Assembly: GCF_026626705.1 (NCBI RefSeq)
Contig: NZ_JAPNKC010000001.1
Coordinates: 11,967,001 to 12,031,000 of the forward strand
Origin: Pyxidicoccus sp. MSG2
GTDB lineage: Bacteria > Myxococcota > Myxococcia > Myxococcales > Myxococcaceae
Direction: 5' to 3'
DNA length: 64,000 nucleotides
Under the pieces are notes generated by a model that searched no databases, was not told where the DNA came from, and worked only from the letters and a program-made list of their open reading frames with translations. Made by a program: the position numbers and the translations under genes. Shown piece after piece: positions 1-64,000 of this stretch (within the stretch, counting starts at the first letter, position 1; each line of letters begins with the position of its first letter).

Positions 1-139
1 CCTGGCCGAGCAGAACGAGGCCCTGCGGGAGGAAATCAACGCCCTGCGCAAGGACCCGTCCGCCCTGGAGCGGTCCGTGCGCGAGGAGCTCGGCTACGTG
101 AAGCCGGGCGAGATGGTCTTCCACCTGGAGTCCCCATGA
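1..139 (+). CDS. ftsB: FtsB/DivIC-family septum formation initiator, C-terminal part
   Basis: Only the last 45 codons are inside the window (frame from base 2, stop TGA at 137-139). The visible part is a charged heptad-like helix followed by a segment reading EELGYVKPGEMVFHLE. That matches the end of FtsB/DivIC proteins, where a coiled coil is followed by an (E)ELG-VKPGE-V tail. FtsB is a small bitopic divisome protein that works with FtsL and FtsQ to activate septal peptidoglycan synthesis. The stop codon overlaps the start of the next gene in an ATGA, so the two are probably translationally coupled. The family assignment rests on this tail alone, and DivIC versus FtsB cannot be separated here. 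Confidence 0.75.
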   Translation, partial: LAEQNEALREEINALRKDPSALERSVREELGYVKPGEMVFHLESP

Positions 140-2301
140 CGTCGCTGACCGCGTTTCCGTCTCCCGGAAGGTTGCTGCGTCACGCCGTGAGGGCCATCCC
201 CGCGGCCGCGGCGCTCGCCACGTTCATCCACCTGGCGCGCGGAGGCTTTCGCGGGCTCCACACGCTGGAGTGGACCGAGGCGGCCCTGGTGGGCTTCCTC
301 CTGGTGGGCATTGCCCTGGCCGCGTGGCGCCGTGCCATGCGTGGCGCCGTGGGCGCCGTCATCGACCTGCGCGACGACCTGGACCTGGGCGGCGGGCTCA
401 TCGCCGCGGCCTTCATCGTCGTGGCCATCGGCGGCGGGGAGCTGTTCCCGATTGTCTACCTGCTGATGGCCTTCCTGGTGGCGTTCCTGCCGCGCAACGC
501 GGGGCTGACGCTGCTGGGTGTGGCGCTGGTGTTCGACGCGCTGGTGACGCTCGCCGGGCACGTGCCGAACTGGTCTGGCTTCGCCACGCACGCGGCCTTC
601 CTGGCGCTGTTCTCCGGGCTCTACCACCTGGTGCTGGCGGCGCGGATGGCCGCGGCGCGCCGGGCGGAGAGCGACGCGGTGCAGAAGCGCATCCGCGAAG
701 TGGAGGAGCGCGCGCGCACCTTCCGCCTCGTGTCCTCCGGCACGCAGGACAGCTTCAGCGGCATGAGCAGCGACGAGAAGTGGCTCGTCGCCTCCGTGAA
801 GGAGATCGAGGGCGCGGTGCATGCGGCGCTCGAAATCGCCGAGACGGGCCTGCGCACGCACACCTGCGCGGCGTTCCTGCTCACCTCGGATGACCGGAGC
901 CTCAAGCTGTACGACTGCCGCTCGGGCTCCGAGCGCGTGCAGCGCGAGCGCTTCTCCGCCGGCGAGGGCATCATCGGCGGCGTGCTCAAGCGCCGGGCGC
1001 CGGTGCGGATGAACTCGCCGCAGGGGCTCAAGGGCGTGACGCACTACGAGGGCAGCGCGCCCACGGTGCAGGCGCTGCTCGCCGTCCCCATCCTCGAGGG
1101 CAGCGGCCTGGTCCGCGGCGTGCTGGTGGCGGACCGCGTGGCCAACGAGCCCTTCAGCGACCAGGACGAGAAGCTGCTGTCCATCATCGCCGGCGAGGTG
1201 CTGCGCTCCATCGAGGTGGAGCGGGTGATGAGCTACATCCGCAAGACGCGCGACGAGAAGGACCGGTTCTTCCGCGCGATTGAGGAGCTGAACCGCGCGG
1301 GCAGCCCGGACCAGGTCTTCGTCGCCGTGCTGGAGAGCACCCGGCACCTGGCGGGGCTGGACTTCTGCGCGGTGACGCTGGTGTCCGAGGTGGACGGCAA
1401 GCGGATGCACCGCGTGGTGCGCATGTCCGGTGTCACGGCCCAGGGCCAGGCGCTGGAGGGCCAGTCCTTCCCGGACAACAACGGGCTCGTCGCCAACGTG
1501 GTGCGCTACGGCGCGCCGCTGCCGGGCCGGGACATCAAGGCGATGGACCGGCAGATCATCTTCGACGACGAGACGCAGATTCGGGGCTTGGGCGCGCTGA
1601 AGATCTTCCCGCTGGTGGCGGGGGACCGCATCCTCGGCACGCTCGTCGCGGGCTCGCGCAAGAAGGCCGCGTTCGAGCAGGACGTGCTGCGGATGATCGA
1701 GGTCATCGCCATCCAGGCCGCCCAGGCGGTGCTGCGCGCGCAGCTCTACGAGCAGATGGAGCGGATGGCCACCACGGACGGCCTCACCGGCCTGTTCAAC
1801 CACCGCACCTTCCAGACGAAGGCGGACGAAATCCTCGCGCAGGCGCGGCGCTACCAGCGCAAGTGCTCGGTCGTCCTCACCGACGTGGACCACTTCAAGA
1901 GCGTCAACGACACCTACGGCCACCCCACGGGAGACCAGGTGCTCAAGGGCGTGGCGCGCATCATCAAGTCGCTGGCGCGCGACACGGACATCGTCGCCCG
2001 CTACGGCGGCGAGGAGTTCGTCATCGTCATGCCGGAGACGGATGCCAAGGGCGCCTACACCATCTCCGAGCGCATCCGCGAGGCGGTGAAGGCCGAGGTC
2101 TTCCAGACCGAGATGGGCCCGCTGAAGATCACCATGTCGCTGGGCATCGCCACCTTCCCCGACAACGGGATGGAGAAGCAGCAGCTCATCGACCTCGCCG
2201 ACCAGTGCCTGTACCACTCCAAGCGCAATGGCCGGAACCAGTCCGTCACCGTCGCGCAGATGCAGGGCGGCCGGAAGCTCCAGGTGGCGGACGCTTCCTG
2301 A
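136..2301 (+). CDS. dmxA: Membrane-bound GAF-GAF-GGDEF diguanylate cyclase, DmxA-like
   Basis: A 721-residue protein predicted to make c-di-GMP from two GTP. The first about 180 residues contain five or six hydrophobic segments. A short coiled linker follows, then two GAF-like sensor domains (about 210-360 and 375-530) and a C-terminal GGDEF domain (about 550-705). The active-site signature is GGEEF at 624-628. An RxxD product-inhibition site (R615 to D618) lies five residues before it, so both catalysis and feedback inhibition look intact. Six helices plus two GAF domains plus GGDEF is the architecture described for Myxococcus xanthus DmxA, a cyclase recruited to the division site. The gene overlaps the end of ftsB by four bases, which fits a division role. 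The symbol is from architecture and context, not from alignment. Confidence 0.8.
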   Translation: MTSLTAFPSPGRLLRHAVRAIPAAAALATFIHLARGGFRGLHTLEWTEAALVGFLLVGIALAAWRRAMRGAVGAVIDLRDDLDLGGGLIAAAFIVVAIGGGELFPIVYLLMAFLVAFLPRNAGLTLLGVALVFDALVTLAGHVPNWSGFATHAAFLALFSGLYHLVLAARMAAARRAESDAVQKRIREVEERARTFRLVSSGTQDSFSGMSSDEKWLVASVKEIEGAVHAALEIAETGLRTHTCAAFLLTSDDRSLKLYDCRSGSERVQRERFSAGEGIIGGVLKRRAPVRMNSPQGLKGVTHYEGSAPTVQALLAVPILEGSGLVRGVLVADRVANEPFSDQDEKLLSIIAGEVLRSIEVERVMSYIRKTRDEKDRFFRAIEELNRAGSPDQVFVAVLESTRHLAGLDFCAVTLVSEVDGKRMHRVVRMSGVTAQGQALEGQSFPDNNGLVANVVRYGAPLPGRDIKAMDRQIIFDDETQIRGLGALKIFPLVAGDRILGTLVAGSRKKAAFEQDVLRMIEVIAIQAAQAVLRAQLYEQMERMATTDGLTGLFNHRTFQTKADEILAQARRYQRKCSVVLTDVDHFKSVNDTYGHPTGDQVLKGVARIIKSLARDTDIVARYGGEEFVIVMPETDAKGAYTISERIREAVKAEVFQTEMGPLKITMSLGIATFPDNGMEKQQLIDLADQCLYHSKRNGRNQSVTVAQMQGGRKLQVADAS

Positions 2302-2480
2302 TTCCGGGCGCGGATGTCGCGCCGCCGTGCCACGCCAGGGGAAAAGTGCGCGGCATGCGGAATGGCGTCCATCGGCCCGCGACGCGGTGGCACTTTGACC
2401 TGGACTGTCTCCGGGGCTCGGCTATCCCGAGCACACCCGCAAGGCACCTCGCCCGGCGGGCATCCCCCCGGAGGAAGTCC

Positions 2481-2999
2481 ATGAAGCGTCTCACCCTCCC
2501 GTCGTTCCTCCTGAGCAGCGCCCTGTTCGTCGCGTGTGGCCCCGCCCCCCAGCCCACGCAGCAGCCCGAGCCCACCACCACCGAGCAGTCCGTCACCAAC
2601 ATCGAACTGGTGGAGACGGCGCTGGACGCGCAGCTCGCCGCCACCGCCGCGCAGGTGGGCGCGGACGTGCACGCGCTGGAAATCAACGAGCCCGTCACCG
2701 GCACGGTGAGCCCGGCTGACGCGGCACCGCTCGCGATCGAGCTGGTGAGCGACTCGCGGATGCCCTGGCAGTACGGCGCCACGCTGACGCGCGCGCAGGT
2801 CCGCGCGCAGATTGGCACCACGCTCGCCAACGACATCGAGCGGTACATCAACACCGGCGAGAGCTACACGGCCGTGGTGTACGGCTGGAGCCGCGAGACG
2901 CAGCCGGACTACTGCTCCACCGGTCACTTCTACACACTCGTCTTCAACCAGGCGCGCTTCGTGATGACCGTGGAGGTCAACGGCGGCAACGAGTGCTGA
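2481..2999 (+). CDS. Small lipoprotein of unknown function
   Basis: A 172-residue protein starting at the ATG preceded by GGAGGAA at good spacing; longer upstream readings of the frame lack a ribosome site. The N-terminus has a basic start, a hydrophobic stretch and a lipobox ending FVAC, so a lipidated mature protein beginning at the Cys near residue 20 is likely. A Pro/Gln/Thr-rich linker follows. The C-terminal half has Tyr, Trp and two Cys residues (one in a DYCSTGHF segment, one as the last residue) that could form a disulfide. I do not recognise the domain. It stands alone between the cyclase and a convergent gene, with a strong hairpin just after its stop. Confidence 0.7.
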   Translation: MKRLTLPSFLLSSALFVACGPAPQPTQQPEPTTTEQSVTNIELVETALDAQLAATAAQVGADVHALEINEPVTGTVSPADAAPLAIELVSDSRMPWQYGATLTRAQVRAQIGTTLANDIERYINTGESYTAVVYGWSRETQPDYCSTGHFYTLVFNQARFVMTVEVNGGNEC

Positions 3000-3010
3000 G
3001 CTGACGCGAA

Positions 3011-3050
3011 GGGGCCCATCACGGAGACACGTGTCTCCGTGACGGGCCCC
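3011..3050. terminator. 40-bp near-perfect palindrome between convergent genes
   Basis: Two 20-base arms with no loop bases between them (centre ACAC/GTGT) match at 19 of 20 positions. It lies 11 bases after the lipoprotein stop and about 90 bases beyond the end of the convergent di-haem oxidoreductase gene. It could terminate both transcripts. Neither side has a good T-tract, so Rho-independent activity is not assured. The single mismatch is a G-U wobble in the minus-strand RNA, which favours a role for the leftward transcript. Confidence 0.55.
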
Positions 3051-3141
3051 GATTGGGTCAGCTCGAGTGCGGGAAGTCACTCGGCGCTGAACCCGAAACG
3101 GCCACCGCGTGCAGCCCGGGTGGCCGTTTCCCCGTGCTCCG

Positions 3142-5385
3142 CTACAGCGACTGCAGGAACTTGAGCAGCGCGGCGCGGTTCGCGGCGCTCATGCCGGAGA
3201 AGGCGTTCTTCGCGTTCTGCGCCTCACCGCCGTGCCAGAGGATGGCCTCGGTGAGGTTGCGGGCGCGGCCGTCGTGCAGGTAGGCCTCGCCGCCGCTGAC
3301 GCCCGCCGTCAGGCCGATGCCCCACAGTGGGGGCGTGCGCCACTCGGAGCCCGTGGCCTGGCCCTCGCCGAGGTTGTCGGCCAGGCCCGAGCCCATGTCG
3401 TGCAGCAGCAGGTCCGTGTATGCGTGGATGGTCTGGCTGCGCAGCTCCGCGTTCGGGTGGTACTGGCTGGTGGTCAGCGTGGCCGTGTGGCACTTCGCGC
3501 AACCCGCGCTGGCGAACAGCGTCTCGCCGCTCAGGGCGGTGGCGTCGCGGTAGTCGCGGCGCGACGGGACTCCGAGCAGCGCGATGTAGCGCGTGAGCTT
3601 GTCCAGGTCCGCCGCGGCCAGCTCCGTGCTGGTGCCCGAGCAGCCCGACTGCTGCGGGCCGCAGTCCATGGCCGTGAAGACGGGCGAGGTGACGCCCATG
3701 TCATTCACGAGGGCGTCCGCCACCTGGTGCTTCAGCTTCGCCGCGCCGGCCTTCCAGCCGAAGCGGCCCAGCCGCGTCGCGCCCGTCTCCGGATCACGCA
3801 CCGTCTGCATCTTCCCGGAGATGCCGTCCCCGTTGCTGTCGTTCGGGTCCGCCAGCGCGGCGATGGCGCTCTCCGGCACCGCCTCCAGCAGGCCCATGCC
3901 CACCAGCTGCGGCGTGACGCGGGCGGAGTAGTTGGTGGGGATGACATTCGTGAAGCTGTAGGTCGGCTTGCGCAGCTGGTACGCGGTGCCGTCGCCGAAC
4001 GTGCCGCTGCTGTTGGTCCACCCGGAGATGCGGACGTCCGCCTCGGGAGTGCCGCTGGTGCGGCGGGGCTGCAGGCGGAAGCCGAGGAAGGCGTCCGCGC
4101 CGCCGCTGGCGTTGCCCACCTTGACCACGTAGTTGCCCAGCGTGGTGTTGACGGCGGGCGGCAGGCCGCGGCCGTTCTGCACGTGGCAGGAGATGCAGGA
4201 CGTCGAGACGAAGTTGGGGCCCAGCTTGTTCGCCTGTGCGGTGTACACGGGGTTGGGCTGCTCGGAGTGGCTGCCGTCCCCGAAGTTCGTGTGGTGCAGG
4301 CGGCGGCCATCCACGAAGGGCTGCGCATTCACCGGGGCCATGTTCATCGCCATCTGCAGGAACCGGTTGTCCGGCTCGTTGGACATGGGCTGGTTCTGCG
4401 TCGTCGCGCCGCCGCTCAGGCCGGCCGCCGGCATGGGGAACGAGTCCTCCTGCGCGCCGGACACCTCGAACGGGGCGATGCCGCCGGTGCCGACGATGTA
4501 GAGCATGGCCGTGGAGTAGTAGTTGAACCGGCCTTCCACCGGTGCCCGAAGGAAGACACCAATCTCGATTTCCATCCGATCTCCGATGCGGATGGCGCGG
4601 CCTTCCTTCGCGTTGAAGTTCACGCTGGCCGTGTAGAGGTAGTCGTTGACGGTGGTGAAGTCCGCGTTGTGGAAGTACTCGGCCACGGTGTTGAGGCCAC
4701 GGAAGAACGCGCGGAAGTCCGGGCTGTCGTACGGGTAGATGGTGCGGAGGTTGACGACGATACGGCTGCCGCCCTTGGCGACCTCGTCGATGATTTCGAC
4801 GTTGTGCGTGCGGTTCTGGAAGTAGAACTGCAGGTAGTGGTCGTAGGCCTGGTACTCGTCCTCGCGCGCGTGGCGATCACGGACGCGGTCACCGACGCGG
4901 GTGATGATGGCCGTGGAGGTGTTCTCCACCGTGGCCGGCTCCAGCGCCGTGGTGTTGTCGAAGAGGGGGACGATGTTCCCCGTCGGAGGAGGCTGGCCGG
5001 CGTCCGTTGGCGGAGGTTGGCCGGCGTCTGGCGTGCCCGAGTCCACGGGTGGAGGTTGCGTGCCGCCGTGCGTATACCGCGCCCACGCGGTGTCCTTGGC
5101 ACAGTTGCAGGACACGTCCCAGTACGTGAACGAGTAGTCGATGAAGTCGCCCGCGACGAGCCCCGTCACCGTGTACTCGTTGCGGCCGTTGATGATGGCC
5201 ATCCGGTAGTTGAGCTGCCCTCCATTGTTCTTGATGAGGTGGATGTCCGCCCACGACGTGGTGTCGACGTAGAAGATGGCGGAGGAGCCAGACTGCGTGG
5301 CGCCGTAGGTTGCCGCGAATGAGTCAAACGCCAGAAGGGCGGTGACGAGAACCACCACTGCAAGTCCTGCTGTTCTGTTGCGCAT
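3142..5385 (-). CDS. Secreted di-haem oxidoreductase with N-terminal glucan-binding-like domain
   Basis: A 747-residue exported protein. The start at 5385 is chosen because GGGAG sits just upstream; a GTG at 5406 lacks a ribosome site. A signal peptide ends near SFA-A (about residue 24). Residues about 25-115 resemble the beta-1,3-glucan-binding CBM56 type (a TYWDVSC segment with Cys and aromatic residues). A Pro/Asp/Gly linker follows. The rest is a di-haem oxidoreductase domain with two c-type haem motifs, CISCH at 397-401 and CAKCH at 629-633. The family resembles bacterial di-haem peroxidases but its physiological substrate is mostly unknown. The protein should be periplasmic or extracellular, with haem attached after export. 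The glucan-binding assignment is from memory of the motif pattern and is the less certain half. Confidence 0.8.
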   Translation of the reverse strand: MRNRTAGLAVVVLVTALLAFDSFAATYGATQSGSSAIFYVDTTSWADIHLIKNNGGQLNYRMAIINGRNEYTVTGLVAGDFIDYSFTYWDVSCNCAKDTAWARYTHGGTQPPPVDSGTPDAGQPPPTDAGQPPPTGNIVPLFDNTTALEPATVENTSTAIITRVGDRVRDRHAREDEYQAYDHYLQFYFQNRTHNVEIIDEVAKGGSRIVVNLRTIYPYDSPDFRAFFRGLNTVAEYFHNADFTTVNDYLYTASVNFNAKEGRAIRIGDRMEIEIGVFLRAPVEGRFNYYSTAMLYIVGTGGIAPFEVSGAQEDSFPMPAAGLSGGATTQNQPMSNEPDNRFLQMAMNMAPVNAQPFVDGRRLHHTNFGDGSHSEQPNPVYTAQANKLGPNFVSTSCISCHVQNGRGLPPAVNTTLGNYVVKVGNASGGADAFLGFRLQPRRTSGTPEADVRISGWTNSSGTFGDGTAYQLRKPTYSFTNVIPTNYSARVTPQLVGMGLLEAVPESAIAALADPNDSNGDGISGKMQTVRDPETGATRLGRFGWKAGAAKLKHQVADALVNDMGVTSPVFTAMDCGPQQSGCSGTSTELAAADLDKLTRYIALLGVPSRRDYRDATALSGETLFASAGCAKCHTATLTTSQYHPNAELRSQTIHAYTDLLLHDMGSGLADNLGEGQATGSEWRTPPLWGIGLTAGVSGGEAYLHDGRARNLTEAILWHGGEAQNAKNAFSGMSAANRAALLKFLQSL

Positions 5386-5448
5386 GGTTTTCTCCCAGCG
5401 AGCCACTTCGGACGGAGGGGGTGGGTGACATTCTTCACCATCCGAAGG

Positions 5449-5460
5449 AAGTCTAGACTT
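5449..5460. promoter_or_regulatory. 12-bp perfect palindrome upstream of the di-haem gene
   Basis: AAGTCTAGACTT reads the same on both strands. It lies 64 bases upstream of the di-haem oxidoreductase start, in the divergent gap before the methyltransferase gene. The gap also has an AT-rich patch near 5470-5490, unusual in this GC-rich context. It could be an operator, but a 12-bp palindrome can occur by chance. Confidence 0.3.
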
Positions 5461-5613
5461 AGGGCAGGTGGATTAGAATTCCTATAAATTTCGGTAAGCA
5501 GGTCTGCCCCTGTCGGGTGTGCGACTGCCCCGCGGGGCTTGATGCGGAGCGTCATCTGCGCATGACGGAGGCGTTGCCACGGGCGCGGTGTCGGGCAGGA
5601 TGGGCGGCCTCGA

Positions 5614-6399
5614 ATGGCTCCGATTCCGCTCGCGGTGACGACCAGCACGAAGGTGGACGCGGCCCAGATTCGCGAGGCCCGCGCCGTGGCGTCGCGCTGG
5701 GGGCTGCCGTTCCTTCCCCGTCGTTCGAAGGAAGGCATCGCCCCGTGGCTCGGGGTGAAGACGGACGCATTGCTGGTGGTGGGCGGTGACGGCGTGACGC
5801 TGTGGGACGCGGAGGGCTCGTTCGCCTTCCACGCGGGCATGGCCCACCTGCGCCGCATGCGCCTGCGCGAGGGCGAGCCGGATGCCTTCGTGCGTGTGGC
5901 GGAGCTGAAGCCCGGGGACTCGGTGCTGGACTGCACGCTGGGGCTGGCGCAGGACGCGCTGGTGGCTGCGCTGGCGGTGGGACCAACGGGGCGCGTGGTG
6001 GGACTGGAGAAGAGCCTGGCGCTGGGCGTGGTGGCCGGGGAGGGGCTGCGCCGCTACGAGCTGGGGCCGGACTCGGGGCCCATCGAGGTGCGGCACGCGG
6101 ATGCGCGCGAGTATCTGAAGACACTGCCGTCCGGCGCGTTCGACGTCGTCTTCTTCGACCCGATGTTCGCGAAGCCGAAGAAGGCGCAGCCCGCGTTCGA
6201 GGTGCTGCGCCGCTTCGCCGAGCACGCGCCGCTGACGCCGGAGACGCTGGCGGAAGGGCGCCGGGTGGCGCGGCGCTGGGTGGTGGTGAAGGGGGCGAAG
6301 TACTCGGATGACCTGAAGAAGCTCGGGCTCGCGGAGGAGCCGGGCTCGCGCTTCACGGACGTCGTCTGGGGACGGCTGGGGCCGGTGGCGGTTCCGTAG
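5614..6399 (+). CDS. Class I SAM-dependent methyltransferase, RsmJ-like
   Basis: A 261-residue protein with a Rossmann-type methyltransferase core. The SAM-binding motif I reads VLDCTLGLAQDAL near residue 110. The acidic ribose-binding position is in VGLEKS. The catalytic motif reads FFDPMF near residue 185, the DPMF form found in RsmJ, the methyltransferase for a guanine in helix 45-region 16S rRNA. RsmJ from enterobacteria is similar in length. The N-terminal about 90 residues may form a substrate-binding part. No strong ribosome site is visible before the ATG, so the start is uncertain. A related small-molecule or RNA substrate cannot be excluded. Confidence 0.7.
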   Translation: MAPIPLAVTTSTKVDAAQIREARAVASRWGLPFLPRRSKEGIAPWLGVKTDALLVVGGDGVTLWDAEGSFAFHAGMAHLRRMRLREGEPDAFVRVAELKPGDSVLDCTLGLAQDALVAALAVGPTGRVVGLEKSLALGVVAGEGLRRYELGPDSGPIEVRHADAREYLKTLPSGAFDVVFFDPMFAKPKKAQPAFEVLRRFAEHAPLTPETLAEGRRVARRWVVVKGAKYSDDLKKLGLAEEPGSRFTDVVWGRLGPVAVP

Positions 6400-6423
6400 G
6401 GGTTTCCTGCCTGGAGGTGGTGG

Positions 6424-7614
6424 ATGCGGCGCATTGCACGGGCGTGGTGCGTGCTGGGCCTGCTGATGGGGGGACCGGCGGCCGCGCTCGCCCCGAAGGA
6501 GGAGAAGATGGCGGACGAGAAGAAGGCGCCTGCGGAGGCACGTGTGCGGGCACGGGAGCTCGGGGTGGCGCCGGGCATCTTCACGCCGGGGCCGCACAAC
6601 GGCCTCACCGACGTGGCCGGCGTGCGGGTGGGGCACACCACGCTGATGGCCGGCGACTCGGTGCGCACGGGCGTCACGGCCATCCTCCCGCACGGAGGGA
6701 ACCTGTTCCGCGAGCGGGTGCCGGCCGCCATCCACGTGGCGAATGGCTTCGGCAAGCTGCTCGGCAGCACGCAGGTGAACGAGCTGGGAGAGCTGGAGTC
6801 TCCCGTGCTGCTCACCTGCACGCTGTGCGTCTGGCGCGTGGCGGATGCGCTGGTGGGCTGGATGCTGGAGCAGCCCGGCATGGAGGACGTGCGCTCCATC
6901 AACCCGGTGGTGGGCGAGACGAACGACGGGCGGCTCAACGCCATCCGCACGCGGCCGGTGGGTGAGAAGGAGGTGCGGGCCGCGCTCGCGCAGGCGTCCA
7001 CGGGGCCGGTGGTGGAGGGCAGCGTGGGGGCGGGGACCGGGACGGTGGCCTTCGGGTGGAAGGGAGGCATCGGCACGTCGTCGCGCGTGCTGCCGAAGAA
7101 GCTGGGCGGCTACACCGTGGGTGTGCTGGTGCAGTCCAACTTCGGAGGCGTGTTGCAGGTGCTGGGCGCGCCGGTGGGCAGGGCGCTGGGGCGCTACGCG
7201 TTCCAAAAGGATGTGGAGGAGCGAGGGGACGGGTCGATCATGATTGTCGTCGCCACGGACGCGCCGCTGGAGCACCGGAATCTCAGGAGACTGGCGGAGC
7301 GCGCCACGCTGGGGCTGGGACGCACGGGGTCCTCGGCGTCGAATGGCTCCGGGGACTACGTCATCGCGTTCTCCACGGCGGACTCGGTGCGCCGGGCCTT
7401 CAACGCCGAGCGGCTGACGGCGGAGACGCTGGGCAACGACGCGCTGTCGCCGCTGTTCCAGGCGGTGGTGGAGGCGACGGAGGAGGCCATCTACAATTCG
7501 CTCTTCATGGCCAGCACGGTGAGCGGGAATGGCCAGAAGGTGGAAGCGATTCCCCTGTCGAGCGTGCGCGAGGTGCTGCGCCGGCATGGAATCGGGCAGG
7601 CCGGGAGACCCTGA
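6424..7614 (+). CDS. Exported P1/S58 family peptidase (DmpA-type)
   Basis: A 396-residue protein with a signal-peptide-like N-terminus (basic start, hydrophobic core, AAALA near residue 22), starting at an ATG behind GGAGGTG. It matches the S58 family of N-terminal nucleophile peptidases (DmpA, beta-peptidyl aminopeptidases). The family marks are the GITPGxxNGLTDVxGV-like opening, the GAGTG and GGIGTSSR segments, and a DGSIMIVVATDAPL-like segment. In this family the precursor cleaves itself before a Ser that becomes the nucleophile; here that is predicted between G270 and S271. Such enzymes release N-terminal D- or small L-residues, or beta-amino acids, from peptides. It lies just before a D-amino acid transaminase, so the two may handle D-amino acids together. 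Confidence 0.85.
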   Translation: MRRIARAWCVLGLLMGGPAAALAPKEEKMADEKKAPAEARVRARELGVAPGIFTPGPHNGLTDVAGVRVGHTTLMAGDSVRTGVTAILPHGGNLFRERVPAAIHVANGFGKLLGSTQVNELGELESPVLLTCTLCVWRVADALVGWMLEQPGMEDVRSINPVVGETNDGRLNAIRTRPVGEKEVRAALAQASTGPVVEGSVGAGTGTVAFGWKGGIGTSSRVLPKKLGGYTVGVLVQSNFGGVLQVLGAPVGRALGRYAFQKDVEERGDGSIMIVVATDAPLEHRNLRRLAERATLGLGRTGSSASNGSGDYVIAFSTADSVRRAFNAERLTAETLGNDALSPLFQAVVEATEEAIYNSLFMASTVSGNGQKVEAIPLSSVREVLRRHGIGQAGRP

Positions 7615-7637
7615 GGCACGAGCACTCGGAGGCGCGC

Positions 7638-8510
7638 ATGCACGTCTATCTGAACGGGGAGTTCCTCCCGCTGGAGCAGGCCCGGGTGTCGGTGGAGGAC
7701 CGGGGCTTCCTCTTCGGGGACGGGGTGTACGAGGTGACGCGGGTGCTCCCGAGCGGCCTGTTCGCGGAGACCGAGCACTGGGATCGGCTGCAGCGGGGCA
7801 TCAAGGAGCTGACGCTGCCGACGCCGGAGGGCTTCAACAAGGCGCAGGTGCGCGGCATCAGCGAGCACCTGCTGGAGGCCAACGGGCTGAAGGGGCGACA
7901 GGCGACGGTGTACCTGCAGCTCACCCGGGGCGCCGCGCCACGCAACCATGCGTTTCCGCCCGCGGGGACTCCGCCCACGCTCTACCTGTCCGCCTCGCCG
8001 TTCCAGGTGCCGTGGACGCAGCGGAAGGAAGGCGTGAGCGCGCTGATGCTGCCGGACCTGCGCTGGGCGCGGTGCGACTTGAAGACGGTCAACCTGCTGC
8101 CGAACATCATGGCCAAGCAGCAGGCACGAGATGCCGGCGTGTACGAAGCCGTGCTGGTGCGCGACAACGTCATCACCGAGGGCGCCTCGACGAGCGTGTT
8201 CATCGTGATGGACGGCGTGCTCCACACGCACCCGAAGAACCAGCGCATCCTTCCCGGCGTCACCCGGGACCACGTGCTGGCGCTGGCTTGCGAGCTGGGG
8301 ATGACGGTGAAGGAGCAGCCGGTGGCGGTGAATGACCGGGGTCGCTTCCAGGAGGTGTTCCTCGCCGGTACAACGACGGACGTGCAGCCCGTGGTGACGT
8401 TGAACGGGGCGAAGGTGGGGGAGGGGACGCCGGGGCCGCTAACGCTTGCGCTGCAGCGGGCGCTGCTCCAGCGGATGGGGCTGGAGGCGCCTCCAGAGCT
8501 CGGGCTCTAG
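7638..8510 (+). CDS. Class IV aminotransferase, probable D-amino acid transaminase
   Basis: A 290-residue PLP enzyme starting at an ATG behind CGGAGG. It opens with the family's YLNGE and DRGFLFGDGVYEV motifs. The predicted PLP-binding lysine is K149 in the DLKTVNLL segment, and the EGASTSVF segment carries the cofactor-binding region. This fold covers branched-chain aminotransferases, aminodeoxychorismate lyase and D-alanine transaminase. The length and the DLKTVNLL form point to D-alanine transaminase, which converts D-amino acids to 2-oxo acids. It follows the DmpA-type peptidase by 23 bases. Its stop overlaps that of the convergent Uma2 gene. Confidence 0.8.
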   Translation: MHVYLNGEFLPLEQARVSVEDRGFLFGDGVYEVTRVLPSGLFAETEHWDRLQRGIKELTLPTPEGFNKAQVRGISEHLLEANGLKGRQATVYLQLTRGAAPRNHAFPPAGTPPTLYLSASPFQVPWTQRKEGVSALMLPDLRWARCDLKTVNLLPNIMAKQQARDAGVYEAVLVRDNVITEGASTSVFIVMDGVLHTHPKNQRILPGVTRDHVLALACELGMTVKEQPVAVNDRGRFQEVFLAGTTTDVQPVVTLNGAKVGEGTPGPLTLALQRALLQRMGLEAPPELGL

Positions 8511-9100
8511 GGATAGACCGCACCGCCGGGGCCTGGGGACCACAGGAGTCCCAGGTCCAGGGGAACAGCCTCGAAGGGGGCCTCGCGAATCACCGTGTTC
8601 CCGCCGTACAGGGCCGTCCGCACCCAGCCGTTCTCTCCGCGTCCGTACACTTCCAGGGTGCGGCGCACGGGGTCGATGAGCCAGGCGTGCTGCACACCCT
8701 CGCGGTGGTACACGGGCATCTTGCGCACCCGGTCCAGCGTTCGCGTTGAAGGGGACACCACCTCGCACAGCCAGTCCGGCGCGGCGGTGAGCCAGGGCGT
8801 CTTCGGGTCTGTCGGCTCCGGAACCCGCTCGCGTCGCCACCCGGCCATGTCAGGGACCAGGACGTTGGGCTCGAAGTGCAGCTCGGGCCCGTGCAGGAAC
8901 CACCAGTCTCCCGGGCCGGTCGGTGTCATATCGAACCGTAGGGCCAGCAGTGCGCTCAGGCTTGAAATGACACGCAGGTGCCCGACCGCGGGACGGGGTG
9001 AGGCGTACAGCTCACCCGCGACGATCTCCCCCACCCATCCCGGCGGAAGAGCCTCGATGTCCTCGTAGGAAACCGGCATCTTCCCCTTGTCCTGCCCCAT
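8507..9100 (-). CDS. Uma2 (DUF820) family PD-(D/E)XK-fold protein
   Basis: A 197-residue protein of the Uma2 family, widely multiplied in cyanobacteria and myxobacteria, with a restriction-endonuclease-like fold and no settled function. The D of VLVPDMAGW and the acidic residue of LCEVVSPST form the usual metal-binding pattern. The segment YHREGVQHAWLIDP is also typical. The ATG at 9100 is preferred over the GTG six bases upstream because GGGAGG is seven bases before it. The stop codon overlaps that of the convergent transaminase gene in a shared CTAG. A palindromic element lies just upstream of the gene. Confidence 0.8.
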   Translation of the reverse strand: MGQDKGKMPVSYEDIEALPPGWVGEIVAGELYASPRPAVGHLRVISSLSALLALRFDMTPTGPGDWWFLHGPELHFEPNVLVPDMAGWRRERVPEPTDPKTPWLTAAPDWLCEVVSPSTRTLDRVRKMPVYHREGVQHAWLIDPVRRTLEVYGRGENGWVRTALYGGNTVIREAPFEAVPLDLGLLWSPGPGGAVYP

Positions 9101-9120
9101 GCGCACGCCTCCCGGAGAGA

Positions 9121-9176
9121 CAACCTGACAGGTTGACCGTATGGCACCCGATTCATTGGGGAGTCAACCTGCCAGG
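9121..9176 (-). promoter_or_regulatory. Candidate promoter/operator with repeated CAACCTG elements
   Basis: CAACCTG-A-CAGGTTG (9121-9135) is a perfect 7+7 palindrome about 20 bases upstream of the Uma2 start. A further copy, GTCAACCTGCCAGG (9163-9176), is the inverse of CCTGACAGGTTGAC (9125-9138) with one mismatch. On the minus strand a TTGACT is followed 18 bases later by CATACG, a weak promoter-like pair bracketed by the repeats. This looks like an operator for a repressor binding two sites, but no regulator gene is adjacent. Confidence 0.45.
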
Positions 9177-9218
9177 GCGGGAGTCTACAGAGGGGTCTGA
9201 CATTCACTGCCGGCGCGA

Positions 9219-10490
9219 CTACAGGCCCATGCAATTCGCGTAATACGTCACGCTGCCGGGCCAGTCGCTGAAGATGCCGATGACGCCGACGTGGCGGGCG
9301 AGCACGTCGAGCGCGACGTACATGTCCCCGTCGTTGTCAATCGCAGGGGCCACGGACTGGTAGTAGAAGCCGCCGCCCGTCTTCAGGGGGCCGGCGCGCT
9401 CGAAGGACCAGGTGATGATGTCCAGGCCCGCGGCCCGAGCGGCCTTCGCGTACGCCGACGGGACGATCTTCCCCGCCGAATCCAGCGTGAGGAGCACGTA
9501 GATGGGCGGCGCGATGATCTTCACTCCGGAGTCGACCAGCGCGTCCATGCTGGGAACCCAGGTGGTCGGGTTGTTCGGGTCGAAGATGGTGCCCGGAATT
9601 TCGTAGCGGCCGTCCAGGTACACGCCCTGCTTGCCGAAGCGGGGCTCGTGCTCGATCCAGTAGAGCACGTCGTTCAGGTCGAACGACTGCGGCCAGACGT
9701 CGCTCGGGTCGACGCGCGCCTGCTTGTACTCGTTGATCATCTGCTGGGCGTACTGCTGCTGCGTGTACTCACCCTGGAACGGCATGGGCACGCTGGGGGC
9801 CTTGAGCTCCGGGGTGAACTTCACGTCGAGCTTCTTGAAGAGCTCGATGCTCTCCTTGTGGGAGAGGACGGTGCCGCAGGTGGAGTACAGGTCCGTGCGC
9901 CAGTTGGCCGTTCCCCCGAGGTACTGGGCCACGGTGGTCGCGGCCGGGTTGGACGCGTCCATCTTCCCGCAGAGCTGCTTGAACTCGGCGAGGGTGATGT
10001 CGCTGGTGCAGCAGAGCGCCGAGGCCGCGCGGCCCGTGGTGGGGTTCGCCGGCTGGAAGGGCTGTGTGCACTTCGCCGCCAGCGCGGGGATGGCGAGGAT
10101 GTTGGTGGTGGTGTGCAGGTCACACTGCGAATGGCGGCACACGAGCTGCCGGTCCTTCGTGAAGGTGACGTCGCACTCGAGGATTCCAGCGCCCATGCGG
10201 GCCGCGGCCTCGTAGGACTCCTTGGTGTGCTCGGGGAACTGGAGCGGGGCGCCGCGGTGGGCGATGGAGAACTCGGTCTTGTAGAACGGGCCCTCGGAGC
10301 ACTGCTGGAGCTTCCGCTTGAGGGGGCTCTCGTCCATGTCCTCGACGAGGTAGTAGGGGCGAGGGCCCACTTGGACGTTGAGACGGCGCGGGGGCTTGAG
10401 CTCGTTGTCCCTGGCGGACACGACGGAAGGGGAGGCGAGGCACGCGGTGAGGGTTACTGCGGCGAGGGTCATCAGTCTCGTCGGAGTCAT
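9219..10490 (-). CDS. Exported glycerophosphodiester phosphodiesterase family protein
   Basis: A 423-residue protein, starting at the ATG at 10490 that has AAGGAG upstream. The N-terminus is a signal sequence with either a lipobox (LTAC) or a signal peptidase I site (VVSA). The GDPD core is clear: [16 protein letters not shown] near residue 75, [14 protein letters not shown] and VCRHSQCDL. These provide the two catalytic histidines and the Glu/Asp metal ligands of the family. These enzymes hydrolyse glycerophosphodiesters from phospholipid deacylation to glycerol 3-phosphate and an alcohol. The length (family cores are about 250) leaves room for insertions. It is probably periplasmic or on the outer membrane. 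Confidence 0.85.
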
Positions 10491-10622
10491 GAGGCGCACG
10501 GCTCCTTGCGGGAGTTCGGGGTCGAAAAGCGCGCGCACCTTGCACGTCCTCATCGGGTCCGTTGCGTCAAGACTCAGCCACGATTCGTGAGCGGCGCTCC
10601 GTAGGCGCCATCCGCGATGCCG

Positions 10623-11390
10623 TCACGGTTTCGTGCCATCTACCAGGGCCAACGGGAACAGGGCTCGGTGGTGGATGTTCGGGTAATACGCCGCGAGGTG
10701 GAGAGCTCCGCCCACGCTTACCCAGGCCCGTCTGGCCGGAGCGTCCTGCGCTCTCAACCAGGCGTCCGCTGCTTCGCGCGTCTCGAAGGATGCCACGGCA
10801 ACGGGGGGCTCCTTCTCCACGAGTTCCTCAAGGTACCACTGAAGAGCGCGGTTGCGTGGCAGACGGCGCAGGTTCGTTTCGCGATCGTGGACGACGTGAT
10901 GATACCCGTTGCCGATGAGCACGTCGGCGGGGTCTGGGGGATTGGGGTGGCTCGCAAGCCAGGCTTCCGCCTCCTCCCGTGTGCCGAACGAGGCCACGAC
11001 GTAGGGAGGAGCGTCCGCTTCTGCATGCTCCCGAAAGTCGGCGAACGCTTCCAACTGGCCGGTTGCATCGATGTAGCGAATCGCGTCGAGGATGGCCTGG
11101 CTCTGTGCCTCCTCCTCCGGGAGCTCAGGCTCAGCGCGCACCTGCTCGAAGAAGCGGCTCGTTTTCTCCATGAGGCCTCGGAGTTCCGATGGGCCGCCTC
11201 GAGGAGTCACGCCGAGAGAGTCGAGCCGCTTGAAGAAGTCTTCAAAGGGGTACCGCTGCCCAGTGGCAGAGATGAAATCCAGGGCGTCACGTGCGAGGAG
11301 CAGGATTCGAGCCTGATCGCGTGGCGGGTTTTGACTCCAACGCCTCCCAATCACCGGGTGTGCTTCCGCGAGCGCAGCGAGGTTCGTCAT
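10623..11390 (-). CDS. Unknown protein with two related repeats; possible immunity protein
   Basis: A 255-residue protein without a signal sequence, so predicted cytoplasmic. The start at 11390 overlaps the stop of the upstream lipoprotein gene in an ATGA, which implies tight coupling. The N-terminal half is helical. The C-terminal half contains two copies of a roughly 45-residue unit that each begin VASF(G/E)TREEA-AWL and continue with a small strand-rich part (PADVLIGNGYHHV, then RRAWVSVGGALHL). I do not recognise a named family with certainty. A cytoplasmic partner encoded directly after a lipoprotein is the arrangement of myxobacterial SitA/SitI toxin-immunity pairs, so immunity is a hypothesis, supported by position only. 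Confidence 0.65.
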   Translation of the reverse strand: MTNLAALAEAHPVIGRRWSQNPPRDQARILLLARDALDFISATGQRYPFEDFFKRLDSLGVTPRGGPSELRGLMEKTSRFFEQVRAEPELPEEEAQSQAILDAIRYIDATGQLEAFADFREHAEADAPPYVVASFGTREEAEAWLASHPNPPDPADVLIGNGYHHVVHDRETNLRRLPRNRALQWYLEELVEKEPPVAVASFETREAADAWLRAQDAPARRAWVSVGGALHLAAYYPNIHHRALFPLALVDGTKP

Positions 11391-12022
11391 GGCGCCACCG
11401 CAGGCGTGGAGTGGGGCTCGGAGGATACCAGCAAGACGGCCGGTGCGAGGACCAGGGCTGTGCCACCGCTCCCTGCAACGACGACAACGAACGCGACGCC
11501 CGCGATGACGACGACAGTGCCCACCACGAGCTCGCGGCGGTGCTGCTTCAGCCAGTCCACCGCGCTGTCGACGGCGGGGAAGCGGACCCGAAGCTTGGCG
11601 GCTTCGGCCGCCTCCTTGAGCCTGCTGCAATCCAGAAATGCCGGCCTGCACCTGGCGATACAGATTTCCTTTTTGGAACCCGCGCTTGCGTGAGTCCAGT
11701 TGCGACCCTTCAAGCTGGCCTTGCACATCGCTTCGCATGAATCCTGCTCTGCTTCACAGTCACGGTTGAAGGATGCGAGAGCGACAGGTCCATCGAGATG
11801 CCCGTTGCTCGGGAGGGCCGGGGAGGATGACGCAAATTCACTCAAGGGACGCCAGGCATGGGACACCTGACCGTCCCGCGCTTCCTGAATGACGAGCACT
11901 TGGCGGGACGGCTCCGTGGAACTCGACGCGCCGGGCGACGTGCGCCCGGTGGTGCCACAAGAAGTCAGCAACAGGGCGAGGCTTGACGCCACAATCCAGC
12001 GTGGCACGACACGGAGGTCCAT
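11387..12022 (-). CDS. Cys-rich lipoprotein; candidate SitA-like polymorphic toxin
   Basis: A 211-residue protein with a lipoprotein signal: MDLRVVPRW then a hydrophobic run ending LLTSC. The ATG at 12022 (GGTGG upstream) is preferred over one at 12040. A central Cys-rich region (CEAEQDSCEAMC, later CIARCRPAFLDC) suggests disulfides. Near the C-terminus a strongly hydrophobic stretch (about 155-195) with Gly and Val could insert in a membrane. Myxobacterial SitA toxins are lipoproteins passed between kin by outer membrane exchange, with a variable C-terminal toxic domain and a downstream immunity gene. The lipobox, membrane-active tail and coupled downstream gene fit that plan, but no toxin domain is recognised. 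It could equally be an ordinary envelope lipoprotein. Confidence 0.65.
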   Translation of the reverse strand: MDLRVVPRWIVASSLALLLTSCGTTGRTSPGASSSTEPSRQVLVIQEARDGQVSHAWRPLSEFASSSPALPSNGHLDGPVALASFNRDCEAEQDSCEAMCKASLKGRNWTHASAGSKKEICIARCRPAFLDCSRLKEAAEAAKLRVRFPAVDSAVDWLKQHRRELVVGTVVVIAGVAFVVVVAGSGGTALVLAPAVLLVSSEPHSTPAVAP

Positions 12023-12091
12023 GCTGACCACCGTACGCATGCGCAGAGAACTGCGTCGACGTATTCCGTATCCGTGGAGTCTTCCTGGAAC

Positions 12092-13786
12092 TCAGTCCTT
12101 CCCCGCGCCCTTCGGCGGGCCCTCGCCGCCCATGGGCGACAGCGCCGCGGACAGTGCACCGGCCTGCTCGTGCGGCATCTTGTCTCGCGGCGAGCGGTAG
12201 TACTGCATGGGCGAGTGGTGCAGGAAGTTCGACACGCGGCTCGTGTACAGACAGGCGTACTGCTCCACCTGGTACCCGAAGCGGCTGTTCTCGTTGCCCT
12301 CCTTGAACAGCAGCCCCCAATACGGGTTGAAGCCTTCCTCGACGTCCTGCTCCAGCGTGTCCGCGATCTCGTTCGCGTCCTTCAGCGCCCGGCGCATCCG
12401 GTCCAGCTCGAACTTCGTCTGCTTCCGAAGCTCCTCCGCCTGTACGCGCTCCGACGGAGACAGCGGCTCGCGCTCCAGCCTGCGCTCCAGCGCGTTCAGC
12501 AGCGTCTTGTGGTGGTTCACCTCGTCATCCAGACGCTCGCGCACCACCTCCACCTGCGACAGTGTCCCAATCTCCTCCTGCCGCGAGTCCGTGTAGGTGA
12601 TCTCGTCTTCAATCTCCTGCACCACCATGCACGTGCGCCACAGCGACGACTTCTTCGACTTCAGGATGTCGCCGTAGATGTGGTCACCCACGTAGAGGAT
12701 GTTCTCCCCGCGGTACCCCGTCAGCTCCTCGAACCGCGCCAGGTTGCCGCCCGAGTACACCTTTCCCCGGTCCAACGAGCTCGCCTCGCCGATGACGCGG
12801 CCTTCCTCGGTGGTCGCGTCCAGCTCCAGGAACGGACGCCCCTCCGTGAAGAACCCCGGCTTGCCCGCCGCCGTCACCACCACGTCGAAGTAGTTCCGCC
12901 AGCTCGGATACTCCGCCAGCTGCCCGTCCAGCAGGTACTTCATCACCGCGTCCGTGTAGTCCCACGCCGAGTTCGTCAGCAGGAACAGCCGCTTCCCACC
13001 CGAGCGCAGCTTGTGCAACGCCGGCCCCAGCTCCGGGTCCAGGAACACGTAGCGACCCAGATCCTTGCGCACCTCGAACTTCAGCGAGTTGTCCCGGTGG
13101 ATCGTATCGATGGCCTCGCGGATGTCGTCGTACAGCTTCCCGTAGTCCACCCGCTGCCCGAGCGACTCCATCAGCTCGATGATGCCCGCGAACAGGCACG
13201 TCTCCGGCAACGCGAAGAGCGTGTCGTTCCACGCGAACTGCGGGTTGCGCAGCCGCACCCGCTTGTTGCGGTACAGCTCGCGCCACACCTCGGGCTTCAG
13301 CGGGCGCAAGCCGTGGTACGCACGCCCCACGTGACCGAAACGGTCCATCTTCAGGATGTTTCCGTTGACGCGGTCCACCGCCAGCCCGCGCATCACGAAG
13401 TGGTGGTCGTAGAGCAGGCCGCCCACCATCGGCGGGTAGCCGTACTCCGTCACCAGCTTCGCCAGCGTCATGTCGAACGAGAGCTGCTCCAGCCGGCGCA
13501 TGTGGTAGATGGCCAGCGTGTAGTCCATGTCGAAGCCAATGAGCTCCACGCTCGACATGCGCAGGTTGCGGTTGACGAACACCTCGCGCGCTCGCGGCAC
13601 CACGTCCCGCCGCTCACGTGGCAGCGTGAGCAGCCGGGTGAGCCCCTCGTCGGCCAGCAGCTCGTGGGCGCGCCGAGAGGCGCTCGCCGCCCGAGCCTGG
13701 TTGAGTGGAGAACGAAAACTCCCGTGTAGCGGGTCCTGCACGGGCCCGCCCGGGATGGGTCGGAAGGGAGAGAGAGTCTGGGGCAC
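12092..13786 (-). CDS. HAD-IG family 5'-nucleotidase
   Basis: A 564-residue HAD hydrolase of the subfamily related to the cytosolic purine 5'-nucleotidase. Motif I reads GFDMDYTLAIY near residue 85, where the first Asp is the nucleophile and the second the acid/base. Later segments FLLTNSAWDYTD (motif II) and ILYVGDHIYGDI (motif III/IV) complete the set. Members usually dephosphorylate purine nucleoside monophosphates. The long C-terminal part (about 400-564) is helical and charged. The GTG start at 13786 has no clear ribosome site, so the first about 70 residues are uncertain. It is divergent from the zinc-ribbon gene at 13870. Confidence 0.85.
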   Translation of the reverse strand: MPQTLSPFRPIPGGPVQDPLHGSFRSPLNQARAASASRRAHELLADEGLTRLLTLPRERRDVVPRAREVFVNRNLRMSSVELIGFDMDYTLAIYHMRRLEQLSFDMTLAKLVTEYGYPPMVGGLLYDHHFVMRGLAVDRVNGNILKMDRFGHVGRAYHGLRPLKPEVWRELYRNKRVRLRNPQFAWNDTLFALPETCLFAGIIELMESLGQRVDYGKLYDDIREAIDTIHRDNSLKFEVRKDLGRYVFLDPELGPALHKLRSGGKRLFLLTNSAWDYTDAVMKYLLDGQLAEYPSWRNYFDVVVTAAGKPGFFTEGRPFLELDATTEEGRVIGEASSLDRGKVYSGGNLARFEELTGYRGENILYVGDHIYGDILKSKKSSLWRTCMVVQEIEDEITYTDSRQEEIGTLSQVEVVRERLDDEVNHHKTLLNALERRLEREPLSPSERVQAEELRKQTKFELDRMRRALKDANEIADTLEQDVEEGFNPYWGLLFKEGNENSRFGYQVEQYACLYTSRVSNFLHHSPMQYYRSPRDKMPHEQAGALSAALSPMGGEGPPKGAGKD

Positions 13787-13869
13787 GGGACATCAACACA
13801 TACCACGCGCGTGTCCCCTCGGCTCGTCCTTGCCGGTCCAGAGAGAGCGTGGCACGCTCACCTTCTGCA

Positions 13870-14193
13870 ATGCGCTCGCCCGCCCGACGCCAGCCCTCGG
13901 AGAGTCCCGAGGAGGTCCATGCGCGCCTGTCCGCCCGGATCTCCGCGCTCGAAGACCGCGTGCGACTCCTGGAGGCCCGGCTCCGCGTGAGCACCCGCGC
14001 GCCCACGCCCGCCGTCCGGCTGGCCTCCAGGCGGGCCGACGAGCCGTCGCGTCCCGCCTCCGCCCGCGCGCGGCCTCGCTGCCCCGGCTGTACCCTGGAG
14101 CTCCCCAAGGGACGGCGCGGTGAGTCGTGCGTCTGGTGCGGCTTCGTCTTCTCCGCCGTGTCCCGGCGCCGCCCGACACGAAAGAAGCGATGA
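13870..14193 (+). CDS. Small coiled-coil and zinc-ribbon protein
   Basis: A 107-residue protein. Residues about 15-42 form a heptad pattern (ARLSARISALEDRVRLLEARL), and the middle is Arg/Ala/Pro-rich. Near the end is a CPGC...CVWC pair, a typical zinc ribbon with an aromatic after the second pair. The C-terminus is very basic. The gene overlaps the pseudokinase start by four bases (ATGA). That overlap and the ordered motifs argue it is real despite its size. The function is unknown; a DNA, RNA or kinase-tail-binding adaptor is possible. Confidence 0.6.
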   Translation: MRSPARRQPSESPEEVHARLSARISALEDRVRLLEARLRVSTRAPTPAVRLASRRADEPSRPASARARPRCPGCTLELPKGRRGESCVWCGFVFSAVSRRRPTRKKR

Positions 14194-16301
14194 GCGCCAC
14201 CTACAGACTGACGGGCCGCATCGAGGCCGGCGAGCTCGCGGAGCTGTACGAGGGCCTCTCGCTCCCCTCGACCGAGGTGGTGGTGAAGCTCTTCCACCCC
14301 AAGACGTCCGACCCCGCCTACGCGCTGGACCTCGCGGAGACGACGCGGCTGCTCCAGTCCGTGCGCCACCCCGGCATCCTCCACGTGGTGGACATCGGCG
14401 TCGTGCGCCAGCGGCTCGCCGTCGTGCGCGAGGACGTGGAGGGCTTCACGCTCGGCACCGCGCTGCAGCGGCTCCACACGAAGGAAGTGGTGCTGCCTCC
14501 CGCGGTGGCGCTCCACATCGTCATCCAGTTGCTCGAAGCCGTGCAGCAGGCCCATGAGGCCGGCGTCCTCCATGGCGCCCTCACGCCGGGCAACGTGGTG
14601 CTGGCGCGCGACGGCACGCCCGCGGTGTGCGACTTCGGCGCGCTGCGCGCCCTCATGGCGGTGCCGCAGTTGCGCCGCTCGTTCGCCAACCGGGGCCGCG
14701 GCACGTACCGCTCGCCCGAGGTGACGCGCGGCGAGGCCCACACCGAGCAGTCCGATGTCTACTCCCTGGGCGCCATCGCCTACGAGTTGCTCACGCAGCG
14801 CGAGCCCGTGGTGGCGGGGGGCGGGGGCGTGTCCACGCGCCGCAGCGAGGCGCTGCCTCCGCCCAGCCGGTTGGACCGGCGCATCAACTCGCGGTTGGAC
14901 TCGCTCATCCTCCGCGCCCTGGAGGCGACTCCCCAGCGGCGCTTCCGCTCGTGCGGCGAGTTCGCCTCGTCCCTGCGCAACTTCCTCTCCGCGAGCGGCG
15001 GCCTGCCGAGCGTGGACGACGTGCGCCGGTTCGTGGTCGAGCTGTTCCCCAACGAGGTGAGCCTCGCCGGCACCGTGGGGCCCGCGCCGTTCAAGGAGAC
15101 GTTCACCCTGGAGCCCATCTCCGGCGCGGAGATGGACGACCTCCACGCCGAGGAGCCCGAGGCCTCCATCATCCAGCGCACGCCCTTCAGCCGCTCGCTC
15201 TCCGAGACGGAGGCCGGCGCGGATACCCAGGAGTCCGCCGAGCCCGCCTTCGAGGCGTACCGCCCGGAGGACTACGAGCCGGACCTGGCCGCGCCATCCC
15301 TCACGCGCACCCGCGCACCCGAAGCCTCCGCGCAGCGAGAGGCTCCGGTGGGGGAGGGCGAGACGACGGGGCCGGGACAGGCGGGTCCTCTGGAGCGCGG
15401 CTGGGAGGCCCCGCCGGGCGCCGCGCCGGCCAAGCCGCGTCGGCAACTGGTGCCCCAGGGCGGGGCCAACGGGCAGCAGTCCACCCGCGTCGGCGCTCGC
15501 AACCCGCGCATGCGGATGGTGGAGGACTTCTCCGGGCCCAGCCCTTCCGAGGACGACGAGGAGCTGTCCGTCTCCGTCTCGACGTCCGGCCGCCGCAACG
15601 CCCGGCCGCGCCGCCCGGCCGCTGAGCGCGCTTCCCGTTCTTCGCTGCCCGAGCCGTTTCCCGCTTCGGCGCGCCCGGAGGCAAGGTCGCGGGACGACAT
15701 CCCCATGCCGCCGCCGTCGGATCCCCACTCCCCGAGGCTGCTCACGGATGAGATGGACCTGTCCGGCGCCACGAAGCGGCGCGGGAAGATGGTGGCCATC
15801 GCCGGCGCACTGGCCCTGGTGGGGCTCATCAGCTTCGCCATCGCCGCGTGGCGTCTCGGGGGACAGCCCGAGGAGGGCGGTCCCCCCATCCGAGCCCCGG
15901 ACCTTTCGGCCCAGGTGCCGGAAGCCCAGGGGCCGACGGAGCCCATTCCGGTGCCCCGGCCTCCGCCCCCGCCGGAGCCCGTGAAGGTGGAGGAGCCTGT
16001 TCGCCAGGCCGCGCAGGACACGGCCCCGGCGGAGGACGAAGACACCTCCGAGGCGAAGCTCCCGCCGAAGTCCCAGCGCGCGTACGTCACCATCACCACC
16101 AACGGCCCCGCGCGGGTGTACATCGACGGGGAGCGGGTGGGCCGGACCACGCCCCTGTCCCGCTTCCCCCTCAAGGCGGGCACGCGGCTCATCCGGCTGG
16201 TGTCCATCGCCACGGGCGAGGCGCAGGATTCGGAACTGCGCTTCACCCGCGGGCAGCATCGCAAGCTGGTGGTGAACTTCGTCAATACTCCGAGAAGGTG
16301 A
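14190..16301 (+). CDS. Receptor-like Ser/Thr pseudokinase with PEGA domain
   Basis: A 703-residue protein. The N-terminal about 280 residues have the Hanks-type protein kinase fold: VVVK with K33, a DFG at 148-150, and the SDVYSLGAIAYELLT helix. The catalytic loop normally reading HRDLKPxN is HGALTPGN (H128-A130), so the catalytic base Asp is Ala. The Gly-rich loop is also degenerate. It is therefore predicted to be a pseudokinase that binds rather than phosphorylates. A long Pro/Ala/Glu-rich linker leads to one transmembrane segment (about 536-556). A periplasmic Pro-rich stretch and a PEGA domain (about 630-700) follow. The start at 14190 overlaps the previous stop. The NarL-type regulator gene follows after four bases. 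Confidence 0.85.
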   Translation: MSATYRLTGRIEAGELAELYEGLSLPSTEVVVKLFHPKTSDPAYALDLAETTRLLQSVRHPGILHVVDIGVVRQRLAVVREDVEGFTLGTALQRLHTKEVVLPPAVALHIVIQLLEAVQQAHEAGVLHGALTPGNVVLARDGTPAVCDFGALRALMAVPQLRRSFANRGRGTYRSPEVTRGEAHTEQSDVYSLGAIAYELLTQREPVVAGGGGVSTRRSEALPPPSRLDRRINSRLDSLILRALEATPQRRFRSCGEFASSLRNFLSASGGLPSVDDVRRFVVELFPNEVSLAGTVGPAPFKETFTLEPISGAEMDDLHAEEPEASIIQRTPFSRSLSETEAGADTQESAEPAFEAYRPEDYEPDLAAPSLTRTRAPEASAQREAPVGEGETTGPGQAGPLERGWEAPPGAAPAKPRRQLVPQGGANGQQSTRVGARNPRMRMVEDFSGPSPSEDDEELSVSVSTSGRRNARPRRPAAERASRSSLPEPFPASARPEARSRDDIPMPPPSDPHSPRLLTDEMDLSGATKRRGKMVAIAGALALVGLISFAIAAWRLGGQPEEGGPPIRAPDLSAQVPEAQGPTEPIPVPRPPPPPEPVKVEEPVRQAAQDTAPAEDEDTSEAKLPPKSQRAYVTITTNGPARVYIDGERVGRTTPLSRFPLKAGTRLIRLVSIATGEAQDSELRFTRGQHRKLVVNFVNTPRR

Positions 16302-16305
16302 CTCC

Positions 16306-16971
16306 ATGGACCGGACCCGCATCTTCGTCGTCGAGGACCAGCCGCAGCTCCTGAAGAACCTGGTCAAGGTGCTGGGCACCTTTCCCGAGCTGGAGGTGGT
16401 GGGCACCTCGCAGGAGGGTGAGGCCGCGGTGGAGGCCATCCTCGAGGTGCGGCCGCAGCTCGTGCTGTTGGACCTGGAGCTGCCGGGCATCAACGGCATC
16501 CAGGTGACGCAGCGGGTGAAGCGCCGCGCGCCCGACGTGGAGATCCTCATCCTCACGTCCTTCGACGACGAGCAGAAGGTGTACGAGGCCATCCAGGCCG
16601 GTGCGTCCGGCTACCTCGTCAAGCGCGTGGGGCCGGAGAAGATCCGCTCCGGCATCCAGGAGGTGATGTTGGGCGGCACCGTGCTGGAGCCCATCATCGC
16701 CCGCCGCTTCTGGAACTACTTCCAGTCCGTCCAGGCGAAGCCGGCCTCGCCGGAGAAGAAGGCGGACAACCCCTGGGTCCTCACGCCCACGGAGTTCGAG
16801 GTGCTGCGCTATGTTGCCAAGGGCCTGTCCAACGCAGAGGTGGGGCAGGTGATGACGCTGGAGCGGCGCACCGTGCGCACCCACCTGTCACATATCTACC
16901 GGAAGATGGGCGTCAACTCTCACGTGGAAGCCGTCGTGATGGCTCTGCGCGCGGGCGTCGTGGATCTATAG
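16306..16971 (+). CDS. NarL/FixJ-family response regulator
   Basis: A 221-residue protein with a receiver domain (about 5-125) and a LuxR-type helix-turn-helix domain (about 155-221). The receiver shows the acidic pair VVEDQ, the phosphoacceptor Asp in LLDLELPG near residue 56, and the Lys in GYLVKRV. The DNA-binding domain shows LTPTEFEVLRYVAKGLSNAEV, the usual GerE pattern. No histidine kinase gene is beside it. Four bases separate it from the pseudokinase, so an unusual signalling link to that protein is plausible. Its targets are unknown. Confidence 0.9.
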   Translation: MDRTRIFVVEDQPQLLKNLVKVLGTFPELEVVGTSQEGEAAVEAILEVRPQLVLLDLELPGINGIQVTQRVKRRAPDVEILILTSFDDEQKVYEAIQAGASGYLVKRVGPEKIRSGIQEVMLGGTVLEPIIARRFWNYFQSVQAKPASPEKKADNPWVLTPTEFEVLRYVAKGLSNAEVGQVMTLERRTVRTHLSHIYRKMGVNSHVEAVVMALRAGVVDL

Positions 16972-16997
16972 CCGCGCTCTATGTACGGTGGGGGCCT

Positions 16998-18311
16998 ATG
17001 CGCAAGGCTTCCAAAGTCAATGCCCCCGCTCGCGCGGCGGATCCCGCCCTCGAGTCCCTGTTCGAAGTGCACGAGGCCACGCTGCCCAACGGCCTCCAGG
17101 TGCGGTTGCTGGCCAACCACCAGGCCCCGGTGGTCAGCCTCTACACCTTCTTCCAGGTCGGCAGCCGCAACGAGCGGCCCGGCATCACCGGCATCAGCCA
17201 CCTGTTCGAGCACATGATGTTCAACGGGGCGAAGAAGTACGGCCCCAAGATGTTCGACAAGACGCTGGAGTCCAGCGGCGGCCGCTCCAACGCGTACACG
17301 TCCAATGACATGACGGTGTACTACGACGACTTCGCCGCCGACTCGCTGGAGACGGTGTTGGACCTGGAGTCGGACCGGATGCGCTCGCTGCGCATCTCCC
17401 AGGACACGCTGACCAGCGAGCGCGAGGTGGTGAAGGAGGAGCGCCGCGTCCGCGTGGACAACGACATCGCGGGCATCATGGACGAGGAATTGGGCACGCT
17501 CGTCTACAAGGCGCACCCGTACCGCTGGCCCGTCATCGGCTGGATGGCGGACATCGAGAACATCACCCGCGAGGACTGCCAGGAGTACTTCCGCACGTAC
17601 TACGCCCCCAACAACGCGGTGCTCTACATCGTGGGGGACATCGACCCGAAGAAGACGCTGGCCCTGGTGCGCAAGTACTACGGGAACATCCCCCGAGGCC
17701 CCGCGCCCGCGAAGGTGCTCAACGCGGAGCCGGAGCAGAAGGGCGAGCGCCGCGCCCTGGTGCGCCACCCCGCGCAGTCGCCCGCGCTGATGCTCGGCTT
17801 CCGCGGCCCCTCCGCGCGCGAGGACGACACCTTCACCCTGGACGTGGCGCAGTACGTGCTGACGAAGGGGGAGGGGAGCCGGCTGGTGCGCTCGCTGGTG
17901 TACGAGCAGAAGCTGTGCGTCTCCATCATGCTCGACTGGAGCTGGCGCATCGACCCGGGCACCATCCTCTTCTACCTGGAGCTGAAGCCGGACTCCGACC
18001 CGCAGAAGGTGGAGGCCGCGCTGTACGCGGAGCTGGAGAAGCTGGCCCGCGAAGGCATCACCGACCGCGAGCTGCAGAAGGCGCAGAACAACCTGCGCGC
18101 GGACCACATGCGCGAGCTGGCCACCAACAATGGCCGCGCCCACGCGCTGGGCCACTACGAGGCGCTGCTCGGTGATTGGCGCCGCCTGCTCACGTTGCCC
18201 AATGCCTACTCGTCCATCACCAACGACATGGTGAAGGCCGCCGCCGCGAAGTACTTCGCCCCCGAGCGCCGCTCCGTGGTGACGCTGCTGCCCGCCCCCT
18301 CCGAGGCCTGA
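16998..18311 (+). CDS. M16 family zinc metallopeptidase, catalytic subunit
   Basis: A 437-residue pitrilysin-type protein. The zinc site is the inverted motif HLFEH (H68, E71, H72), with the third ligand most likely E148 in a segment reading VVKEERR, 76 residues later as expected. The C-terminal half repeats the fold without the motif, including the substrate-binding R/Y region (SRLVRSLVYEQ). No signal peptide is evident. Such proteins cut peptides or signal/targeting sequences. The gene is followed after 32 bases by a second M16 gene lacking the zinc motif, the layout of two-subunit M16B peptidases. Confidence 0.9.
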   Translation: MRKASKVNAPARAADPALESLFEVHEATLPNGLQVRLLANHQAPVVSLYTFFQVGSRNERPGITGISHLFEHMMFNGAKKYGPKMFDKTLESSGGRSNAYTSNDMTVYYDDFAADSLETVLDLESDRMRSLRISQDTLTSEREVVKEERRVRVDNDIAGIMDEELGTLVYKAHPYRWPVIGWMADIENITREDCQEYFRTYYAPNNAVLYIVGDIDPKKTLALVRKYYGNIPRGPAPAKVLNAEPEQKGERRALVRHPAQSPALMLGFRGPSAREDDTFTLDVAQYVLTKGEGSRLVRSLVYEQKLCVSIMLDWSWRIDPGTILFYLELKPDSDPQKVEAALYAELEKLAREGITDRELQKAQNNLRADHMRELATNNGRAHALGHYEALLGDWRRLLTLPNAYSSITNDMVKAAAAKYFAPERRSVVTLLPAPSEA

Positions 18312-18343
18312 GCCTGGACCGGAAAAAGAAAGCCCCAACCCCC

Positions 18344-19819
18344 ATGGCCTCTCGCAAGAGTTCCTCCCTGAAGACCTCCGTGAAGTCCACCGTCGCCCGC
18401 GCCGTGAAGGCGCCCGCCCGGGCCCTCAAGCGCGCCACGCGCAAGGCACCGGCCTCCGGGCGGACGGCCTCGCCTCGCAAGGCGGCGAAGGCGTCCACCG
18501 GCGCGCTGAAGCTGCCCACGCTGCACGAGAGCACGACGTCCAGCGGGCTGAAGGTGATTGCCGCCGAGCGCGGCCCGCTGCCGCTGGTGTCCATGCGGCT
18601 GGTGCTGCGCGCCGGCAGCGCCACCGACCCCGACGGCAAGCACGGCCTGGCGGACTTCACCGCCCGGCTGCTGCGCCGGGGCACCCGCCGCCTCACCGCC
18701 CAGGCCATCGACGAGACGGTGGAGTTCGTCGGCGCCAGCCTGGGCGTGGGCGTGGGCGAGGACACGATGTCCATCGCCCTCACCACGCCGGCCGAGCACT
18801 TCGCCCAGATGCTGGGCGTGCTGGGCCAACTGGTGCGCGAGCCCACCTTCCCGCAGTCCGAGGTGGACGACGCGCGCGAGCGCGCCCTGGCCCAGTTCTC
18901 CAACGATCTGGACGACCCGTCCGTCATCGCCGACCGGGCGATGGTGCGCGCGCTCTGGGGCGACCATCCGTACGGGCATGACGTGGGCGGCTCGTCGCGC
19001 ACGGTGCGCACCTTCACCCGCGACGACGTGGTGCGCTTCCACCAGGCGCGCGTGGGCCCGAAGGTGGCCATGCTCGTCGTGGTGGGCGCGGTGAAGCCGG
19101 AGCGCGTGGCCGCTGCGGCGGAAGAGGCCTTCGTCGGCTGGACGGGCGGGCCGGACGCGCCGCCCACCGTGCCGCCGCTGAAGCGCATTCCCCAGGCCGG
19201 GCGTGTGCTGCTGGTGGACAAGCCGGACCAGACGCAGTCCCAGGTGCGCCTGGGCGGCCCTGGCTTCCGCATGGGGCACGAGGACTACTTCCCCGCCACG
19301 GCGATGAACATCGCCCTGGGCGGCGGCTTCACGTCGCGGCTGATGAACGAGATTCGCGTCAACCGCGGCCTCACCTACGGCGTCAGTTCCTGGTTCGACG
19401 CGATGAACGCCGGCGGCGTCTTCGCGCTCTCCACCTTCACGAAGACGGCCTCCACGCGCGAAATCATCGACGTGGCACTGGGGGAGATTCGCAGCGTCCG
19501 CGAGAAGGGGCTCAAGCCGAAGGAACTGGCGGACGCGCAGGCGTACCTCGCCGGCCTCTACCCGCTGCGCACGGAGACCAACGAGTCCATCGCCGGCAGC
19601 ATCGCCGACACGCGCATCCATGGGCTGGGCGATGACTGGGTGGAGAAGTTCCGCGACCGCCTGCGCGCGGTGACGCCGAAGCAGGTGTCCACGGTGGCGA
19701 AGAAGTACTGCCTGGCGGAGTCGCCCGCCGTGGTGGTGCTCGGCCGCGCGGAAGAGGTGAAGAAGCACCTCAAGGGCCTGGGCCCCATCACCGTGGTGCC
19801 CGCGTCGGAGTACGAGTGA
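18344..19819 (+). CDS. M16 family protein, non-catalytic partner
   Basis: A 491-residue protein of the same fold as its upstream neighbour. Where HxxEH is expected it reads GLADFTARLLRRGT, so zinc binding is lost. The other M16 signatures are kept, including the glycine-rich loop and the SRLMNEIRVNRGLTYGVSS segment. In two-subunit M16B proteases such a chain binds substrate while the partner cuts. The first about 60 residues are extremely Lys/Ala/Arg/Ser-rich, like a histone H1 tail, and are not part of the M16 fold. The start at 18344 is the first ATG after the upstream stop. The gene ends with a four-base overlap with the pseudouridine synthase gene. Confidence 0.85.
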   Translation: MASRKSSSLKTSVKSTVARAVKAPARALKRATRKAPASGRTASPRKAAKASTGALKLPTLHESTTSSGLKVIAAERGPLPLVSMRLVLRAGSATDPDGKHGLADFTARLLRRGTRRLTAQAIDETVEFVGASLGVGVGEDTMSIALTTPAEHFAQMLGVLGQLVREPTFPQSEVDDARERALAQFSNDLDDPSVIADRAMVRALWGDHPYGHDVGGSSRTVRTFTRDDVVRFHQARVGPKVAMLVVVGAVKPERVAAAAEEAFVGWTGGPDAPPTVPPLKRIPQAGRVLLVDKPDQTQSQVRLGGPGFRMGHEDYFPATAMNIALGGGFTSRLMNEIRVNRGLTYGVSSWFDAMNAGGVFALSTFTKTASTREIIDVALGEIRSVREKGLKPKELADAQAYLAGLYPLRTETNESIAGSIADTRIHGLGDDWVEKFRDRLRAVTPKQVSTVAKKYCLAESPAVVVLGRAEEVKKHLKGLGPITVVPASEYE

Positions 19820-20523
19820 CGGACGCCCGCATCCTCTTCGAGGGCGGGGGCGTGCTCGTGGTGGACAAGCCGCCCGGGGTGCCGGTCATCCCCGGGCGTG
19901 ACGGTGGGCACTCGCTGCGAGACGCGCTCGAATCGCAGCGGGGCCAGAAGGTGTTCGTGGTGCACCGGCTGGACAGGGACACGTCCGGTGTCCTCGTCTT
20001 CGCGCTGGATGCGGCGGTGCACCGCGCCCTCTCCGTGGCCTTCGAGTCCGGCAAGGTGCGCAAGCGCTACCTGGCGCTGGTGGAGGGCCGGGTAGAGGCG
20101 CCGCGCCTGGTGGACGCGCCGCTGGTGGCCGCTCGCAAGGGCCGCATGCGCGTGGCCCGGCCGGGAGAGACGGACGCCAAGGCCTCGCGCACGCGGGTGC
20201 GGCCGGTGGAGATCTTCGAGCGCGCGTCGCTGGTGGAGGCCGAGCCCCTCACCGGGCGCACCCACCAGATTCGCGTCCACTTGTTATCCCTGGGGCACCC
20301 GCTGCTCATGGACCACCAGTACGGCCGCGACGCGCCGCTGACGGAGAAGGACCTGGGCGGGGAAGGGGACGCGGTGGTGCTCGCGCGGACGCCGCTGCAC
20401 GCGGCGCGCGTGGAGTGGCCCGAGTTGCCCGGTGTGGAGGCTCGCGCGGTGGAGGCGCCGCTGCCCGGGGACATGCAGCGCGCCCGGGAGTTGCTGCGCC
20501 GCGCGGCGGCTACTTCACCTTGA
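19816..20523 (+). CDS. RluA-family pseudouridine synthase
   Basis: A 235-residue protein with the RluA/RluC/RluD catalytic signature HRLDRDTSG, whose catalytic Asp is D53. Further family segments are DKPPGVPVIPG near residue 18, GRTHQIRVHL and HPLLMDHQYG. It isomerises uridine in rRNA or tRNA. It lacks an S4 domain, so it resembles the shorter RluA/TruC-type members; the exact target position cannot be told. The GTG start overlaps the stop of the M16 gene (GTGA). The 3' end overlaps the convergent lipoprotein gene by 14 bases. Confidence 0.9.
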   Translation: MTDARILFEGGGVLVVDKPPGVPVIPGRDGGHSLRDALESQRGQKVFVVHRLDRDTSGVLVFALDAAVHRALSVAFESGKVRKRYLALVEGRVEAPRLVDAPLVAARKGRMRVARPGETDAKASRTRVRPVEIFERASLVEAEPLTGRTHQIRVHLLSLGHPLLMDHQYGRDAPLTEKDLGGEGDAVVLARTPLHAARVEWPELPGVEARAVEAPLPGDMQRARELLRRAAATSP

Positions 20524-21358
20524 AGCCGTTGCTGGTGCCCTGGGAGCCGTAGGCATCCGTCACCGTGAGCTTTACGTTGCCGCCTTGCGCGTCCACGGTG
20601 ACGAGCTGCACGCACAGCCCGTAGTCGAACGGGCCCAGCTTGAGGGGGCTCACGCCGCCGTTCTGCTTGTTGACGGTCAGCTCCACGCTGTCCTGGAAGT
20701 GCGCGGCGCGCGGCCCCATGGCGTGGACGGTGACGAGGAAGGGGACGCCGCGCTCCTGGTCTCCCAGCTCGTCCAGCTCGAAGCCGGTGATGTCTCCCGG
20801 GAGAATGGGATCGTCGGGGCCGGGGCCGTCGGGCACCTTCACCCCCGCGTCCAGGGACGTGCCGCCGTCCTCCGGCGAGCCTCCGTCCAGCTCGGAGAGG
20901 GGGCCCGCATCCTCGCCATCGGGTATGTCCACCGTTCCCGCGTCGGTGACCTGCCGGCCGTCGTCCCAGGGGATGAGGCGAAGGACGGAGGACCGCGTCG
21001 ACTCGCGCCCGTCGGACAGGGCGACGCGGACGTCGTAGCTGCCCATGTCGAGCACTTCAGGCACGCCAACGGTCAGGGTGCCGTCCTGCTCCACCCACTG
21101 CACCGCGGCCTCCTCGGAGCCAATCCACACCCGCGCGGCGTCGGTGCGCACCTGCTCCTCGCCGTAGTCCACGCGGACGGGAATCACCGCGTCGAGCGAT
21201 ACCCGGACGGGGCTGCGCAGCTCGACGGGGACCTCCCGGGGCACTGCGACCTGATTGGGGGTGACGGAGAGGATGTCCGGGGCGGGCAACGACGTGCTGG
21301 AGTCGCAGGCGTAGAAGAGGGCGGCGACGAGCAGCGCGGTGGCCCGGCCCAGGCTCAT
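20510..21358 (-). CDS. Lipoprotein with IPT/Ig-like repeats
   Basis: A 282-residue protein starting at an ATG that overlaps the stop of the upstream gene in ATGA. The signal sequence ends in a lipobox LFYAC. The mature part opens with ILSVTPNQVAVPREV, the start of an IPT/TIG-like Ig domain. An acidic Asp/Gly/Pro linker (repeated DAG, DGG) follows, then a second Ig-like region ending NVKLTVTDAYGSQG. It is likely to sit on the outer membrane next to the predicted outer-membrane protein encoded upstream. I do not recognise a specific function. Confidence 0.7.
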   Translation of the reverse strand: MSLGRATALLVAALFYACDSSTSLPAPDILSVTPNQVAVPREVPVELRSPVRVSLDAVIPVRVDYGEEQVRTDAARVWIGSEEAAVQWVEQDGTLTVGVPEVLDMGSYDVRVALSDGRESTRSSVLRLIPWDDGRQVTDAGTVDIPDGEDAGPLSELDGGSPEDGGTSLDAGVKVPDGPGPDDPILPGDITGFELDELGDQERGVPFLVTVHAMGPRAAHFQDSVELTVNKQNGGVSPLKLGPFDYGLCVQLVTVDAQGGNVKLTVTDAYGSQGTSNGFKVK

Positions 21359-22821
21359 GGGTCGAACCTCACGCCGAGGAGTCCGCTCAGTCCGCCGAGC
21401 TGCGCGTCCAGCCAGGGCGTGCGCGCGGGCGCCCACGCCCCACGGGCTTCGGCCAGCGCGCTCCAGCGCCCGAGTCGGTACGCCCCCTGTAAAGAGAGGA
21501 ACCCCATCCCCGCCAGCTTGCTCTCTTTCAGGTCTTCCTGGAAGTCGCTGCGGAGCTGGTGCTGGAAAGGCAGCACTCCGCCCCCTGCTCGCCCGTACAG
21601 GGAGAAGGCGGCGCGCTGGAAGATGACCCCGCGCACCGAGGCGAGCACCGGCACCGCCAGCACCCGCGAGCGCACCACGCCCAGCGAGTCCACACGCCCG
21701 TCGAAGGTGGCGCTTCGCAGGCCCGCCTCGAGCTCGGCGGCGAAGCGTCCCCCCCACCAGGGCGGCGACAGGGAGATGCCCACCGCGCCCGCGGGCCCCG
21801 TGTTCGCCCCGCTCGCGATGGCTCCACCCACGAGCACGAAGACGGAGGGCCGCCATGGCCCAGCCATCCTGGGCGCGGGCGTTGGCGTTTCGGGCCGTGG
21901 TTCCGGAGCGGGAGGAGGCACCACCACCGGCACGCGCGTCACCTCCGCAACCGCGCGCGCCCGGTCCTCGTGCCCCTTGCGGCGCACCGTCACGGTGACG
22001 GCGGTGGCGTCCTGCGCAGGCGTGACCCGGTAGCGCAGCGGCGCGCCTTCCACGGCGGACGGTGTCTCGCCGACGGAGGGCACCACGGGGGCGTCCGTGC
22101 GGCGGCCTTCATCATCGGACAACGTGGCGCCCTCAACGGACAGTTCCAGCGCGTCCGCGCGCAGGCCCTCCTCACCGTCCACGAGCAGCCAGCCGCCCTC
22201 GCGGACGGGGAGGGGAGACGGCGCGAGGGCCGCGATGAGTGGCACCTCCTGCGGCGGGTCCAGGGGAATGGTGGCGCGCGTGCGCAGCGTCTCCCGCGTG
22301 GCCAGCACGCTCGCGGAGCGGACACCGGGAGGCACCTCCACCGGCACGCGGGCCCGGCCGCGGTCATCCGCCTGCACGGGGCCGAAGCGCGTGTCGCCCA
22401 CTTCCACCACGACGCTGGCTCCTGCCGCGGTGGACACGTCCAGCTGCGTCTTGCCCAGCAGCGGAATGCGGACGGCCGCCCACTCCAGGGGCTTCGCCGC
22501 GGAAGCCTCCGCGCCGCCCTCCAGCCAGAAGGCGAGCACCGCCACCAGCGGGTAGCGCACGGACGGAGGCGTCCACTCGAAGGCGCGCACCTCGCCGCCT
22601 TCCATCCGCTCTTGGGCGAAGGTGCCGGAGGAGGCGGCGCCGCGCACGGGGCCGGAGCCCGCGGGGACGCGCACCACCACCGTCACCCGTGTGTCCTGGC
22701 CCAGCACCACCCGTGCCGGCGTCCAGGACACCGTCACTCCGGGTGGGGCCGCCCACGCGAGCGGGGCGGCGAGGAGCAGCAGGAGGAGGGGGAGGGGACG
22801 CATGCTCACGGAACGTGGCAT
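21355..22821 (-). CDS. Exported protein with predicted C-terminal beta-barrel
   Basis: A 488-residue protein. The ATG at 22821 has AAGGAGG ten bases upstream and is preferred to starts at 22830 and 22803. A signal peptide follows (Leu-rich core, APLAWA near residue 23). The central part has repeated Ig-like stretches. A Pro-rich linker (about 300-320) leads to a C-terminal region of alternating strands ending GLLGVRFDP, which looks like an outer-membrane beta-barrel. The gene is coupled to the downstream lipoprotein gene. A surface complex of the two is a reasonable guess. No family name is recognised. Confidence 0.7.
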   Translation of the reverse strand: MPRSVSMRPLPLLLLLLAAPLAWAAPPGVTVSWTPARVVLGQDTRVTVVVRVPAGSGPVRGAASSGTFAQERMEGGEVRAFEWTPPSVRYPLVAVLAFWLEGGAEASAAKPLEWAAVRIPLLGKTQLDVSTAAGASVVVEVGDTRFGPVQADDRGRARVPVEVPPGVRSASVLATRETLRTRATIPLDPPQEVPLIAALAPSPLPVREGGWLLVDGEEGLRADALELSVEGATLSDDEGRRTDAPVVPSVGETPSAVEGAPLRYRVTPAQDATAVTVTVRRKGHEDRARAVAEVTRVPVVVPPPAPEPRPETPTPAPRMAGPWRPSVFVLVGGAIASGANTGPAGAVGISLSPPWWGGRFAAELEAGLRSATFDGRVDSLGVVRSRVLAVPVLASVRGVIFQRAAFSLYGRAGGGVLPFQHQLRSDFQEDLKESKLAGMGFLSLQGAYRLGRWSALAEARGAWAPARTPWLDAQLGGLSGLLGVRFDP

Positions 22822-22848
22822 CGACTTCACCCCTCCTTCCCAGCTCGG

Positions 22849-23418
22849 TCAACCCTCGGAGGAGACCGGGGGCTCACCCTCGGCCGGGGGCTCGGTTCCC
22901 TGGGGAGGCTGGGGCTTGTCCGCCGGGCCGGTGGACCGGGCGTTGGGCGGGCTGAAGGCGGGCTTCTCCGTGGGGGCGCCGCCGCGGCCGTGCACCAGCG
23001 TCTTGGTGTCGGTGCGGAAGGTGATGTCCACCTTGTCGCCGCGCACCGCCGTCACGAAGCCCGTACCGAACGTCGGATGCTGGATGACCTGGTCCACCTG
23101 GTACGTGTCCTTCGGGCTGTACTTCGGCGCGTTGGCCACGTCCTTGCCGGCCAGCTGCTCCTCGAAGGAGATGATGACCTTCTCCGCCTTGGCGGCCGCC
23201 GCCGTCGCGGCCCGGGCCGCGCGCGCGGTGCTGCTGCCGGACGCGGACGGCCGGTCCGTGACGCCCGGAGCCGCGCGGTACACGTGGTCCCCGCCACAGG
23301 TGTTGCAGCGCACCCGCGCAATCTTTGGCCCCACCATCGCGAGGATGGTGTGCGCCAGGGTGAGCTTGCAGCGGGTGCACTGAGCGTCCACCTCGCCGCC
23401 GACCTTTTGAGTTGCCAT
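22849..23418 (-). CDS. Zinc-ribbon protein with SH3/Tudor-like domain
   Basis: A 189-residue protein. The N-terminus has two Cys pairs, CTRC (about 14-17) and CNTC (about 38-41), forming a zinc ribbon. A Ala-rich linker follows, then a segment YQVDQVIQHPTFGTGFVTAV (about 105-125). That matches the small barrel of CarD-like and UvrD C-terminal domains, where HP-FG-G-V is the core and contacts RNA polymerase. The rest is Pro/Gly/Glu-rich and probably disordered. A role in transcription is likely by analogy, but no partner is known. The gene stands alone, divergent from the mla operon. Confidence 0.65.
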   Translation of the reverse strand: MATQKVGGEVDAQCTRCKLTLAHTILAMVGPKIARVRCNTCGGDHVYRAAPGVTDRPSASGSSTARAARAATAAAAKAEKVIISFEEQLAGKDVANAPKYSPKDTYQVDQVIQHPTFGTGFVTAVRGDKVDITFRTDTKTLVHGRGGAPTEKPAFSPPNARSTGPADKPQPPQGTEPPAEGEPPVSSEG

Positions 23419-23604
23419 GTTCGTTTGTTTCTCGACCCGGACTGGAGATGCCGGGCGTGTGATTGAAGATTAAGGGGCGCGGAACATAAACGCTTCGCTC
23501 CGACAGGAGGAAGTGACTTCGACGCCCGCCTCCTCTCCTGCTCCGGAGTCATCACTTCGCTTGTGCCCACCGGCCGGTCAGTTAAGAGTAGGTTCCACAC
23601 CGCA

Positions 23605-24420
23605 ATGACCACGCAGACCCCCAGCAGCCCGAACCGCGAGCCCGGATTCCTCCATCAGTCCGTGGCCAGCTTCGGCAAGGGCCTCATCGACGTCGTCAGC
23701 ACCCTCGGGGGCGTGGCGACCCTGGGGTTGGACGTGTTCCGGTGGGCCGTCCGGCCTCCGTTCCGGCTGACCAACCTCTTCGCACAGCTGGACTTCGTGG
23801 GGGTGGGCTCCATCTTCATCGTGGGCCTGACGGGCACCTTCACCGGCATGGTGTTCGCCCTCCAGACGTCCACCGCCTTCGCGCTCTTCGACGCGGAGAG
23901 CCTCGTGGGCCCCACGGTGGCCCTGACGCTCACCCGCGAGCTGGCCGCCGTGTTCTCCGCGCTGATGGTGACGATGCGCGCCGGCTCCGCCATGTGCACC
24001 GAGCTGGGCACCATGCGCGTCACCGAGCAGGTGGACGCCCTGGAGACCATGGCCGTCAACCCGGTGCAGTACCTGCTCGTCCCCCGGGTGCTGGCCGGAC
24101 TCTTCATGGTGCCGGCGCTCACCATGCTCTTCAACACCACGGGTATGGCGGGTTCCTACCTCGTGGCGGTCGGAGCGCTGGGCATCTCCCCCGGTACCTT
24201 CCTGTCACGCACGCAGCAGTGGCTGGCGCCCGCGGACATCTACGAGGGCCTGGTGAAGGGGGCCGTGTTCGGCCTCGCCGTGGCGCTCATCTGCTGCTTC
24301 AAGGGCTACAACGCGTCCGGCGGCGCGAAGGGCGTGGGCCAGGCCACGACCGAGGCCATGGTGTCCAGCGCGCTGTCCATCTTCATCCTCGACTTCATCC
24401 TCGGCCTCATGTGGCACTGA
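23605..24420 (+). CDS. mlaE: MlaE-family ABC transporter permease
   Basis: A 271-residue membrane protein with five or six hydrophobic segments, typical of MlaE/YrbE permeases. Family marks are LTRELAAVFSALMV and the following GSAMCTELGTMRVTEQVDALE segment. The ATG at 23605 starts the family's usual length; a GTG at 23563 is possible but adds unsupported residues. In the Mla system MlaE moves phospholipids across the inner membrane with MlaF and MlaD. The gene is followed with one-base overlap by mlaF. mlaC is not here; a mlaC-like gene lies far downstream at 49406. Confidence 0.9.
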   Translation: MTTQTPSSPNREPGFLHQSVASFGKGLIDVVSTLGGVATLGLDVFRWAVRPPFRLTNLFAQLDFVGVGSIFIVGLTGTFTGMVFALQTSTAFALFDAESLVGPTVALTLTRELAAVFSALMVTMRAGSAMCTELGTMRVTEQVDALETMAVNPVQYLLVPRVLAGLFMVPALTMLFNTTGMAGSYLVAVGALGISPGTFLSRTQQWLAPADIYEGLVKGAVFGLAVALICCFKGYNASGGAKGVGQATTEAMVSSALSIFILDFILGLMWH

Positions 24421-25214
24421 TGGCGGCGCAAGAGTCCACCCGCGCGGGCTCCGGCCCCGCCGCGTCCACGACGCCGATGATTGAAGTCGTGGACCTGCAC
24501 AAGACCTTCGGCGAGACGAAGGTCCTCACCGGCATCAACCTCAAGGTGCCCGCCGGGAGCACGTGCGTCATCCTCGGCGGCTCCGGCTCCGGCAAGACGG
24601 TGCTGATGAAGCACATGATCGGCCTGCTCAAGCCGGACAGCGGCAAGGTCATCATCGACGGGGATGACATCGTCCCCATGGGCGTTCGAGGCCTGCAGCA
24701 GGTCCGCAACAAGTTCGGCATGGTGTTCCAGGCCGCGGCCCTCTTCGACTCGATGTCGGTGTTCGAGAACGTGGCCTTCCCCCTGCGCGAGCACACGAAG
24801 GACTCCGAGGACGTCATCCACCAGAAGGTCCGCGCGCGGTTGGACTTGATGGGCCTCAAGCCGGCGGTGGAGGACAAGTTCCCCGCGGACCTGTCCGGCG
24901 GCATGCGCAAGCGCGTGGGCCTGGCGCGCGCCACCATCCTGGGTCCGAAGATCGTCCTCTACGACGAGCCCACCACCGGCCTGGATCCCATCACCACCGA
25001 CTACGTGGACGACATGATCCTGGCCGCGCAGAAGGGGCTGGGCGTCACCAGCGTGGTCATCAGCCACGACATCGCCTCCGCCTTCAACGTGGCGGACCAG
25101 ATCGCCTTCCTCTCCAAGGGCGTCATCGTGGAGAACGGGCCTCCGGATCAGGTCCGCGAGTCCCAGCATCCCGCGGTGAAGGTCTTCCTCCAGACCTGGT
25201 TCGGAAAGAACTGA
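24420..25214 (+). CDS. mlaF: MlaF-family ABC transporter ATPase
   Basis: A 264-residue nucleotide-binding protein. The Walker A motif reads GGSGSGKT, the signature LSGGM, and Walker B LYDEPTTGLDP, followed by the switch His in ISHD. This is a complete, active-looking ABC ATPase. It begins in the TGATG overlap with the mlaE stop, so the two are co-translated. An extra N-terminal 20 residues precede the usual start of the domain. It powers lipid transport by the MlaE/MlaD complex. Confidence 0.95.
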   Translation: MAAQESTRAGSGPAASTTPMIEVVDLHKTFGETKVLTGINLKVPAGSTCVILGGSGSGKTVLMKHMIGLLKPDSGKVIIDGDDIVPMGVRGLQQVRNKFGMVFQAAALFDSMSVFENVAFPLREHTKDSEDVIHQKVRARLDLMGLKPAVEDKFPADLSGGMRKRVGLARATILGPKIVLYDEPTTGLDPITTDYVDDMILAAQKGLGVTSVVISHDIASAFNVADQIAFLSKGVIVENGPPDQVRESQHPAVKVFLQTWFGKN

Positions 25215-25257
25215 GCCGGGGTTCAGGTGGGAGGGCGGGGTGCCCCTGCGGAAAAGG

Positions 25258-25273
25258 TGGCACTCCGGATGCA
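25258..25273 (+). promoter_or_regulatory. Sigma-54-like promoter upstream of mlaD
   Basis: TGGCAC-N5-ATGCA matches the sigma-54 consensus TGGCAC-N5-TTGCA at all but one listed base, with the GG and GC ten bases apart as required. Transcription would begin near 25284, about 35 bases before the mlaD start. This would give mlaD its own, enhancer-dependent expression besides read-through from mlaEF. Sequence match only. Confidence 0.5.
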
Positions 25274-25319
25274 AAACGTTAGAGTCGCGCCCGGCCGGTA
25301 GCCCTCGGAGTCACATCAG

Positions 25320-26849
25320 GTGAAGAAGCTCGTCACGCCCTTCCGTGTTGGCCTCCTGGTCATCGCCGCGGGTGCCTTTCTCGTCACCTTCGTCCTGTTC
25401 GCCCGCAAGGGAGGCCTGAGCGACAGAGAGTCCATCGTCGTCTGGGCCTACTTCCGCGACGCCTCGGGCCTCGCTGTGCGCGGCCGGGTGCAGATCGCCG
25501 GCATCCCCGTTGGAGAGATCGACGCGATCACGCTGGAGGGCACGCGCGCCAAGGTGTTCCTGCGGATCCGCAAGGACGTGGACCTGCGCGAGGACGCCGT
25601 CGTCACCAAGCGCTCGGAGTCGTTGCTCGGTGACTACCTCCTGGACCTCAACCCCGGCACGGAGAACGCGCCGGTCATGGAGGACAACGGGCAGATCCGC
25701 CGCGTCATCGACACCGCCGGCATGGAGGCCGTGTTCGAGTCGCTGTCGCAGATCACCGCCGACATCCAGCAGGTGACGGGCTCGCTGCGCGAGGTGCTGG
25801 GCGGGGAGAAGGGCCAGGGCTCGCTTCAGCGGATCGTGGAGAACCTGGTGCGCCTGTCGGACTCGGTGGACGCCACGGTGCGCCGCAACGCGGACCGGCT
25901 GGACATCATCGTCGGCAACGTGGAGGGCATCTCCGAGGACGTGCGCAGCATCACCCAGAGCAACTCCGCGGACGTGACACGCATCGTCGACAACATCGAG
26001 ATGATCACCCGCGACGTGCGCGAGGTGCTCGCGAGCGTGAAGAACATCGTCGGCACCGGCGAGGGCGACGTGAAGGAGACCGTCGCCAGCCTGAAGGAGA
26101 CGCTCAACAAGCTGGACGGCACGCTGGGCAACCTCGAGGAGATCACCCGCAAGGTGAAGGACGGGGAGGGCGCCGCGGGCGTGCTGCTGGCCGACGAGAG
26201 CGTGGGCCGCGAGGTGCGCGAGACGGTGCAGGACGTGGCCCGCTTCGCCGCCAAGCTCACCGACCTCCAGACGGAGGTGGGCATCCAGTCCACCTACCTG
26301 GCCGCCCAGGGCCGCTCGAAGAACCTGCTGTCGCTGCGGCTCATCCCCAAGCCGGACAAGTACTACCTGCTGGAGCTGGTGGACGACCCGCGCGGCACCG
26401 TGTCCACGCAGGTGGTGCAGACCAACCCGCCCTCCGAAGGCGATCCCGTCATCCAGACGCAGAAGGTGACGAAGGAGAGCCTGAAGATCAGCGCCCAGTT
26501 CGCCAAGCGCTGGTACTTCACCACCCTGCGCGTGGGCCTCATCGAGTCCACCGGCGGCGTGGGCGGCGACCTGCACTTCTTCGAGGACGCGCTGACACTG
26601 AAGCTGGACGCCTTCAACTTCGCGGCGGACGAGCTGCGCTACCCCCGGCTGCGCGCCACCCTGCGGGCCCAGGCCTTCGACCACCTCTTCGTGGTGGCGG
26701 GCATGGACGACATCCTCAACGCCCAGCAGAGAGACCTGACGACGCAGCGGCTGATCGCCGGCCGGGACTTCTTCGTCGGTGGTGGCCTCTTCTTCACCGA
26801 CGACGACCTGAAGGCCATCCTCACCGCCACGGGCGTGCCGACGCCTTGA
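25320..26849 (+). CDS. mlaD: MCE-domain protein, MlaD-like
   Basis: A 509-residue protein with one N-terminal transmembrane helix (about 12-32). An MCE domain follows (about 40-120) containing GLAVRGRVQIAGIPVGEID. The MCE domain forms rings that carry lipids in the Mla pathway. The C-terminal about 390 residues are longer than in E. coli MlaD (183 residues). They include coiled-coil-like helices (about 140-290) and a strand-rich tail that may reach the outer membrane. The GTG start has CGGAG about ten bases upstream. The gene follows mlaF after a 105-base gap holding a sigma-54-like promoter. Confidence 0.85.
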   Translation: MKKLVTPFRVGLLVIAAGAFLVTFVLFARKGGLSDRESIVVWAYFRDASGLAVRGRVQIAGIPVGEIDAITLEGTRAKVFLRIRKDVDLREDAVVTKRSESLLGDYLLDLNPGTENAPVMEDNGQIRRVIDTAGMEAVFESLSQITADIQQVTGSLREVLGGEKGQGSLQRIVENLVRLSDSVDATVRRNADRLDIIVGNVEGISEDVRSITQSNSADVTRIVDNIEMITRDVREVLASVKNIVGTGEGDVKETVASLKETLNKLDGTLGNLEEITRKVKDGEGAAGVLLADESVGREVRETVQDVARFAAKLTDLQTEVGIQSTYLAAQGRSKNLLSLRLIPKPDKYYLLELVDDPRGTVSTQVVQTNPPSEGDPVIQTQKVTKESLKISAQFAKRWYFTTLRVGLIESTGGVGGDLHFFEDALTLKLDAFNFAADELRYPRLRATLRAQAFDHLFVVAGMDDILNAQQRDLTTQRLIAGRDFFVGGGLFFTDDDLKAILTATGVPTP

Positions 26850-26907
26850 GCCTCCGGCGAAGTACGCCGTTGTCGCTCCGGGCCGCCGCCCTCCGTCCGT
26901 TCGACTC

Positions 26908-26936
26908 TTGACGGAAGGCGGGAAAACACGTACCCG
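26908..26936 (+). promoter_or_regulatory. Weak promoter-like pair before the PfkB gene
   Basis: TTGACG and TACCCG are separated by 17 bases, about 60 bases before the PfkB start. The -35 match is good; the -10 is poor. The same -35 with 17-base spacing recurs before the PilZ gene. Confidence 0.25.
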
Positions 26937-26996
26937 GCTACGGCACGGGGTTCCCGGGGAGCGCCGTGCACTACACAGGCCTTCCCAGGAAGCTCC

Positions 26997-27923
26997 ATGT
27001 CTCTGCTCGTTGTCGGCTCCGTCGCTCTGGACTCCGTGGAAACCCCCTTCGGCCAGAAGGAGGACATCCTCGGCGGCTCGGCCACCTACTTCTCCACGTC
27101 GGCCTCGTTCTTCACCCCGGCACGCGTGGTGGCGGTAGTGGGGGAGGACTTCCCCGAGGCGCACCTCAACTTCCTGCGCGGCCGGGGCATCGACCTGGAG
27201 GGGCTCACCCGCGAGTCCGGCCGCACGTTCCGCTGGAAGGGCCGCTACGGCTACGAGCTGAACGAGGCGCAGACGCTGGACACCCAGCTCAACGTCTTCC
27301 AGGCCTTCTCCCCGAAGCTGCCGGAGGCGTACCGGGACACGCCGTACGTCTTTCTCGGCAACATCCACCCGGAGCTGCAGGCGCAGGTGCTGGACCAGGT
27401 GCGCGCCCCGAAGCTGGTGGCCGCGGACACGATGAACTTCTGGATCAACGGCAGCCGCGCGGCGCTGCTCAAGACGCTCAAGCGCGTCAACCTGCTCTTC
27501 GTCAACGACGCCGAGGCCCGGCAGCTGGCGGGGGAGCACAACGTGGTGAAGGCGGCCCGGGCCATCCTCGGCATGGGCCCCCAGCGCGTGGTCATCAAGC
27601 GCGGCGAGTACGGCGCGCTCCTCTTCGACCACGGCCACATCTTCGCCTGCCCGGCCTTCCCGCTGGCCGAGGTGTTCGACCCCACCGGCGCGGGTGACAC
27701 CTTCGCGGGCGGCTTCATGGGCGCGCTCGCCACCTCGTCGGGCAACCTGGACGCGGGGGTGCTCCGCCGCGCCATGGTGATGGGCAGCGTCATGGCCTCC
27801 TTCACCGTGGAGAAGTTCAGCCTGGAGCGGCTGCGCGAAGTCACGCGGCCGGAGATCCACGCCCGCTTCGCCGAGTTCCGGCAGCTCACCCACTTCGACG
27901 ACCTGGGTCCTCTGGAGCGCTGA
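26997..27923 (+). CDS. PfkB-family carbohydrate/nucleoside kinase
   Basis: A 308-residue protein of the ribokinase fold. The C-terminal family motif DPTGAGDTFAGGFMG near 235-248 contains the catalytic Asp (in GAGD) and the anion hole. The N-terminal GGSATYFSTSASFF segment replaces the usual GG-xxN motif of sugar kinases, suggesting a nucleoside or unusual sugar substrate. Such proteins phosphorylate a hydroxymethyl group using ATP. The substrate cannot be read from sequence alone. It stands alone with about 150 bases of non-coding sequence upstream. Confidence 0.85.
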   Translation: MSLLVVGSVALDSVETPFGQKEDILGGSATYFSTSASFFTPARVVAVVGEDFPEAHLNFLRGRGIDLEGLTRESGRTFRWKGRYGYELNEAQTLDTQLNVFQAFSPKLPEAYRDTPYVFLGNIHPELQAQVLDQVRAPKLVAADTMNFWINGSRAALLKTLKRVNLLFVNDAEARQLAGEHNVVKAARAILGMGPQRVVIKRGEYGALLFDHGHIFACPAFPLAEVFDPTGAGDTFAGGFMGALATSSGNLDAGVLRRAMVMGSVMASFTVEKFSLERLREVTRPEIHARFAEFRQLTHFDDLGPLER

Positions 27924-27964
27924 TCCGCGAGCCTCGGGGTAGGGGCTGCTCCCACCCCGCGAAC

Positions 27965-27993
27965 TTGACGGTGGATTCATGCCGTCCTTAGGC
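27965..27993 (+). promoter_or_regulatory. Weak promoter-like pair before the PilZ gene
   Basis: TTGACG and TTAGGC lie 17 bases apart and end about 12 bases before the first possible start codon. The -10 match is poor. Confidence 0.25.
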
Positions 27994-28004
27994 TGTGGTT
28001 CTGG

Positions 28005-28379
28005 GTGCCGGAAGAAGGAAGCGGGTTGAGCGAGAACCGAAAGCACACGCGGATCCCCACCCAGCTGCGGTGCTGGTGCGAGGGCGATAACGTCACGCTC
28101 TACGCGCGCATCACCAACCTGAGCGAGGGAGGCCTCTTCCTCCGGACGAGCACCCCCCTGGCTCGCGGCGCCCGAGCCGTTGTCCGCCTGACGCCTGGGG
28201 GGGATCCGGCGATCCACGCCCAGGCCACGGTGGTATGGCTGCGGGAGGAAGAGGAGCGGGCCTTCCCGCCCGGCATGGGGTTGCGCTTCGAGTCGCTCGA
28301 CGGCGAAACCCTGGGACGGCTCCGGCAGATGATCTCTCAGCAGAAGCAGAACCAGGTGAAGGTCGGCTGGGCCGGCTGA
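28005..28379 (+). CDS. PilZ domain protein, predicted c-di-GMP receptor
   Basis: A single-domain protein of up to 124 residues. It has both c-di-GMP-binding motifs: RxxxR as RKHTR near the start and the N-x-S-x-x-G motif as NLSEGG about 30 residues on. It should therefore bind the dinucleotide, unlike PilZ proteins that lost the motif. The end of the domain, FPPGMGLRFESLD, is typical of the myxobacterial group. The GTG at 28005 is the longest start; a TTG at 28026 has AAGGA six bases upstream and would also keep both motifs. It lies 30 bases before the phosphoesterase gene. Confidence 0.85.
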   Translation: MPEEGSGLSENRKHTRIPTQLRCWCEGDNVTLYARITNLSEGGLFLRTSTPLARGARAVVRLTPGGDPAIHAQATVVWLREEEERAFPPGMGLRFESLDGETLGRLRQMISQQKQNQVKVGWAG

Positions 28380-28409
28380 GCCTGACCCGGTCCCCCACCG
28401 AGGCCCCCC

Positions 28410-29141
28410 ATGCGTATCGCGGTCATCTCCGACATCCACTCCAACATCGAGGCGCTCACCGAGGTGCTCCGCGCCGCCGAGCACCAGAAGGTGGACCGCT
28501 TCGTCTCGCTGGGGGACATCGTCGGGTATGGGGCCTCGCCCAACCCGTGCTGTGACCTGGTGCGCTCGGTGGCGGAGGTGACGCTGCTGGGCAACCACGA
28601 CGCGGCGGTGGCGGGGCGGATGGACTACTCGTACTACTACGACGCCGCCCGGCACGCGCTCGACTGGTCCGCCAATGTCCTCACGGACGAGAACATGGCC
28701 TGGCTGCGCAGCCTCCCGTACACGTACCGCATCGGCGACGTGGGCTTCTGCCACGGCTCGCCCATCGACCCGAAGGCGTACGAGTACATCTTCGCGCTGG
28801 AGCAGGCGCGGGAGCTGACGCCCTACGTGGCCGAATTGCCCGAGGTGACGTTCATCGGCCACAGCCACCTGTGCCGCGCCTTCGCCATTGGCAATGGCGA
28901 GGTGAACGACGTGGTGGCCCAGAAGTTCGGCATCCGGAAGGGCTACAAGTACATCATCTCCGTGGGCAGCGTGGGCCAGCCGCGCGACTACGACAACCGG
29001 GCCTGCTTCGTCATCTGCGACACCGACGCGCGCACGGTGGAGTACGTCCGCGTGGAGTACGACATCGAGACGTCCGCCCAGAAGATCTTCGACGCGGACC
29101 TGGCGCTCAACTTCGGCAAGCGCCTGTTCCTCGGGGTGTGA
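28410..29141 (+). CDS. Metallophosphoesterase of the YfcE/calcineurin-like fold
   Basis: A 243-residue protein with all the metal-binding blocks of the family in order: DIHSN near residue 8, GDIVGYG near 37, GNHD near 69, and GHSH near 150. These bind two metal ions and hydrolyse phosphoesters. The length and blocks resemble YfcE-like phosphodiesterases and the predicted serine/threonine phosphatases of bacteria. The substrate is not identifiable. It is close behind the PilZ gene, so the pair may be co-expressed. Confidence 0.9.
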   Translation: MRIAVISDIHSNIEALTEVLRAAEHQKVDRFVSLGDIVGYGASPNPCCDLVRSVAEVTLLGNHDAAVAGRMDYSYYYDAARHALDWSANVLTDENMAWLRSLPYTYRIGDVGFCHGSPIDPKAYEYIFALEQARELTPYVAELPEVTFIGHSHLCRAFAIGNGEVNDVVAQKFGIRKGYKYIISVGSVGQPRDYDNRACFVICDTDARTVEYVRVEYDIETSAQKIFDADLALNFGKRLFLGV

Positions 29142-29196
29142 CGCGGCGGTACACAAAAGTCGGCACAGGCGCGGGGAAATGACATAAACCCGTGTT

Positions 29197-29913
29197 GTGC
29201 GTACCCCCGTCCTTCGAGTGTCCCTCCGGCCCCTCGCGGGCATCGCTTCCGTCGTCCTGCTCGTGCTGGCGCCCCTGGCGTGCAAGCGCGACTCGGGCCC
29301 CTCCGCCGACTACGAGGAGGCTGCCCGCCGCTTCCGCACGCTGTACGCGCAGAAGCTGGATGCCGCCTACCTGGACCCGCAGATTGGCGAGATTGAAGCG
29401 CAGCTGCAGCGCGTCCCGGCGGACAGCCTGGACGCCCAGGGCGCTCGCGAGTTGCTCCAGCGCATCCAGGACGGCCGCACCCGCATGCAGGCGGAGGCGA
29501 GCGCCACGGACAAGGCCATCGCCACCGCGCGCGAGGTGCCCGCTGGCACGTCCATGCCCACGCTCACCCCTCCGGAGCCCCCGGGCAAGGCCGAGCCCCC
29601 GGATGCCGGGCCTCCGGACGCCGGGCTGAGTGGTCCCCAGGCGGGCACCCCCGCGTCCGAGCTGGTGTCGGGCTTCCGGGGCTGCTTCCAGCGCGGGTCG
29701 CCGCTCGAGGTGGAGGGGCGGGGAATGCGGGAGACGTGGGCGCTGGCCGACCGCACGTCCTGCCGCCTGGAGTACCCCGGGCATGTGGACTCGCTGCTCC
29801 TCGTCGAACAGGGACGGGTGCTGACGCTGTTACCCAAGAGCGCCGTCCGAACCGTGACAGTCACCGCCGATGGTGGCCCGGTGACGCAGCCCGCGGCGGA
29901 CGCCGGACGTTAA
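29197..29913 (+). CDS. Probable lipoprotein of unknown function
   Basis: Up to 238 residues. A hydrophobic N-terminal stretch ends APLACKRDSG, a possible though imperfect lipobox with Cys near residue 29. The start is uncertain: GTG at 29197, or GTG at 29218 (seven codons later), without a clear ribosome site for either. The mature part begins with a predicted helix (YEEAARRFRTLYAQKL), followed by a Pro/Ala/Gly linker and a small strand-rich end. No family is recognised. Confidence 0.6.
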   Translation: MRTPVLRVSLRPLAGIASVVLLVLAPLACKRDSGPSADYEEAARRFRTLYAQKLDAAYLDPQIGEIEAQLQRVPADSLDAQGARELLQRIQDGRTRMQAEASATDKAIATAREVPAGTSMPTLTPPEPPGKAEPPDAGPPDAGLSGPQAGTPASELVSGFRGCFQRGSPLEVEGRGMRETWALADRTSCRLEYPGHVDSLLLVEQGRVLTLLPKSAVRTVTVTADGGPVTQPAADAGR

Positions 29914-29990
29914 GACTCCAGGCCTTTTCGCAGTACGGGGCCGTCAGGCGCGGCGGGCCCCTTTCGACTCCTTTTGGGAGCGTTGAGCCG

Positions 29991-30833
29991 ATGAACGAAC
30001 AGACCTTCATGAAGTTGATGCAGTTGTTGCCCAAGTCGGCGCTCTCCACCGTGGTGGGCATGGCCACGCGCCTGCCCGCTCCGGCGCCGGTCCACCGCAT
30101 GGCGATGCGCGCCTTCGCCAAGGCGTACAACGTGGACATGGAGGAGGCCGAGCACGAGCTCGAGCGCTACCCCACCTTCGCCGAGTTCTTCACCCGCGGC
30201 CTGAAGCCGGGCCTGCGCCCCATCGACCCGGGCGAGAAGGTGGTGGTGTCCCCGGTGGACGGCCGCGTGTCCCAGGTGGGTTACTCGGACCAGGGCCGGT
30301 GCCTGCAGGCCAAGGGCATCGAGTACACGGTGGACGAGCTGCTGGGTGACGCGAAGGCCGCGAAGCCCTTCCACGGCGGCGCCTGGACGACCATCTACCT
30401 GTCCCCGCGCGACTACCACCGCATCCACGCGCCGCTGGGCGGCACGATTACGGGCTACGCGTACATCCCCGGCGAGTTCTGGCCCGTGAATCCCGCGTCG
30501 GTGAAGAACAAGCAGTCCCTGTTCTGCGTCAACGAGCGGCTCGTCACGTACCTGGACACGGTGGCGGGGAAGTGTGCCGTGGTGAAGGTGGGCGCCACCT
30601 GCGTGTCGCGCATCAAGGCGTCGTACGACGAGGTGCTCACGCACTCGGGCCAGCCCGGCAAGGTGCACACGTACGAGTCGGGCTTCAAGGTGGAGAAGGG
30701 CGGCGAATTGGGCCGCTTCGAAATGGGCTCCACCGTCATCCTCCTGTTCGAGCCCAAGCGCGTCATCTGGGACGACAGCCTCAAGGAGGAAGCGGTGGTG
30801 CGGCTGGGCAAGCGCATTGGAGTGATCACGTGA
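29991..30833 (+). CDS. psd: Phosphatidylserine decarboxylase proenzyme
   Basis: A 280-residue proenzyme that makes phosphatidylethanolamine by decarboxylating phosphatidylserine. The self-cleavage motif is MGST in the segment FEMGSTVILLF, so the pyruvoyl group would form from S247, giving a long beta chain and a 34-residue alpha chain. Other family residues are in VSPVDGRV and LSPRDYHRIHAP, which carry the catalytic Asp and His. The ATG at 29991 follows GGGAG. The last codons overlap the hisS start by four bases. Confidence 0.95.
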   Translation: MNEQTFMKLMQLLPKSALSTVVGMATRLPAPAPVHRMAMRAFAKAYNVDMEEAEHELERYPTFAEFFTRGLKPGLRPIDPGEKVVVSPVDGRVSQVGYSDQGRCLQAKGIEYTVDELLGDAKAAKPFHGGAWTTIYLSPRDYHRIHAPLGGTITGYAYIPGEFWPVNPASVKNKQSLFCVNERLVTYLDTVAGKCAVVKVGATCVSRIKASYDEVLTHSGQPGKVHTYESGFKVEKGGELGRFEMGSTVILLFEPKRVIWDDSLKEEAVVRLGKRIGVIT

Positions 30834-32122
30834 GCCAGAAGATCTCCGGCGTGAAGGGCATGAACGATCTCCTCCCCGGGGAGATCGAGATCTGGCAGCA
30901 CGTGGAGGGCACGGCGCGCGAGCTGTTCGGCCGGTTCGGCTACGGGGAGATCCGCACGCCCATGGTGGAGGACACCGCGCTCTTCGTGCGCAGCGTGGGC
31001 GAAGAGACGGACATCGTCGGCAAGGAGATGTACACGTTCCTCGACAAGGGCGAGCGCAGCCTGTCGCTCCGTCCCGAGGGCACCGCGCCCGCGGCGCGCG
31101 CATACATCGAGCACGCCATCAGCAACCAGGAGCCCGTCACCCGCTGGTTCTACATGGGGCCCATGTTCCGCTACGAGCGGATGAAGACGGGCCGCTACCG
31201 CCAGTTCTATCAAATCGGCGCGGAGGCCTACGGCGCGAAGGAGGCCGCCCAGGACGCAGAGATGATGGACATGGTGGTCCAGTTCCTGAACGCGCTGGAC
31301 CTGAAGGACGTGTCCCTCAACCTCAACTCCCTGGGGGACGAGGCGTGCCGGCCCGCGTACCACTCGAAGCTGGTGGAGTACCTGAAGGCGCACCGCGAGG
31401 AGTTGTGCGGTGACTGCCAGCGGCGCATGGAGACCAACCCGCTGCGGGTGCTCGACTGCAAGAACGAGAAGTGCCAGGCCGTCGCCGCGGCGGGGCCCAA
31501 CGTGCTCGAGTTCCTGTGCGAGCCGTGCCGCGCGCACTTCGATGATTTGCAGCGCAAGCTGACGGCGCTGGGCATCAAGTACGTCGTCAATCCGCGCATG
31601 GTGCGCGGCCTGGACTACTACACGCGCACCGTCTTCGAGTTCATCGCCTCGCACCCCGCGCTGGGCACCGCCAGCACCGTGGGCGGCGGCGGCCGGTACG
31701 ACAAGATGATGAAGGGCCTGGGCGGGCCGGACGTGCCCGCCGTGGGCTTCGCCATGGGCCTGGACCGGCTGGTGCTGCTGCTCAAGGAGAGCGGCCGCAA
31801 GTACACCGCCGCGCCGGACCTGTTCGTGGCCGTGGCGGACGAGGGCTCGCAGGACGTGGCCTTCACGCTGGCCAGCCGCCTGCGCCGCGAGGGGCTGCGC
31901 GTGGACTTCGACACGCGCGGAGGCAGCCTCAAGAGCCAGATGAAGCGCGCGGACAAGAGCGGCGCGCGCTTCACCCTCGTGCTGGGCGAGGCCGAACGCA
32001 CCAGCGGCCAGGCGAAGCTGAAGCCCATGGCCGGTGGTGACGCCATCCCCGTGTCCCTGGACAGTGTGGCGGAGACCATCCGCCGCGCCCGGCAGGACGC
32101 CCAGCCGGCGGGCTCCGCCTGA
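30830..32122 (+). CDS. hisS: Histidine--tRNA ligase
   Basis: A 430-residue class II aminoacyl-tRNA synthetase. Motif 2 is in MFRYERMKTGRYRQFYQ. The histidine-binding motifs are RGLDYYTRTVFEF near 258 and FAMGLDRL. A C-terminal anticodon-binding domain (about 330-430) follows. A Cys-rich insertion with CGDC, CKNEKC and CEPC at about 197-230 looks like a zinc knuckle. The GTG start overlaps the psd stop in GTGA, so translation is coupled. Confidence 0.97.
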   Translation: MSQKISGVKGMNDLLPGEIEIWQHVEGTARELFGRFGYGEIRTPMVEDTALFVRSVGEETDIVGKEMYTFLDKGERSLSLRPEGTAPAARAYIEHAISNQEPVTRWFYMGPMFRYERMKTGRYRQFYQIGAEAYGAKEAAQDAEMMDMVVQFLNALDLKDVSLNLNSLGDEACRPAYHSKLVEYLKAHREELCGDCQRRMETNPLRVLDCKNEKCQAVAAAGPNVLEFLCEPCRAHFDDLQRKLTALGIKYVVNPRMVRGLDYYTRTVFEFIASHPALGTASTVGGGGRYDKMMKGLGGPDVPAVGFAMGLDRLVLLLKESGRKYTAAPDLFVAVADEGSQDVAFTLASRLRREGLRVDFDTRGGSLKSQMKRADKSGARFTLVLGEAERTSGQAKLKPMAGGDAIPVSLDSVAETIRRARQDAQPAGSA

Positions 32123-32133
32123 GACTCCAGGCA

Positions 32134-32182
32134 CTTCCGATGCCTCCCGCTCCCTGTCGAGCGGGCGGGCGGCATCCGGAAG
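32134..32182 (+). terminator. Hairpin after hisS
   Basis: CTTCCGATGCC (32134-32144) pairs with GGCATCCGGAAG (32171-32182) with a one-base bulge. An inner CCCGCT/AGCGGG pair (32146-32151 with 32160-32165) extends the stem. It lies 12 bases after the hisS stop. There is no T-tract, so its activity is uncertain. Confidence 0.4.
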
Positions 32183-32227
32183 GCCCGGGACTCCCGTAAG
32201 AGTCGCGAAGAGCGAGCAGGCGTGTAA

Positions 32228-32246
32228 CCCCTGGGAAAGTCAGGGG
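32228..32246. repeat. Small inverted repeat before the peptide operon
   Basis: CCCCTG (32228-32233) and CAGGGG (32241-32246) are separated by seven bases, about 60 bases before the S26 peptidase start. Possible operator or small hairpin in the leader; weak. Confidence 0.25.
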
Positions 32247-32305
32247 GAGTGGCGCCGGGTGTACTCGCCGTGACAGTGCGGGTGCGGTAGACTGCGCTTC
32301 CGTCC

Positions 32306-32713
32306 ATGCAGCCAGAATCTTCCCATTCCACCGTGCCATCGGCGCTGCGCTGGATCCCCGTGCGAGGGGACAGCATGTGGCCGTCGTTGCGCTCGGGGGA
32401 CCTGGCGGGTGTGGAGCCGCTGGCTCGCGAGCCGCGTCCCGGTGAGGTGGTGCTGGCGCGGTTCGATCATGCGCTGGTGCTTCACCGGGTGAAGCGGTGT
32501 GACGCGGGAGTGCTCGCGCTGCGCGGGGACAACTCGCCGGCGGAGGATCCGCCGCTGCCGCCGTCGCGCGTGCTTGGGCTGGTGCGGCGGGTGCAGCGCA
32601 GCGGCGTGGTGCTGGAGGCGGGTTGGGATTCGGGCCCGTCGCGGCTGGGGCGCTGGCGGGTGGCGGTGAAGTGGCGCCTGGCGGCGCTATTGGGGCGGGG
32701 AGGGCGCTCATGA
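32306..32713 (+). CDS. S24/S26-type (signal-peptidase-like) serine peptidase
   Basis: A 135-residue protein. RGDSMWPSL (nucleophile S23) and LVLHRVKR (H60, R61) match the S26B/SipW-type pattern, where His replaces the general-base Lys. The segment ALRGDNSPAEDPPLP continues the family core. It has no N-terminal transmembrane segment, unlike ordinary signal peptidase I, so the active site may lie in the cytoplasm; an amphipathic C-terminus could still bind membrane. It overlaps the PqqD-like gene by four bases. In peptide-modification clusters such proteases may remove leader peptides; that role here is inference from the operon. Confidence 0.75.
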   Translation: MQPESSHSTVPSALRWIPVRGDSMWPSLRSGDLAGVEPLAREPRPGEVVLARFDHALVLHRVKRCDAGVLALRGDNSPAEDPPLPPSRVLGLVRRVQRSGVVLEAGWDSGPSRLGRWRVAVKWRLAALLGRGGRS

Positions 32714-33006
32714 GCGCGGGCTTCGGTGAGGACCGCGTTCCCCGGCCGCGCGAGGGCGTGTCCGGGCAGCGGTTCGGCTCGGACTACATCGTGCTGGACG
32801 CGGAGGGGCGCACGCTGCGCGGGCTGAACCCGACGGCGATTCGCGTCTGGGAGCTCTGCGACGGAAAGCGCACCGCGCGCGCCGTGGCGGAGCAGGTGGC
32901 CGGAGAATTCAAGGCGGACGCGCGGCAGGTCCTCACGGACACGCTGCGGTTCCTGACGGAACTGGCCCGGTTGGGCCTCATTGACGAGCTTCAGGAGGTA
33001 CGGTGA
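32710..33006 (+). CDS. PqqD-like peptide chaperone (RRE domain)
   Basis: A 98-residue single-domain protein. The fold pattern is DYIVLDAEGRTLRGLNPTA, a helix-rich middle starting RVWELCDGKRT, then TDTLRFLTELARLGLID. This is the winged-helix RRE domain that binds leader peptides in ribosomally made, modified peptide pathways. It starts in the ATGA overlap with the peptidase gene and ends one base into the next start. Its presence is the strongest single sign that the operon processes a gene-encoded peptide. Confidence 0.8.
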   Translation: MSAGFGEDRVPRPREGVSGQRFGSDYIVLDAEGRTLRGLNPTAIRVWELCDGKRTARAVAEQVAGEFKADARQVLTDTLRFLTELARLGLIDELQEVR

Positions 33007-33536
33007 TGCGAGCGCGCACGGCGTTCCTCGCGGCGGCGTTGTGCCTGTCCGCGTGCACGGAGGGGGTGTCCCCCCTCGCCCTGGTGGGTCGGGGAGACAC
33101 GGAGGAGCAACCCCCGGGTTCCCTCCCCGCCACGGACGTCCTGGCGGACGGGCCGGAGAGCGCGCGGCAGCCTCCGCCGCAGGAGATTGAACCCGCGCCC
33201 GCGGTGATTCCGGTGACGGGCAGCGCGGCCGTCGTGGGCCTGGAAGAGGGCTCCCGGGGCCTGTCGTCCGTTCCCCAGGTGGACGTGGACCTGACGGTGA
33301 ATGGCGTGCGCGGACGCGGCACGGTGGAGGTGGAGTTCGTGTCGCCGGCAGGCCACCCCTACGAGCGGCGCTCGTCGGTGGTGGAGGCGCAGCCGGACGT
33401 GGCGCGCACGGTGCGCTTCTCGCTGCCGGTGGCCGGTACCACCGTGGCCACCACGGGCATGAGCGGGACGTGGCAGGTGCGCTTCTTCCTCGACGGCGAG
33501 CCGCTGACCTCGGCCGCCTTCACCCTGGAGCCGTGA
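33006..33536 (+). CDS. Lipoprotein with Ig-like C-terminal domain
   Basis: A 176-residue protein. The ATG at 33006 is seven bases after AGGAGG, an ideal site, and is preferred to the GTG three bases earlier. The signal sequence ends in the lipobox LSAC. A Pro/Glu/Ala-rich spacer (about 20-70) is followed by a beta-sandwich-like segment (GTVEVEFVSPAGHPYERR ... GTWQVRFFLDGEPL). It probably sits in the outer membrane. It lies between the PqqD-like gene and the large secreted gene with almost no spacing, so it belongs to the same operon. Confidence 0.75.
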   Translation: MRARTAFLAAALCLSACTEGVSPLALVGRGDTEEQPPGSLPATDVLADGPESARQPPPQEIEPAPAVIPVTGSAAVVGLEEGSRGLSSVPQVDVDLTVNGVRGRGTVEVEFVSPAGHPYERRSSVVEAQPDVARTVRFSLPVAGTTVATTGMSGTWQVRFFLDGEPLTSAAFTLEP

Positions 33537-33552
33537 CGTGAGGCCCGCCGCC

Positions 33553-36500
33553 ATGAAGCCCTTCAACGCCCGCCTCGCGGTGCTCCTTGCGTTCCTGGTG
33601 CCGACCCTCGCCGCGGCGCAGGCGCGATCGTGGACCGCCACCGCCATGCCTGGTCCGGGCGACACCGCCGCGCGGGTGGTGATGGACGAGGCCTCCGTGC
33701 TGACCATCCGCGTGGTCAACACCGCGAACAACAACTCACGCCGGCTGTCCCTGCTCTCCTTCATCCTCCCCACCGGCTACACCCTGCTGGACACCGATCC
33801 GCCCCCGGGTTGGGAGCTCACGGACCTGGACGTCCCGAGCCGGCGCATCATGTTCACGTCGACGGTCGGCTCGTGCGCGAACGGCGACTACGGTCTGCCC
33901 CAGGGAGGGACTGTCACCTTCACCATCCGGGTCATTGCGCCCGCGGGTGCCGCGGATGTTGCCGCGGACCGGTTCGTGACGGGCAACACGAACACCTACG
34001 GCAGGGATCACTGCGACAACACCCTCTTCACCGCGAACCTGACCGCGGCGGCGTGGACCCGCTCGGGCCTGTACACCCAGGCCGCCATCCGTCCGCCCGC
34101 GCTGGGCGTCGGTGGGGAGACGGAGGCCCGCATCGTCGTCGAGAACCGCACCACGGCGACGCAGACCGGCGTCACCGCCGTGGGGCCGTCCACCGGCTCC
34201 ATCACGTTCAACGTGCTGAGCCTGGATCCCAACCCGTTCCAGGTGAACATCCCCGTGCGGAACGCGGGGGTCCTCGTGGCGCGCGTGCAGCCGACCTCGG
34301 CAGGCGCGACGGAGGCCCAGGTCCAGGCCGTCAACGCCGCCAACACCACCACCTCGCAGGTGGCGGGGACGTCGATGCTGAACGTGGCCCCGATGGCGGC
34401 CGCGCTCGACGTGGACGCCGTGGACGCCTTCAGCGGTGACACGGTGCGGGTGCGGATGACGGTGACCAACACGTCCACCACCGACTCGCTCGTGGACGTG
34501 CGGCCGCGGAATCTGGTCACCCAGGGCTCGGCCACCTTCGCGGCCCTGTCGGGTCCCACCCCGGCCAGCGTGAGCCGGCTCGCGCCGGGGACGTCCGCGC
34601 ACTTCGTCTGGACCTACCAGGTCACCGGCGCCGAGCGTGCGAGCTACAGCTTCCGGGCCCAGGCGGATGCGACCCGGAATGGCACCGCCGTGGCGGGTGA
34701 CCTCGTGGACTCGGCGCAGGGGAGCATCGTCCGGCATCGCGTGCGCATCAGCCCGGCCGCCCTGGCGGGCAACGCCACCACGCAGACCGTCACGTACACG
34801 GTGCAGAATCGCGGGACGCAGCCCATCACCGCGGTGCAGCTGCTGAGGCCCGCGGCCAACTACTTCACCTGGTCCAGCACGCCGAACGTCACCGGCTGGT
34901 CGTCGAACCGCAACGCCACCACTGGCATCATCGTCTGGACGCCCACGGGCGCGGGCATCCCCGTGGGTGGGGAGCGGGCGTTCTCCGTGGTGTATTCGAA
35001 CTTCGGCTCCGGCACGTCGCTCACCGGGCCCACGGCGTTCCGCCACCGCATCCATGTGGTGGACAACGGGCAGCTGCCGCCCAAGCGCATCGAGGCGCCG
35101 GTAACGTTGCTGACCGGCACCGCGCCGGAGGTGGAGCGCCTCACGGCGGTGGCTCGCGATGCCAGCGTGACGCTGACCTGGGACAACCCCGCGCTGCACA
35201 ACGGTGTCCTGGTGCTGCGCGCGGCAGGCGCGGCGCCGAACACCGCGCCCGTGCAGGGCCGGAGCTACGCGGTGGGGGCAACCTTGGGCAACGCCACCGT
35301 CGTCTACACGGATGCGTTCAGCACGGCCTCCACCTTCACGGACTCCACCGTCGCCAACGACACCACGTACTACTACCGCGTGTACAACGCGGATGACGTG
35401 CGCTGGTACTCGGCGGGCAACCGGCCCACGTCGGCGGCGCTGGTGGCCACGCCCCGGGCGCGGCTGACCAACGCGCCGCTGTGGTGCTACTCGGTGGGCC
35501 TGGACGCGCGGCAGCAGCCCATCACCGAGCTGGGCGTGGGCATCTTCAGCTCCTTCAACAACTCCGTGGTGGCGAGCACCACGCAGGTGAGCAACCCGGC
35601 CCAGGACGGCGCCGAGCGCTGGAGGCCGCTGCCCCTGTCGGGCCTCATCGGCAGCCGCTTCCCCGTGGTGCCGCTGCGTGGCCTGACCGGCCAGTACATC
35701 CTGGTGGGAGACCAGGCCGGCGTCGCCTACGCCATCAACGCCACCACCGGCCAGGTGCTGTGGCGGTGGGACAACGGCGGCACGCCCATCGGCACCATCC
35801 AGTCGTTCCCCGTCACGCAGCTCCATGACTTCGCCAATGCGGCGTTCCAGGCCGCGCACCCTGGCAGGGACCTGGTGTTCTTCGCCACGCGGCTGGCGAA
35901 CCCGGCGCAGAACCGTGTGGTGGCGCTCAATGCCGCCACGGGCGCGGTGGTGTGGACGTACCAGCCCGGAGACCTGGGCATGGTCAGCGGCGGCATGGTG
36001 GTGGACTACACGACCAATCGCCTCTTCATCGGCATGAAGACGCACGCGGGCTCCACGGACACGCTGCGCGTCCTCAACACGCTGGCCACCGGCCCCACCG
36101 CGCAGGAAGTCGCGCGGCTGCCCGCCGGTGACATCGACGTGAGCCTGGTGCGCAACGCGGTGAGCAACCTCATCTTCGCGACGGACAGCGACGGCACCGT
36201 GCACGCAGTGAGCGTGAGCACGCTGCAGCCGGCGTGGAACCTGACCATCGCCTCGCGCCCGGCGCCGAGCACTCCTGCCTTCACCAGCTTCGTGCGCCCT
36301 CAGGGCGCGGGCTTCGTGGCCAGCCTCGCCGCGGGCCAGGTGGCGTTCTACGACACGACGAACGTCACCGTCGCGCCGACGCTGAAGTGGAGCACGCCCA
36401 TCGCGTCTCCATCCGGCACGTTCTCCTTCAACCGCAACGCGGTGGCCCGTGTGTACGTGGGCAGCTCGGATGGGAAGGTGCACCAGCTCGAGCTGACCAA

Positions 36501-36636
36501 TGGCGCGGATTCGCAGCAGGTCTCGATTGGCGGGGCGCAGCGCATCGGCACTCCGACGGTCGACACCACCGTGAGCCGCCTGCACGTGGGCTCGGAAGAT
36601 GGCCGCATCTGCGCTTTCCCGGTACCCTTCCCGTGA
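33553..36636 (+). CDS. Large secreted protein: Ig/FN3-like repeats and PQQ-type beta-propeller
   Basis: A 1027-residue exported protein. The signal peptide is MKPFNARLA with a hydrophobic run ending TLAAA (about residue 24). Residues about 25-500 contain several Ig-like/DUF11-like repeats (strand patterns such as VLTIRVVNTANNNSRR and VRVRMTVTNTSTTDSL). A fibronectin-III-like unit follows (about 520-620, VTLTWDNPALHNGVLVLR). The C-terminus (about 650-1027) is a PQQ-type propeller with repeats of the form AINATTGQVLWRW and ALNAATGAVVWTY. No dehydrogenase residues or c-haem motif is evident, so it is more likely a binding or surface protein than an enzyme. A GTG at 33538 is an alternative start. 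The peptide gene follows after 17 bases. Confidence 0.8.
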   Translation: MKPFNARLAVLLAFLVPTLAAAQARSWTATAMPGPGDTAARVVMDEASVLTIRVVNTANNNSRRLSLLSFILPTGYTLLDTDPPPGWELTDLDVPSRRIMFTSTVGSCANGDYGLPQGGTVTFTIRVIAPAGAADVAADRFVTGNTNTYGRDHCDNTLFTANLTAAAWTRSGLYTQAAIRPPALGVGGETEARIVVENRTTATQTGVTAVGPSTGSITFNVLSLDPNPFQVNIPVRNAGVLVARVQPTSAGATEAQVQAVNAANTTTSQVAGTSMLNVAPMAAALDVDAVDAFSGDTVRVRMTVTNTSTTDSLVDVRPRNLVTQGSATFAALSGPTPASVSRLAPGTSAHFVWTYQVTGAERASYSFRAQADATRNGTAVAGDLVDSAQGSIVRHRVRISPAALAGNATTQTVTYTVQNRGTQPITAVQLLRPAANYFTWSSTPNVTGWSSNRNATTGIIVWTPTGAGIPVGGERAFSVVYSNFGSGTSLTGPTAFRHRIHVVDNGQLPPKRIEAPVTLLTGTAPEVERLTAVARDASVTLTWDNPALHNGVLVLRAAGAAPNTAPVQGRSYAVGATLGNATVVYTDAFSTASTFTDSTVANDTTYYYRVYNADDVRWYSAGNRPTSAALVATPRARLTNAPLWCYSVGLDARQQPITELGVGIFSSFNNSVVASTTQVSNPAQDGAERWRPLPLSGLIGSRFPVVPLRGLTGQYILVGDQAGVAYAINATTGQVLWRWDNGGTPIGTIQSFPVTQLHDFANAAFQAAHPGRDLVFFATRLANPAQNRVVALNAATGAVVWTYQPGDLGMVSGGMVVDYTTNRLFIGMKTHAGSTDTLRVLNTLATGPTAQEVARLPAGDIDVSLVRNAVSNLIFATDSDGTVHAVSVSTLQPAWNLTIASRPAPSTPAFTSFVRPQGAGFVASLAAGQVAFYDTTNVTVAPTLKWSTPIASPSGTFSFNRNAVARVYVGSSDGKVHQLELTNGADSQQVSIGGAQRIGTPTVDTTVSRLHVGSEDGRICAFPVPFP

Positions 36637-36653
36637 GAAAAGAGCCTTCCTCC

Positions 36654-36812
36654 ATGACGGCCCGGAACCCTGACATGAACGCCTCGCAGGCCCCTGCCAC
36701 CGAGGCGCGCCCGAAGTACGAGGCGCCCGCAATCCTCTGGGAGCAACCCTTCGTGGCGCTGGCGCAGATCTCCCAGTGCAACATCCCGGGCGAATCGGAG
36801 TGCACGCCCTGA
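36654..36812 (+). CDS. 52-residue peptide; candidate modified-peptide precursor
   Basis: A short ORF between two tightly spaced genes of the same operon. The peptide divides into an Ala/Pro/Thr-rich N-terminal part and a C-terminal part opening YEAPAILWEQPFVALAQISQ. The last 15 residues have two Cys (C42, C50), three possible phospho-acceptors (S40, S48, T51) and a final Pro. A leader with a YxxPxIxxExPFxAL-like pattern followed by a short core is typical of precursors handled by PqqD-like proteins. The kinase start codon lies inside its 3' end. A coding role is supported by operon position and composition; modification and product are not demonstrated. Confidence 0.65.
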   Translation: MTARNPDMNASQAPATEARPKYEAPAILWEQPFVALAQISQCNIPGESECTP

Positions 36813-37702
36813 GTACCTCGGGAACCGGCCTGCCCGGTCCCGATGGCTCCGGCAGTCCTGACGACGCTCCACGGTCCACCGGCGTGCACCTGCGCATCGC
36901 TGGGTGGACGGTGGCGGTGGAGGTGGCTGACGCGGGCCTTCGCGGCTCGCTGCGGCGGCTGTTCTCCCGGTTCCTCGTCTCCGTGGAAGAAGGCGGCGCG
37001 GTGGCCCGGCTGGAGGTGATCTCGCCCGAGGTGGTGAGGCCCGCGCCCGCCACCCGGGAGCTTCCCCGGGTTCAGCGCGCTCCGGAGGGCTCGCTGCAGT
37101 TGGAGGGCGAGGACTACTCCGCGACGCTCGCAGCGGATGGCCTGCGCGCTACGGTGGTGGGGCAGGGACGCTTTCCCGTGGAGACGGTGCTGAAGGTGAT
37201 GCTCGCGGGGGCGCTCGCCCGGCGCGGGGGCCTGCTGGTGCATGGCGTGGCCGTGGCACACATGGGGCGGGCCGCGTTGTTCGTGGGTCACTCGGGGGCG
37301 GGGAAGAGCACCCTGGGGGCTCTGTGGACGGAGACGGGTGGGGAATTGCTCTCCGATGAGCTGGTGGCCGTGTGGCCGGAGCTGGGGACAGGGCGCGCTG
37401 CGTGGCGGGTTGCGGGGACGCCCTGGAACACAGGTGTCCCAGTGGAGGCCATGTTGAAGGCGGTGGGCACGCTGGCCTGGGACACGGGCTCGCGGTGGGA
37501 GTCGCAGCCGGCGGGTGAAGTAGGGCGCATGTTGCTGCTCAATGCGCTGTTGCCCGAGGCCACCGCGGCCGGGCGGGGCGGACTGTTGGCCTCGGCGGGA
37601 AGACTGCTGTCGGAAGTGGCCCCGGTGCGGCTGGTGTTCGCGCGGAATGAGTCTGCTACGGCGGTGGTCCGTGGCGCGCTGGAGGCGGCGAGTCATGGGT
37701 GA
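36800..37702 (+). CDS. HprK-like P-loop kinase, probable peptide kinase
   Basis: A protein of about 300 residues resembling HPr kinase/phosphorylase. The P-loop GHSGAGKST is at 163-171, preceded by the family's GGLLVHGVAVAHMGRAALFV. A LLSDELVAV segment gives the Walker B Asp. The N-terminal half has no HprK regulatory domain. HprK-like kinases without HPr partners occur in peptide pathways, where one (in a lasso cluster) phosphorylates a Ser of the peptide. The GTG at 36800 overlaps the peptide gene by 13 bases; starts at 36776 or 36884 are possible. The overlap suggests coupled translation with the 52-residue peptide. Confidence 0.75.
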   Translation: MHALSTSGTGLPGPDGSGSPDDAPRSTGVHLRIAGWTVAVEVADAGLRGSLRRLFSRFLVSVEEGGAVARLEVISPEVVRPAPATRELPRVQRAPEGSLQLEGEDYSATLAADGLRATVVGQGRFPVETVLKVMLAGALARRGGLLVHGVAVAHMGRAALFVGHSGAGKSTLGALWTETGGELLSDELVAVWPELGTGRAAWRVAGTPWNTGVPVEAMLKAVGTLAWDTGSRWESQPAGEVGRMLLLNALLPEATAAGRGGLLASAGRLLSEVAPVRLVFARNESATAVVRGALEAASHG

Positions 37703-38630
37703 GGGCGTGGAGGGCAGGCCGCTGCTGACGGTGATTGCCGGCCCCACCGCGTCTGGGAAGACGGCGCTCGCCATCGAGCTGGCACGCCGGGCGGGCGGAG
37801 AGGTTGTCAGCGCCGACTCGCAGCAGGTGTACCGGCACTTCGACATCGGCACCGCGAAGCCCTCGGCCGAAGAGCTGGCCTCGGTGCCGCACCACGTGTT
37901 GTCCGTGGTGGATCCGCTGGAGTCCTTCTCCGCCGCCGAGTACCAGCGGCGCGCGGATGCGGTCATCTCCGAGATTGCCGGGCGGGGAAGGCCCGTGTTC
38001 GTCGTGGGCGGCACGGGGCTGTACCTGCGCGTGCTGCTGCACGGCGTGGTGGACGCGCCCGGGGCGCTGCCGGAATTGAGAGCGGAGCTGGAAGCACTGG
38101 CCGCCGCCGAGGGTCGCGAGGCCGTGCATCGCCGACTGGCGGTGGTGGACCCGGAGACTGCGGCGAAGCTGCCCCCTCAGGACCTGGTCCGTGTGGTCCG
38201 CGCGCTGGAGATCCACGCGCAGACGGGCGTGCCCGCGTCGGAGTTCCGCAGGGCACATGCATTCTCCGCGGACCGGTATCCCTTCCGGCTCTACGTGCTG
38301 GACCCGCCGCGAGAGGCGCTCTACGAGCGCATCAACGCGCGCACGGAGGCGATGTTCTCCGGAGGGCTCGTGGAGGAGACGCGCGAGCTGATGGCGCGGG
38401 GCTACGCCGACGCGGCCCCCATGCGCAGCGTGGGCTACGTGCAGGCGCGTGCGGTGGTGGAAGGGCGGATGACCGTGGCGGAGGCCATCCACGACACGGC
38501 GCAGGAGACGCGCCGCTACGCCAAGCGCCAGCTCACGTGGTTCCGCAAGGAGCCCGGAGCGGTGTTCGTGCAGCCGCCATACGAGTCCCTGCTCGAACGC
38601 TCTCGCGAGAACCGAGGCCTTCCGGGGTAG
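37695..38630 (+). CDS. miaA: tRNA dimethylallyltransferase
   Basis: A 311-residue enzyme that adds a dimethylallyl group to A37 of tRNAs reading U-starting codons. The P-loop is GPTASGKTALAIELA, followed by SADSQQVYRHFDIGTAKP and VGGTGLYLRVL, all hallmark MiaA segments. The C-terminal RRYAKRQLTWFRKE motif is also present. It overlaps the end of the kinase gene by eight bases, so this housekeeping gene is at the end of the peptide operon or has an internal promoter in the kinase gene. In M. xanthus, miaA has been tied to development, so the placement is worth noting. Confidence 0.95.
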   Translation: MGEGVEGRPLLTVIAGPTASGKTALAIELARRAGGEVVSADSQQVYRHFDIGTAKPSAEELASVPHHVLSVVDPLESFSAAEYQRRADAVISEIAGRGRPVFVVGGTGLYLRVLLHGVVDAPGALPELRAELEALAAAEGREAVHRRLAVVDPETAAKLPPQDLVRVVRALEIHAQTGVPASEFRRAHAFSADRYPFRLYVLDPPREALYERINARTEAMFSGGLVEETRELMARGYADAAPMRSVGYVQARAVVEGRMTVAEAIHDTAQETRRYAKRQLTWFRKEPGAVFVQPPYESLLERSRENRGLPG

Positions 38631-38794
38631 GGCAGGGGAGCAACGGAGCGGGAAGGGCGCGCATTGTCCCCACCGTCCCGCGCTCCCATGTTCGCGGTTG
38701 GACGAGCCCCGGCCCCCGGGCGCCGACGTGCCGCCACTGGACGGCCTCCCGGCCTCCTGGCCGCCAGGGTGCTCACAACGCGGGAGCGGACGTC

Positions 38795-39385
38795 ATGGCT
38801 ATCACCATCGAGCGCAATCAGGAGTCGGCCCCAACCGACAGGCCGAAGGTCACCTCGTCCATCTGGGGTGGCCCCTTCATCCTCGGCCTCCTACTGACGG
38901 CCCTCGGCATCGTCGCTCTGGGTACCGCCTTCCTCACCAGTCTGGTCACCGCCATCTTCTTCGGGGCGATGCTGGCCATCGAGGGCGTCGCGGAGATCGT
39001 CTCCGCATTCCGCGTCCGCAAGTCCGGTGGGCCGTTCGTGCTCTACCTGCTGGGCGGCGTCCTCTCCATCGTGGTGGGACTGTTCGTCCTCGTGTACCCC
39101 GGCGCGGGGCTGGCCGCGCTGACGCTCCTGCTCGCCGGCTACTTCTTCGCCAGCGGCCTCTTCCACGCCATCACCTCTGTCGTGGACCGCTACCCCCGGT
39201 GGGGCTGGGACTTCTTCTACGGCGCCGTCTCCGTCTTCCTCGGCGTCGTGGTCATGTCCCAGTGGCCCATCTCCGCCGTGTGGCTGGTGGGCACCATGGT
39301 GGGCATCGGCATCCTCGTCCGGGGCGTCGCCCTCATGGCCGGCTCGCTGAACCTTCGCCGCTCACTGCGCGAAGTCACGGCGTAG
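38795..39385 (+). CDS. HdeD-family (DUF308) membrane protein
   Basis: A 196-residue protein with about six transmembrane segments in two repeats of three, the HdeD/DUF308 pattern (repeat unit near GIVALGTAFLTSLVTAIFF, then GAVSVFLGVVVMSQWPISA). The ATG at 38795 follows GGGAG. HdeD of enteric bacteria is linked to acid resistance at high density, but most members are uncharacterised. The gene stands alone, with about 160 bases after miaA, and ends directly against the convergent oxidoreductase gene. Confidence 0.85.
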   Translation: MAITIERNQESAPTDRPKVTSSIWGGPFILGLLLTALGIVALGTAFLTSLVTAIFFGAMLAIEGVAEIVSAFRVRKSGGPFVLYLLGGVLSIVVGLFVLVYPGAGLAALTLLLAGYFFASGLFHAITSVVDRYPRWGWDFFYGAVSVFLGVVVMSQWPISAVWLVGTMVGIGILVRGVALMAGSLNLRRSLREVTA

Positions 39386-41107
39386 TCAGGACGCGTAGCG
39401 GTCCGAGCCCAGGGCCTCCTCGCTCACCGTGGGCCGGGCATCCGGCTCCATCGGCACGTGGCCGGTGAGCAGGCGCAGCAGCCGCTCGGGGTCCACGGGC
39501 TTGGGCAGGAAGGCCTCGGCCCCCGCGTCCAGTGCCCGCTGGCGCACGTGCGGCCGGTTGAGCCCGCTCATCACCACCACCCGCGTGTTGCGCGTGAGCG
39601 GGTGCTGCTTCAGCCCCTCCGCGAGCCGCAGGCCGTCCACCCAGTGCAGCACCACATCCAGCAGAATCGCCGTGGGCGGCCGCCGCGCCACCGCGCAGAA
39701 CAGCGCCAGTTCATCCGCGAACGACACCACCTTCGCGCCGGTGCTCTCCAGGAGCGCGGTCAGCGCCTCGCGCGCGTCCGGGTCGTCGTCCACCACGTAG
39801 TAGAGGTCGGGCTCCAGCTCGGGCACCACGGTGGGCACCGGCTCCATCGTCGTGCGCATCCACGAGCCCACCACCTCGCGCAGGCCCGCCCAGCGCGCCG
39901 CGCCCAGCAGGGCCGTGGGCGTGGGCGCGCTCATCCCCAGCACTCCGCCGCCGTACACCCCGCCCATGCCGCGCCGGCCCTTCGCCGCGATGAAGGCCGC
40001 CGGCGCCCGCCGTCCCGCGCGGCGCAGCCAGGTGATGGAGCGCGCGCCCGCCGCCGCGTCCTCCATCAGCTCGCCCAGTCCCTCGCGCACGTACCGGCGC
40101 TCCAGCGCGGACGCGTCCAGCCCGCCGTCCAGCAGCGCCACCGCCGCGCGGCTGCACGAGGCCAGCGTCTCCGACAGGCCCACCTGCAGCGGGTGGCCGA
40201 AGGCCGCGGGGCCCACCACCACCTGGCCCGGCGCCACCAGCGTCCGGCCCGGCCCGTAGGGCAGCCGCGTCGTCTCCAGCGCCGCCAGCTCGAAGCCTTC
40301 CTCCACCAGCCCGTCCCGCGCCGCCATCATCAGCACCTGGCACAGGTCCGCTGGCGTCACCGCGGGGCCGAAGGCCAGCGCGTACACCGAGCTCGCCCCG
40401 GGCAGCAGGAACAGCGCGTCCACCGTGGGCAGCGGCGCAATCCACAGCCGTGCCAGCGGCGCCAGCTCCAGGCGGGGCGACGCGTGCCGCAGCCGCGCCT
40501 GCACCGCCGCCACCGTGGGCGCCGGGCGGAAGCCCTTGAAGAACGCGTCCCCCATCAGCGGCCCCGCGCCCGTGGCCAGCGCCACCGCGTGGAAGCGGTC
40601 TCCGCTGCCCTGCGCGCGCACCACCAGCGGCCCCGCGCCCCGCACCGACGCGGGCGCGTCCGGCGCCGGAGCCTGCCGCTCCACCTTCTCCACGTGGCGC
40701 GAGACGAAGCGCGCGCCCTGGGCGCTCGCCGCCGTGGCCATCACGTCCCGCACCTGCTCCAGCCCGCCCTGTCCCTGTGGCCAGCCGTCCACCACCCACA
40801 GCCCACCCGAGGCCGCGGGGAGCAGCTCACGGCGGCCCTCGGCGATGATTTCCACGCCGCGCAGTTCGTGCGCGCGCCACTCGGTGGGGATGCGGCAGCC
40901 CAGGGCCGCCAGGCGTGAGCGGCACTCCGGAGTGAGCACCGCCGGGGGCGCCGTGCGCTCCGCCGTCCCGCCTGCGTACACCCGCACGTCCAGCGTCAGC
41001 CCGCGCGCCCGCCCGTTGAAGAGGAGCGAGGCCGCCAGCCCCGCGCCGGCGATGCCGCCTCCGACGATTGCCACCCTCGAACCGCTCGCCAGCCTGTTGC
41101 CCTGCAT
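39386..41107 (-). CDS. FAD-dependent oxidoreductase fused to a receiver domain
   Basis: A 573-residue protein. It opens with a Rossmann FAD/NAD motif (RVAIVGGGIAGAGLAA, residues about 10-30) and continues as a flavoprotein-like domain to about residue 420. A C-terminal receiver domain (about 430-560) has the acidic pair VVDDD, the phosphoacceptor Asp in ILLDVVLHW, and the Lys in FLPKPVD, so phosphorylation looks possible. Joining a flavin enzyme to a phosphorylation-controlled receiver is uncommon. The flavin-binding residues after the dinucleotide motif are degenerate in places, so activity is uncertain. The partner kinase is not adjacent. Confidence 0.8.
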   Translation of the reverse strand: MQGNRLASGSRVAIVGGGIAGAGLAASLLFNGRARGLTLDVRVYAGGTAERTAPPAVLTPECRSRLAALGCRIPTEWRAHELRGVEIIAEGRRELLPAASGGLWVVDGWPQGQGGLEQVRDVMATAASAQGARFVSRHVEKVERQAPAPDAPASVRGAGPLVVRAQGSGDRFHAVALATGAGPLMGDAFFKGFRPAPTVAAVQARLRHASPRLELAPLARLWIAPLPTVDALFLLPGASSVYALAFGPAVTPADLCQVLMMAARDGLVEEGFELAALETTRLPYGPGRTLVAPGQVVVGPAAFGHPLQVGLSETLASCSRAAVALLDGGLDASALERRYVREGLGELMEDAAAGARSITWLRRAGRRAPAAFIAAKGRRGMGGVYGGGVLGMSAPTPTALLGAARWAGLREVVGSWMRTTMEPVPTVVPELEPDLYYVVDDDPDAREALTALLESTGAKVVSFADELALFCAVARRPPTAILLDVVLHWVDGLRLAEGLKQHPLTRNTRVVVMSGLNRPHVRQRALDAGAEAFLPKPVDPERLLRLLTGHVPMEPDARPTVSEEALGSDRYAS

Positions 41108-41158
41108 AGCCTCGCCCCTCGCTGCCCCGCCGTTGCCTGCCTCGCCCGAGCTGCTCTT

Positions 41159-42115
41159 TCAGTGCCGCTGCACCGGCGGGGAGATCACCGGCCGGCCGAA
41201 CACCACCACCCGATCCCGCCCCTCACGCTTCGCCTCGTAGAGGGCCGCGTCCGCCGCCTTCATCAGCGCGTCCGGATCCTCCTTCGGCCCTTCCAACGTA
41301 TGGTCGGCGATGCCCACGCTCACGCTCAGCCCGAAGGGGGCAGGGCGGCCGTCGCTCTTCTGCACGCCCACGGTGCGCAGCCCGGCGCGGATGCGCTCGG
41401 CGAACACGGCCGCCTCCAGCGCCGTCTGGTGCGGCAGCAGCGCCACGAACTCGTCGCCGCCGAAGCGGGCCGCGAAGTCGGACTCGCGCAGGTTGCCCTT
41501 GAGCTGCGACGCCAGCGCGAAGATGGCGCGGTTGCCCACGTCGTGCCCCATGCCGTCGTTGATGGCCTTCAGGTGGTCCAGGTCGATGACCACCACGCTC
41601 AGCGAATACTGGTAGCGGTGCGCCCGGCGGAACTCCTCCTCCAGCCGCACCGTCAGCGCGCGGAAGTTGGCCAGCCCGGTGAGCGCGTCCGTCTGCGCGA
41701 GGATTTGAAGCCGCCGCTGCTGTTCGCTCTGGCGCAGCGCCCGGTCGATGCGCGCCAGCAACTCACGCGCGCTCGCCGGCTTGTGGATGAAGTCCACCGC
41801 GCCCATTTCCAGACACCGCTCCAGCGTCGCCTCGTCCGCGTCGCCGGTGAGGAAGATGACCGGCACGGCCTCCGTGCGCGCGTCGCGCTGGAGTGCCTCC
41901 AACACCATCAGCCCGTCGCCGCTGGGAAGGAAGCGGTCCAGGAGGACGAGGTCCGGTCGGTGCTCACGCGCCAGCTCCAGGCCCGCGTCCGCATCCTGCG
42001 CCGCGAGCACGTCGAAGCGGGCGGCGAGCAGGTCCATGAGGCTTTCACGAACTCCCGCGTCGTCCTCGATGATGAGGAGGAGAGAGCGCCCCGAGGTACG
42101 GCCACGCCGTTCCAT
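41159..42115 (-). CDS. Receiver-GGDEF diguanylate cyclase (PleD/WspR type)
   Basis: A 318-residue protein: a receiver domain (about 12-130, with IIEDDAG, LLDRFLPSGDG and the Lys in FIHKPAS), a coiled linker, and a GGDEF domain (about 150-310). The active site reads GGDEF exactly. An RxxD I-site (RESD) lies five residues before it, so the enzyme looks active and feedback-inhibited. Phosphorylation of the receiver would control dimerisation, as in WspR. The ATG at 42115 has GGAG upstream. The gap before it (42116-42513) contains a hairpin after the upstream gene. Confidence 0.9.
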   Translation of the reverse strand: MERRGRTSGRSLLLIIEDDAGVRESLMDLLAARFDVLAAQDADAGLELAREHRPDLVLLDRFLPSGDGLMVLEALQRDARTEAVPVIFLTGDADEATLERCLEMGAVDFIHKPASARELLARIDRALRQSEQQRRLQILAQTDALTGLANFRALTVRLEEEFRRAHRYQYSLSVVVIDLDHLKAINDGMGHDVGNRAIFALASQLKGNLRESDFAARFGGDEFVALLPHQTALEAAVFAERIRAGLRTVGVQKSDGRPAPFGLSVSVGIADHTLEGPKEDPDALMKAADAALYEAKREGRDRVVVFGRPVISPPVQRH

Positions 42116-42422
42116 GCACCACTCCGCTTCGCTCGCCTGCTGCGAAATGGCAGGCCGAAAGTCTCGGGTGCCACGCCCGTCCGAGTGCTCCCAACGCCCC
42201 AGCGCCCCACGCGCATCCGCCGCCACCCGGTCCTGCAAGCACCCGCCGACTCCCGCAACCTTCACCCGAGACCTCCGGCTGCCAAGCCCGTATGCCGCCG
42301 CGCCGCGGGCCCACTTCCCGCCAGCGCGCGCACGGCCCTGGAGCAAGCAGCATGCCCCGCGCCATTACAGGCTCGTCACAGTGATTTCAGGTGGTTGCGT
42401 GCCCTCTCCGTCGCCCCGTTTT

Positions 42423-42499
42423 AACGGGTCGGAAGACGTTCCAGCATCGTCTTGAAGGGCCCGGTAGGAATTGCCGTACGCGGGCGGACGGTCGCCCGC
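42423..42499 (-). terminator. Hairpin region between the TPR gene and the REC-GGDEF gene
   Basis: On the minus strand the TPR gene ends at 42514. GCGGGCG (42480-42486) and CGCCCGC (42493-42499) form a 7-bp stem with a 6-base loop. Further on, CCCGTT (42415-42420) and AACGGG (42423-42428) form a second small repeat with a 2-base centre. Nothing else is seen in 42116-42513, which presumably also holds the promoter of the REC-GGDEF gene. Confidence 0.4.
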
Positions 42500-42513
42500 C
42501 CCGCGCAGGGCGA

Positions 42514-43257
42514 TCAGCGTCGCGTATTGAACTGCATCCGACGGCCGCCACCCATGGGGGGCATCATCGGAGGGGCCTCGAGCCCGAACTGCCACCACAT
42601 GGGCTCATAGGGCTTCATCTTCAGGCGCTTGTCGTTCTGCAGCTGCGCGAGGCTCCCCTTGAGCTTCTCGTCCTTGGGGTTCTCCTCCACGCCGCGCGCG
42701 AGCACGCGGAGCGCGTCGTCCTTCTCCTTGTTCTGCAGGAGGCACCAGGCGTACACGGCCCAGACGATGGACTCCTTCTTGCCGCTCTTCACGGCGGCCT
42801 CGAAGGAGGCCTTCATCGCCGGGAAGTCCTTGCGCTGGTAGTACAGGGCGCCCTGCATGGCCTTGGCCATGTAGTTGCGCGCGCTGGCCTTGTCGAAGTG
42901 CGCCTTGGCCCCGTCCAGGTCCTTCACCATGTACTTCAGCATGCCGATCTGGGCGTGGATCTCCGGGCCGACGAGGAACTGCCACTTGTCGTAGACGAGC
43001 CCCTGCTCGAGCGTCTTCACCGCCCGGTCCACCCGCCCCTGTGCATCCTTCTGGCTGGTGGGCTGCGACTGGAGGTCCTGTTGGACCACCGTCATCAGGG
43101 CCTGGATTCGGCCGGCCACCCGGCGGGCGAGCAGGACGAAGGTGCCGATGAGGGCGATGATCCCGGGAACGAGGCCGGCCCAGAGGGAGAAGCCCGCGAG
43201 CTTCACCAGGAGCGCGACGACAATCCCCACGGCGAGGGAAATGAGAAGGTTGTACAT
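42514..43257 (-). CDS. Membrane protein with TPR-like repeats
   Basis: A 247-residue protein. Two hydrophobic segments near the N-terminus (about 3-22 and 24-43) anchor it in the inner membrane. The rest is helical with repeated 34-residue-like units (HAQIGMLKYMVKDLDGAKAHF, AMQGALYYQRKDFPAMKASF, AVYAWCLLQNKEKDDALRVL), a TPR-like scaffold for protein contact. A Met/Pro/Gly-rich C-terminus follows. I do not recognise a specific family. Confidence 0.75.
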   Translation of the reverse strand: MYNLLISLAVGIVVALLVKLAGFSLWAGLVPGIIALIGTFVLLARRVAGRIQALMTVVQQDLQSQPTSQKDAQGRVDRAVKTLEQGLVYDKWQFLVGPEIHAQIGMLKYMVKDLDGAKAHFDKASARNYMAKAMQGALYYQRKDFPAMKASFEAAVKSGKKESIVWAVYAWCLLQNKEKDDALRVLARGVEENPKDEKLKGSLAQLQNDKRLKMKPYEPMWWQFGLEAPPMMPPMGGGRRMQFNTRR

Positions 43258-43353
43258 GCGGGGCCCCTCTTAGCGATGTGCGTGCGGCACCGCAATCTTC
43301 GGATGCACAAGGACGCGGGTCGCGGTATACGTCTGGTCGTTCCTGCAACAAGC

Positions 43354-43439
43354 GGCCCTCTGTCGAAATTGGTAGACGAGGCGGACTCAAAATCCGCTGC
43401 GGCTGACCCCGCGTCCCGGTTCGAGTCCGGGGAGGGCCA
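43354..43439 (+). tRNA. tRNA-Leu (anticodon CAA)
   Basis: A complete 86-base cloverleaf. The acceptor GGCCCTC pairs with GAGGGCC, discriminator A at 43439. The anticodon stem GCGGA/TCCGC holds the loop CTCAAAA with anticodon CAA at 43388-43390, read as Leu (UUG). The T-arm CCCGG-TTCGAGT-CCGGG is perfect, and a long variable arm of the Leu type is present. The 3' CCA is not encoded. It stands alone before the receiver gene. Confidence 0.97.
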
Positions 43440-43535
43440 TAATCCGAAAGGGCGGACCGGCGGGGGTGACCATGCCGGCCCGGCCCGGGTCCGAGTAGGA
43501 CCGGCAGCTGTCAGGCCTGGCGGAGGCTCCCCGCA

Positions 43536-44204
43536 ATGAAGGTGCTGCTGGTCGAGGACGACGCGAGCCTCCGGGAAGGCATGGGCGAGATCATCGCCGA
43601 GCTGGCCGAGGTGCGTGAGGTCGGGACCGAGACCGAGGCGCTGGAGGCGCTGCGCGCGGAGCGGTTCGACCTGGTCATCACCGACCTGCGCATCGCCGGC
43701 CACGAGCAGGGCGGGCGGACGGTGCTGGAGGCCGCCCGGCGCGGTCAGCAGGCGGTGGCCATCGTCAGCGCCGCCGCTCCCGACGAGGTCTCCCGGACGC
43801 TGCGTCCCCACCAGCCGGACGCGGTGCTGGTGAAGCCCTTCCAACTGGACGACATCGTCACCCTGGTGGAGCGCTTCCTCGCCCTGCGGCGCCAGGCGGA
43901 GCAGGTGGCCACCGCCGGGGCTCCTGCTTCGGAAGGCGCCTGGACGGAAGCCGGGCCCGGGGTCCGCACGGCGGCGACGGGCCCGGAGGCGGACGCGGCC
44001 TGGATGCGCGTGGCGGCCGGCGGCGCCTTCACCTGGCGACCGGGCGCGAAGGGCAGCGAGGGCGTGCTGCTCGTGGAGGGGGACCTGGAGGTGGCTGGCG
44101 AGCGGCACACCGCGCCCCGGTACTTCTTCGTGGGGGCCAGTCAGGCGCCCGAGGTCCACTCCCGCGAGGGGTGCCTCGCCATCACCCTGGCGCTGAAAGG
44201 TTAG
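43536..44204 (+). CDS. Receiver domain fused to a cupin-like C-terminus
   Basis: A 222-residue protein. The receiver (about 1-120) has VEDDA, an Asp in LVITDLRIAG (near residue 49) and Lys in LVKPFQLDD. The C-terminal about 90 residues (GAFTWRPGAKGSEGVLLVEGDLEV) look like a small beta-barrel of the cupin/ChrR type, which senses metals or small molecules in other proteins. I see no DNA-binding domain, so output may be ligand- or protein-binding. The combination of receiver and cupin is unusual. The fold of the second half is inferred from a short motif. Confidence 0.7.
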   Translation: MKVLLVEDDASLREGMGEIIAELAEVREVGTETEALEALRAERFDLVITDLRIAGHEQGGRTVLEAARRGQQAVAIVSAAAPDEVSRTLRPHQPDAVLVKPFQLDDIVTLVERFLALRRQAEQVATAGAPASEGAWTEAGPGVRTAATGPEADAAWMRVAAGGAFTWRPGAKGSEGVLLVEGDLEVAGERHTAPRYFFVGASQAPEVHSREGCLAITLALKG

Positions 44205-44216
44205 AGGCGCTCCTTC

Positions 44217-45593
44217 GTGGATTCCGTGTGGCCTTCGACACCGCTGGACGCGGCCCGCCTCGGGCGTCCGTCGCGCAGCGCCGCCACCGCGGCCATCCAG
44301 GCGCACATCAAGGTGCTCCGGGGCGAGCCGCTGAAGGCCGCGCTCGCGGAGGCCCTGCGCGAAGCGGATGGCCTCGGTGGGCAGGAGCGGCGCTTCACGG
44401 CCTTCGCCGTGCGCGAGTTGTCCCGGCACCAGCGGCTCTTGGACCTGGCGGCGCGCCTGCTCGGCCACAGCATGGGCAAGGTGGGGCTGACGGAGGACCA
44501 GGCGGTGGTGCGCTACGCCCTCTGGCGGCGCATCTTCTGCGGCGAGGGCTGGAAGCGCATCGGCCCCGAGGTGCGGCTGCCCGGCCCCGTGCGCCCCCGC
44601 ACCATCAAGGACGACCTGCTCCAGGAAGTGGTCGAGTCCCCGCTGCCGGAAGCTCCGCTGCCGGACTCATCGGCGGAGTGGCTGGCGGTGCGTTACTCGT
44701 TCCCCACCTGGTTCGTGGTGCGACTGGCGGAGGTGTACCCGGCGGACGTGCTGGAGGGGCTGCTGTCCTCGCTGGACGAGGAGCCCGCGCTGCACTTCCG
44801 CGTGCGGCCTCCCGGCACGCGCGACGCGGTGCTGGCGGCGCTGGCGGAGGAGGGCGTCGTCGCGGAGCCCGTGGCGGCGGCCCCGGACGCGGTGCGCGTG
44901 GTGGACGCCAGCCACCGCATCTTCGAGACGAAGGTGATGAAGACCGGGAAGCTCCAGGTCCAGGACGTGGGCAGCCAGCTCATCTCCGAACTGTGCCGGC
45001 CCGTGGGCGGCTCGCTGGCGGGACTCACCGTCGCGGACGTGTGCGCGGGGGCGGGCGGTAAGACGCTGGCGCTGGCGGACTTCGTGGGCCCTTCTGGCCG
45101 CGTGCTGGCGGGAGACCGCTCGCGGCGCCGGCTGGCCGAGGCGCGCGAGCGGGTGAGCCGACTCTCGCTGCGCCAGGTCGCCTTCCCGCACCCCCTGCCG
45201 CTGTCGGACGCGGACGTGTTGCTCATCGACGCGCCGTGCAGCGGCACGGGCTCGCTGGCGCGCGAGCCGGACCAGAAGTGGAAGCTCACCGCGGCGGAGA
45301 TCTCCAAGTACCAGACCACCCAGTCCGGCCTCCTGGATGAAATCGCCGCGCAGGCGAAGCCCGGGGCGCTCATCGTCTACGCCACCTGCTCGGTGATGCC
45401 GGAGGAGGACGAGTCGGTGGTGGAGGCCTTCCTGGCGAAGCACCCGGACTTCACGCTGGAGCCGGTGGGAGACGTGCTGGGAGCGGAACGGGCGGCGCTG
45501 GCGGCCCAGGGGCCGTACCTCAAGGCGCTGCCCCCGCGCGTGCCCGGAGGCGGCTTCTTCGCGGCGCGCCTTCGCAAGGCGGCGCGCAGTTGA
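44217..45593 (+). CDS. rsmB: RsmB-like rRNA (cytosine-C5) methyltransferase
   Basis: A 458-residue protein. The N-terminal third is the NusB-like/RsmB-type extra domain. The SAM-binding motif is VADVCAGAGGKTLALA near residue 280. The two Cys motifs of the RsmB/NOL1/NOP2 family are both present: DAPCSGTGSLAREPD and YATCSVMPEEDE. The second Cys is the nucleophile, the first aids release. RsmB methylates C967 of 16S rRNA. The GTG start is not strongly supported by a ribosome site; the internal GTG nearby is an alternative. Confidence 0.9.
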   Translation: MDSVWPSTPLDAARLGRPSRSAATAAIQAHIKVLRGEPLKAALAEALREADGLGGQERRFTAFAVRELSRHQRLLDLAARLLGHSMGKVGLTEDQAVVRYALWRRIFCGEGWKRIGPEVRLPGPVRPRTIKDDLLQEVVESPLPEAPLPDSSAEWLAVRYSFPTWFVVRLAEVYPADVLEGLLSSLDEEPALHFRVRPPGTRDAVLAALAEEGVVAEPVAAAPDAVRVVDASHRIFETKVMKTGKLQVQDVGSQLISELCRPVGGSLAGLTVADVCAGAGGKTLALADFVGPSGRVLAGDRSRRRLAEARERVSRLSLRQVAFPHPLPLSDADVLLIDAPCSGTGSLAREPDQKWKLTAAEISKYQTTQSGLLDEIAAQAKPGALIVYATCSVMPEEDESVVEAFLAKHPDFTLEPVGDVLGAERAALAAQGPYLKALPPRVPGGGFFAARLRKAARS

Positions 45594-45647
45594 CAGCCCG
45601 CGAGCCCACACGCTACGCAACTGTTGGAATTCTCAAGGGGTGACCAC

Positions 45648-46049
45648 GTGGCGGCCGACCCGAAGCAGTCCGAGGTGGTGAAGCAGATCAACGAGGCGTT
45701 CCAGGCGGCCCAGGCCCGGCTGGCCCAGCTTCGCGAAGCGGTGGAGCGCAACACGGACCTGGCTCGCGCCAACGCGAAGACCACCGTGCTGAAGGATCAG
45801 AAGGAGCGCGCGCTGAAGGAGCTGGGCGAGGTCGTCTGGCGCCAGGTGCAGAAGGGCAGGCTGGAGCTGCCCGCCGGCTTCGCGTCCGTCCTCAAGGCCG
45901 TGGAAGCCGCCGAGCAGGCGGCCGAGGCCCACACCCGCGAGTTGACCGACATCCTCCGGGAAGGAGATGAAGTCGCTGAGCGGTTGAAGGGTGGAAAAAA
46001 CGCCACGAAGCCACAAACAATTGTGGCCAACGGCGGGAAGAAGCGGTAG
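45648..46049 (+). CDS. Small helical coiled-coil protein of unknown function
   Basis: A 133-residue protein rich in Ala, Glu, Lys and Gln with heptad-like helices (AQARLAQLREAVERNTDLAR, EAAEQAAEAHTRELTDIL) and a basic tail (GGKNATKPQ ... GGKKR). The GTG at 45648 has AAGGGG seven bases upstream; a TTG at 45624 is a longer alternative. It is probably a cytoplasmic structural or nucleoid-linked protein, but I do not recognise it. Confidence 0.6.
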   Translation: MAADPKQSEVVKQINEAFQAAQARLAQLREAVERNTDLARANAKTTVLKDQKERALKELGEVVWRQVQKGRLELPAGFASVLKAVEAAEQAAEAHTRELTDILREGDEVAERLKGGKNATKPQTIVANGGKKR

Positions 46050-46105
46050 AAGGCACCCACTTTCGACGTCGGGCCGCTTCCCACAGCGGCCCAGCAGCAA
46101 AAGAC

Positions 46106-46178
<73 letters not shown>

Positions 46179-46188
46179 CTCTGAAATG

Positions 46189-46228
46189 AAAAGGCCCGCC
46201 CGGGAAACCAGGCGGGCCTTTTTGTTTT
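46189..46228 (+). terminator. Rho-independent terminator after tRNA-Ala
   Basis: AAGGCCCGCC (46191-46200) and GGCGGGCCTT (46211-46220) pair perfectly over 10 bp with a 10-base loop, followed by TTTGTTTT. A clear intrinsic terminator for the tRNA. Confidence 0.9.
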
Positions 46229-46297
46229 CCGGCGCAACACCGTGGCTCGCTATCGGGCTCGTGCGCGTCGTGGCACCCCGGCTGGGGCCGAATGAGA

Positions 46298-46328
46298 AAG
46301 GCCCGCCAGGGGAGACCTGACGGGCCTT
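46298..46328 (-). terminator. Terminator-like hairpin after the aldolase gene
   Basis: AAGGCCCGCCAGG (46298-46310) pairs with CCTGACGGGCCTT (46316-46328) with one mismatch and a 5-base loop. It lies 33 bases beyond the aldolase stop and shares its GGCCCGCC core with the tRNA terminator 100 bases away. The T-run on the minus strand is poor. Confidence 0.6.
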
Positions 46329-46360
46329 CGGACCTCCAGCGCGGTGAGCCCGCGTGAGGC

Positions 46361-47284
46361 CTACGCCTTGCCGGCGAAGATGTTCATCACGTCCTTGAGC
46401 AGCTTCACGGACTCGCCGTGCGGACGCTGGAAGGCGTTGCGGCCCATGATGGAGCCGAAGCCGCCGCCCGCGTTGATCTGCTTGATCTCCTCCAGCAGGG
46501 CCGGGGTGTCCTTGGCCTCGCCGCCCGAGAAGATGACGATGCGCTTGCCGTTGAACGCGGAGCGCACCACCTCGCGCACGCGGTCGGCCATCGTCTTGGT
46601 GGAGATGCCGGCCTTCTCGAAGGCCTTCTTCGCCTCGGGCTGCTCGAGGTGGTCCTGCGGCGGCTTCACCTTGATGATGTGCGCGCCGAGCTGGGCGCTG
46701 ATCTGCGCCGCGTATGCAATCACGTCGATGCCCGTCTCACCCTCCTTGGACATGTTGCCGCGGGGGTAGGCCCAGACGACGGTGGGCAGGCCGTAGGACT
46801 TGCCCTCGGCGATGATCTCGCGGAGCGCCTCGTACTGCTCGTTGCGTGCGCCGGAGCCCGGATAGATCGTGTAGCCCACCGCGACGCAGCCCAGACGGAC
46901 GGCGTCCTTCACCGAGGCCGTCACCGCGGACATCGGGTTGGGGACCTTGGCCAGCGAGTCGGAGTTGTTGAGCTTGAGGAGGAGGGGAATCTCGCCCGCG
47001 AACTTGCCGGCGATGGCCTCCAGGAAGCCCAGCGGCGCCGCGTACGCGTTGCAGCCCGAGTCGATGGCGAGCTGCGCGTGGTACTCGGGGTCATAGCCGG
47101 CGGGGTTCGGACCGAACGAGCGCGCGGGACCGTGCTCGAAGCCCTGATCCACCGGGAGGATGACGAACTTGCCCGTCCCGGCGAGCGTGCCGGTGTTCAT
47201 GAGGCGGGCCAGGTTGGTCAACGTGCCGGGGCTGTCGGACGTGTACCAGGACAGGATCTGCTTGACGCGATCGGTATAGGCCAT
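46361..47284 (-). CDS. fbaB: Class I fructose-bisphosphate aldolase, DhnA/FbaB family
   Basis: A 307-residue protein of the archaeal-type class I aldolase family, which uses a Schiff-base Lys rather than a metal. The candidate Lys lies in HIIKVKPPQ near residue 190. Other family segments are LPVDQGFEHGP, VGYTIYPGS and VVWAYPRGN, and the phosphate-binding FSGGEAKD. It interconverts fructose 1,6-bisphosphate and two triose phosphates, often for gluconeogenesis. The start has GAGG about ten bases upstream. The divergent gap to the tolC-like gene is about 290 bases. Confidence 0.92.
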   Translation of the reverse strand: MAYTDRVKQILSWYTSDSPGTLTNLARLMNTGTLAGTGKFVILPVDQGFEHGPARSFGPNPAGYDPEYHAQLAIDSGCNAYAAPLGFLEAIAGKFAGEIPLLLKLNNSDSLAKVPNPMSAVTASVKDAVRLGCVAVGYTIYPGSGARNEQYEALREIIAEGKSYGLPTVVWAYPRGNMSKEGETGIDVIAYAAQISAQLGAHIIKVKPPQDHLEQPEAKKAFEKAGISTKTMADRVREVVRSAFNGKRIVIFSGGEAKDTPALLEEIKQINAGGGFGSIMGRNAFQRPHGESVKLLKDVMNIFAGKA

Positions 47285-47574
47285 GTGTGGGGGTCCTCGG
47301 TATGCGGGCCCTTCGGCCCGACTCGGGAACGGTCGCAATCTGCTGCATACGTCACGTCCAACCAACTCATTTTCTCGCCCGAGTGTCAGCGGCGCTACGC
47401 GAGCCCGCGGATTCGCCCCCCGGCAGGACGGCCACCGCGCCGCCAGGGCAGGGCTTCCGAGGGGCGCCGGACGGTGGAAATGGGACGAACATGGTCGGTG
47501 ACGGCGCCTCGTGGAACGAAGATGCTGCGCCGTCGCGGGTAACTCGGATATGGGGCCCGCACGAGGCGGGAGCA

Positions 47575-49350
47575 ATGCGCAGACACCTGGATCGAGGCGT
47601 GACAGTGGCGCTGGTGCTGGCGGCCGGACTCTCGGCGGCACAGCTCACCCCCGGGCAGACGGGACCGGGAGGCAGTCCGTCTTCCACCCCCGGCACGGGC
47701 ACGACCTCGACTCCTGGCACCTCCGGGACGGGGACCTCCGGGACGGGCACCTCTGGGACGACGACTCCCGGGACGACTCCTGGAACGGGTACCTCCGCCA
47801 CGCCCTCGCCGGGCTCGGAGACCACGGGCGGCAACATTCCCTCGCCCAGGACGAGCACCGGGACTCCCAACCTGCCACCCGGACCTCCCACGATTGCCCC
47901 GAACACGGTGGACTCTCCGACGGCCATCCCTTCGGGCACGAAGACCGTGTCACCCGCGCCGGTGCGTGAGCCCGGGCAGGAGGCGCAGCAGGCCACCGAG
48001 GCCGTGAGCGAGGCTCCCGACTCGCAAGGGGCCGCCGCCGGTCGGGCGCCGCTGACGCTGGCGCAGTTGGTGGAGAAGGCGCGGGCCACGGACTCGCGGG
48101 TGGAGGAGGCCACCGCGGAGCTGCGCAAGTTCCAGGCGCTCTACCAGCAGGCGAAGTGGGCCTGGTTCCCCAAGTTCGAGATCACCCTGGGCGTGGGTGG
48201 CCCCGTGCCCGAGGCCCGCAATGATGGCCTGGGCGGACCGCCCACCACCGAGGCATCCTTCGAAGGCGACCTCAACTTCGGTCGCGTGGGCTTGACGGCC
48301 TTCTCCACGGGCAACGCGGTGCTGCCGATCTTCACCTTCGGCAAGCTGGGCGCGCTGCAGAAGGCGGGCTCCCAGGGGCCCGTGGTGGGCGAGGCGCTGC
48401 GCGAGCGCGCCCGCGACGAGGCGGGCTTCCAGGCCGCGCAGGCGTACTTCGGCTACCAGCTCGCGCGCTCCGGCCTGCAGCAGATTGATGACGTGTCGAA
48501 GCGGCTGGAGGACGCCGCCGAGCGCATCGACGCGCTGCTGAAGGAGGAGTCGTCGCAGGTGTCCCAGGTGGACACGTACAAGGTCCGCTTCTTCCGGCAG
48601 CTCGTGGAGGCGCGCAAGGCGGAGGCGCGGCAGGGCCGCGAGCTCGCGCTGGCCGCCATCCGCCTGCTGGCCAATGCGCCCGAAGGCGCGCCGGTGGCGG
48701 TGGTGGAAGAGGACCTCGCGCTCGACGAGGCAGTGGAGCCGCCCTCGCTGGAGCGCGCGCTCCAGCTCGCCGAGCAGTACCGTCCGGAAATCACCGCCAT
48801 CGCCGCGGGCATCATCGCGCGCGAGTCGGAGGTCTTCATCCGCGAGCGCAGCTACTTCCCGGACCTGGGGCTCGCGGGCTTCTACGACGTCCGCTTCACC
48901 ACCAGCGCCACGCGCCAGCGCAACCCCTTCGCGTATGACGCGTACAACGAGCGCACCGTGGGACTGGGCCTGGTGATGCGCGGCACCTTCGACATCCCCA
49001 TCAAGGACGCGCAGCTCGAGCAGGCGAAAGCGGAGCTGGACAAGCTGCGCGCCCAGGAGAAGCAGATCCACGCCGGCATCCGCCTCGAGGTGACGAAGGT
49101 GCACGGCGAGTTGGTGGCCGCCTGGGCCCGCGCGAAGGCCTTCGGCGATGCGGAGAAGAGCGCCCGCCGCTGGGTGACGGCCGCCTTCGCCGCGTTCGAC
49201 CTGGGCACGGGTGAGACGCGGGACCTGGTGGATGCATTCACCGCCTACGCCCAGGCCTCCGGCGACAAGTCGAAGAGCTGGCATGACGTCCGGCTCGGCA
49301 TGGCCGCCCTGAACCGCGTCACCGGGACACCGCCCGCACCGGGTGAATAA
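47575..49350 (+). CDS. TolC-family outer membrane efflux protein
   Basis: A 591-residue protein starting at an ATG behind GAGG. A signal peptide (about 1-22) is followed by a low-complexity Gly/Thr/Ser/Pro linker (about 23-130) with repeated GTSGT-type units. The rest (about 150-590) has the TolC pattern of two helical hairpins (ARATDSRVEEATAELRKFQAL; EARKAEARQGRELALAAIRLL). It would form an outer-membrane channel with a periplasmic tunnel. The long linker is unlike ordinary TolC. The gene is followed after 55 bases by a mlaC-like gene, an uncommon pair. Confidence 0.85.
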   Translation: MRRHLDRGVTVALVLAAGLSAAQLTPGQTGPGGSPSSTPGTGTTSTPGTSGTGTSGTGTSGTTTPGTTPGTGTSATPSPGSETTGGNIPSPRTSTGTPNLPPGPPTIAPNTVDSPTAIPSGTKTVSPAPVREPGQEAQQATEAVSEAPDSQGAAAGRAPLTLAQLVEKARATDSRVEEATAELRKFQALYQQAKWAWFPKFEITLGVGGPVPEARNDGLGGPPTTEASFEGDLNFGRVGLTAFSTGNAVLPIFTFGKLGALQKAGSQGPVVGEALRERARDEAGFQAAQAYFGYQLARSGLQQIDDVSKRLEDAAERIDALLKEESSQVSQVDTYKVRFFRQLVEARKAEARQGRELALAAIRLLANAPEGAPVAVVEEDLALDEAVEPPSLERALQLAEQYRPEITAIAAGIIARESEVFIRERSYFPDLGLAGFYDVRFTTSATRQRNPFAYDAYNERTVGLGLVMRGTFDIPIKDAQLEQAKAELDKLRAQEKQIHAGIRLEVTKVHGELVAAWARAKAFGDAEKSARRWVTAAFAAFDLGTGETRDLVDAFTAYAQASGDKSKSWHDVRLGMAALNRVTGTPPAPGE

Positions 49351-49405
49351 CCCGGCCCGTGCAGCTGTCCTTTCTAGCGTCCTCCACCACGGAGCCGAAA
49401 AACAC

Positions 49406-50002
49406 ATGATTGCATCCCTGCTCGCCGCCACCCTGCTTGCCGCCGCGCCTGCCGGCCCGCTCTCGGTCGTCAAATCCGGGAATGCAGACGTGCAGAAGGC
49501 CGCCAACGCGCCTGGCGCCACCGTCGACTCGCTCGCCACCGTCGTCGAGAAGTTCGTCGACTTCGAGGAGCTGGCGAAGCGTGCGCTGGGCGACAAGACG
49601 TGGACGTCGCTCACGCCCCCGCAGCGCAAGGAGTTCACCGAGACGATGACGGGCCTCCTGCGCGCCTCCTACGCCCAGAAGGCCATTGGCCAGGCCAAGG
49701 CGGAGGTGAAGTACGTGAAGGAGGATGTCCAGGGCAACGAGGGGACGGTCCACACCATCCTCACGCTGAAGAAGGACAACATCCCCATCGAGTACCGGCT
49801 CTACCGCCCCGACGCGAAGAAGGAGTGGCGCATCTACGACGTCATCACCGACGAGGTGTCGCTCGTGGACACGTACAAGGGCCAGTTCCGCAAGCTGCTC
49901 ACCGACAAGGGCTTCGACGGCCTGCTCACCACCCTGAAGAGCAAGCGGGCGCAGTTGGAGAAGGAGAACGCCGGCAAGTCCGCCAAGGGCGGCGCGAACT
50001 AG
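49406..50002 (+). CDS. mlaC: MlaC/Ttg2D-family periplasmic phospholipid-binding protein
   Basis: A 198-residue protein with a short signal sequence (MIASLLAATLLAAAPA). The family's segments are FVDFEELAKRALG, WTSLTPPQRKEF and WRIYDVITDEVSLVDTYKGQFRKLL. MlaC carries phospholipids between the outer-membrane MlaA and the inner-membrane MlaFED. Here it is next to a TolC-like channel rather than to mlaEFD, which are at 23605-26849. It may serve the same pathway or a variant using the TolC-type protein. Confidence 0.88.
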   Translation: MIASLLAATLLAAAPAGPLSVVKSGNADVQKAANAPGATVDSLATVVEKFVDFEELAKRALGDKTWTSLTPPQRKEFTETMTGLLRASYAQKAIGQAKAEVKYVKEDVQGNEGTVHTILTLKKDNIPIEYRLYRPDAKKEWRIYDVITDEVSLVDTYKGQFRKLLTDKGFDGLLTTLKSKRAQLEKENAGKSAKGGAN

Positions 50003-50029
50003 CCCGCGAGTCGAAGGGGAAGCAAGCCG

Positions 50030-50064
50030 AGGCCGGGTGTCCCTCCCAGGAGGGGCCCCGGCCT
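50030..50064. terminator. Convergent hairpin after mlaC and the ceramide operon
   Basis: AGGCCGGG (50030-50037) and CCCGGCCT (50057-50064) pair perfectly, enclosing an inner CCCTCC/GGAGGG pair. It lies between the mlaC stop and the leftward epimerase stop (50088), and may end both transcripts. T-tracts are absent. Confidence 0.55.
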
Positions 50065-50087
50065 TCGTTCGTTCAGCGGTGGGGCTT

Positions 50088-51089
50088 TTAGAGCCCGCTG
50101 GCCAGCTGGTACGTGGCCAGGGTGCCCGCCATGCCCTGTGCCAGGGGGATGCTGGGCGCGAAGCCCAGCTCGCTGCGCGCGCGCTCGGTGGTGCACGTCC
50201 ACGCGGGGCACGTCATCTCCCGGACCTTGTCCCGGTTGAGGATGGGCACGGTGCCCTTCAGCCGGGCCATGAGCTCCGAGCCCAGGCCAATCAGGTAGCC
50301 GATGACGTCCGGCACCGGCACCACCGTGGGCCGGCCACGCCCCAGGGCCCCGGCCAGCGCCCCGCAGACGTCCTCCCACGTGTACTCGCGGCCGTCGGAC
50401 ACGGTGTAGACACCACGCGCCAGGTCGTCCCTGGCCATCGTGGGGCCACGCTCGGCGGCCGCCAGCAGCGCGGTGCACAGGTCATCCACGTGGATGAGCG
50501 AGTAGCGCTTGGGCCCGAAGCCGCTCTTGATGGCCAGGCCCTTGCGCGCCATGGGCAACATGGAGGGGATGAACTCGGTGTCGCCCGGCCCGTAGACAAT
50601 CGGCGGCCGGACGATGACACAGGGCACGCGGTCCACGTACTCGCGTACCGCCTCCTCGCCGCCCAGCTTGCTGCGGCCGTAGATGGAGACGGGCGCCGGA
50701 GCGTCCTCCTCGCGCCGCGGGCGGTCCGGGGTGGACGGGCCGGCGGCGGCCAGGGACGAGCAGTAGACGAGCCGGGGAGGGCGGGGCAGGGCGGCCATGG
50801 CCTCCACCACGCGGCGGGTGCCGTTGGCGTTGCCCTCGAAGTAGCTGGCGGGCGCACGGGCCTTGGTGACGCCCGCGAGGTGCAGCACGCAGTCGACGTC
50901 GCGCACCGCCTCCACGAGGCCCTCGCCCGTGGTCAGGTCGCCCATGGCGAAGCGGGCGCCCATGGCCTCCAGGGGGCCTCGCTTCGAGCTGGGCCGCACC
51001 AGCGCGGTGAGGGTGTCCCCCCGCTCGATGATGCGGCGCGCGAGCCGCTGGCCGATGAAGCCGGTGCCACCGGTGAGCAGGAAGTGCAA
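50088..51089 (-). CDS. NAD-dependent epimerase/dehydratase, CerR-like ceramide reductase candidate
   Basis: A 333-residue short-chain dehydrogenase of the extended type. The TTG start at 51089 has GGAG seven bases upstream; no ATG is available at a suitable place. The cofactor motif is LLTGGTGFIGQRLA, and the catalytic YGRSK gives the Tyr and Lys. Alone it could reduce or epimerise many substrates. Its position as third gene after a serine palmitoyltransferase and a GNAT-like gene matches the known bacterial ceramide route, where an epimerase-like reductase (CerR) acts on the keto intermediate. The specific function is inferred from that context. Confidence 0.75.
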   Translation of the reverse strand: MHFLLTGGTGFIGQRLARRIIERGDTLTALVRPSSKRGPLEAMGARFAMGDLTTGEGLVEAVRDVDCVLHLAGVTKARAPASYFEGNANGTRRVVEAMAALPRPPRLVYCSSLAAAGPSTPDRPRREEDAPAPVSIYGRSKLGGEEAVREYVDRVPCVIVRPPIVYGPGDTEFIPSMLPMARKGLAIKSGFGPKRYSLIHVDDLCTALLAAAERGPTMARDDLARGVYTVSDGREYTWEDVCGALAGALGRGRPTVVPVPDVIGYLIGLGSELMARLKGTVPILNRDKVREMTCPAWTCTTERARSELGFAPSIPLAQGMAGTLATYQLASGL

Positions 51090-51108
51090 GGCGGGACTCC
51101 GTGAGGGA

Positions 51109-52293
51109 TTACAGCGCGCGCTGATAGACGCGATACGTCTTCGAGCGCTGGGCGCCCATGGACTCGATGGCGCGGTTGACGAGGTGGTTGTCCTCCAGAG
51201 TCCAGGAGATCTCCCCACCCACGTAGCCCAGCTGCTTCGCCGTGCGCAGCGTGTCCAGGTACAGGATGGCGTCCAGGCCGCGGCGCCGGTAGCCCTCCTT
51301 GATGCCGAGGATGATGAGGCGCAGCCGGTTGATGCGCCGCGAGGCCAGCAGCAGCTTCGCCAGGCCGATGGGCAGGCCGAAGTGCGTGAGCCGCCCGCCG
51401 GCCGCCTTGATGGCCTGGTTCGCGTCGGGGACGGTGAGCGCGAAGGCCACCGGCTCGCCCTTCACCTCGGCCATCAGCGCCAGCTCCGGCCGGACGATGG
51501 CCTTCAGGTCCTTGGCCAGGTGGTCGAACTCGGCGTCGGTGAAGGGGACGAAGCCCCAGTTCTTCTCCCAGGCGGAGTTGTAGATGTCGCGGATGCGCTT
51601 CACCTCCGCGTCCATGTCCTTCATGTTCACCGGGCGCACGGTGACGCCCTCGCGCACGCGGAGCTTCTCGGCGATGCGCACCACCTTCTCCGGAGGCTGC
51701 GCGGAGGAGGACAGCTCGAAGGCGTACAGGTCCTTCGCCTTGGTGAGGCCGCACGCCTCCAGCAGCGCCGCGTAGTAGGGCGGGTTGTGCGGCATCATGA
51801 TGGCCGGGGGCGTGTCGAAGCCTTCAATCAGCAGGCCCCAGTCCTGGTTGGACGAGACGTTGGCCGGCCCGAGCATGGCGTTCATGCCCCGCTCGCGCAG
51901 CCACGCCGCCGCCGCGTCCAGCAGCGCCCGGGTGATGCCCGCGTCATTCACACACTCGAAGAGGCCGAAGAAGCCCTCCTTCGTGCCGTGGACCTCCATG
52001 TGGCGCGGGTTGCGGATGGCGGCGATGCGGCCCACCAACTCGCTGCCGCGCCGCGCGAGGAACAGCTCCACCTCGCCGTACTGGAAGAAGGGGTTCTTCT
52101 TCGGGTCCAGGAAGTCCTTGCGCTCCATCTCCAGCGGCATCACCCAGTTCGGGTCGCTCTTGTAGATGCCGTAGGGGAAGCGGATGAACTGCATCTTCTC
52201 CGCCGAGCCACGCACGGGAGTCACCTGCACGTCCGAGGGCAGGGGCGGGAGCGAAGGAGTCGCGGGCGAAGAAGGCTCGGCGGGGAGGGCCAT
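51109..52293 (-). CDS. GNAT-like N-acyltransferase, bacterial ceramide synthase candidate
   Basis: A 394-residue protein with features of the GNAT fold in its C-terminal half (LALMAEVKGEPVAFALTVPD then RLIILGIKEGYRRRGLDAIL, the acyl-CoA-binding pattern). The N-terminal half is similar in size and may be a second, divergent GNAT unit. It starts seven bases after the serine palmitoyltransferase gene and ends 19 bases before the epimerase gene. In the bacterial ceramide pathway an unusual acyltransferase (bCerS) N-acylates the amino intermediate; this is the matching position. The assignment is contextual. Confidence 0.7.
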   Translation of the reverse strand: MALPAEPSSPATPSLPPLPSDVQVTPVRGSAEKMQFIRFPYGIYKSDPNWVMPLEMERKDFLDPKKNPFFQYGEVELFLARRGSELVGRIAAIRNPRHMEVHGTKEGFFGLFECVNDAGITRALLDAAAAWLRERGMNAMLGPANVSSNQDWGLLIEGFDTPPAIMMPHNPPYYAALLEACGLTKAKDLYAFELSSSAQPPEKVVRIAEKLRVREGVTVRPVNMKDMDAEVKRIRDIYNSAWEKNWGFVPFTDAEFDHLAKDLKAIVRPELALMAEVKGEPVAFALTVPDANQAIKAAGGRLTHFGLPIGLAKLLLASRRINRLRLIILGIKEGYRRRGLDAILYLDTLRTAKQLGYVGGEISWTLEDNHLVNRAIESMGAQRSKTYRVYQRAL

Positions 52294-52300
52294 GGGTGCT

Positions 52301-53851
52301 CTAGTTCCTGTCTTCGGACTGCGTGCCGTTGGTGCCGTTGCGCATGAAGAAGTGAGCGCCCTTCTCCAGCAGGAGGCCCGGCAGCTCGCCCCGCTTCTCC
52401 CACAGCTTCATGGGGGCGTTGCCCAGCTTGCGCAGGTCATCCGGCTGCAGGTTGGCGGCGCGCCAGGTGAGCTGCTCCACCGCGTCGAAGAGCTTGCCGG
52501 CCACCTCGCGCGAGGACATGCGCGACAGCTGCTCCAGCGTGAGGCCGCCCTTGTCCGCGAGCAGGCCCGCGGAGCCGGCCGCCCACGTCTCGCTGGCCTT
52601 GTTGTGCAGCACGCGGGTGCCCGGCCGGGCGATCTTCACCGGCTCGTACACCGTGGGGCGCGTCTCCGGAATCACGTTCAGCTTGCGGCCGATGGTCTCG
52701 AAGGTGTCCAGCACGCGGTCCAGCTGCGCGTCCGTGTGCGTGGCCATGTACGAGGTGCGGATGAGCGCGTGGCCCGCCTCCACCGCCGGCGGAATCACCG
52801 GGTTGGCGAAGACGCCCGCCTCGTGCAGCGCGCGCCAGAAGCGGAAGCACTTCACCTGGTCGCCGATGTGCACCGGCACCACCGGCGTCACCGACACGCC
52901 CGTGTCGAAGCCCATGGCGCGGAAGCCGTTGTGCATCTTCTCCGCGATGTCCAGCAGCCGCTCGCGGCGCTGCGGCTCGGCCTCGATGATCTCCAGCGCC
53001 TTGAGCGCCGCGGCGATGGAGGCCGGCGTCATGGACGCGGAGAAGATGACCGAGCGCGCCTTGTGGCGGATGTAGTTGATGACCTCGAAGGGGCCCGCGA
53101 GCACGCCGCCCAGCGACGCGAAGCTCTTGGAGAACGTCCCCATCACGAGGTCCGTCTCCTTCTCCAGGCCGAAGTACTCGGAGGTGCCGCGGCCCTTGTC
53201 GCCCAGCACGCCCATGGAGTGGGCGTCATCCGTCATCACGCGGGCGTTGTAGTGCTTCGCCAGCTCCACGATGCGGGGCAGGTTGCAGATGTCGCCCTCC
53301 ATGGAGAAGACGCCGTCGGTGACGATGATCTTGCCCGCGTTGGGCTCCGCCTGGGCCAGCAGCTGCTCCAGGTGGTCCATGTCGTTGTGGCGGAACTTGC
53401 GCTCGGTGGCGAAGGACAGGCGGATGCCGTCCACCAGCGACGCGTGGTTCTGCCGGTCGCTGAAGACGATGTCGTGCCGGCCGAGGATGGACGCCAGCGC
53501 CAGGTTCGTCTGGAAGCCGGTGGAGATGACGATGGCGGCCTCGCGGTTGAGGAACTTCGCCAGCTTCGCCTCCAGCTCCTCGTGCAGCGCCAGCGTGCCG
53601 TTGAGCAGGCGCGAGCCGGAGCACGTGGTGCCAAACTTCTCCACCGCCTTGATGGCGGCTTCCTTCACGCGCGGATCCGCGGAGAGGCCCAGGTAGTTGT
53701 TGGACCCCACCATGACGACCCGCCGTCCCTCGATCTCGACCTCGGTGGCGCCGTGCGACGCTTCGATGGCTCGGAAGTACGGGTAGAGGCCCGTGGCCTT
53801 CGCGATGCGGTAGTCCTTCCAGTTACTGCACTTGTCGAAGACGTCGCTCAT
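52301..53851 (-). CDS. spt: Serine palmitoyltransferase (alpha-oxoamine synthase family)
   Basis: A 516-residue PLP enzyme. Family segments are VGSNNYLGL, GTTCSGSRLLNGT, NHASLVDGIRL, TDDAHSMGVLGDKG and the PLP-Lys segment GTFSKSFASLGG (K242). These mark alpha-oxoamine synthases: serine palmitoyltransferase, BioF, Kbl, HemA. The SPT identity is favoured by the following GNAT-like and epimerase genes and by the known presence of ceramides in Myxococcus. It joins serine to a fatty acyl thioester to give 3-keto-sphinganine. Residues after about 400 are an extra roughly 100-residue tail not needed for the fold. Confidence 0.85.
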   Translation of the reverse strand: MSDVFDKCSNWKDYRIAKATGLYPYFRAIEASHGATEVEIEGRRVVMVGSNNYLGLSADPRVKEAAIKAVEKFGTTCSGSRLLNGTLALHEELEAKLAKFLNREAAIVISTGFQTNLALASILGRHDIVFSDRQNHASLVDGIRLSFATERKFRHNDMDHLEQLLAQAEPNAGKIIVTDGVFSMEGDICNLPRIVELAKHYNARVMTDDAHSMGVLGDKGRGTSEYFGLEKETDLVMGTFSKSFASLGGVLAGPFEVINYIRHKARSVIFSASMTPASIAAALKALEIIEAEPQRRERLLDIAEKMHNGFRAMGFDTGVSVTPVVPVHIGDQVKCFRFWRALHEAGVFANPVIPPAVEAGHALIRTSYMATHTDAQLDRVLDTFETIGRKLNVIPETRPTVYEPVKIARPGTRVLHNKASETWAAGSAGLLADKGGLTLEQLSRMSSREVAGKLFDAVEQLTWRAANLQPDDLRKLGNAPMKLWEKRGELPGLLLEKGAHFFMRNGTNGTQSEDRN

Positions 53852-54120
53852 GGGTGGTCTTTCTTGAAGCTGCGTCGGGAGGGTGGATCCTCTTGGGGGG
53901 ACTGCGGATCTCCGGCCGCCAGCCCATGCAGGGCTCGTTCCGACATCGGAAATCTGCGTCCAGCGACCTCCCACGGGGGACGCGGGGCCGTGAATAAAGA
54001 GGGTTAGCGGCAGTGTCAAGGCGCGGACTGTTGCTCGGGTCTCGTGCAAGGGCTCCTTACCGGACCCATGGCTTGACAGCACCGTGACTTTGATGGCACG
54101 CCGCCGCGACACGAGCGTTG

Positions 54121-54207
54121 TCCAGTGGATACTGGAAACCACCGTGTGAAGATGGCTGCACGCCCGCCGGAGGGCCTCCGGAGGCCTGGAAGACTTCGTC
54201 CAGGCCT
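54121..54207. promoter_or_regulatory. Cluster of inverted repeats in the spt/RND divergent region
   Basis: Three perfect repeats lie in one 87-base stretch of the spt-RND gap (53852-54272). TCCAGT (54121-54126) pairs with ACTGGA (54131-54136). GCCTCCGGAGGC (54174-54185) is a 12-bp palindrome. AGGCCTGGA (54182-54190) pairs with TCCAGGCCT (54199-54207) over an 8-base loop. The density suggests an operator controlling both divergent operons. The rest of the gap shows no gene. Confidence 0.45.
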
Positions 54208-54229
54208 GTTGTTTGCGGGGGCTATTGAC

Positions 54230-54245
54230 TGGCTGGGAATTTGCT
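54230..54245 (+). promoter_or_regulatory. Sigma-54-like promoter upstream of the RND gene
   Basis: TGGCTG-N5-TTGCT has the required GG and GC ten bases apart, with two mismatches in the -24 box. Transcription would begin near 54256, leaving a leader of about 17 bases. It is weaker than the mlaD example. Confidence 0.35.
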
Positions 54246-54272
54246 TTCCCCGGCCTTCATCGAGGAGTGACG

Positions 54273-56807
54273 GTGGCCAGGTCGCTGCGACAGCGGTGGT
54301 TCGAGGGATTCATCCAGGCGGCCGTGTCCCGTCCGTGGCAGGTGCTGCTCGTCTTCGCGCTCCTGGCCGTCGGCGGTATGGCGCTGGCGTCGCGGTTGGA
54401 GTTCCGGGGGTCGTTCGTGGAGCTGCTCCCCCAGGGCGCCCGCGAAGTCCAAGACCTGACACGCGTGTCACAGAAGGCGGGCGGGGACGGGTACCTCGTG
54501 GTCCTGGCGAAGGGGGACACCCCCGAGCGGCTGAGGGCCTACGCGGCGGAGCTGAAGGGCCGTTTGGAGGCGCTCCCGGAGGTCCGCTACGTCGAGCACA
54601 GCTATGACGTGGACTTCTTCCGCCGACACGGTCTGCTGCTGCTTCCGGCCGAGAAACTGGCGGAGCTGCGCAAGGACCTCGAGGCCCGGGTGCGCTACGA
54701 GCGCCAGCAGGCCAACCCCTTCTACATCGACCTGGGAGCCACGCCTCCGCCCGCGGACTTCGAGGAGATCTCCAAGAAGTACACGCCCAACGCGCCCATG
54801 AAGGAGTACCTGGCGAACGCGGACGGCACCGAGGTCTACCTGATGCTCAAGCCGTCGGGGACGGCGGGGGACCTGGACTTCGCGCGGCGCTTCGTGGAGC
54901 TGGCCATGGGCACTGGCCGCACGCTCGCGGCGGAGCGCTACCCCGCGGTGAAGCTGGAGGCGACGGGCAACTTCCAGAACCGCATCGAAGAGGACGCGGT
55001 GATGCGCAGTGACTTGTCGCGCGCCGGCATCCTCTCCGCCCTGATTGCCGTGGGCCTCATCCTGCTGGCTACCCGGCGCATCGCCGCGCTGGCCGTGGTG
55101 GGCCTTCCCGTGGTGGTGGGCATCCTGCTCACGTTCGGCTTCGCGCAGGTCTTCATCGGCCACCTCAATGTGGTGACGGGCTTCCTCGTCGCCATCCTCA
55201 TCGGCCTGGGCATCGAGTACGGCGTGCACCTGTGCATGCGGTACTGGGAGGAGCGCGAGCACCTCTCCGCGCGTGAGGCGCTGACGGCGGCGGTGGGCGG
55301 CACCTTCAGCGGGGCCGTCACCTCGGCGCTGACCAACGCGGCGGCGTTCTTCGTGCTGCTGCTGGCGCAGTTCCACGCCTTCAACCAGTTCGGCCTGCTG
55401 GCCGGCATGGGCGTGCTGCTGGCGGTGCTGGCGGCGTACGCCATGGGCCCCTCGCTGCTGGCCATCGCGGAGCGGCTGCGCCCCGCGCGCAAGGACGCGC
55501 CGGTGGCCGTGGCGTCGACGGATGCGCCTGCCGCGGCCGCCTCGGCGGTGGCTCCGATGGCGGCGAAGCCGGAGCGCGAGTGGAAGCGCTGGCCCACGTC
55601 GGTCATCGCGGGCATCGCCCTGGCGGTGGTGGCCTTCGCGGGCTTCTCCGTGGCCATTGCTCCGAAGCTGGGCTTCGAGACGGACATGCGCAAGCTGAAG
55701 GGTGACTCGCCGGCCTCGCGTCTGGACGACCACGTCACCGAGCAGCTCGGCCAGCCGCTCAACCCGGCCATCTTCCTGGTGGACGACGTGAAGCAGGCCG
55801 CGCAGGTGGAGGCCATCATCGCGGAGGTGAAGCGCAAGAATGGCGCGGACTCCGTGTTCCTGCGCACCACGTCCCTCAACGACCTGGTGCCGCATGACCT
55901 GCAGCGCCGCGAGGCGGAGATCGCCGGCATCCGCACGCTGCTCCACGGGCTTCCCGAGTCGGCGCGCGAGGATGTGCGGCTGAAGGACTTCACGCAGATG
56001 CTGGAGTCGAAGCCGTACGGGCTGGACTCGCTGCCGGTGGAGGTCCGCCGCCGCTTCGAGGCCACGGACGGCAAGGGCACGTTCCTGCTGCTGTTCCCCT
56101 CGGTGTCCAACTACGACACGGACGACCTGAAGCGCTGGGCGGCGCAGATCGACCAGGTGGTGGAGGGCACGAAGGCGCGCGGCATCGACATGGCGGTGCT
56201 GGACAGCAACCGCATCGCCGCGCGCATCTTCGCGCTGGTTCGCGGGGACGGTCCGCTCATCCTCTGGTCCGCGGCCGGCGTGGTGTTCTTCGTCATCCTG
56301 CTCAGCCTTCGCAGCTTCAAGCGCGCGCTGCTCGTCACCGGGCCGCTGTTCCTGGGCATGACGTGCCTGGCGGGCGGCATGTACCTCTTCGACGTGCAGC
56401 TCAACTTCATCAACGCGGTGGTGCTGCCGAACCTGCTTGCCATCGCCGTGGACAACTCGGTGCACCTGTTCCACCGGTACGAGGAAGAGGGGCCCGGCTC
56501 GCTCGGCAAGGTGGTGCGGCACACGGGGCTGGCGGCCGTGGTGGCCACGCTGTCGAACGCGGCGGGCTACGGAGCGCTGCTCATCGCCAACCACCAGGGG
56601 CTGCGCAGCATCGGACAGATTGCGCTGCTCGGGGTCGTGTGCACCTTCCTGGGGACCACGGTCTTCTTCCCCGCGATGCTCGCCTTGCTGGAGCGGTGGA
56701 AGGCGCGGAAGACCGCCGCGGTGGGGGAGGGTGCCCTCGTGCGGAGCCTCGAGCTCGGGATGCCTGGCGTCGGCAATGAGTCGCCGGGGGAGCGGAAGTC
56801 GGCGTGA
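54273..56807 (+). CDS. RND/MMPL-family lipid exporter
   Basis: An 844-residue membrane protein with two repeats of one N-terminal helix, a large periplasmic loop and five more helices (clusters about 250-420 and 670-820). The GTG at 54273 has GAGGAG five bases upstream. Segments such as ILIGLGIEYGVHLCMRYWEE and LAIAVDNSVHLFHRYEEE carry the acidic residues thought to relay protons in MMPL/HpnN-type exporters. These move lipids such as hopanoids, mycolates or glycolipids. It is divergent from the ceramide operon and overlaps the PAP2 gene, so its cargo may be a sphingolipid. That is inference. Confidence 0.85.
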   Translation: MARSLRQRWFEGFIQAAVSRPWQVLLVFALLAVGGMALASRLEFRGSFVELLPQGAREVQDLTRVSQKAGGDGYLVVLAKGDTPERLRAYAAELKGRLEALPEVRYVEHSYDVDFFRRHGLLLLPAEKLAELRKDLEARVRYERQQANPFYIDLGATPPPADFEEISKKYTPNAPMKEYLANADGTEVYLMLKPSGTAGDLDFARRFVELAMGTGRTLAAERYPAVKLEATGNFQNRIEEDAVMRSDLSRAGILSALIAVGLILLATRRIAALAVVGLPVVVGILLTFGFAQVFIGHLNVVTGFLVAILIGLGIEYGVHLCMRYWEEREHLSAREALTAAVGGTFSGAVTSALTNAAAFFVLLLAQFHAFNQFGLLAGMGVLLAVLAAYAMGPSLLAIAERLRPARKDAPVAVASTDAPAAAASAVAPMAAKPEREWKRWPTSVIAGIALAVVAFAGFSVAIAPKLGFETDMRKLKGDSPASRLDDHVTEQLGQPLNPAIFLVDDVKQAAQVEAIIAEVKRKNGADSVFLRTTSLNDLVPHDLQRREAEIAGIRTLLHGLPESAREDVRLKDFTQMLESKPYGLDSLPVEVRRRFEATDGKGTFLLLFPSVSNYDTDDLKRWAAQIDQVVEGTKARGIDMAVLDSNRIAARIFALVRGDGPLILWSAAGVVFFVILLSLRSFKRALLVTGPLFLGMTCLAGGMYLFDVQLNFINAVVLPNLLAIAVDNSVHLFHRYEEEGPGSLGKVVRHTGLAAVVATLSNAAGYGALLIANHQGLRSIGQIALLGVVCTFLGTTVFFPAMLALLERWKARKTAAVGEGALVRSLELGMPGVGNESPGERKSA

Positions 56808-57781
56808 GCTCCGGAACCTCCCATCATCGTCGCGGCCTGCTCGCGCGGAATCACGACCGCGAGGTGCAGGTGCACCTCACCTCGGTCGACCTCGTCGTCC
56901 TGGTCGCCTGCTCACTGGGCGCGCTGGTGCTCATGGGCCCGGGGCGCTGGGCGCCGGGCGCGCTGCGAAACGCCGGTCTGTTCGCCCTCATGGCCGCCGG
57001 CCCGCTGGTGCTCCGCACGCTGGAGGCCTCCTTTCCGAAGCAGCGGTGGCTCACCACGGCGGCGGACTGGTGGCTGTTGCCGGTGGCGGTGCTGACGCAC
57101 GGCTGGCTGTCGCCGGTGGTGGACACGCTCAACCCCATCCTGAAGGACGCGCAGCTGGTCGCCGCCGACCAGAAACTGTTCGGCTTCCAGGCGGCGGTGG
57201 AGCTGGCGCACCGCGTCCCGCCGTGGCTCAACGACATCCTCCTCATCTGCTACTACGGCCACTTCGTCTGGCCGCTGGTGCTGGGCGTGGCGCTGTACCG
57301 GCGGGCGCGCGGCGTCTCCTCGGACTTCAGCGAGTACCTCACCGGGCTGGGGATGTTGTTCCTGTTCAACTACGCGGCGTACGCGCTGGTGCCCGCGGTG
57401 GGGCCGCGCTACTTCCTCATCGGCTCGTTCGACGGGCCGCTGCAGGGCGCGATGCTGACGCCGGTGCTGGACTCGCTGATGCGCGCGCCGAGGTACGCCC
57501 GGGACTGCTTCCCCTCGGGCCACACCGGCACCACGCTGCTGGTGCTCTTCTACGCGTGGCGGTTCCACCGGCCGCTGTTCTGGATCATGCTGGGGCCGGG
57601 CATCGGCCTCGTCATCGCCACCCTGGCCGGGCGCTTCCACTACGCCACGGACCTGGTGTGCGCGGTCCCCCTGGTGATGGTGGTGGCGGGGCTGGCCCTG
57701 GGCCTTTGCCGCGCCGCCCGCCAGCGTGAAGGCGAGAGGGCCGCGCGTTCCGTCCCCGTGGACGCTATCGTACGGCCCTGA
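56804..57781 (+). CDS. PAP2-superfamily membrane protein, Aur1-like
   Basis: A 325-residue protein with about six to eight transmembrane segments. The acid-phosphatase-type active site reads CFPSGHTGTTLL near 230 and GRFHYATDLV near 270, giving the two catalytic His. A preceding VPAVGPRYF segment is typical of the PAP2_3/Aur1 branch. In eukaryotes Aur1 moves phosphoinositol to ceramide; other members are lipid phosphatases. The GTG start overlaps the RND stop in GTGA, so both are in one operon beside the ceramide genes. A sphingolipid headgroup transferase or phosphatase is the favoured guess. Confidence 0.75.
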   Translation: MSSGTSHHRRGLLARNHDREVQVHLTSVDLVVLVACSLGALVLMGPGRWAPGALRNAGLFALMAAGPLVLRTLEASFPKQRWLTTAADWWLLPVAVLTHGWLSPVVDTLNPILKDAQLVAADQKLFGFQAAVELAHRVPPWLNDILLICYYGHFVWPLVLGVALYRRARGVSSDFSEYLTGLGMLFLFNYAAYALVPAVGPRYFLIGSFDGPLQGAMLTPVLDSLMRAPRYARDCFPSGHTGTTLLVLFYAWRFHRPLFWIMLGPGIGLVIATLAGRFHYATDLVCAVPLVMVVAGLALGLCRAARQREGERAARSVPVDAIVRP

Positions 57782-57847
57782 GAGCCGGCCGGCCCCCGCG
57801 TCGCACCCAAACCCCCATCAGGGCCCGGCCATGAGGAGCCTCCTTCC

Positions 57848-59041
57848 ATGTCCCGGCCCGCGTTCGCGCAGCGAGTCACCCGCTTCGGCACCACCGTCTT
57901 CTCCGAGTTCAGTGCGCTGGCCGCGAAGCACGGCGCCGTCAACCTGGGGCAGGGGTTTCCGGACTTCGACGGGCCGGACGCCGTCAAGGAGGCCGCGCAG
58001 AAGGCCATCCGCGACGGCGTGAATCAGTACGCCATGGGCATGGGCGCGAAGGACCTCCGCGTCGCCATCGCCGAGCACGCCGCGCGCTTCTACGGCCAGC
58101 AGGTGGACCCGGACACCATGGTGACGGTGACGAGCGGCGCCACCGAGGCCATCCTCGACGTGATGCTGGGCCTGGTGGACCCGGGCGACGAGGTGGTGGC
58201 CTTCGAGCCGTTCTACGACTCGTACGACGCCAACATCACCTTCGTGGGTGCCACCGCGCGCTACGTGCCGCTGCGCCCGCCGGACGCGTCCCACGCGGAG
58301 TGGTGGTTCGACCGGGACGAGGTGCGCGCCGCCTTCAGCCCGCGCACGCGGCTGCTCATCCTCAACTCGCCGCACAACCCCACCGGGAAGGTGTTCACCC
58401 GCGAGGAGTTCGAGTTCCTCGGCGGGCTGTGCGCCGAGCACGACACGAAGATCCTCTCGGACGAGGTGTACGAGCACATCGTCTTCGCGCCGGCGAAGCA
58501 CCTGCGCCCGGCCACGCTACCGGGGCTCGCTGAGCGCACCGTCACGGTAAGCAGCGGAGGCAAGACGTTCAGCCTCACCGGGTGGAAGGTGGGCTGGGTC
58601 ATCGCGCCGCCGCCGCTGCGGGATGCCGTGCAGCGGGCACACCAGTTCGTGACGTTCGCCACGGCATCGCCGCTGCAGGCGGCCATGGCGGCGGCGCTGC
58701 GGCTGCCGGACGCGTACTACGCGGAGCTGGCGGCGACGTACGCGGCGAAGCGGGAGCGGCTGCTCGGCGGCCTGCGCGAGGCGGGGCTGACGGCCTTCGC
58801 GCCGCAGGGCAGCTACTTCATCCTCGCGGACATCGCGAAGTACGGCTTCGCGGATGACATCGCCTTCTGCCGCCACCTCGTGTCCGAGGTCGGCGTGGCC
58901 GGCATTCCGCCGAGCGTCTTCTACAGCCCCGAGCACCGCCACCTGGGCCAGGGCATGGCGCGCTTCGCCTTCTGCAAGACGGACGCGGTGCTGGACGAGG
59001 CAGTACGGCGCCTGCGCGCGAAGCTGGCGCCGAAGCGCTGA
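57848..59041 (+). CDS. Class I/II aminotransferase (kynurenine/methionine type)
   Basis: A 397-residue PLP enzyme. Segments are VNLGQGFPDFDGP near 35, the NSPHNPTGKVF motif near 180, SDEVYEHIVF, and the PLP-Lys segment SGGKTFSLTGWKVGW near 240. These match the YbdL/KAT branch, which transaminates methionine, kynurenine or aromatic amino acids to 2-oxo acids. The start follows a weak ribosome site. A 10-bp hairpin lies just after the stop. Confidence 0.88.
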   Translation: MSRPAFAQRVTRFGTTVFSEFSALAAKHGAVNLGQGFPDFDGPDAVKEAAQKAIRDGVNQYAMGMGAKDLRVAIAEHAARFYGQQVDPDTMVTVTSGATEAILDVMLGLVDPGDEVVAFEPFYDSYDANITFVGATARYVPLRPPDASHAEWWFDRDEVRAAFSPRTRLLILNSPHNPTGKVFTREEFEFLGGLCAEHDTKILSDEVYEHIVFAPAKHLRPATLPGLAERTVTVSSGGKTFSLTGWKVGWVIAPPPLRDAVQRAHQFVTFATASPLQAAMAAALRLPDAYYAELAATYAAKRERLLGGLREAGLTAFAPQGSYFILADIAKYGFADDIAFCRHLVSEVGVAGIPPSVFYSPEHRHLGQGMARFAFCKTDAVLDEAVRRLRAKLAPKR

Positions 59042-59052
59042 AAGAGACGGTG

Positions 59053-59079
59053 CGGCGTCAGCGCTCCAAGCTGACGCCG
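59053..59079 (+). terminator. Hairpin after the aminotransferase gene
   Basis: CGGCGTCAGC (59053-59062) pairs perfectly with GCTGACGCCG (59070-59079) over a 7-base loop, 12 bases after the stop. No T-tract follows. Confidence 0.6.
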
Positions 59080-59204
59080 AGCCAGGCCGTGGTGCCGCCT
59101 GCGTGCGAAGCTGGTGCTGCGGCGCTGCGCAACGGCATCAACGCCGCGGGCCTTGCGAGGGGAGGGGACGGGAACACCCCTCCGCCCCGCCACGGTCCGG
59201 CGCG

Positions 59205-62200
59205 CTACATGTTGCGCCGGTACTGGCCGCCCACCTCGTACAACGCGCGGGAGAGCTGACCCAGCGTGCACACCTTGCACGCGTCCATCAGCGCGGCGAA
59301 CACGTTGCCGTTGTCCAGCGCGGCGCGGCGCACGGCCTCCAGCGCCTGGGGCGCCGTCGCCGCGTTGCGCTTCCAGAACGCGTCACGCGCGGTGATGGAG
59401 TAGTCCTTCTCCTCCTTCGTCGCGCGAATCACCTCCGGAGGGGTGATGGTGGGCGAGCCCTTCGGGTCCAGGAAGGTGTTCACCCCGACGATGGGCAGCG
59501 TCCCGTCGTGCTTCAGCGTCTCGTAGTAGAGCGACTCCTCTTGAATCTTCGAGCGCTGGTACATGCGCTCCATGGCACCCAGCACGCCGCCGCGCTCGGA
59601 GATGGCGCGGAACTCCGCCAGCACCGCCGCCTCCACCAGGTCCGTCAGCTCTTCGATGATGAACGCACCCTGGTTGGGGTTCTCGTTCTTCGACAGGCCG
59701 AACTCCTTGTTGATGACCAACTGGATGGCGAGGGCCCGCCGCACGCTCTCCTCGGTGGGCGTGGTAATCGCCTCGTCATACGCGTTGGTGTGCAGGGAGT
59801 TGCAGTTGTCATTCAGTGCCAGCAGCGCCTGCAGCGTGGTGCGGATGTCGTTGAACGCGATCTCCTGCGCGTGCAGCGAACGGCCGGACGTCTGGATGTG
59901 GTACTTCAGCTTCTGCGAGCGGTCATTGCCGCCGTACTTGTCCCGGATGGCCTTGGCCCAGATGCGCCGCGCCACGCGCCCGAGCACCGCGTACTCGGGG
60001 TCCATGCCGTTGGAGAAGAAGAACGACAGGTTGGGCGCGAAGTCGTCGATGTGCATCCCTCGCGAAAGGTAGTACTCGACGAAGGTGAAGCCGTTGGCCA
60101 GCGTGAAGGCGAGCTGGGAGATGGGGTTCGCCCCGGCCTCCGCGATGTGGTAGCCGGAGATGCTCACCGAGTAGAAGTTCCGCACCTTCTGGTCGATGAA
60201 GTACTGCTGGATGTCGCCCATGACGCGCAGGGCGAACTCGGTGGAGAAGATGCAGGTGTTCTGCGCCTGGTCCTCCTTGAGGATGTCCGCCTGCACCGTG
60301 CCGCGCACCTGCTGGAGCGTCTTCGCGCGGATCTTCTCGTAGACGTCCTTCGGCAACACCTCGTCGCCGGACACGCCCAGGAGCAGCAGGCCCAGCCCGT
60401 CATTGCCCGCGGGCAACTCGCCCTGGTAGCGCGGGCGGGGCACGCCGCGCTCGCGGTAGATCGCGTCGATCTTCTTCTCCACCGCGTCCACCTGGCCCTG
60501 CTCGCGAATCCACTTCTCGCACTGCTGGTCCACGGCGGCGTTGAGGAAGAAGCCCAACAGCATGGGCGCCGGGCCGTTGATGGTCATCGACACCGACGTG
60601 GACGGGTCCGCCAGGTCGAAGCCCGAGTAGAGCTTCTTCGCGTCGTCCACGTTCGCAATCGACACGCCCGAGTTGCCCACCTTGCCGTAGATGTCCGGCC
60701 GGTGGTCCGGGTCCTCGCCGTACAGCGTCACCGAGTCGAACGCGGTGGACAGGCGCTTCGCCGGCAGGCCGCGCGACACGTAGTGGAAGCGCTTGTTGGT
60801 GCGCTCCGGGCCGCCCTCGCCCGCGAACATGCGCGCGGGGTCCTCGCCCTCGCGCTTGAGCGGGAAGACGCCCGAGGTGAACGGGAAGGCGCCCGGCGCG
60901 TTCTCCCGCAGCAGCCACGTGAGGATGTCACCCCAGTCCTCGTAGCGGGGCAGGGCAATCTTCGGGATGCGCAGGTGCGAGAGGGACTCGGTGTACAGGT
61001 CCAGCTCGATGACCTTGTCGCGCACCTGGTACTGGTACTTCGCCGCCGCGTAGCGCCGCTTCGTCGCCGGCCACTCCGCCAGCAGGCGTCGGCAGTCCGG
61101 GTGCAGGCGGCCCTCCAGGTCCTGGTACAGCGCCACCAGTTCGCTCAGGTACGCGGGCTCGCCCTCCACGCGCTCCGTCACCTGCACCACGTCGGAGGCG
61201 TCCTTCGGCTCGACGATCTCCAGGTGCTTCTTGCCCACGTTGGCGCGCAGGGCCTGGATGGTGCCGTGGAGCTGGTACATGCGCCGGGCGATGGCGGCCT
61301 GCGCGCGCACGAAGCCGTCGTAGGACTCGCAGGCCTCGACGATCTCCGCGAGGTAGCGGGTGCGCTCGGGCGGGATGATCCACTTCTTCTCGCTCATGCC
61401 GGGCGTGAGTGCGAAGTGGGACTGGAGCGGCGCGCCGGTCTTCTTCACCACCGCGTCCATGATGGCGCGGTAGAGCTGATTCATGCCCGGGTCGTTGAAC
61501 TGCGAGGCAATGGTGCCGTGCACGGGCACCGCGTCGTCGGACACGTTGAAGGCGATGTGGTTGCGCTTCCACTGCTTGCGCACGTCGCGCAGCGCGTCCA
61601 ACGAGCCTCGCTTGTCGAACTTGTTGATGGCGATGACGTCCGCGAAGTCGAGCATGTCGATCTTCTCGAGCTGCGTCGCCGCGCCGTACTCGGCCGTCAT
61701 CACGTAGAGCGACACGTCCGAGTGCTCGGTGATTTCGGTGTCCGACTGCCCGATGCCGGACGTCTCCACGATGATGAGGTCGAAGCCCGCCGCCTTGCAG
61801 ACCTCGATGGAGTGGGCCACGTGCCGCGAAAGGGCGAGGTTGCTCTGCCGCGTGGCCATCGAGCGCATGTACACGCGCGAGTTGTCGATGGCGTTCATGC
61901 GGATGCGGTCACCCAGGAGCGCGCCGCCGGACTTGCGCTTGGACGGGTCCACGGAGAGCACGGCGAGCGTCTTGTCCGGGAAGTCCGCCAGGAAGCGGCG
62001 CACCAGCTCGTCCACGAGGCTGGACTTGCCCGCGCCGCCGGTGCCGGTGATGCCGAGCACGGGCACCCGGGGGGCGTCCACGTGGGCCTCCGCCATGGCC
62101 TTGCGCAGCTCCTCACCCGCGTCCGCGAAGTTCTCCGCGATGGTGATGAGCGACGCGATGCGGTCCGGCTGGCGGGGCAGGGGCCGGGCCACCAGCGGCT

Positions 62201-62678
62201 GGAAGTCCGCGGGGCGCTTCTCGAAGTCGCACTTGGAGATGAGGTCGTCGATCATCCCCTGCAGGCCCATGGCCCGGCCGTCGTCCGGCGAGTAGATGCG
62301 CGTGACGCCGTACTTGTGGAGCTCGTCGATCTCCGTGGGGAGGATGGTGCCGCCACCGCCGCCGAACACCTTGATGTTCGCGCCGCGCTGACGGAGCAGG
62401 TCGATCATGTACTTGAAGAACTCGACGTGCCCGCCCTGGTAGGAGGTGATGGCGATGCCCTGGGCGTCCTCCTGGATGGCGCAGTCGACGATCTCCGCCA
62501 CGGAGCGGTTGTGGCCCAGGTGGATGACCTCGGCACCCGACGCCTGCATGAGGCGGCGCATGACGTTGATGGCCGCGTCATGGCCGTCGAACAGGCTGGC
62601 GGCCGTGACGATGCGGACGTGGTGGCTGGGCTTGTAGGGCTGCGGAGGGGTCGGCGTGGTCGGCTGGGCGTGTCGCAC
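59205..62678 (-). CDS. icmF: Fused isobutyryl-CoA mutase IcmF
   Basis: An 1157-residue fusion. The N-terminal cobalamin-binding domain (about 18-150) has the lower-ligand motif DGHDAA (H33), with SYQGGH near 80. A MeaB-like GTPase domain (about 205-420) follows with P-loop GTGGAGKS (212-219) and later G motifs (NKFD). The C-terminal two thirds is the acyl-CoA mutase barrel (TIM-like segments such as [21 protein letters not shown]). This order is the IcmF plan, which interconverts isobutyryl-CoA and butyryl-CoA using adenosylcobalamin. The GTG start lacks a clear ribosome site. meaB and a mutase gene lie upstream in the same direction. Confidence 0.93.
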
Positions 62679-62753
62679 GCGCGTACACTAAAAGTGCGGT
62701 GCGGGACCGGCAAGCGATTGAAGTTGCGCGTGCTCGCCGTACGACGCGGGCCG

Positions 62754-63737
62754 TCAGGCCGGCATTCGTGGCAGGAAGGCGCCTAGCACCCGCAGTGCGG
62801 CGGAGGTCGGCGTCGCACGGCCTTCGCGCACATCTGTTTCCAGCGAGGGCACGAGGGCGGACACCTCGGGGTGCGCCCGCAGGGCCGCCCGCAGGCCGTC
62901 CTGCACCATGGCCCACATCCAGCCCACCTGCTGCTCCTGGCGGCGGCGCGCCAACTCACCCGACGCGACGCGCCGGGAGACGCGCTCCACGACGGAGTCC
63001 CACAGCTTCTCGATGCCGGTGCCCTCCAGCGCGCTGCACGTGGTGACGACCGGCTCCGCGCCCGGCCGCATGAGGTGCAGGGCGGCGCGGTACTCGGCGC
63101 GGGCCCGCTCGGCGCGGGGCGCGTTGTCGCCGTCCGCCTTGTTGATGGCGACCATGTCCGCGACTTCGAGGATGCCGCGCTTGATGCCCTGTAATTCGTC
63201 GCCCGCGCCCGCGAGCATCAGCACCAGGTAGAAGTCGACCAACTCGGAGACCACCGTCTCCGACTGGCCCACGCCCACCGTCTCCACCAGCACCACGTCG
63301 AAGCCCGCGGCCTCGCACAGCAGGAGCGTCTCGCGAGTCTTGCGCGCCACACCGCCGAGCGTCCCGCTGGACGGGCTGGGGCGGATGTACGCCGCGCTCT
63401 CGCGCGACAGGCGGGCCATGCGCGTCTTGTCACCCAGGATGCTGCCGCCGGAGATGCTGCTCGACGGGTCGATGGCGAGCACCGCCACGCGGTGGCCCTT
63501 GCCCACGAGGTGCATGCCCAGCGCGTCGATGAAGGTGCTCTTGCCCGCGCCCGGCACGCCGCTGATGCCCACGCGCTGGCTGTTCCCCGTGTGGGGCAGC
63601 AGGTGCGTGAGCACCTCCTGCGCGAGCGCCGCGTGACGCGGGTGCTCGCTCTCCACCAGGGTGATGGCGCGCGCGAGCACGGCGCGGTCTCCGGCGCGGA
63701 CGCCGTCCACGTAGGTGGCCGCGGGCAGCAGCTTCAC
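62754..63737 (-). CDS. meaB: MeaB, methylmalonyl-CoA mutase-associated GTPase
   Basis: A 327-residue G3E-type GTPase. The P-loop is [15 protein letters not shown] near 60, with [20 protein letters not shown] and ETVGVGQSE further on and NKADG as the base-recognition motif. MeaB loads and protects the adenosylcobalamin of methylmalonyl-CoA mutase. The GTG start overlaps the stop of the upstream mutase gene (GTGA), which sets its partner. A GGAGG site lies just before the GTG. Confidence 0.95.
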
Positions 63738-64000
63738 GCCGCCTCCAGCTCGGCGGCGAGCTTGTCGAGCAGCTCCAGGGCCGCCTTCGCGATGACGGTG
63801 CCAGGGCCGAAGATGGCGGCGGCGCCCGCGGCGCGCAGCGCATCGTAGTCCTGGGGCGGAATCACGCCGCCCACCACCACCATGATGTCCTCGCGACCCA
63901 GCTTCGCCAGGGCCTGCTTCAGCTCCGGCACCAGCGTGAGATGTCCCGCGGCGAGCGAGCTGGCGCCCACGATGTGGACGTCGTTCTCCACCGCCTGGCG
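63734..64000 (-). CDS. mutB: Methylmalonyl-CoA mutase, C-terminal cobalamin domain (partial)
   Basis: The gene runs off the right edge; the last 88 codons are visible and read to the window end. The segment [21 protein letters not shown], cut here at the Leu, and the following [18 protein letters not shown] and AIFGPGTVI segments are the end of the B12-binding domain of the mutase large subunit. The enzyme converts (R)-methylmalonyl-CoA to succinyl-CoA. It is coupled to meaB. Confidence 0.92.

Follow-up and report, generated by a model that had tools for sequence, protein, structure and literature searches.

A conserved six-gene myxobacterial locus predicted to phosphorylate and trim a two-cysteine peptide alongside a secreted propeller protein

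Six tightly packed genes in Pyxidicoccus sp. MSG2, a soil predator bacterium, raise the question of whether they form one pathway in which a small ribosomal peptide is bound, phosphorylated and trimmed, and of what part is played by the large secreted protein encoded among them. The genes lie in a 64,000-nucleotide stretch of DNA, hereafter the window, on the forward strand between hisS and miaA, and are joined by overlaps or by gaps of 16–17 nt; their adjacency, order, coordinates and spacing were correctly given in the original prediction. The first encodes an S24/S26 peptidase of 135 residues, the candidate leader peptidase (32306..32713), and overlaps by 4 nt the gene for a discrete PqqD-type RRE protein of 98 residues (32710..33006), which in turn overlaps by 1 nt that of a 176-residue lipoprotein (33006..33536) with a signal peptide and LSAC lipobox, as judged by eye, and no Pfam family. 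After a 16-nt gap comes a secreted protein of Ig-like repeats with a C-terminal eight-bladed propeller (33553..36636; propeller at residues 638–1027 of 1027), and 17 nt further on a 52-residue peptide (36654..36812) made up of MTARNPDMNASQAPATEARPKYEAPAILWEQPFVALA and, beyond the predicted cleavage point, QISQCNIPGESECTP. The HprK-like kinase of 300 residues (36800..37702) most likely starts at GTG 36800, 13 nt inside the peptide gene, where several relatives have ATG, and the 3′ end of its gene, at 37702, overlaps miaA (ATG 37695). Most likely this set makes, phosphorylates and trims a two-cysteine peptide together with the propeller protein.

As judged from sequence, the closest precedent is the linear polyphosphorylated peptides (LPPs) of Bacillota (Popov et al. 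2026), which, in the excerpts of that report drawn on here, combine an RRE, a Ser-His-Asp signal-peptidase-like protease and an HprK-like kinase, with an experimentally demonstrated division of labour, and have the leader YxxPxVLxHQxIxFET and a core phosphorylated on Ser3 (PMC13381572). The window protease matches Peptidase_S24 (PF00717) at 46 bits (cut-off 23.3), and its S23, H60 and D75, unchanged across the 20 sequences aligned, form a Ser/His/Asp set like the S29/H68/D93 given for LppS (PMC13381572); its scores against the archaeal-type signal peptidase (27 bits, cut-off 51.85) and the NiSOD maturation protease (35 bits) fall below the respective cut-offs. The RRE protein matches PqqD (PF05402) at 58 bits (cut-off 23.4), its family profile finds LppB (9x8z) at 1.8e-10, and N40, D77 and F81, the first and last invariant and D77 nearly so in 25 sequences, align at equal spacing with LppB N33, D70 and F74. 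D70 bonds the leader Tyr in LppB; the N and D residues are nevertheless common to many PQQ and lasso RREs and are thus not specific to LPPs (PMC13381572).

The kinase, HprK-like as in LPPs, is recognized by motifs and fold while its family scores stay below cut-off: the HprK_C match is weak (15 bits, cut-off 33) and the NCBIfam score lies far under threshold (31 bits versus 200). The motifs comprise H147, a P-loop, D185E186 and G205-P207, and H147, G165, G167, K168, T170, D185, E186, G205 and P207 (numbered on P0005, which starts one residue after GTG 36800) do not vary among 36 sequences, a set that includes nine paralogues encoded at other loci. The best structural matches to the AlphaFold2 model (pLDDT 90.6) are PEPCKs (Z 15.0, rmsd 4.8, 248 aligned), and no HprK chain is among the best 50 PDB matches listed.

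The 52-residue peptide is a real, conserved gene. Read as YEAPAILWEQPFVALA followed by QISQCNIPGESECTP, it fits most LPP leader and core positions ungapped, sharing Y-16, P-13, V/I-11, L-10, Q-7, T/A-1 and S(/T)+3 and lacking H-8, F-3 and E-2. The leader recognition segment runs from Y22 (-16) to A37 (-1) (36717..36764, forward strand) and the predicted core occupies 36765..36809 on the same strand, with Ser40 (+3; codon 36771–36773), the putative phosphorylation site by analogy with LPP Ser3, and with Cys42 and Cys50. A motif of the shared positions, composed after both the LPP consensus and the window peptide had been seen, has a single match across all six frames of the window, which falls at the peptide, and none in 200 residue shuffles; a PDB search with the precursor profile returned no LPP leader at E<=10 from a set devoid of chains under 20 residues. 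Among distinct peptides, P-13 and W-9 are invariant and position -16 is Tyr in 33 of 34, while the +3 residue is Ser or Thr in all 34 tabulated; one further peptide (L079, from G085) has Val at +3 and Ser at +1 and +4. Values of pN/pS, calculated from 44 distinct DNA stretches with 15-residue cores, were 0.82 for the eight codons preceding the motif and 0.10 for leader positions -16 to -1, the latter biased low because selecting on the motif fixes several leader positions and the core length. The entire core gave 0.475, which divides into 1.00 for residues 1–4, Ser3 included and hence without constraint as a block, 0.18 for residues 5–13 and 0.77 for residues 14–15.

A 52-codon gene had been proposed to sit where a precursor would, and this position holds well beyond the window: 53 of the 56 genomes with the peptide have it directly 5′ of the kinase, with match edges -60 to +51 nt apart. 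It could be argued that the kinase acts on some other target, for example a cytosolic regulator, and that the small ORF encodes a separate disulfide peptide. HprK-type kinases do have additional substrates, and Thr at +3 in two lineages (G155 and G091) together with Val in one weakens the idea of a single site. That adjacency, the kinase start codon lying inside the peptide gene and the want of any signal peptide of the precursor's own visible by eye nevertheless make this explanation improbable.

We favour, with a probability of roughly 65%, an operon that makes a small ribosomal peptide processed in the manner of LPPs and working with the propeller protein and the lipoprotein. In this pathway, whose first three steps are modelled on family membership, residue conservation and the LPP precedent, the PqqD-type protein would grip the leader motif YxxPxI, the HprK-like kinase would phosphorylate the held precursor, once or several times, at core Ser/Thr 3 (Ser40), and the Ser-His-Asp S26-type protease would cut after Ala-Leu-Ala, releasing a core of about 15 residues, QISQCNIPGESECTP, whose two cysteines could close a nine-residue loop around a Pro-Gly turn. 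In the fourth step, suggested by constant gene partnership, the released core would function alongside the lipoprotein and the secreted Ig/propeller protein; the outer membrane or the cell surface is the probable site, and the core may bind the propeller. The case for phosphorylation at position 3 is weakened by the Thr of G155 and G091, given that an S3T change abolished phosphorylation in P. alginolyticus (PMC13381572). The scheme first put forward from the window, in which an RRE binds the leader, an S26 protease removes it and an HprK-like kinase phosphorylates Ser without a cyclase, thus agrees with LPPs in protease triad, RRE residues, kinase motifs, leader spacing and Ser3, the product here being a prediction; its suggestion of a kinase-dependent class lacking a cyclizing enzyme fits as a pathway, but the chemistry had already been published for LPPs in 2026.

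The window locus would appear to work like an LPP locus, yet it departs from several LPP-defining features as these are presented in the excerpted report. LPPs likewise do without a cyclase. The NTP transferase gene of LPP loci, however, is absent from the six genes and their ten neighbours, although the genome has matches at other sites, including an adjacent pair at 3.60 Mb; nor does this region contain an MsbA-like transporter gene, and the locus has no transporter gene of any kind. LPP cores are long and variable, whereas the window core is short and conserved, with cores differing between lineages. Bacilli LPP loci are patchy and often lie amid capsule genes (PMC13381572), whereas the window locus is kept between hisS and miaA with a constant secreted propeller and lipoprotein, in a phylum other than the Bacillota to which LPPs were described as restricted.

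A lasso-type pathway, with macrolactam synthetase and B2 protease encoded elsewhere and the kinase acting as a tailoring enzyme, would also account for a YxxP leader and a discrete RRE, both common to lasso peptides. Lassos of the paeninodin/pseudomycoidin type, as far as the excerpted source describes them, resemble the window in their RRE, [Y/W]xxP leader and HprK-like kinase, which tailors paeninodin, and share an NTP transferase with the outgroup loci considered below (PMC8498205). The locus and its ten neighbours, the region covered by the search for lasso enzymes, have no B2 protease gene and, in agreement with the original prediction, no lasso cyclase, asparagine-synthetase-like or radical SAM gene; the S26-type protease that is encoded fits LPPs, not lassos. 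Lasso ring closure uses an acidic residue at core position 7–9, which the window core lacks, and we regard a lasso product as very unlikely.

Of 195 Myxococcota genomes, 56 contain a match to the peptide profile at E<=1e-5, and relaxing the threshold to E<=0.05 raises the number to 59. As had been anticipated, the set recurs: wherever the kinase has a close match (E<=1e-20), in 53 genomes, the short ORF is present too, and the six genes stand together in 17/17 Myxococcaceae regions fetched whole, apparently through vertical inheritance at one chromosomal site. The expectation that the neighbours stay together is borne out less completely elsewhere, the genes being partly dispersed in G091, where only PqqD, peptide and kinase remain together, in G092, where the kinase is on a separate contig, and in G128, which has two peptide copies without an adjacent kinase, one so near a contig end that the kinase may be cut off. 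The variable core that was also expected is not seen in Myxococcaceae, in which the CxIPGESEC part is strongly conserved; other lineages have other types, and beside the same propeller we find CxIPGESEC, CSDLPEESC, CQKIFGESDVC, a six-Cys core with CCD and a single-Cys core. In three deep lineages (G165–G167) the propeller, secreted protein and peptide are kept, and the 14–16 kb fetched contain no protease, RRE or kinase; a single PqqD match and a single HprK-like match lie elsewhere in each genome, against a background of such matches in 146/195 and 127/195 genomes, respectively.

Beside peptide, PqqD, kinase, propeller and lipoprotein, two outgroup loci (L092 in G015 and L130 in G155) encode a radical SAM/SPASM enzyme and a protein matching NTP_transf_5 (139 and 82 bits). 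The window locus could thus be a reduced cassette in which Myxococcaceae lost the cross-linking enzyme, the kinase is accessory and the key chemistry is the disulfide; no close relative of the outgroup enzyme is encoded in the window genome, whose best match to that of L130 is 31% over 158 residues. The NCBIfam systems HPr-rel-A, SynChlorMet and GeoRSP, considered as models only, also pair PqqD and HprK relatives, the radical SAM/SPASM component of the latter two occurring in L092 and L130 but not in the window locus or its ten neighbours; every match shown for the window and outgroup proteins falls below the curated cut-offs of these models, mostly far below. The reduced set is, however, intact in every region fetched whole, and purifying selection acts on its peptide, both of which argue against decay; the deeper G165–G167 also lack a radical SAM gene, by eye, in the stretches read. 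We consider loss of a cross-linking enzyme unlikely.

No gene accompanies the peptide more constantly than that of the propeller, protease and kinase included. Propeller matches occur in 64/195 genomes, and all 63 that remain after G024 is set aside encode a small [Y/W]xxP peptide; the window-type peptide shares the propeller's contig and strand in 54/56 genomes, the exceptions being G091 and G092, where the two are on different contigs, and lies within 200 nt of the propeller in 53. The lipoprotein is conserved adjacent to the propeller. The propeller matches PQQ_2 (PF13360) at 51 bits (cut-off 27.6), and in the AlphaFold2 model (pLDDT 86.4) residues 638–1027 are nearest in fold, among the matches listed, to designed eight-bladed, BamB-like and WD40 propellers (Z 28–35 among the best 50 listed; Cake8, Z 34.6; BamB, Z 29). 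The window protein shares this fold with BamB-like and other eight-bladed propellers but differs from them in its fused N-terminal Ig-like array, its own signal peptide and the small RRE-type peptide gene alongside. The propeller is thus not incidental, while the surface destination proposed for it and the lipoprotein is suggested by gene partnership.

In quinohaemoprotein amine dehydrogenase and methylamine dehydrogenase, a propeller carries a small modified subunit. The peptide may correspondingly serve the propeller as a subunit or as a maturation factor, its enzymes maturing that subunit and phosphorylation being incidental or a processing signal; its presence in 63/63 propeller genomes, with differing core types and enzyme sets, is in keeping with this. 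No sequence relation to those dehydrogenases was seen, the nearest folds are those named above, and peptide and propeller are on separate contigs in two genomes, so we hold the proposal only tentatively. Equally speculative is that the conserved unit is, rather than the kinase pathway, a surface module of propeller, lipoprotein or secreted partner and RRE-guided peptide, the last serving as built-in ligand or prosthetic subunit. Cores and tailoring enzymes would then perhaps be exchanged around a constant propeller, the enzymes being kinase and S26 protease, or kinase, radical SAM enzyme and NTP transferase, or none nearby. If true, such a module would represent a new use of a ribosomal modified peptide, which, phospho- or thio-modified, would provide the docking element of an extracellular propeller.

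The LPP-like pathway with propeller and lipoprotein probably extends a peptide class reported in 2026 to another phylum, with a potential cell-surface partner; the Discussion of its discoverers calls the biological role of LPPs unknown (PMC13381572). In genetically workable myxobacteria the conserved site, core and secreted partner make function testable by simple gene removal, and the pathway predicts a phosphate on Ser40 and cleavage after Ala37. Deep branches can show what the peptide does without an adjacent kinase gene. The lone Trp at -16 among 34 leaders, in G092, is paired with Glu in place of D77 in the RRE, a natural Tyr-to-Trp and Asp-to-Glu pair that bears on RRE specificity. Myxococcus xanthus strain AM003 also carries the pathway.

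The row of six genes that the original prediction had described was confirmed at 32306-37702 on the plus strand, where it encodes an S24/S26 peptidase, a PqqD-type RRE protein, a lipoprotein, a protein with an Ig-like array and an 8-bladed propeller, a 52-residue peptide and an HprK-like kinase. The genes are tightly packed: neighbours either overlap, by 4, 1 and 13 nt, or stand 16 and 17 nt apart, and the row is flanked by hisS, which ends at 32122, and miaA, whose ATG is at 37695. The expectation that these neighbours stay together in other genomes was upheld, as all six occur in the same order in each of the 17 Myxococcaceae regions fetched whole (loci L064-L076, L084-L086 and L088). The hisS gene lies upstream in 16 of these regions, L084 giving no hisS match, and miaA is found within 200 nt downstream in 14; L071 and L072 carry an insert of 2-3 kb at this position and L073 has no miaA match. 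The 52-codon ORF is likewise conserved with its neighbours. Its profile matched 56 of 195 Myxococcota genomes (G numbers) at E<=1e-5, G078, G093 and G171 (E 0.001-0.02) having been dropped from 59 matches before counting, and in 53 of the 56 the peptide gene is directly upstream of the kinase. In the three exceptions the propeller and lipoprotein genes stand between peptide and kinase within the same locus (G015), the kinase is on a different contig (G092), or there are two peptide copies without an adjacent kinase, of which one lies close to the end of a contig (G128). When named genomes were scanned for the propeller and 80 candidate stretches examined, at least 28 loci were found, and in 24 of 28 the peptide adjoins the propeller by tblastn; the peptide is also present in L167, on the same contig as L079, and L168, L169 and L171 carry a different peptide. 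An additional lipoprotein-like gene upstream of PqqD was seen at L079:9075-9632 (G085) and L080:625-1359 (G086). Record L150 (BNCN01000013.1), labelled Comamonas sp. KCTC 72670, contains a complete myxobacterial hisS-miaA locus with a propeller that is 61% identical, and is probably a mislabelled or contaminated assembly.

It could be argued that a cyclase or transporter is hidden next to the locus. A family scan of the ten adjoining genes identified a PfkB kinase, a PilZ protein, a phosphoesterase, a phosphatidylserine decarboxylase, HisS, MiaA, a DUF308 protein, two proteins with response-regulator domains, one of which also contains GGDEF, and one gene without a family; there was no cyclase, transporter or radical SAM gene among them. 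The rest of the window genome (G000) was also considered as a site for a radical SAM orthologue, and no close match was found. Away from the locus, this genome contains two neighbouring NTP_transf_5 matches (G000:C1:3602293-3607032) and a second, partial PqqD match (G000:C1:550225-550338).

The six-gene pathway probably works like that of the linear polyphosphorylated peptides (LPP) of Bacillota (Popov et al. 2026). The LPP system comprises the protease LppS (S29, H68, D93), the RRE protein LppB, the kinase LppK, an NTP transferase and an MsbA-like transporter, while the precursor contains the motif YxxPxVLxHQxIxFETxxS, is cleaved after T-1 and receives several phosphates on S3 (PMC13381572). 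Counting from the inferred cleavage site (leader -16 to -1, 15-residue core from +1), the window peptide aligns without gaps to this motif at Y-16, P-13, I-11, L-10, Q-7, A-1 and S+3. A putative cleavage site of the AxA type and a Ser/Thr as third core residue had already been noticed in the myxobacterial peptides before the comparison with PMC13381572. The likeness extends to the RRE, in which N40, D77 and F81 fall on N33, D70 and F74 of LppB with identical spacing; in 25 sequences N40 and F81 are invariant and D77 is nearly so. According to the same study, these residues are also common in PQQ and lasso RREs (PMC13381572). Of 34 distinct leaders tabulated, the one with Trp at -16, in G092 (locus L078), is accompanied by an RRE with Glu at D77, the Tyr-binding Asp, and from the two sequences this pair would be a single natural example of leader and RRE changing together where the Tyr is bound.

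All 20 protease sequences compared keep the Ser, His and Asp. The best match of the protease, to an NiSOD maturation protease, scores 35 bits against a cut-off of 63, and an analogy with the NiSOD hook was dropped as the core lacks the HCxxPC pattern of the hook. In alignments the kinase retains the P-loop, His, DE and G-x-P motifs, and a structural search with its predicted model points to a PEPCK-like protein (Z 15.0, rmsd 4.8, 248 aligned), with no HprK chain among the best 50 matches listed. PEPCK and HprK have the P-loop kinase fold in common. The kinases of some species (L037 and L040, alignment columns 260-315) are longer by an insertion of ~20-45 residues that lies after the DE motif and before the GTP motif.

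In contrast with the LPP precursor, the window-type peptide lacks H-8, F-3 and E-2, and the myxobacterial six-gene locus is without the NTP transferase and transporter genes. Furthermore, two genomes (G155 and G091) have Thr at +3, whereas the S3T variant of an LPP precursor received no phosphate (PMC13381572). A search of the precursor profile against the PDB, in a set without chains under 20 residues, gave no sequence match to the LPP leader, and the authors of the LPP study regard the class as restricted to Bacillota (PMC13381572). For these reasons membership of LPP itself is not claimed. The pathway is nevertheless real and conserved, presumably RRE-guided, and extends to a new phylum, where it has a constant partner that is likewise new. 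Its chemistry is already known in outline; the partnership with the propeller, the conserved core and the exchange of enzymes are, as far as literature searches could tell, new. Neither this locus nor an LPP from myxobacteria appeared among the papers listed in these searches, which covered mostly open-access literature.

P-13 and W-9 do not vary among the 34 distinct combinations of leader and core, the pattern that selected the leaders demanding Y/W, P and W at the respective positions, and no peptide failed this pattern. Tyr occupies position -16 in 33 of them and Trp in the remaining one, and Phe stands at -5 in 33. Position -1 holds Ala 31 times, Thr twice and Gly once, and at +3 there are 32 Ser and two Thr. 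Two further peptides, with Val (L079) and Ser (L082) at +3, were missed in this table through the tblastn cut-off or length filter. Across 44 DNA stretches pN/pS was 0.82 in the eight codons before the motif and 0.10 in the leader (-16 to -1), the latter value being biased low by the motif that picked the stretches. The whole core gave 0.475, made up of 1.00 at core 1-4, 0.18 at core 5-13 and 0.77 at core 14-15, and thus the two-cysteine loop is conserved rather than hypervariable. A variable core, for which the original prediction had proposed a test, was therefore not borne out for the CxIPGESEC part in Myxococcaceae, for which a variable-core arms race is ruled out. The possibility that the 52-residue peptide is a chance ORF or frame artefact is likewise eliminated by its recurrence and by selection.

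The propeller profile matched 64 of the 195 genomes at E<=1e-15; G024, in which the match covers ~10% (92 and 119 of 1024 positions), was set aside, leaving 63, and all 56 peptide genomes fall within these. Peptide and propeller are on the same contig and strand in 54 of the 56 (the exceptions are G091 and G092) and lie within 200 nt of each other in 53. PqqD is present in 63/63 propeller genomes versus 83/132 others, and an HprK-like protein in 62/63 (G049 lacks one) versus 65/132, a strong association over all genomes that ignores kinship, related genomes not being independent. In the protein model an Ig-like array makes up the N-terminal part, and residues 638-1027 form the 8-bladed propeller. 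The phosphopeptide-binding propellers Fbw7 and Cdc4 are among the fold matches listed, a resemblance of fold only.

Two outgroup cassettes, L092:5084-12465 (G015) and L130:4584-12246 (G155), both hold a peptide relative, PqqD, kinase, propeller, lipoprotein, an NTP_transf_5 protein (139 and 82 bits, respectively) and a radical SAM/SPASM enzyme; only L092 showed an S26-type gene. Thus, the tailoring enzymes vary by lineage, while peptide and propeller are constant. In the seven remaining propeller genomes a different small [Y/W]xxP peptide adjoins the propeller or its partner gene, accepted from a motif scan that yields many chance frames only where it was the next downstream ORF on the same strand. 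In G049, G052, G053 and G136 a 63-67-residue six-Cys peptide with a WxxP leader is directly behind the propeller. Such peptides, a second family with a conserved CCD in the core, are located at L168:3798-4001, L169:8933-9127 and L171:1585-1776, and another lies on the minus strand of L175 near 5391 behind a propeller gene of the same type. In G165, G166 and G167 a YxxP peptide directly follows the partner gene; the cores read CSDLPEESC, CQKIFGESDVC and CQKIWGESEYC and, as in Myxococcus, the Tyr precedes the first Cys by 20 residues. These three-gene propeller-secreted protein-YxxP peptide operons with C...ES...C cores (L172:5653-5838, L173:5112-5261 and L174 near 5897) belong to Myxococcota families f18 and f19, listed as related to the window genome at the level of the phylum only. 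The 14-16 kb fetched per locus showed no protease, RRE or kinase. A single PqqD match and a single HprK-like match occur elsewhere in each of the three genomes; these were dropped as proof and constitute weak evidence because such genes occur in 146 and 127 of the 195 genomes, respectively; the surroundings of the single PqqD genes contained no clear partner. Finally, in the otherwise complete genome G069 the propeller gene (G069:C1:6770547-6773574) is broken up over three matches, for which a single in-frame TGA is listed, and the peptide and kinase matches are without a stop.
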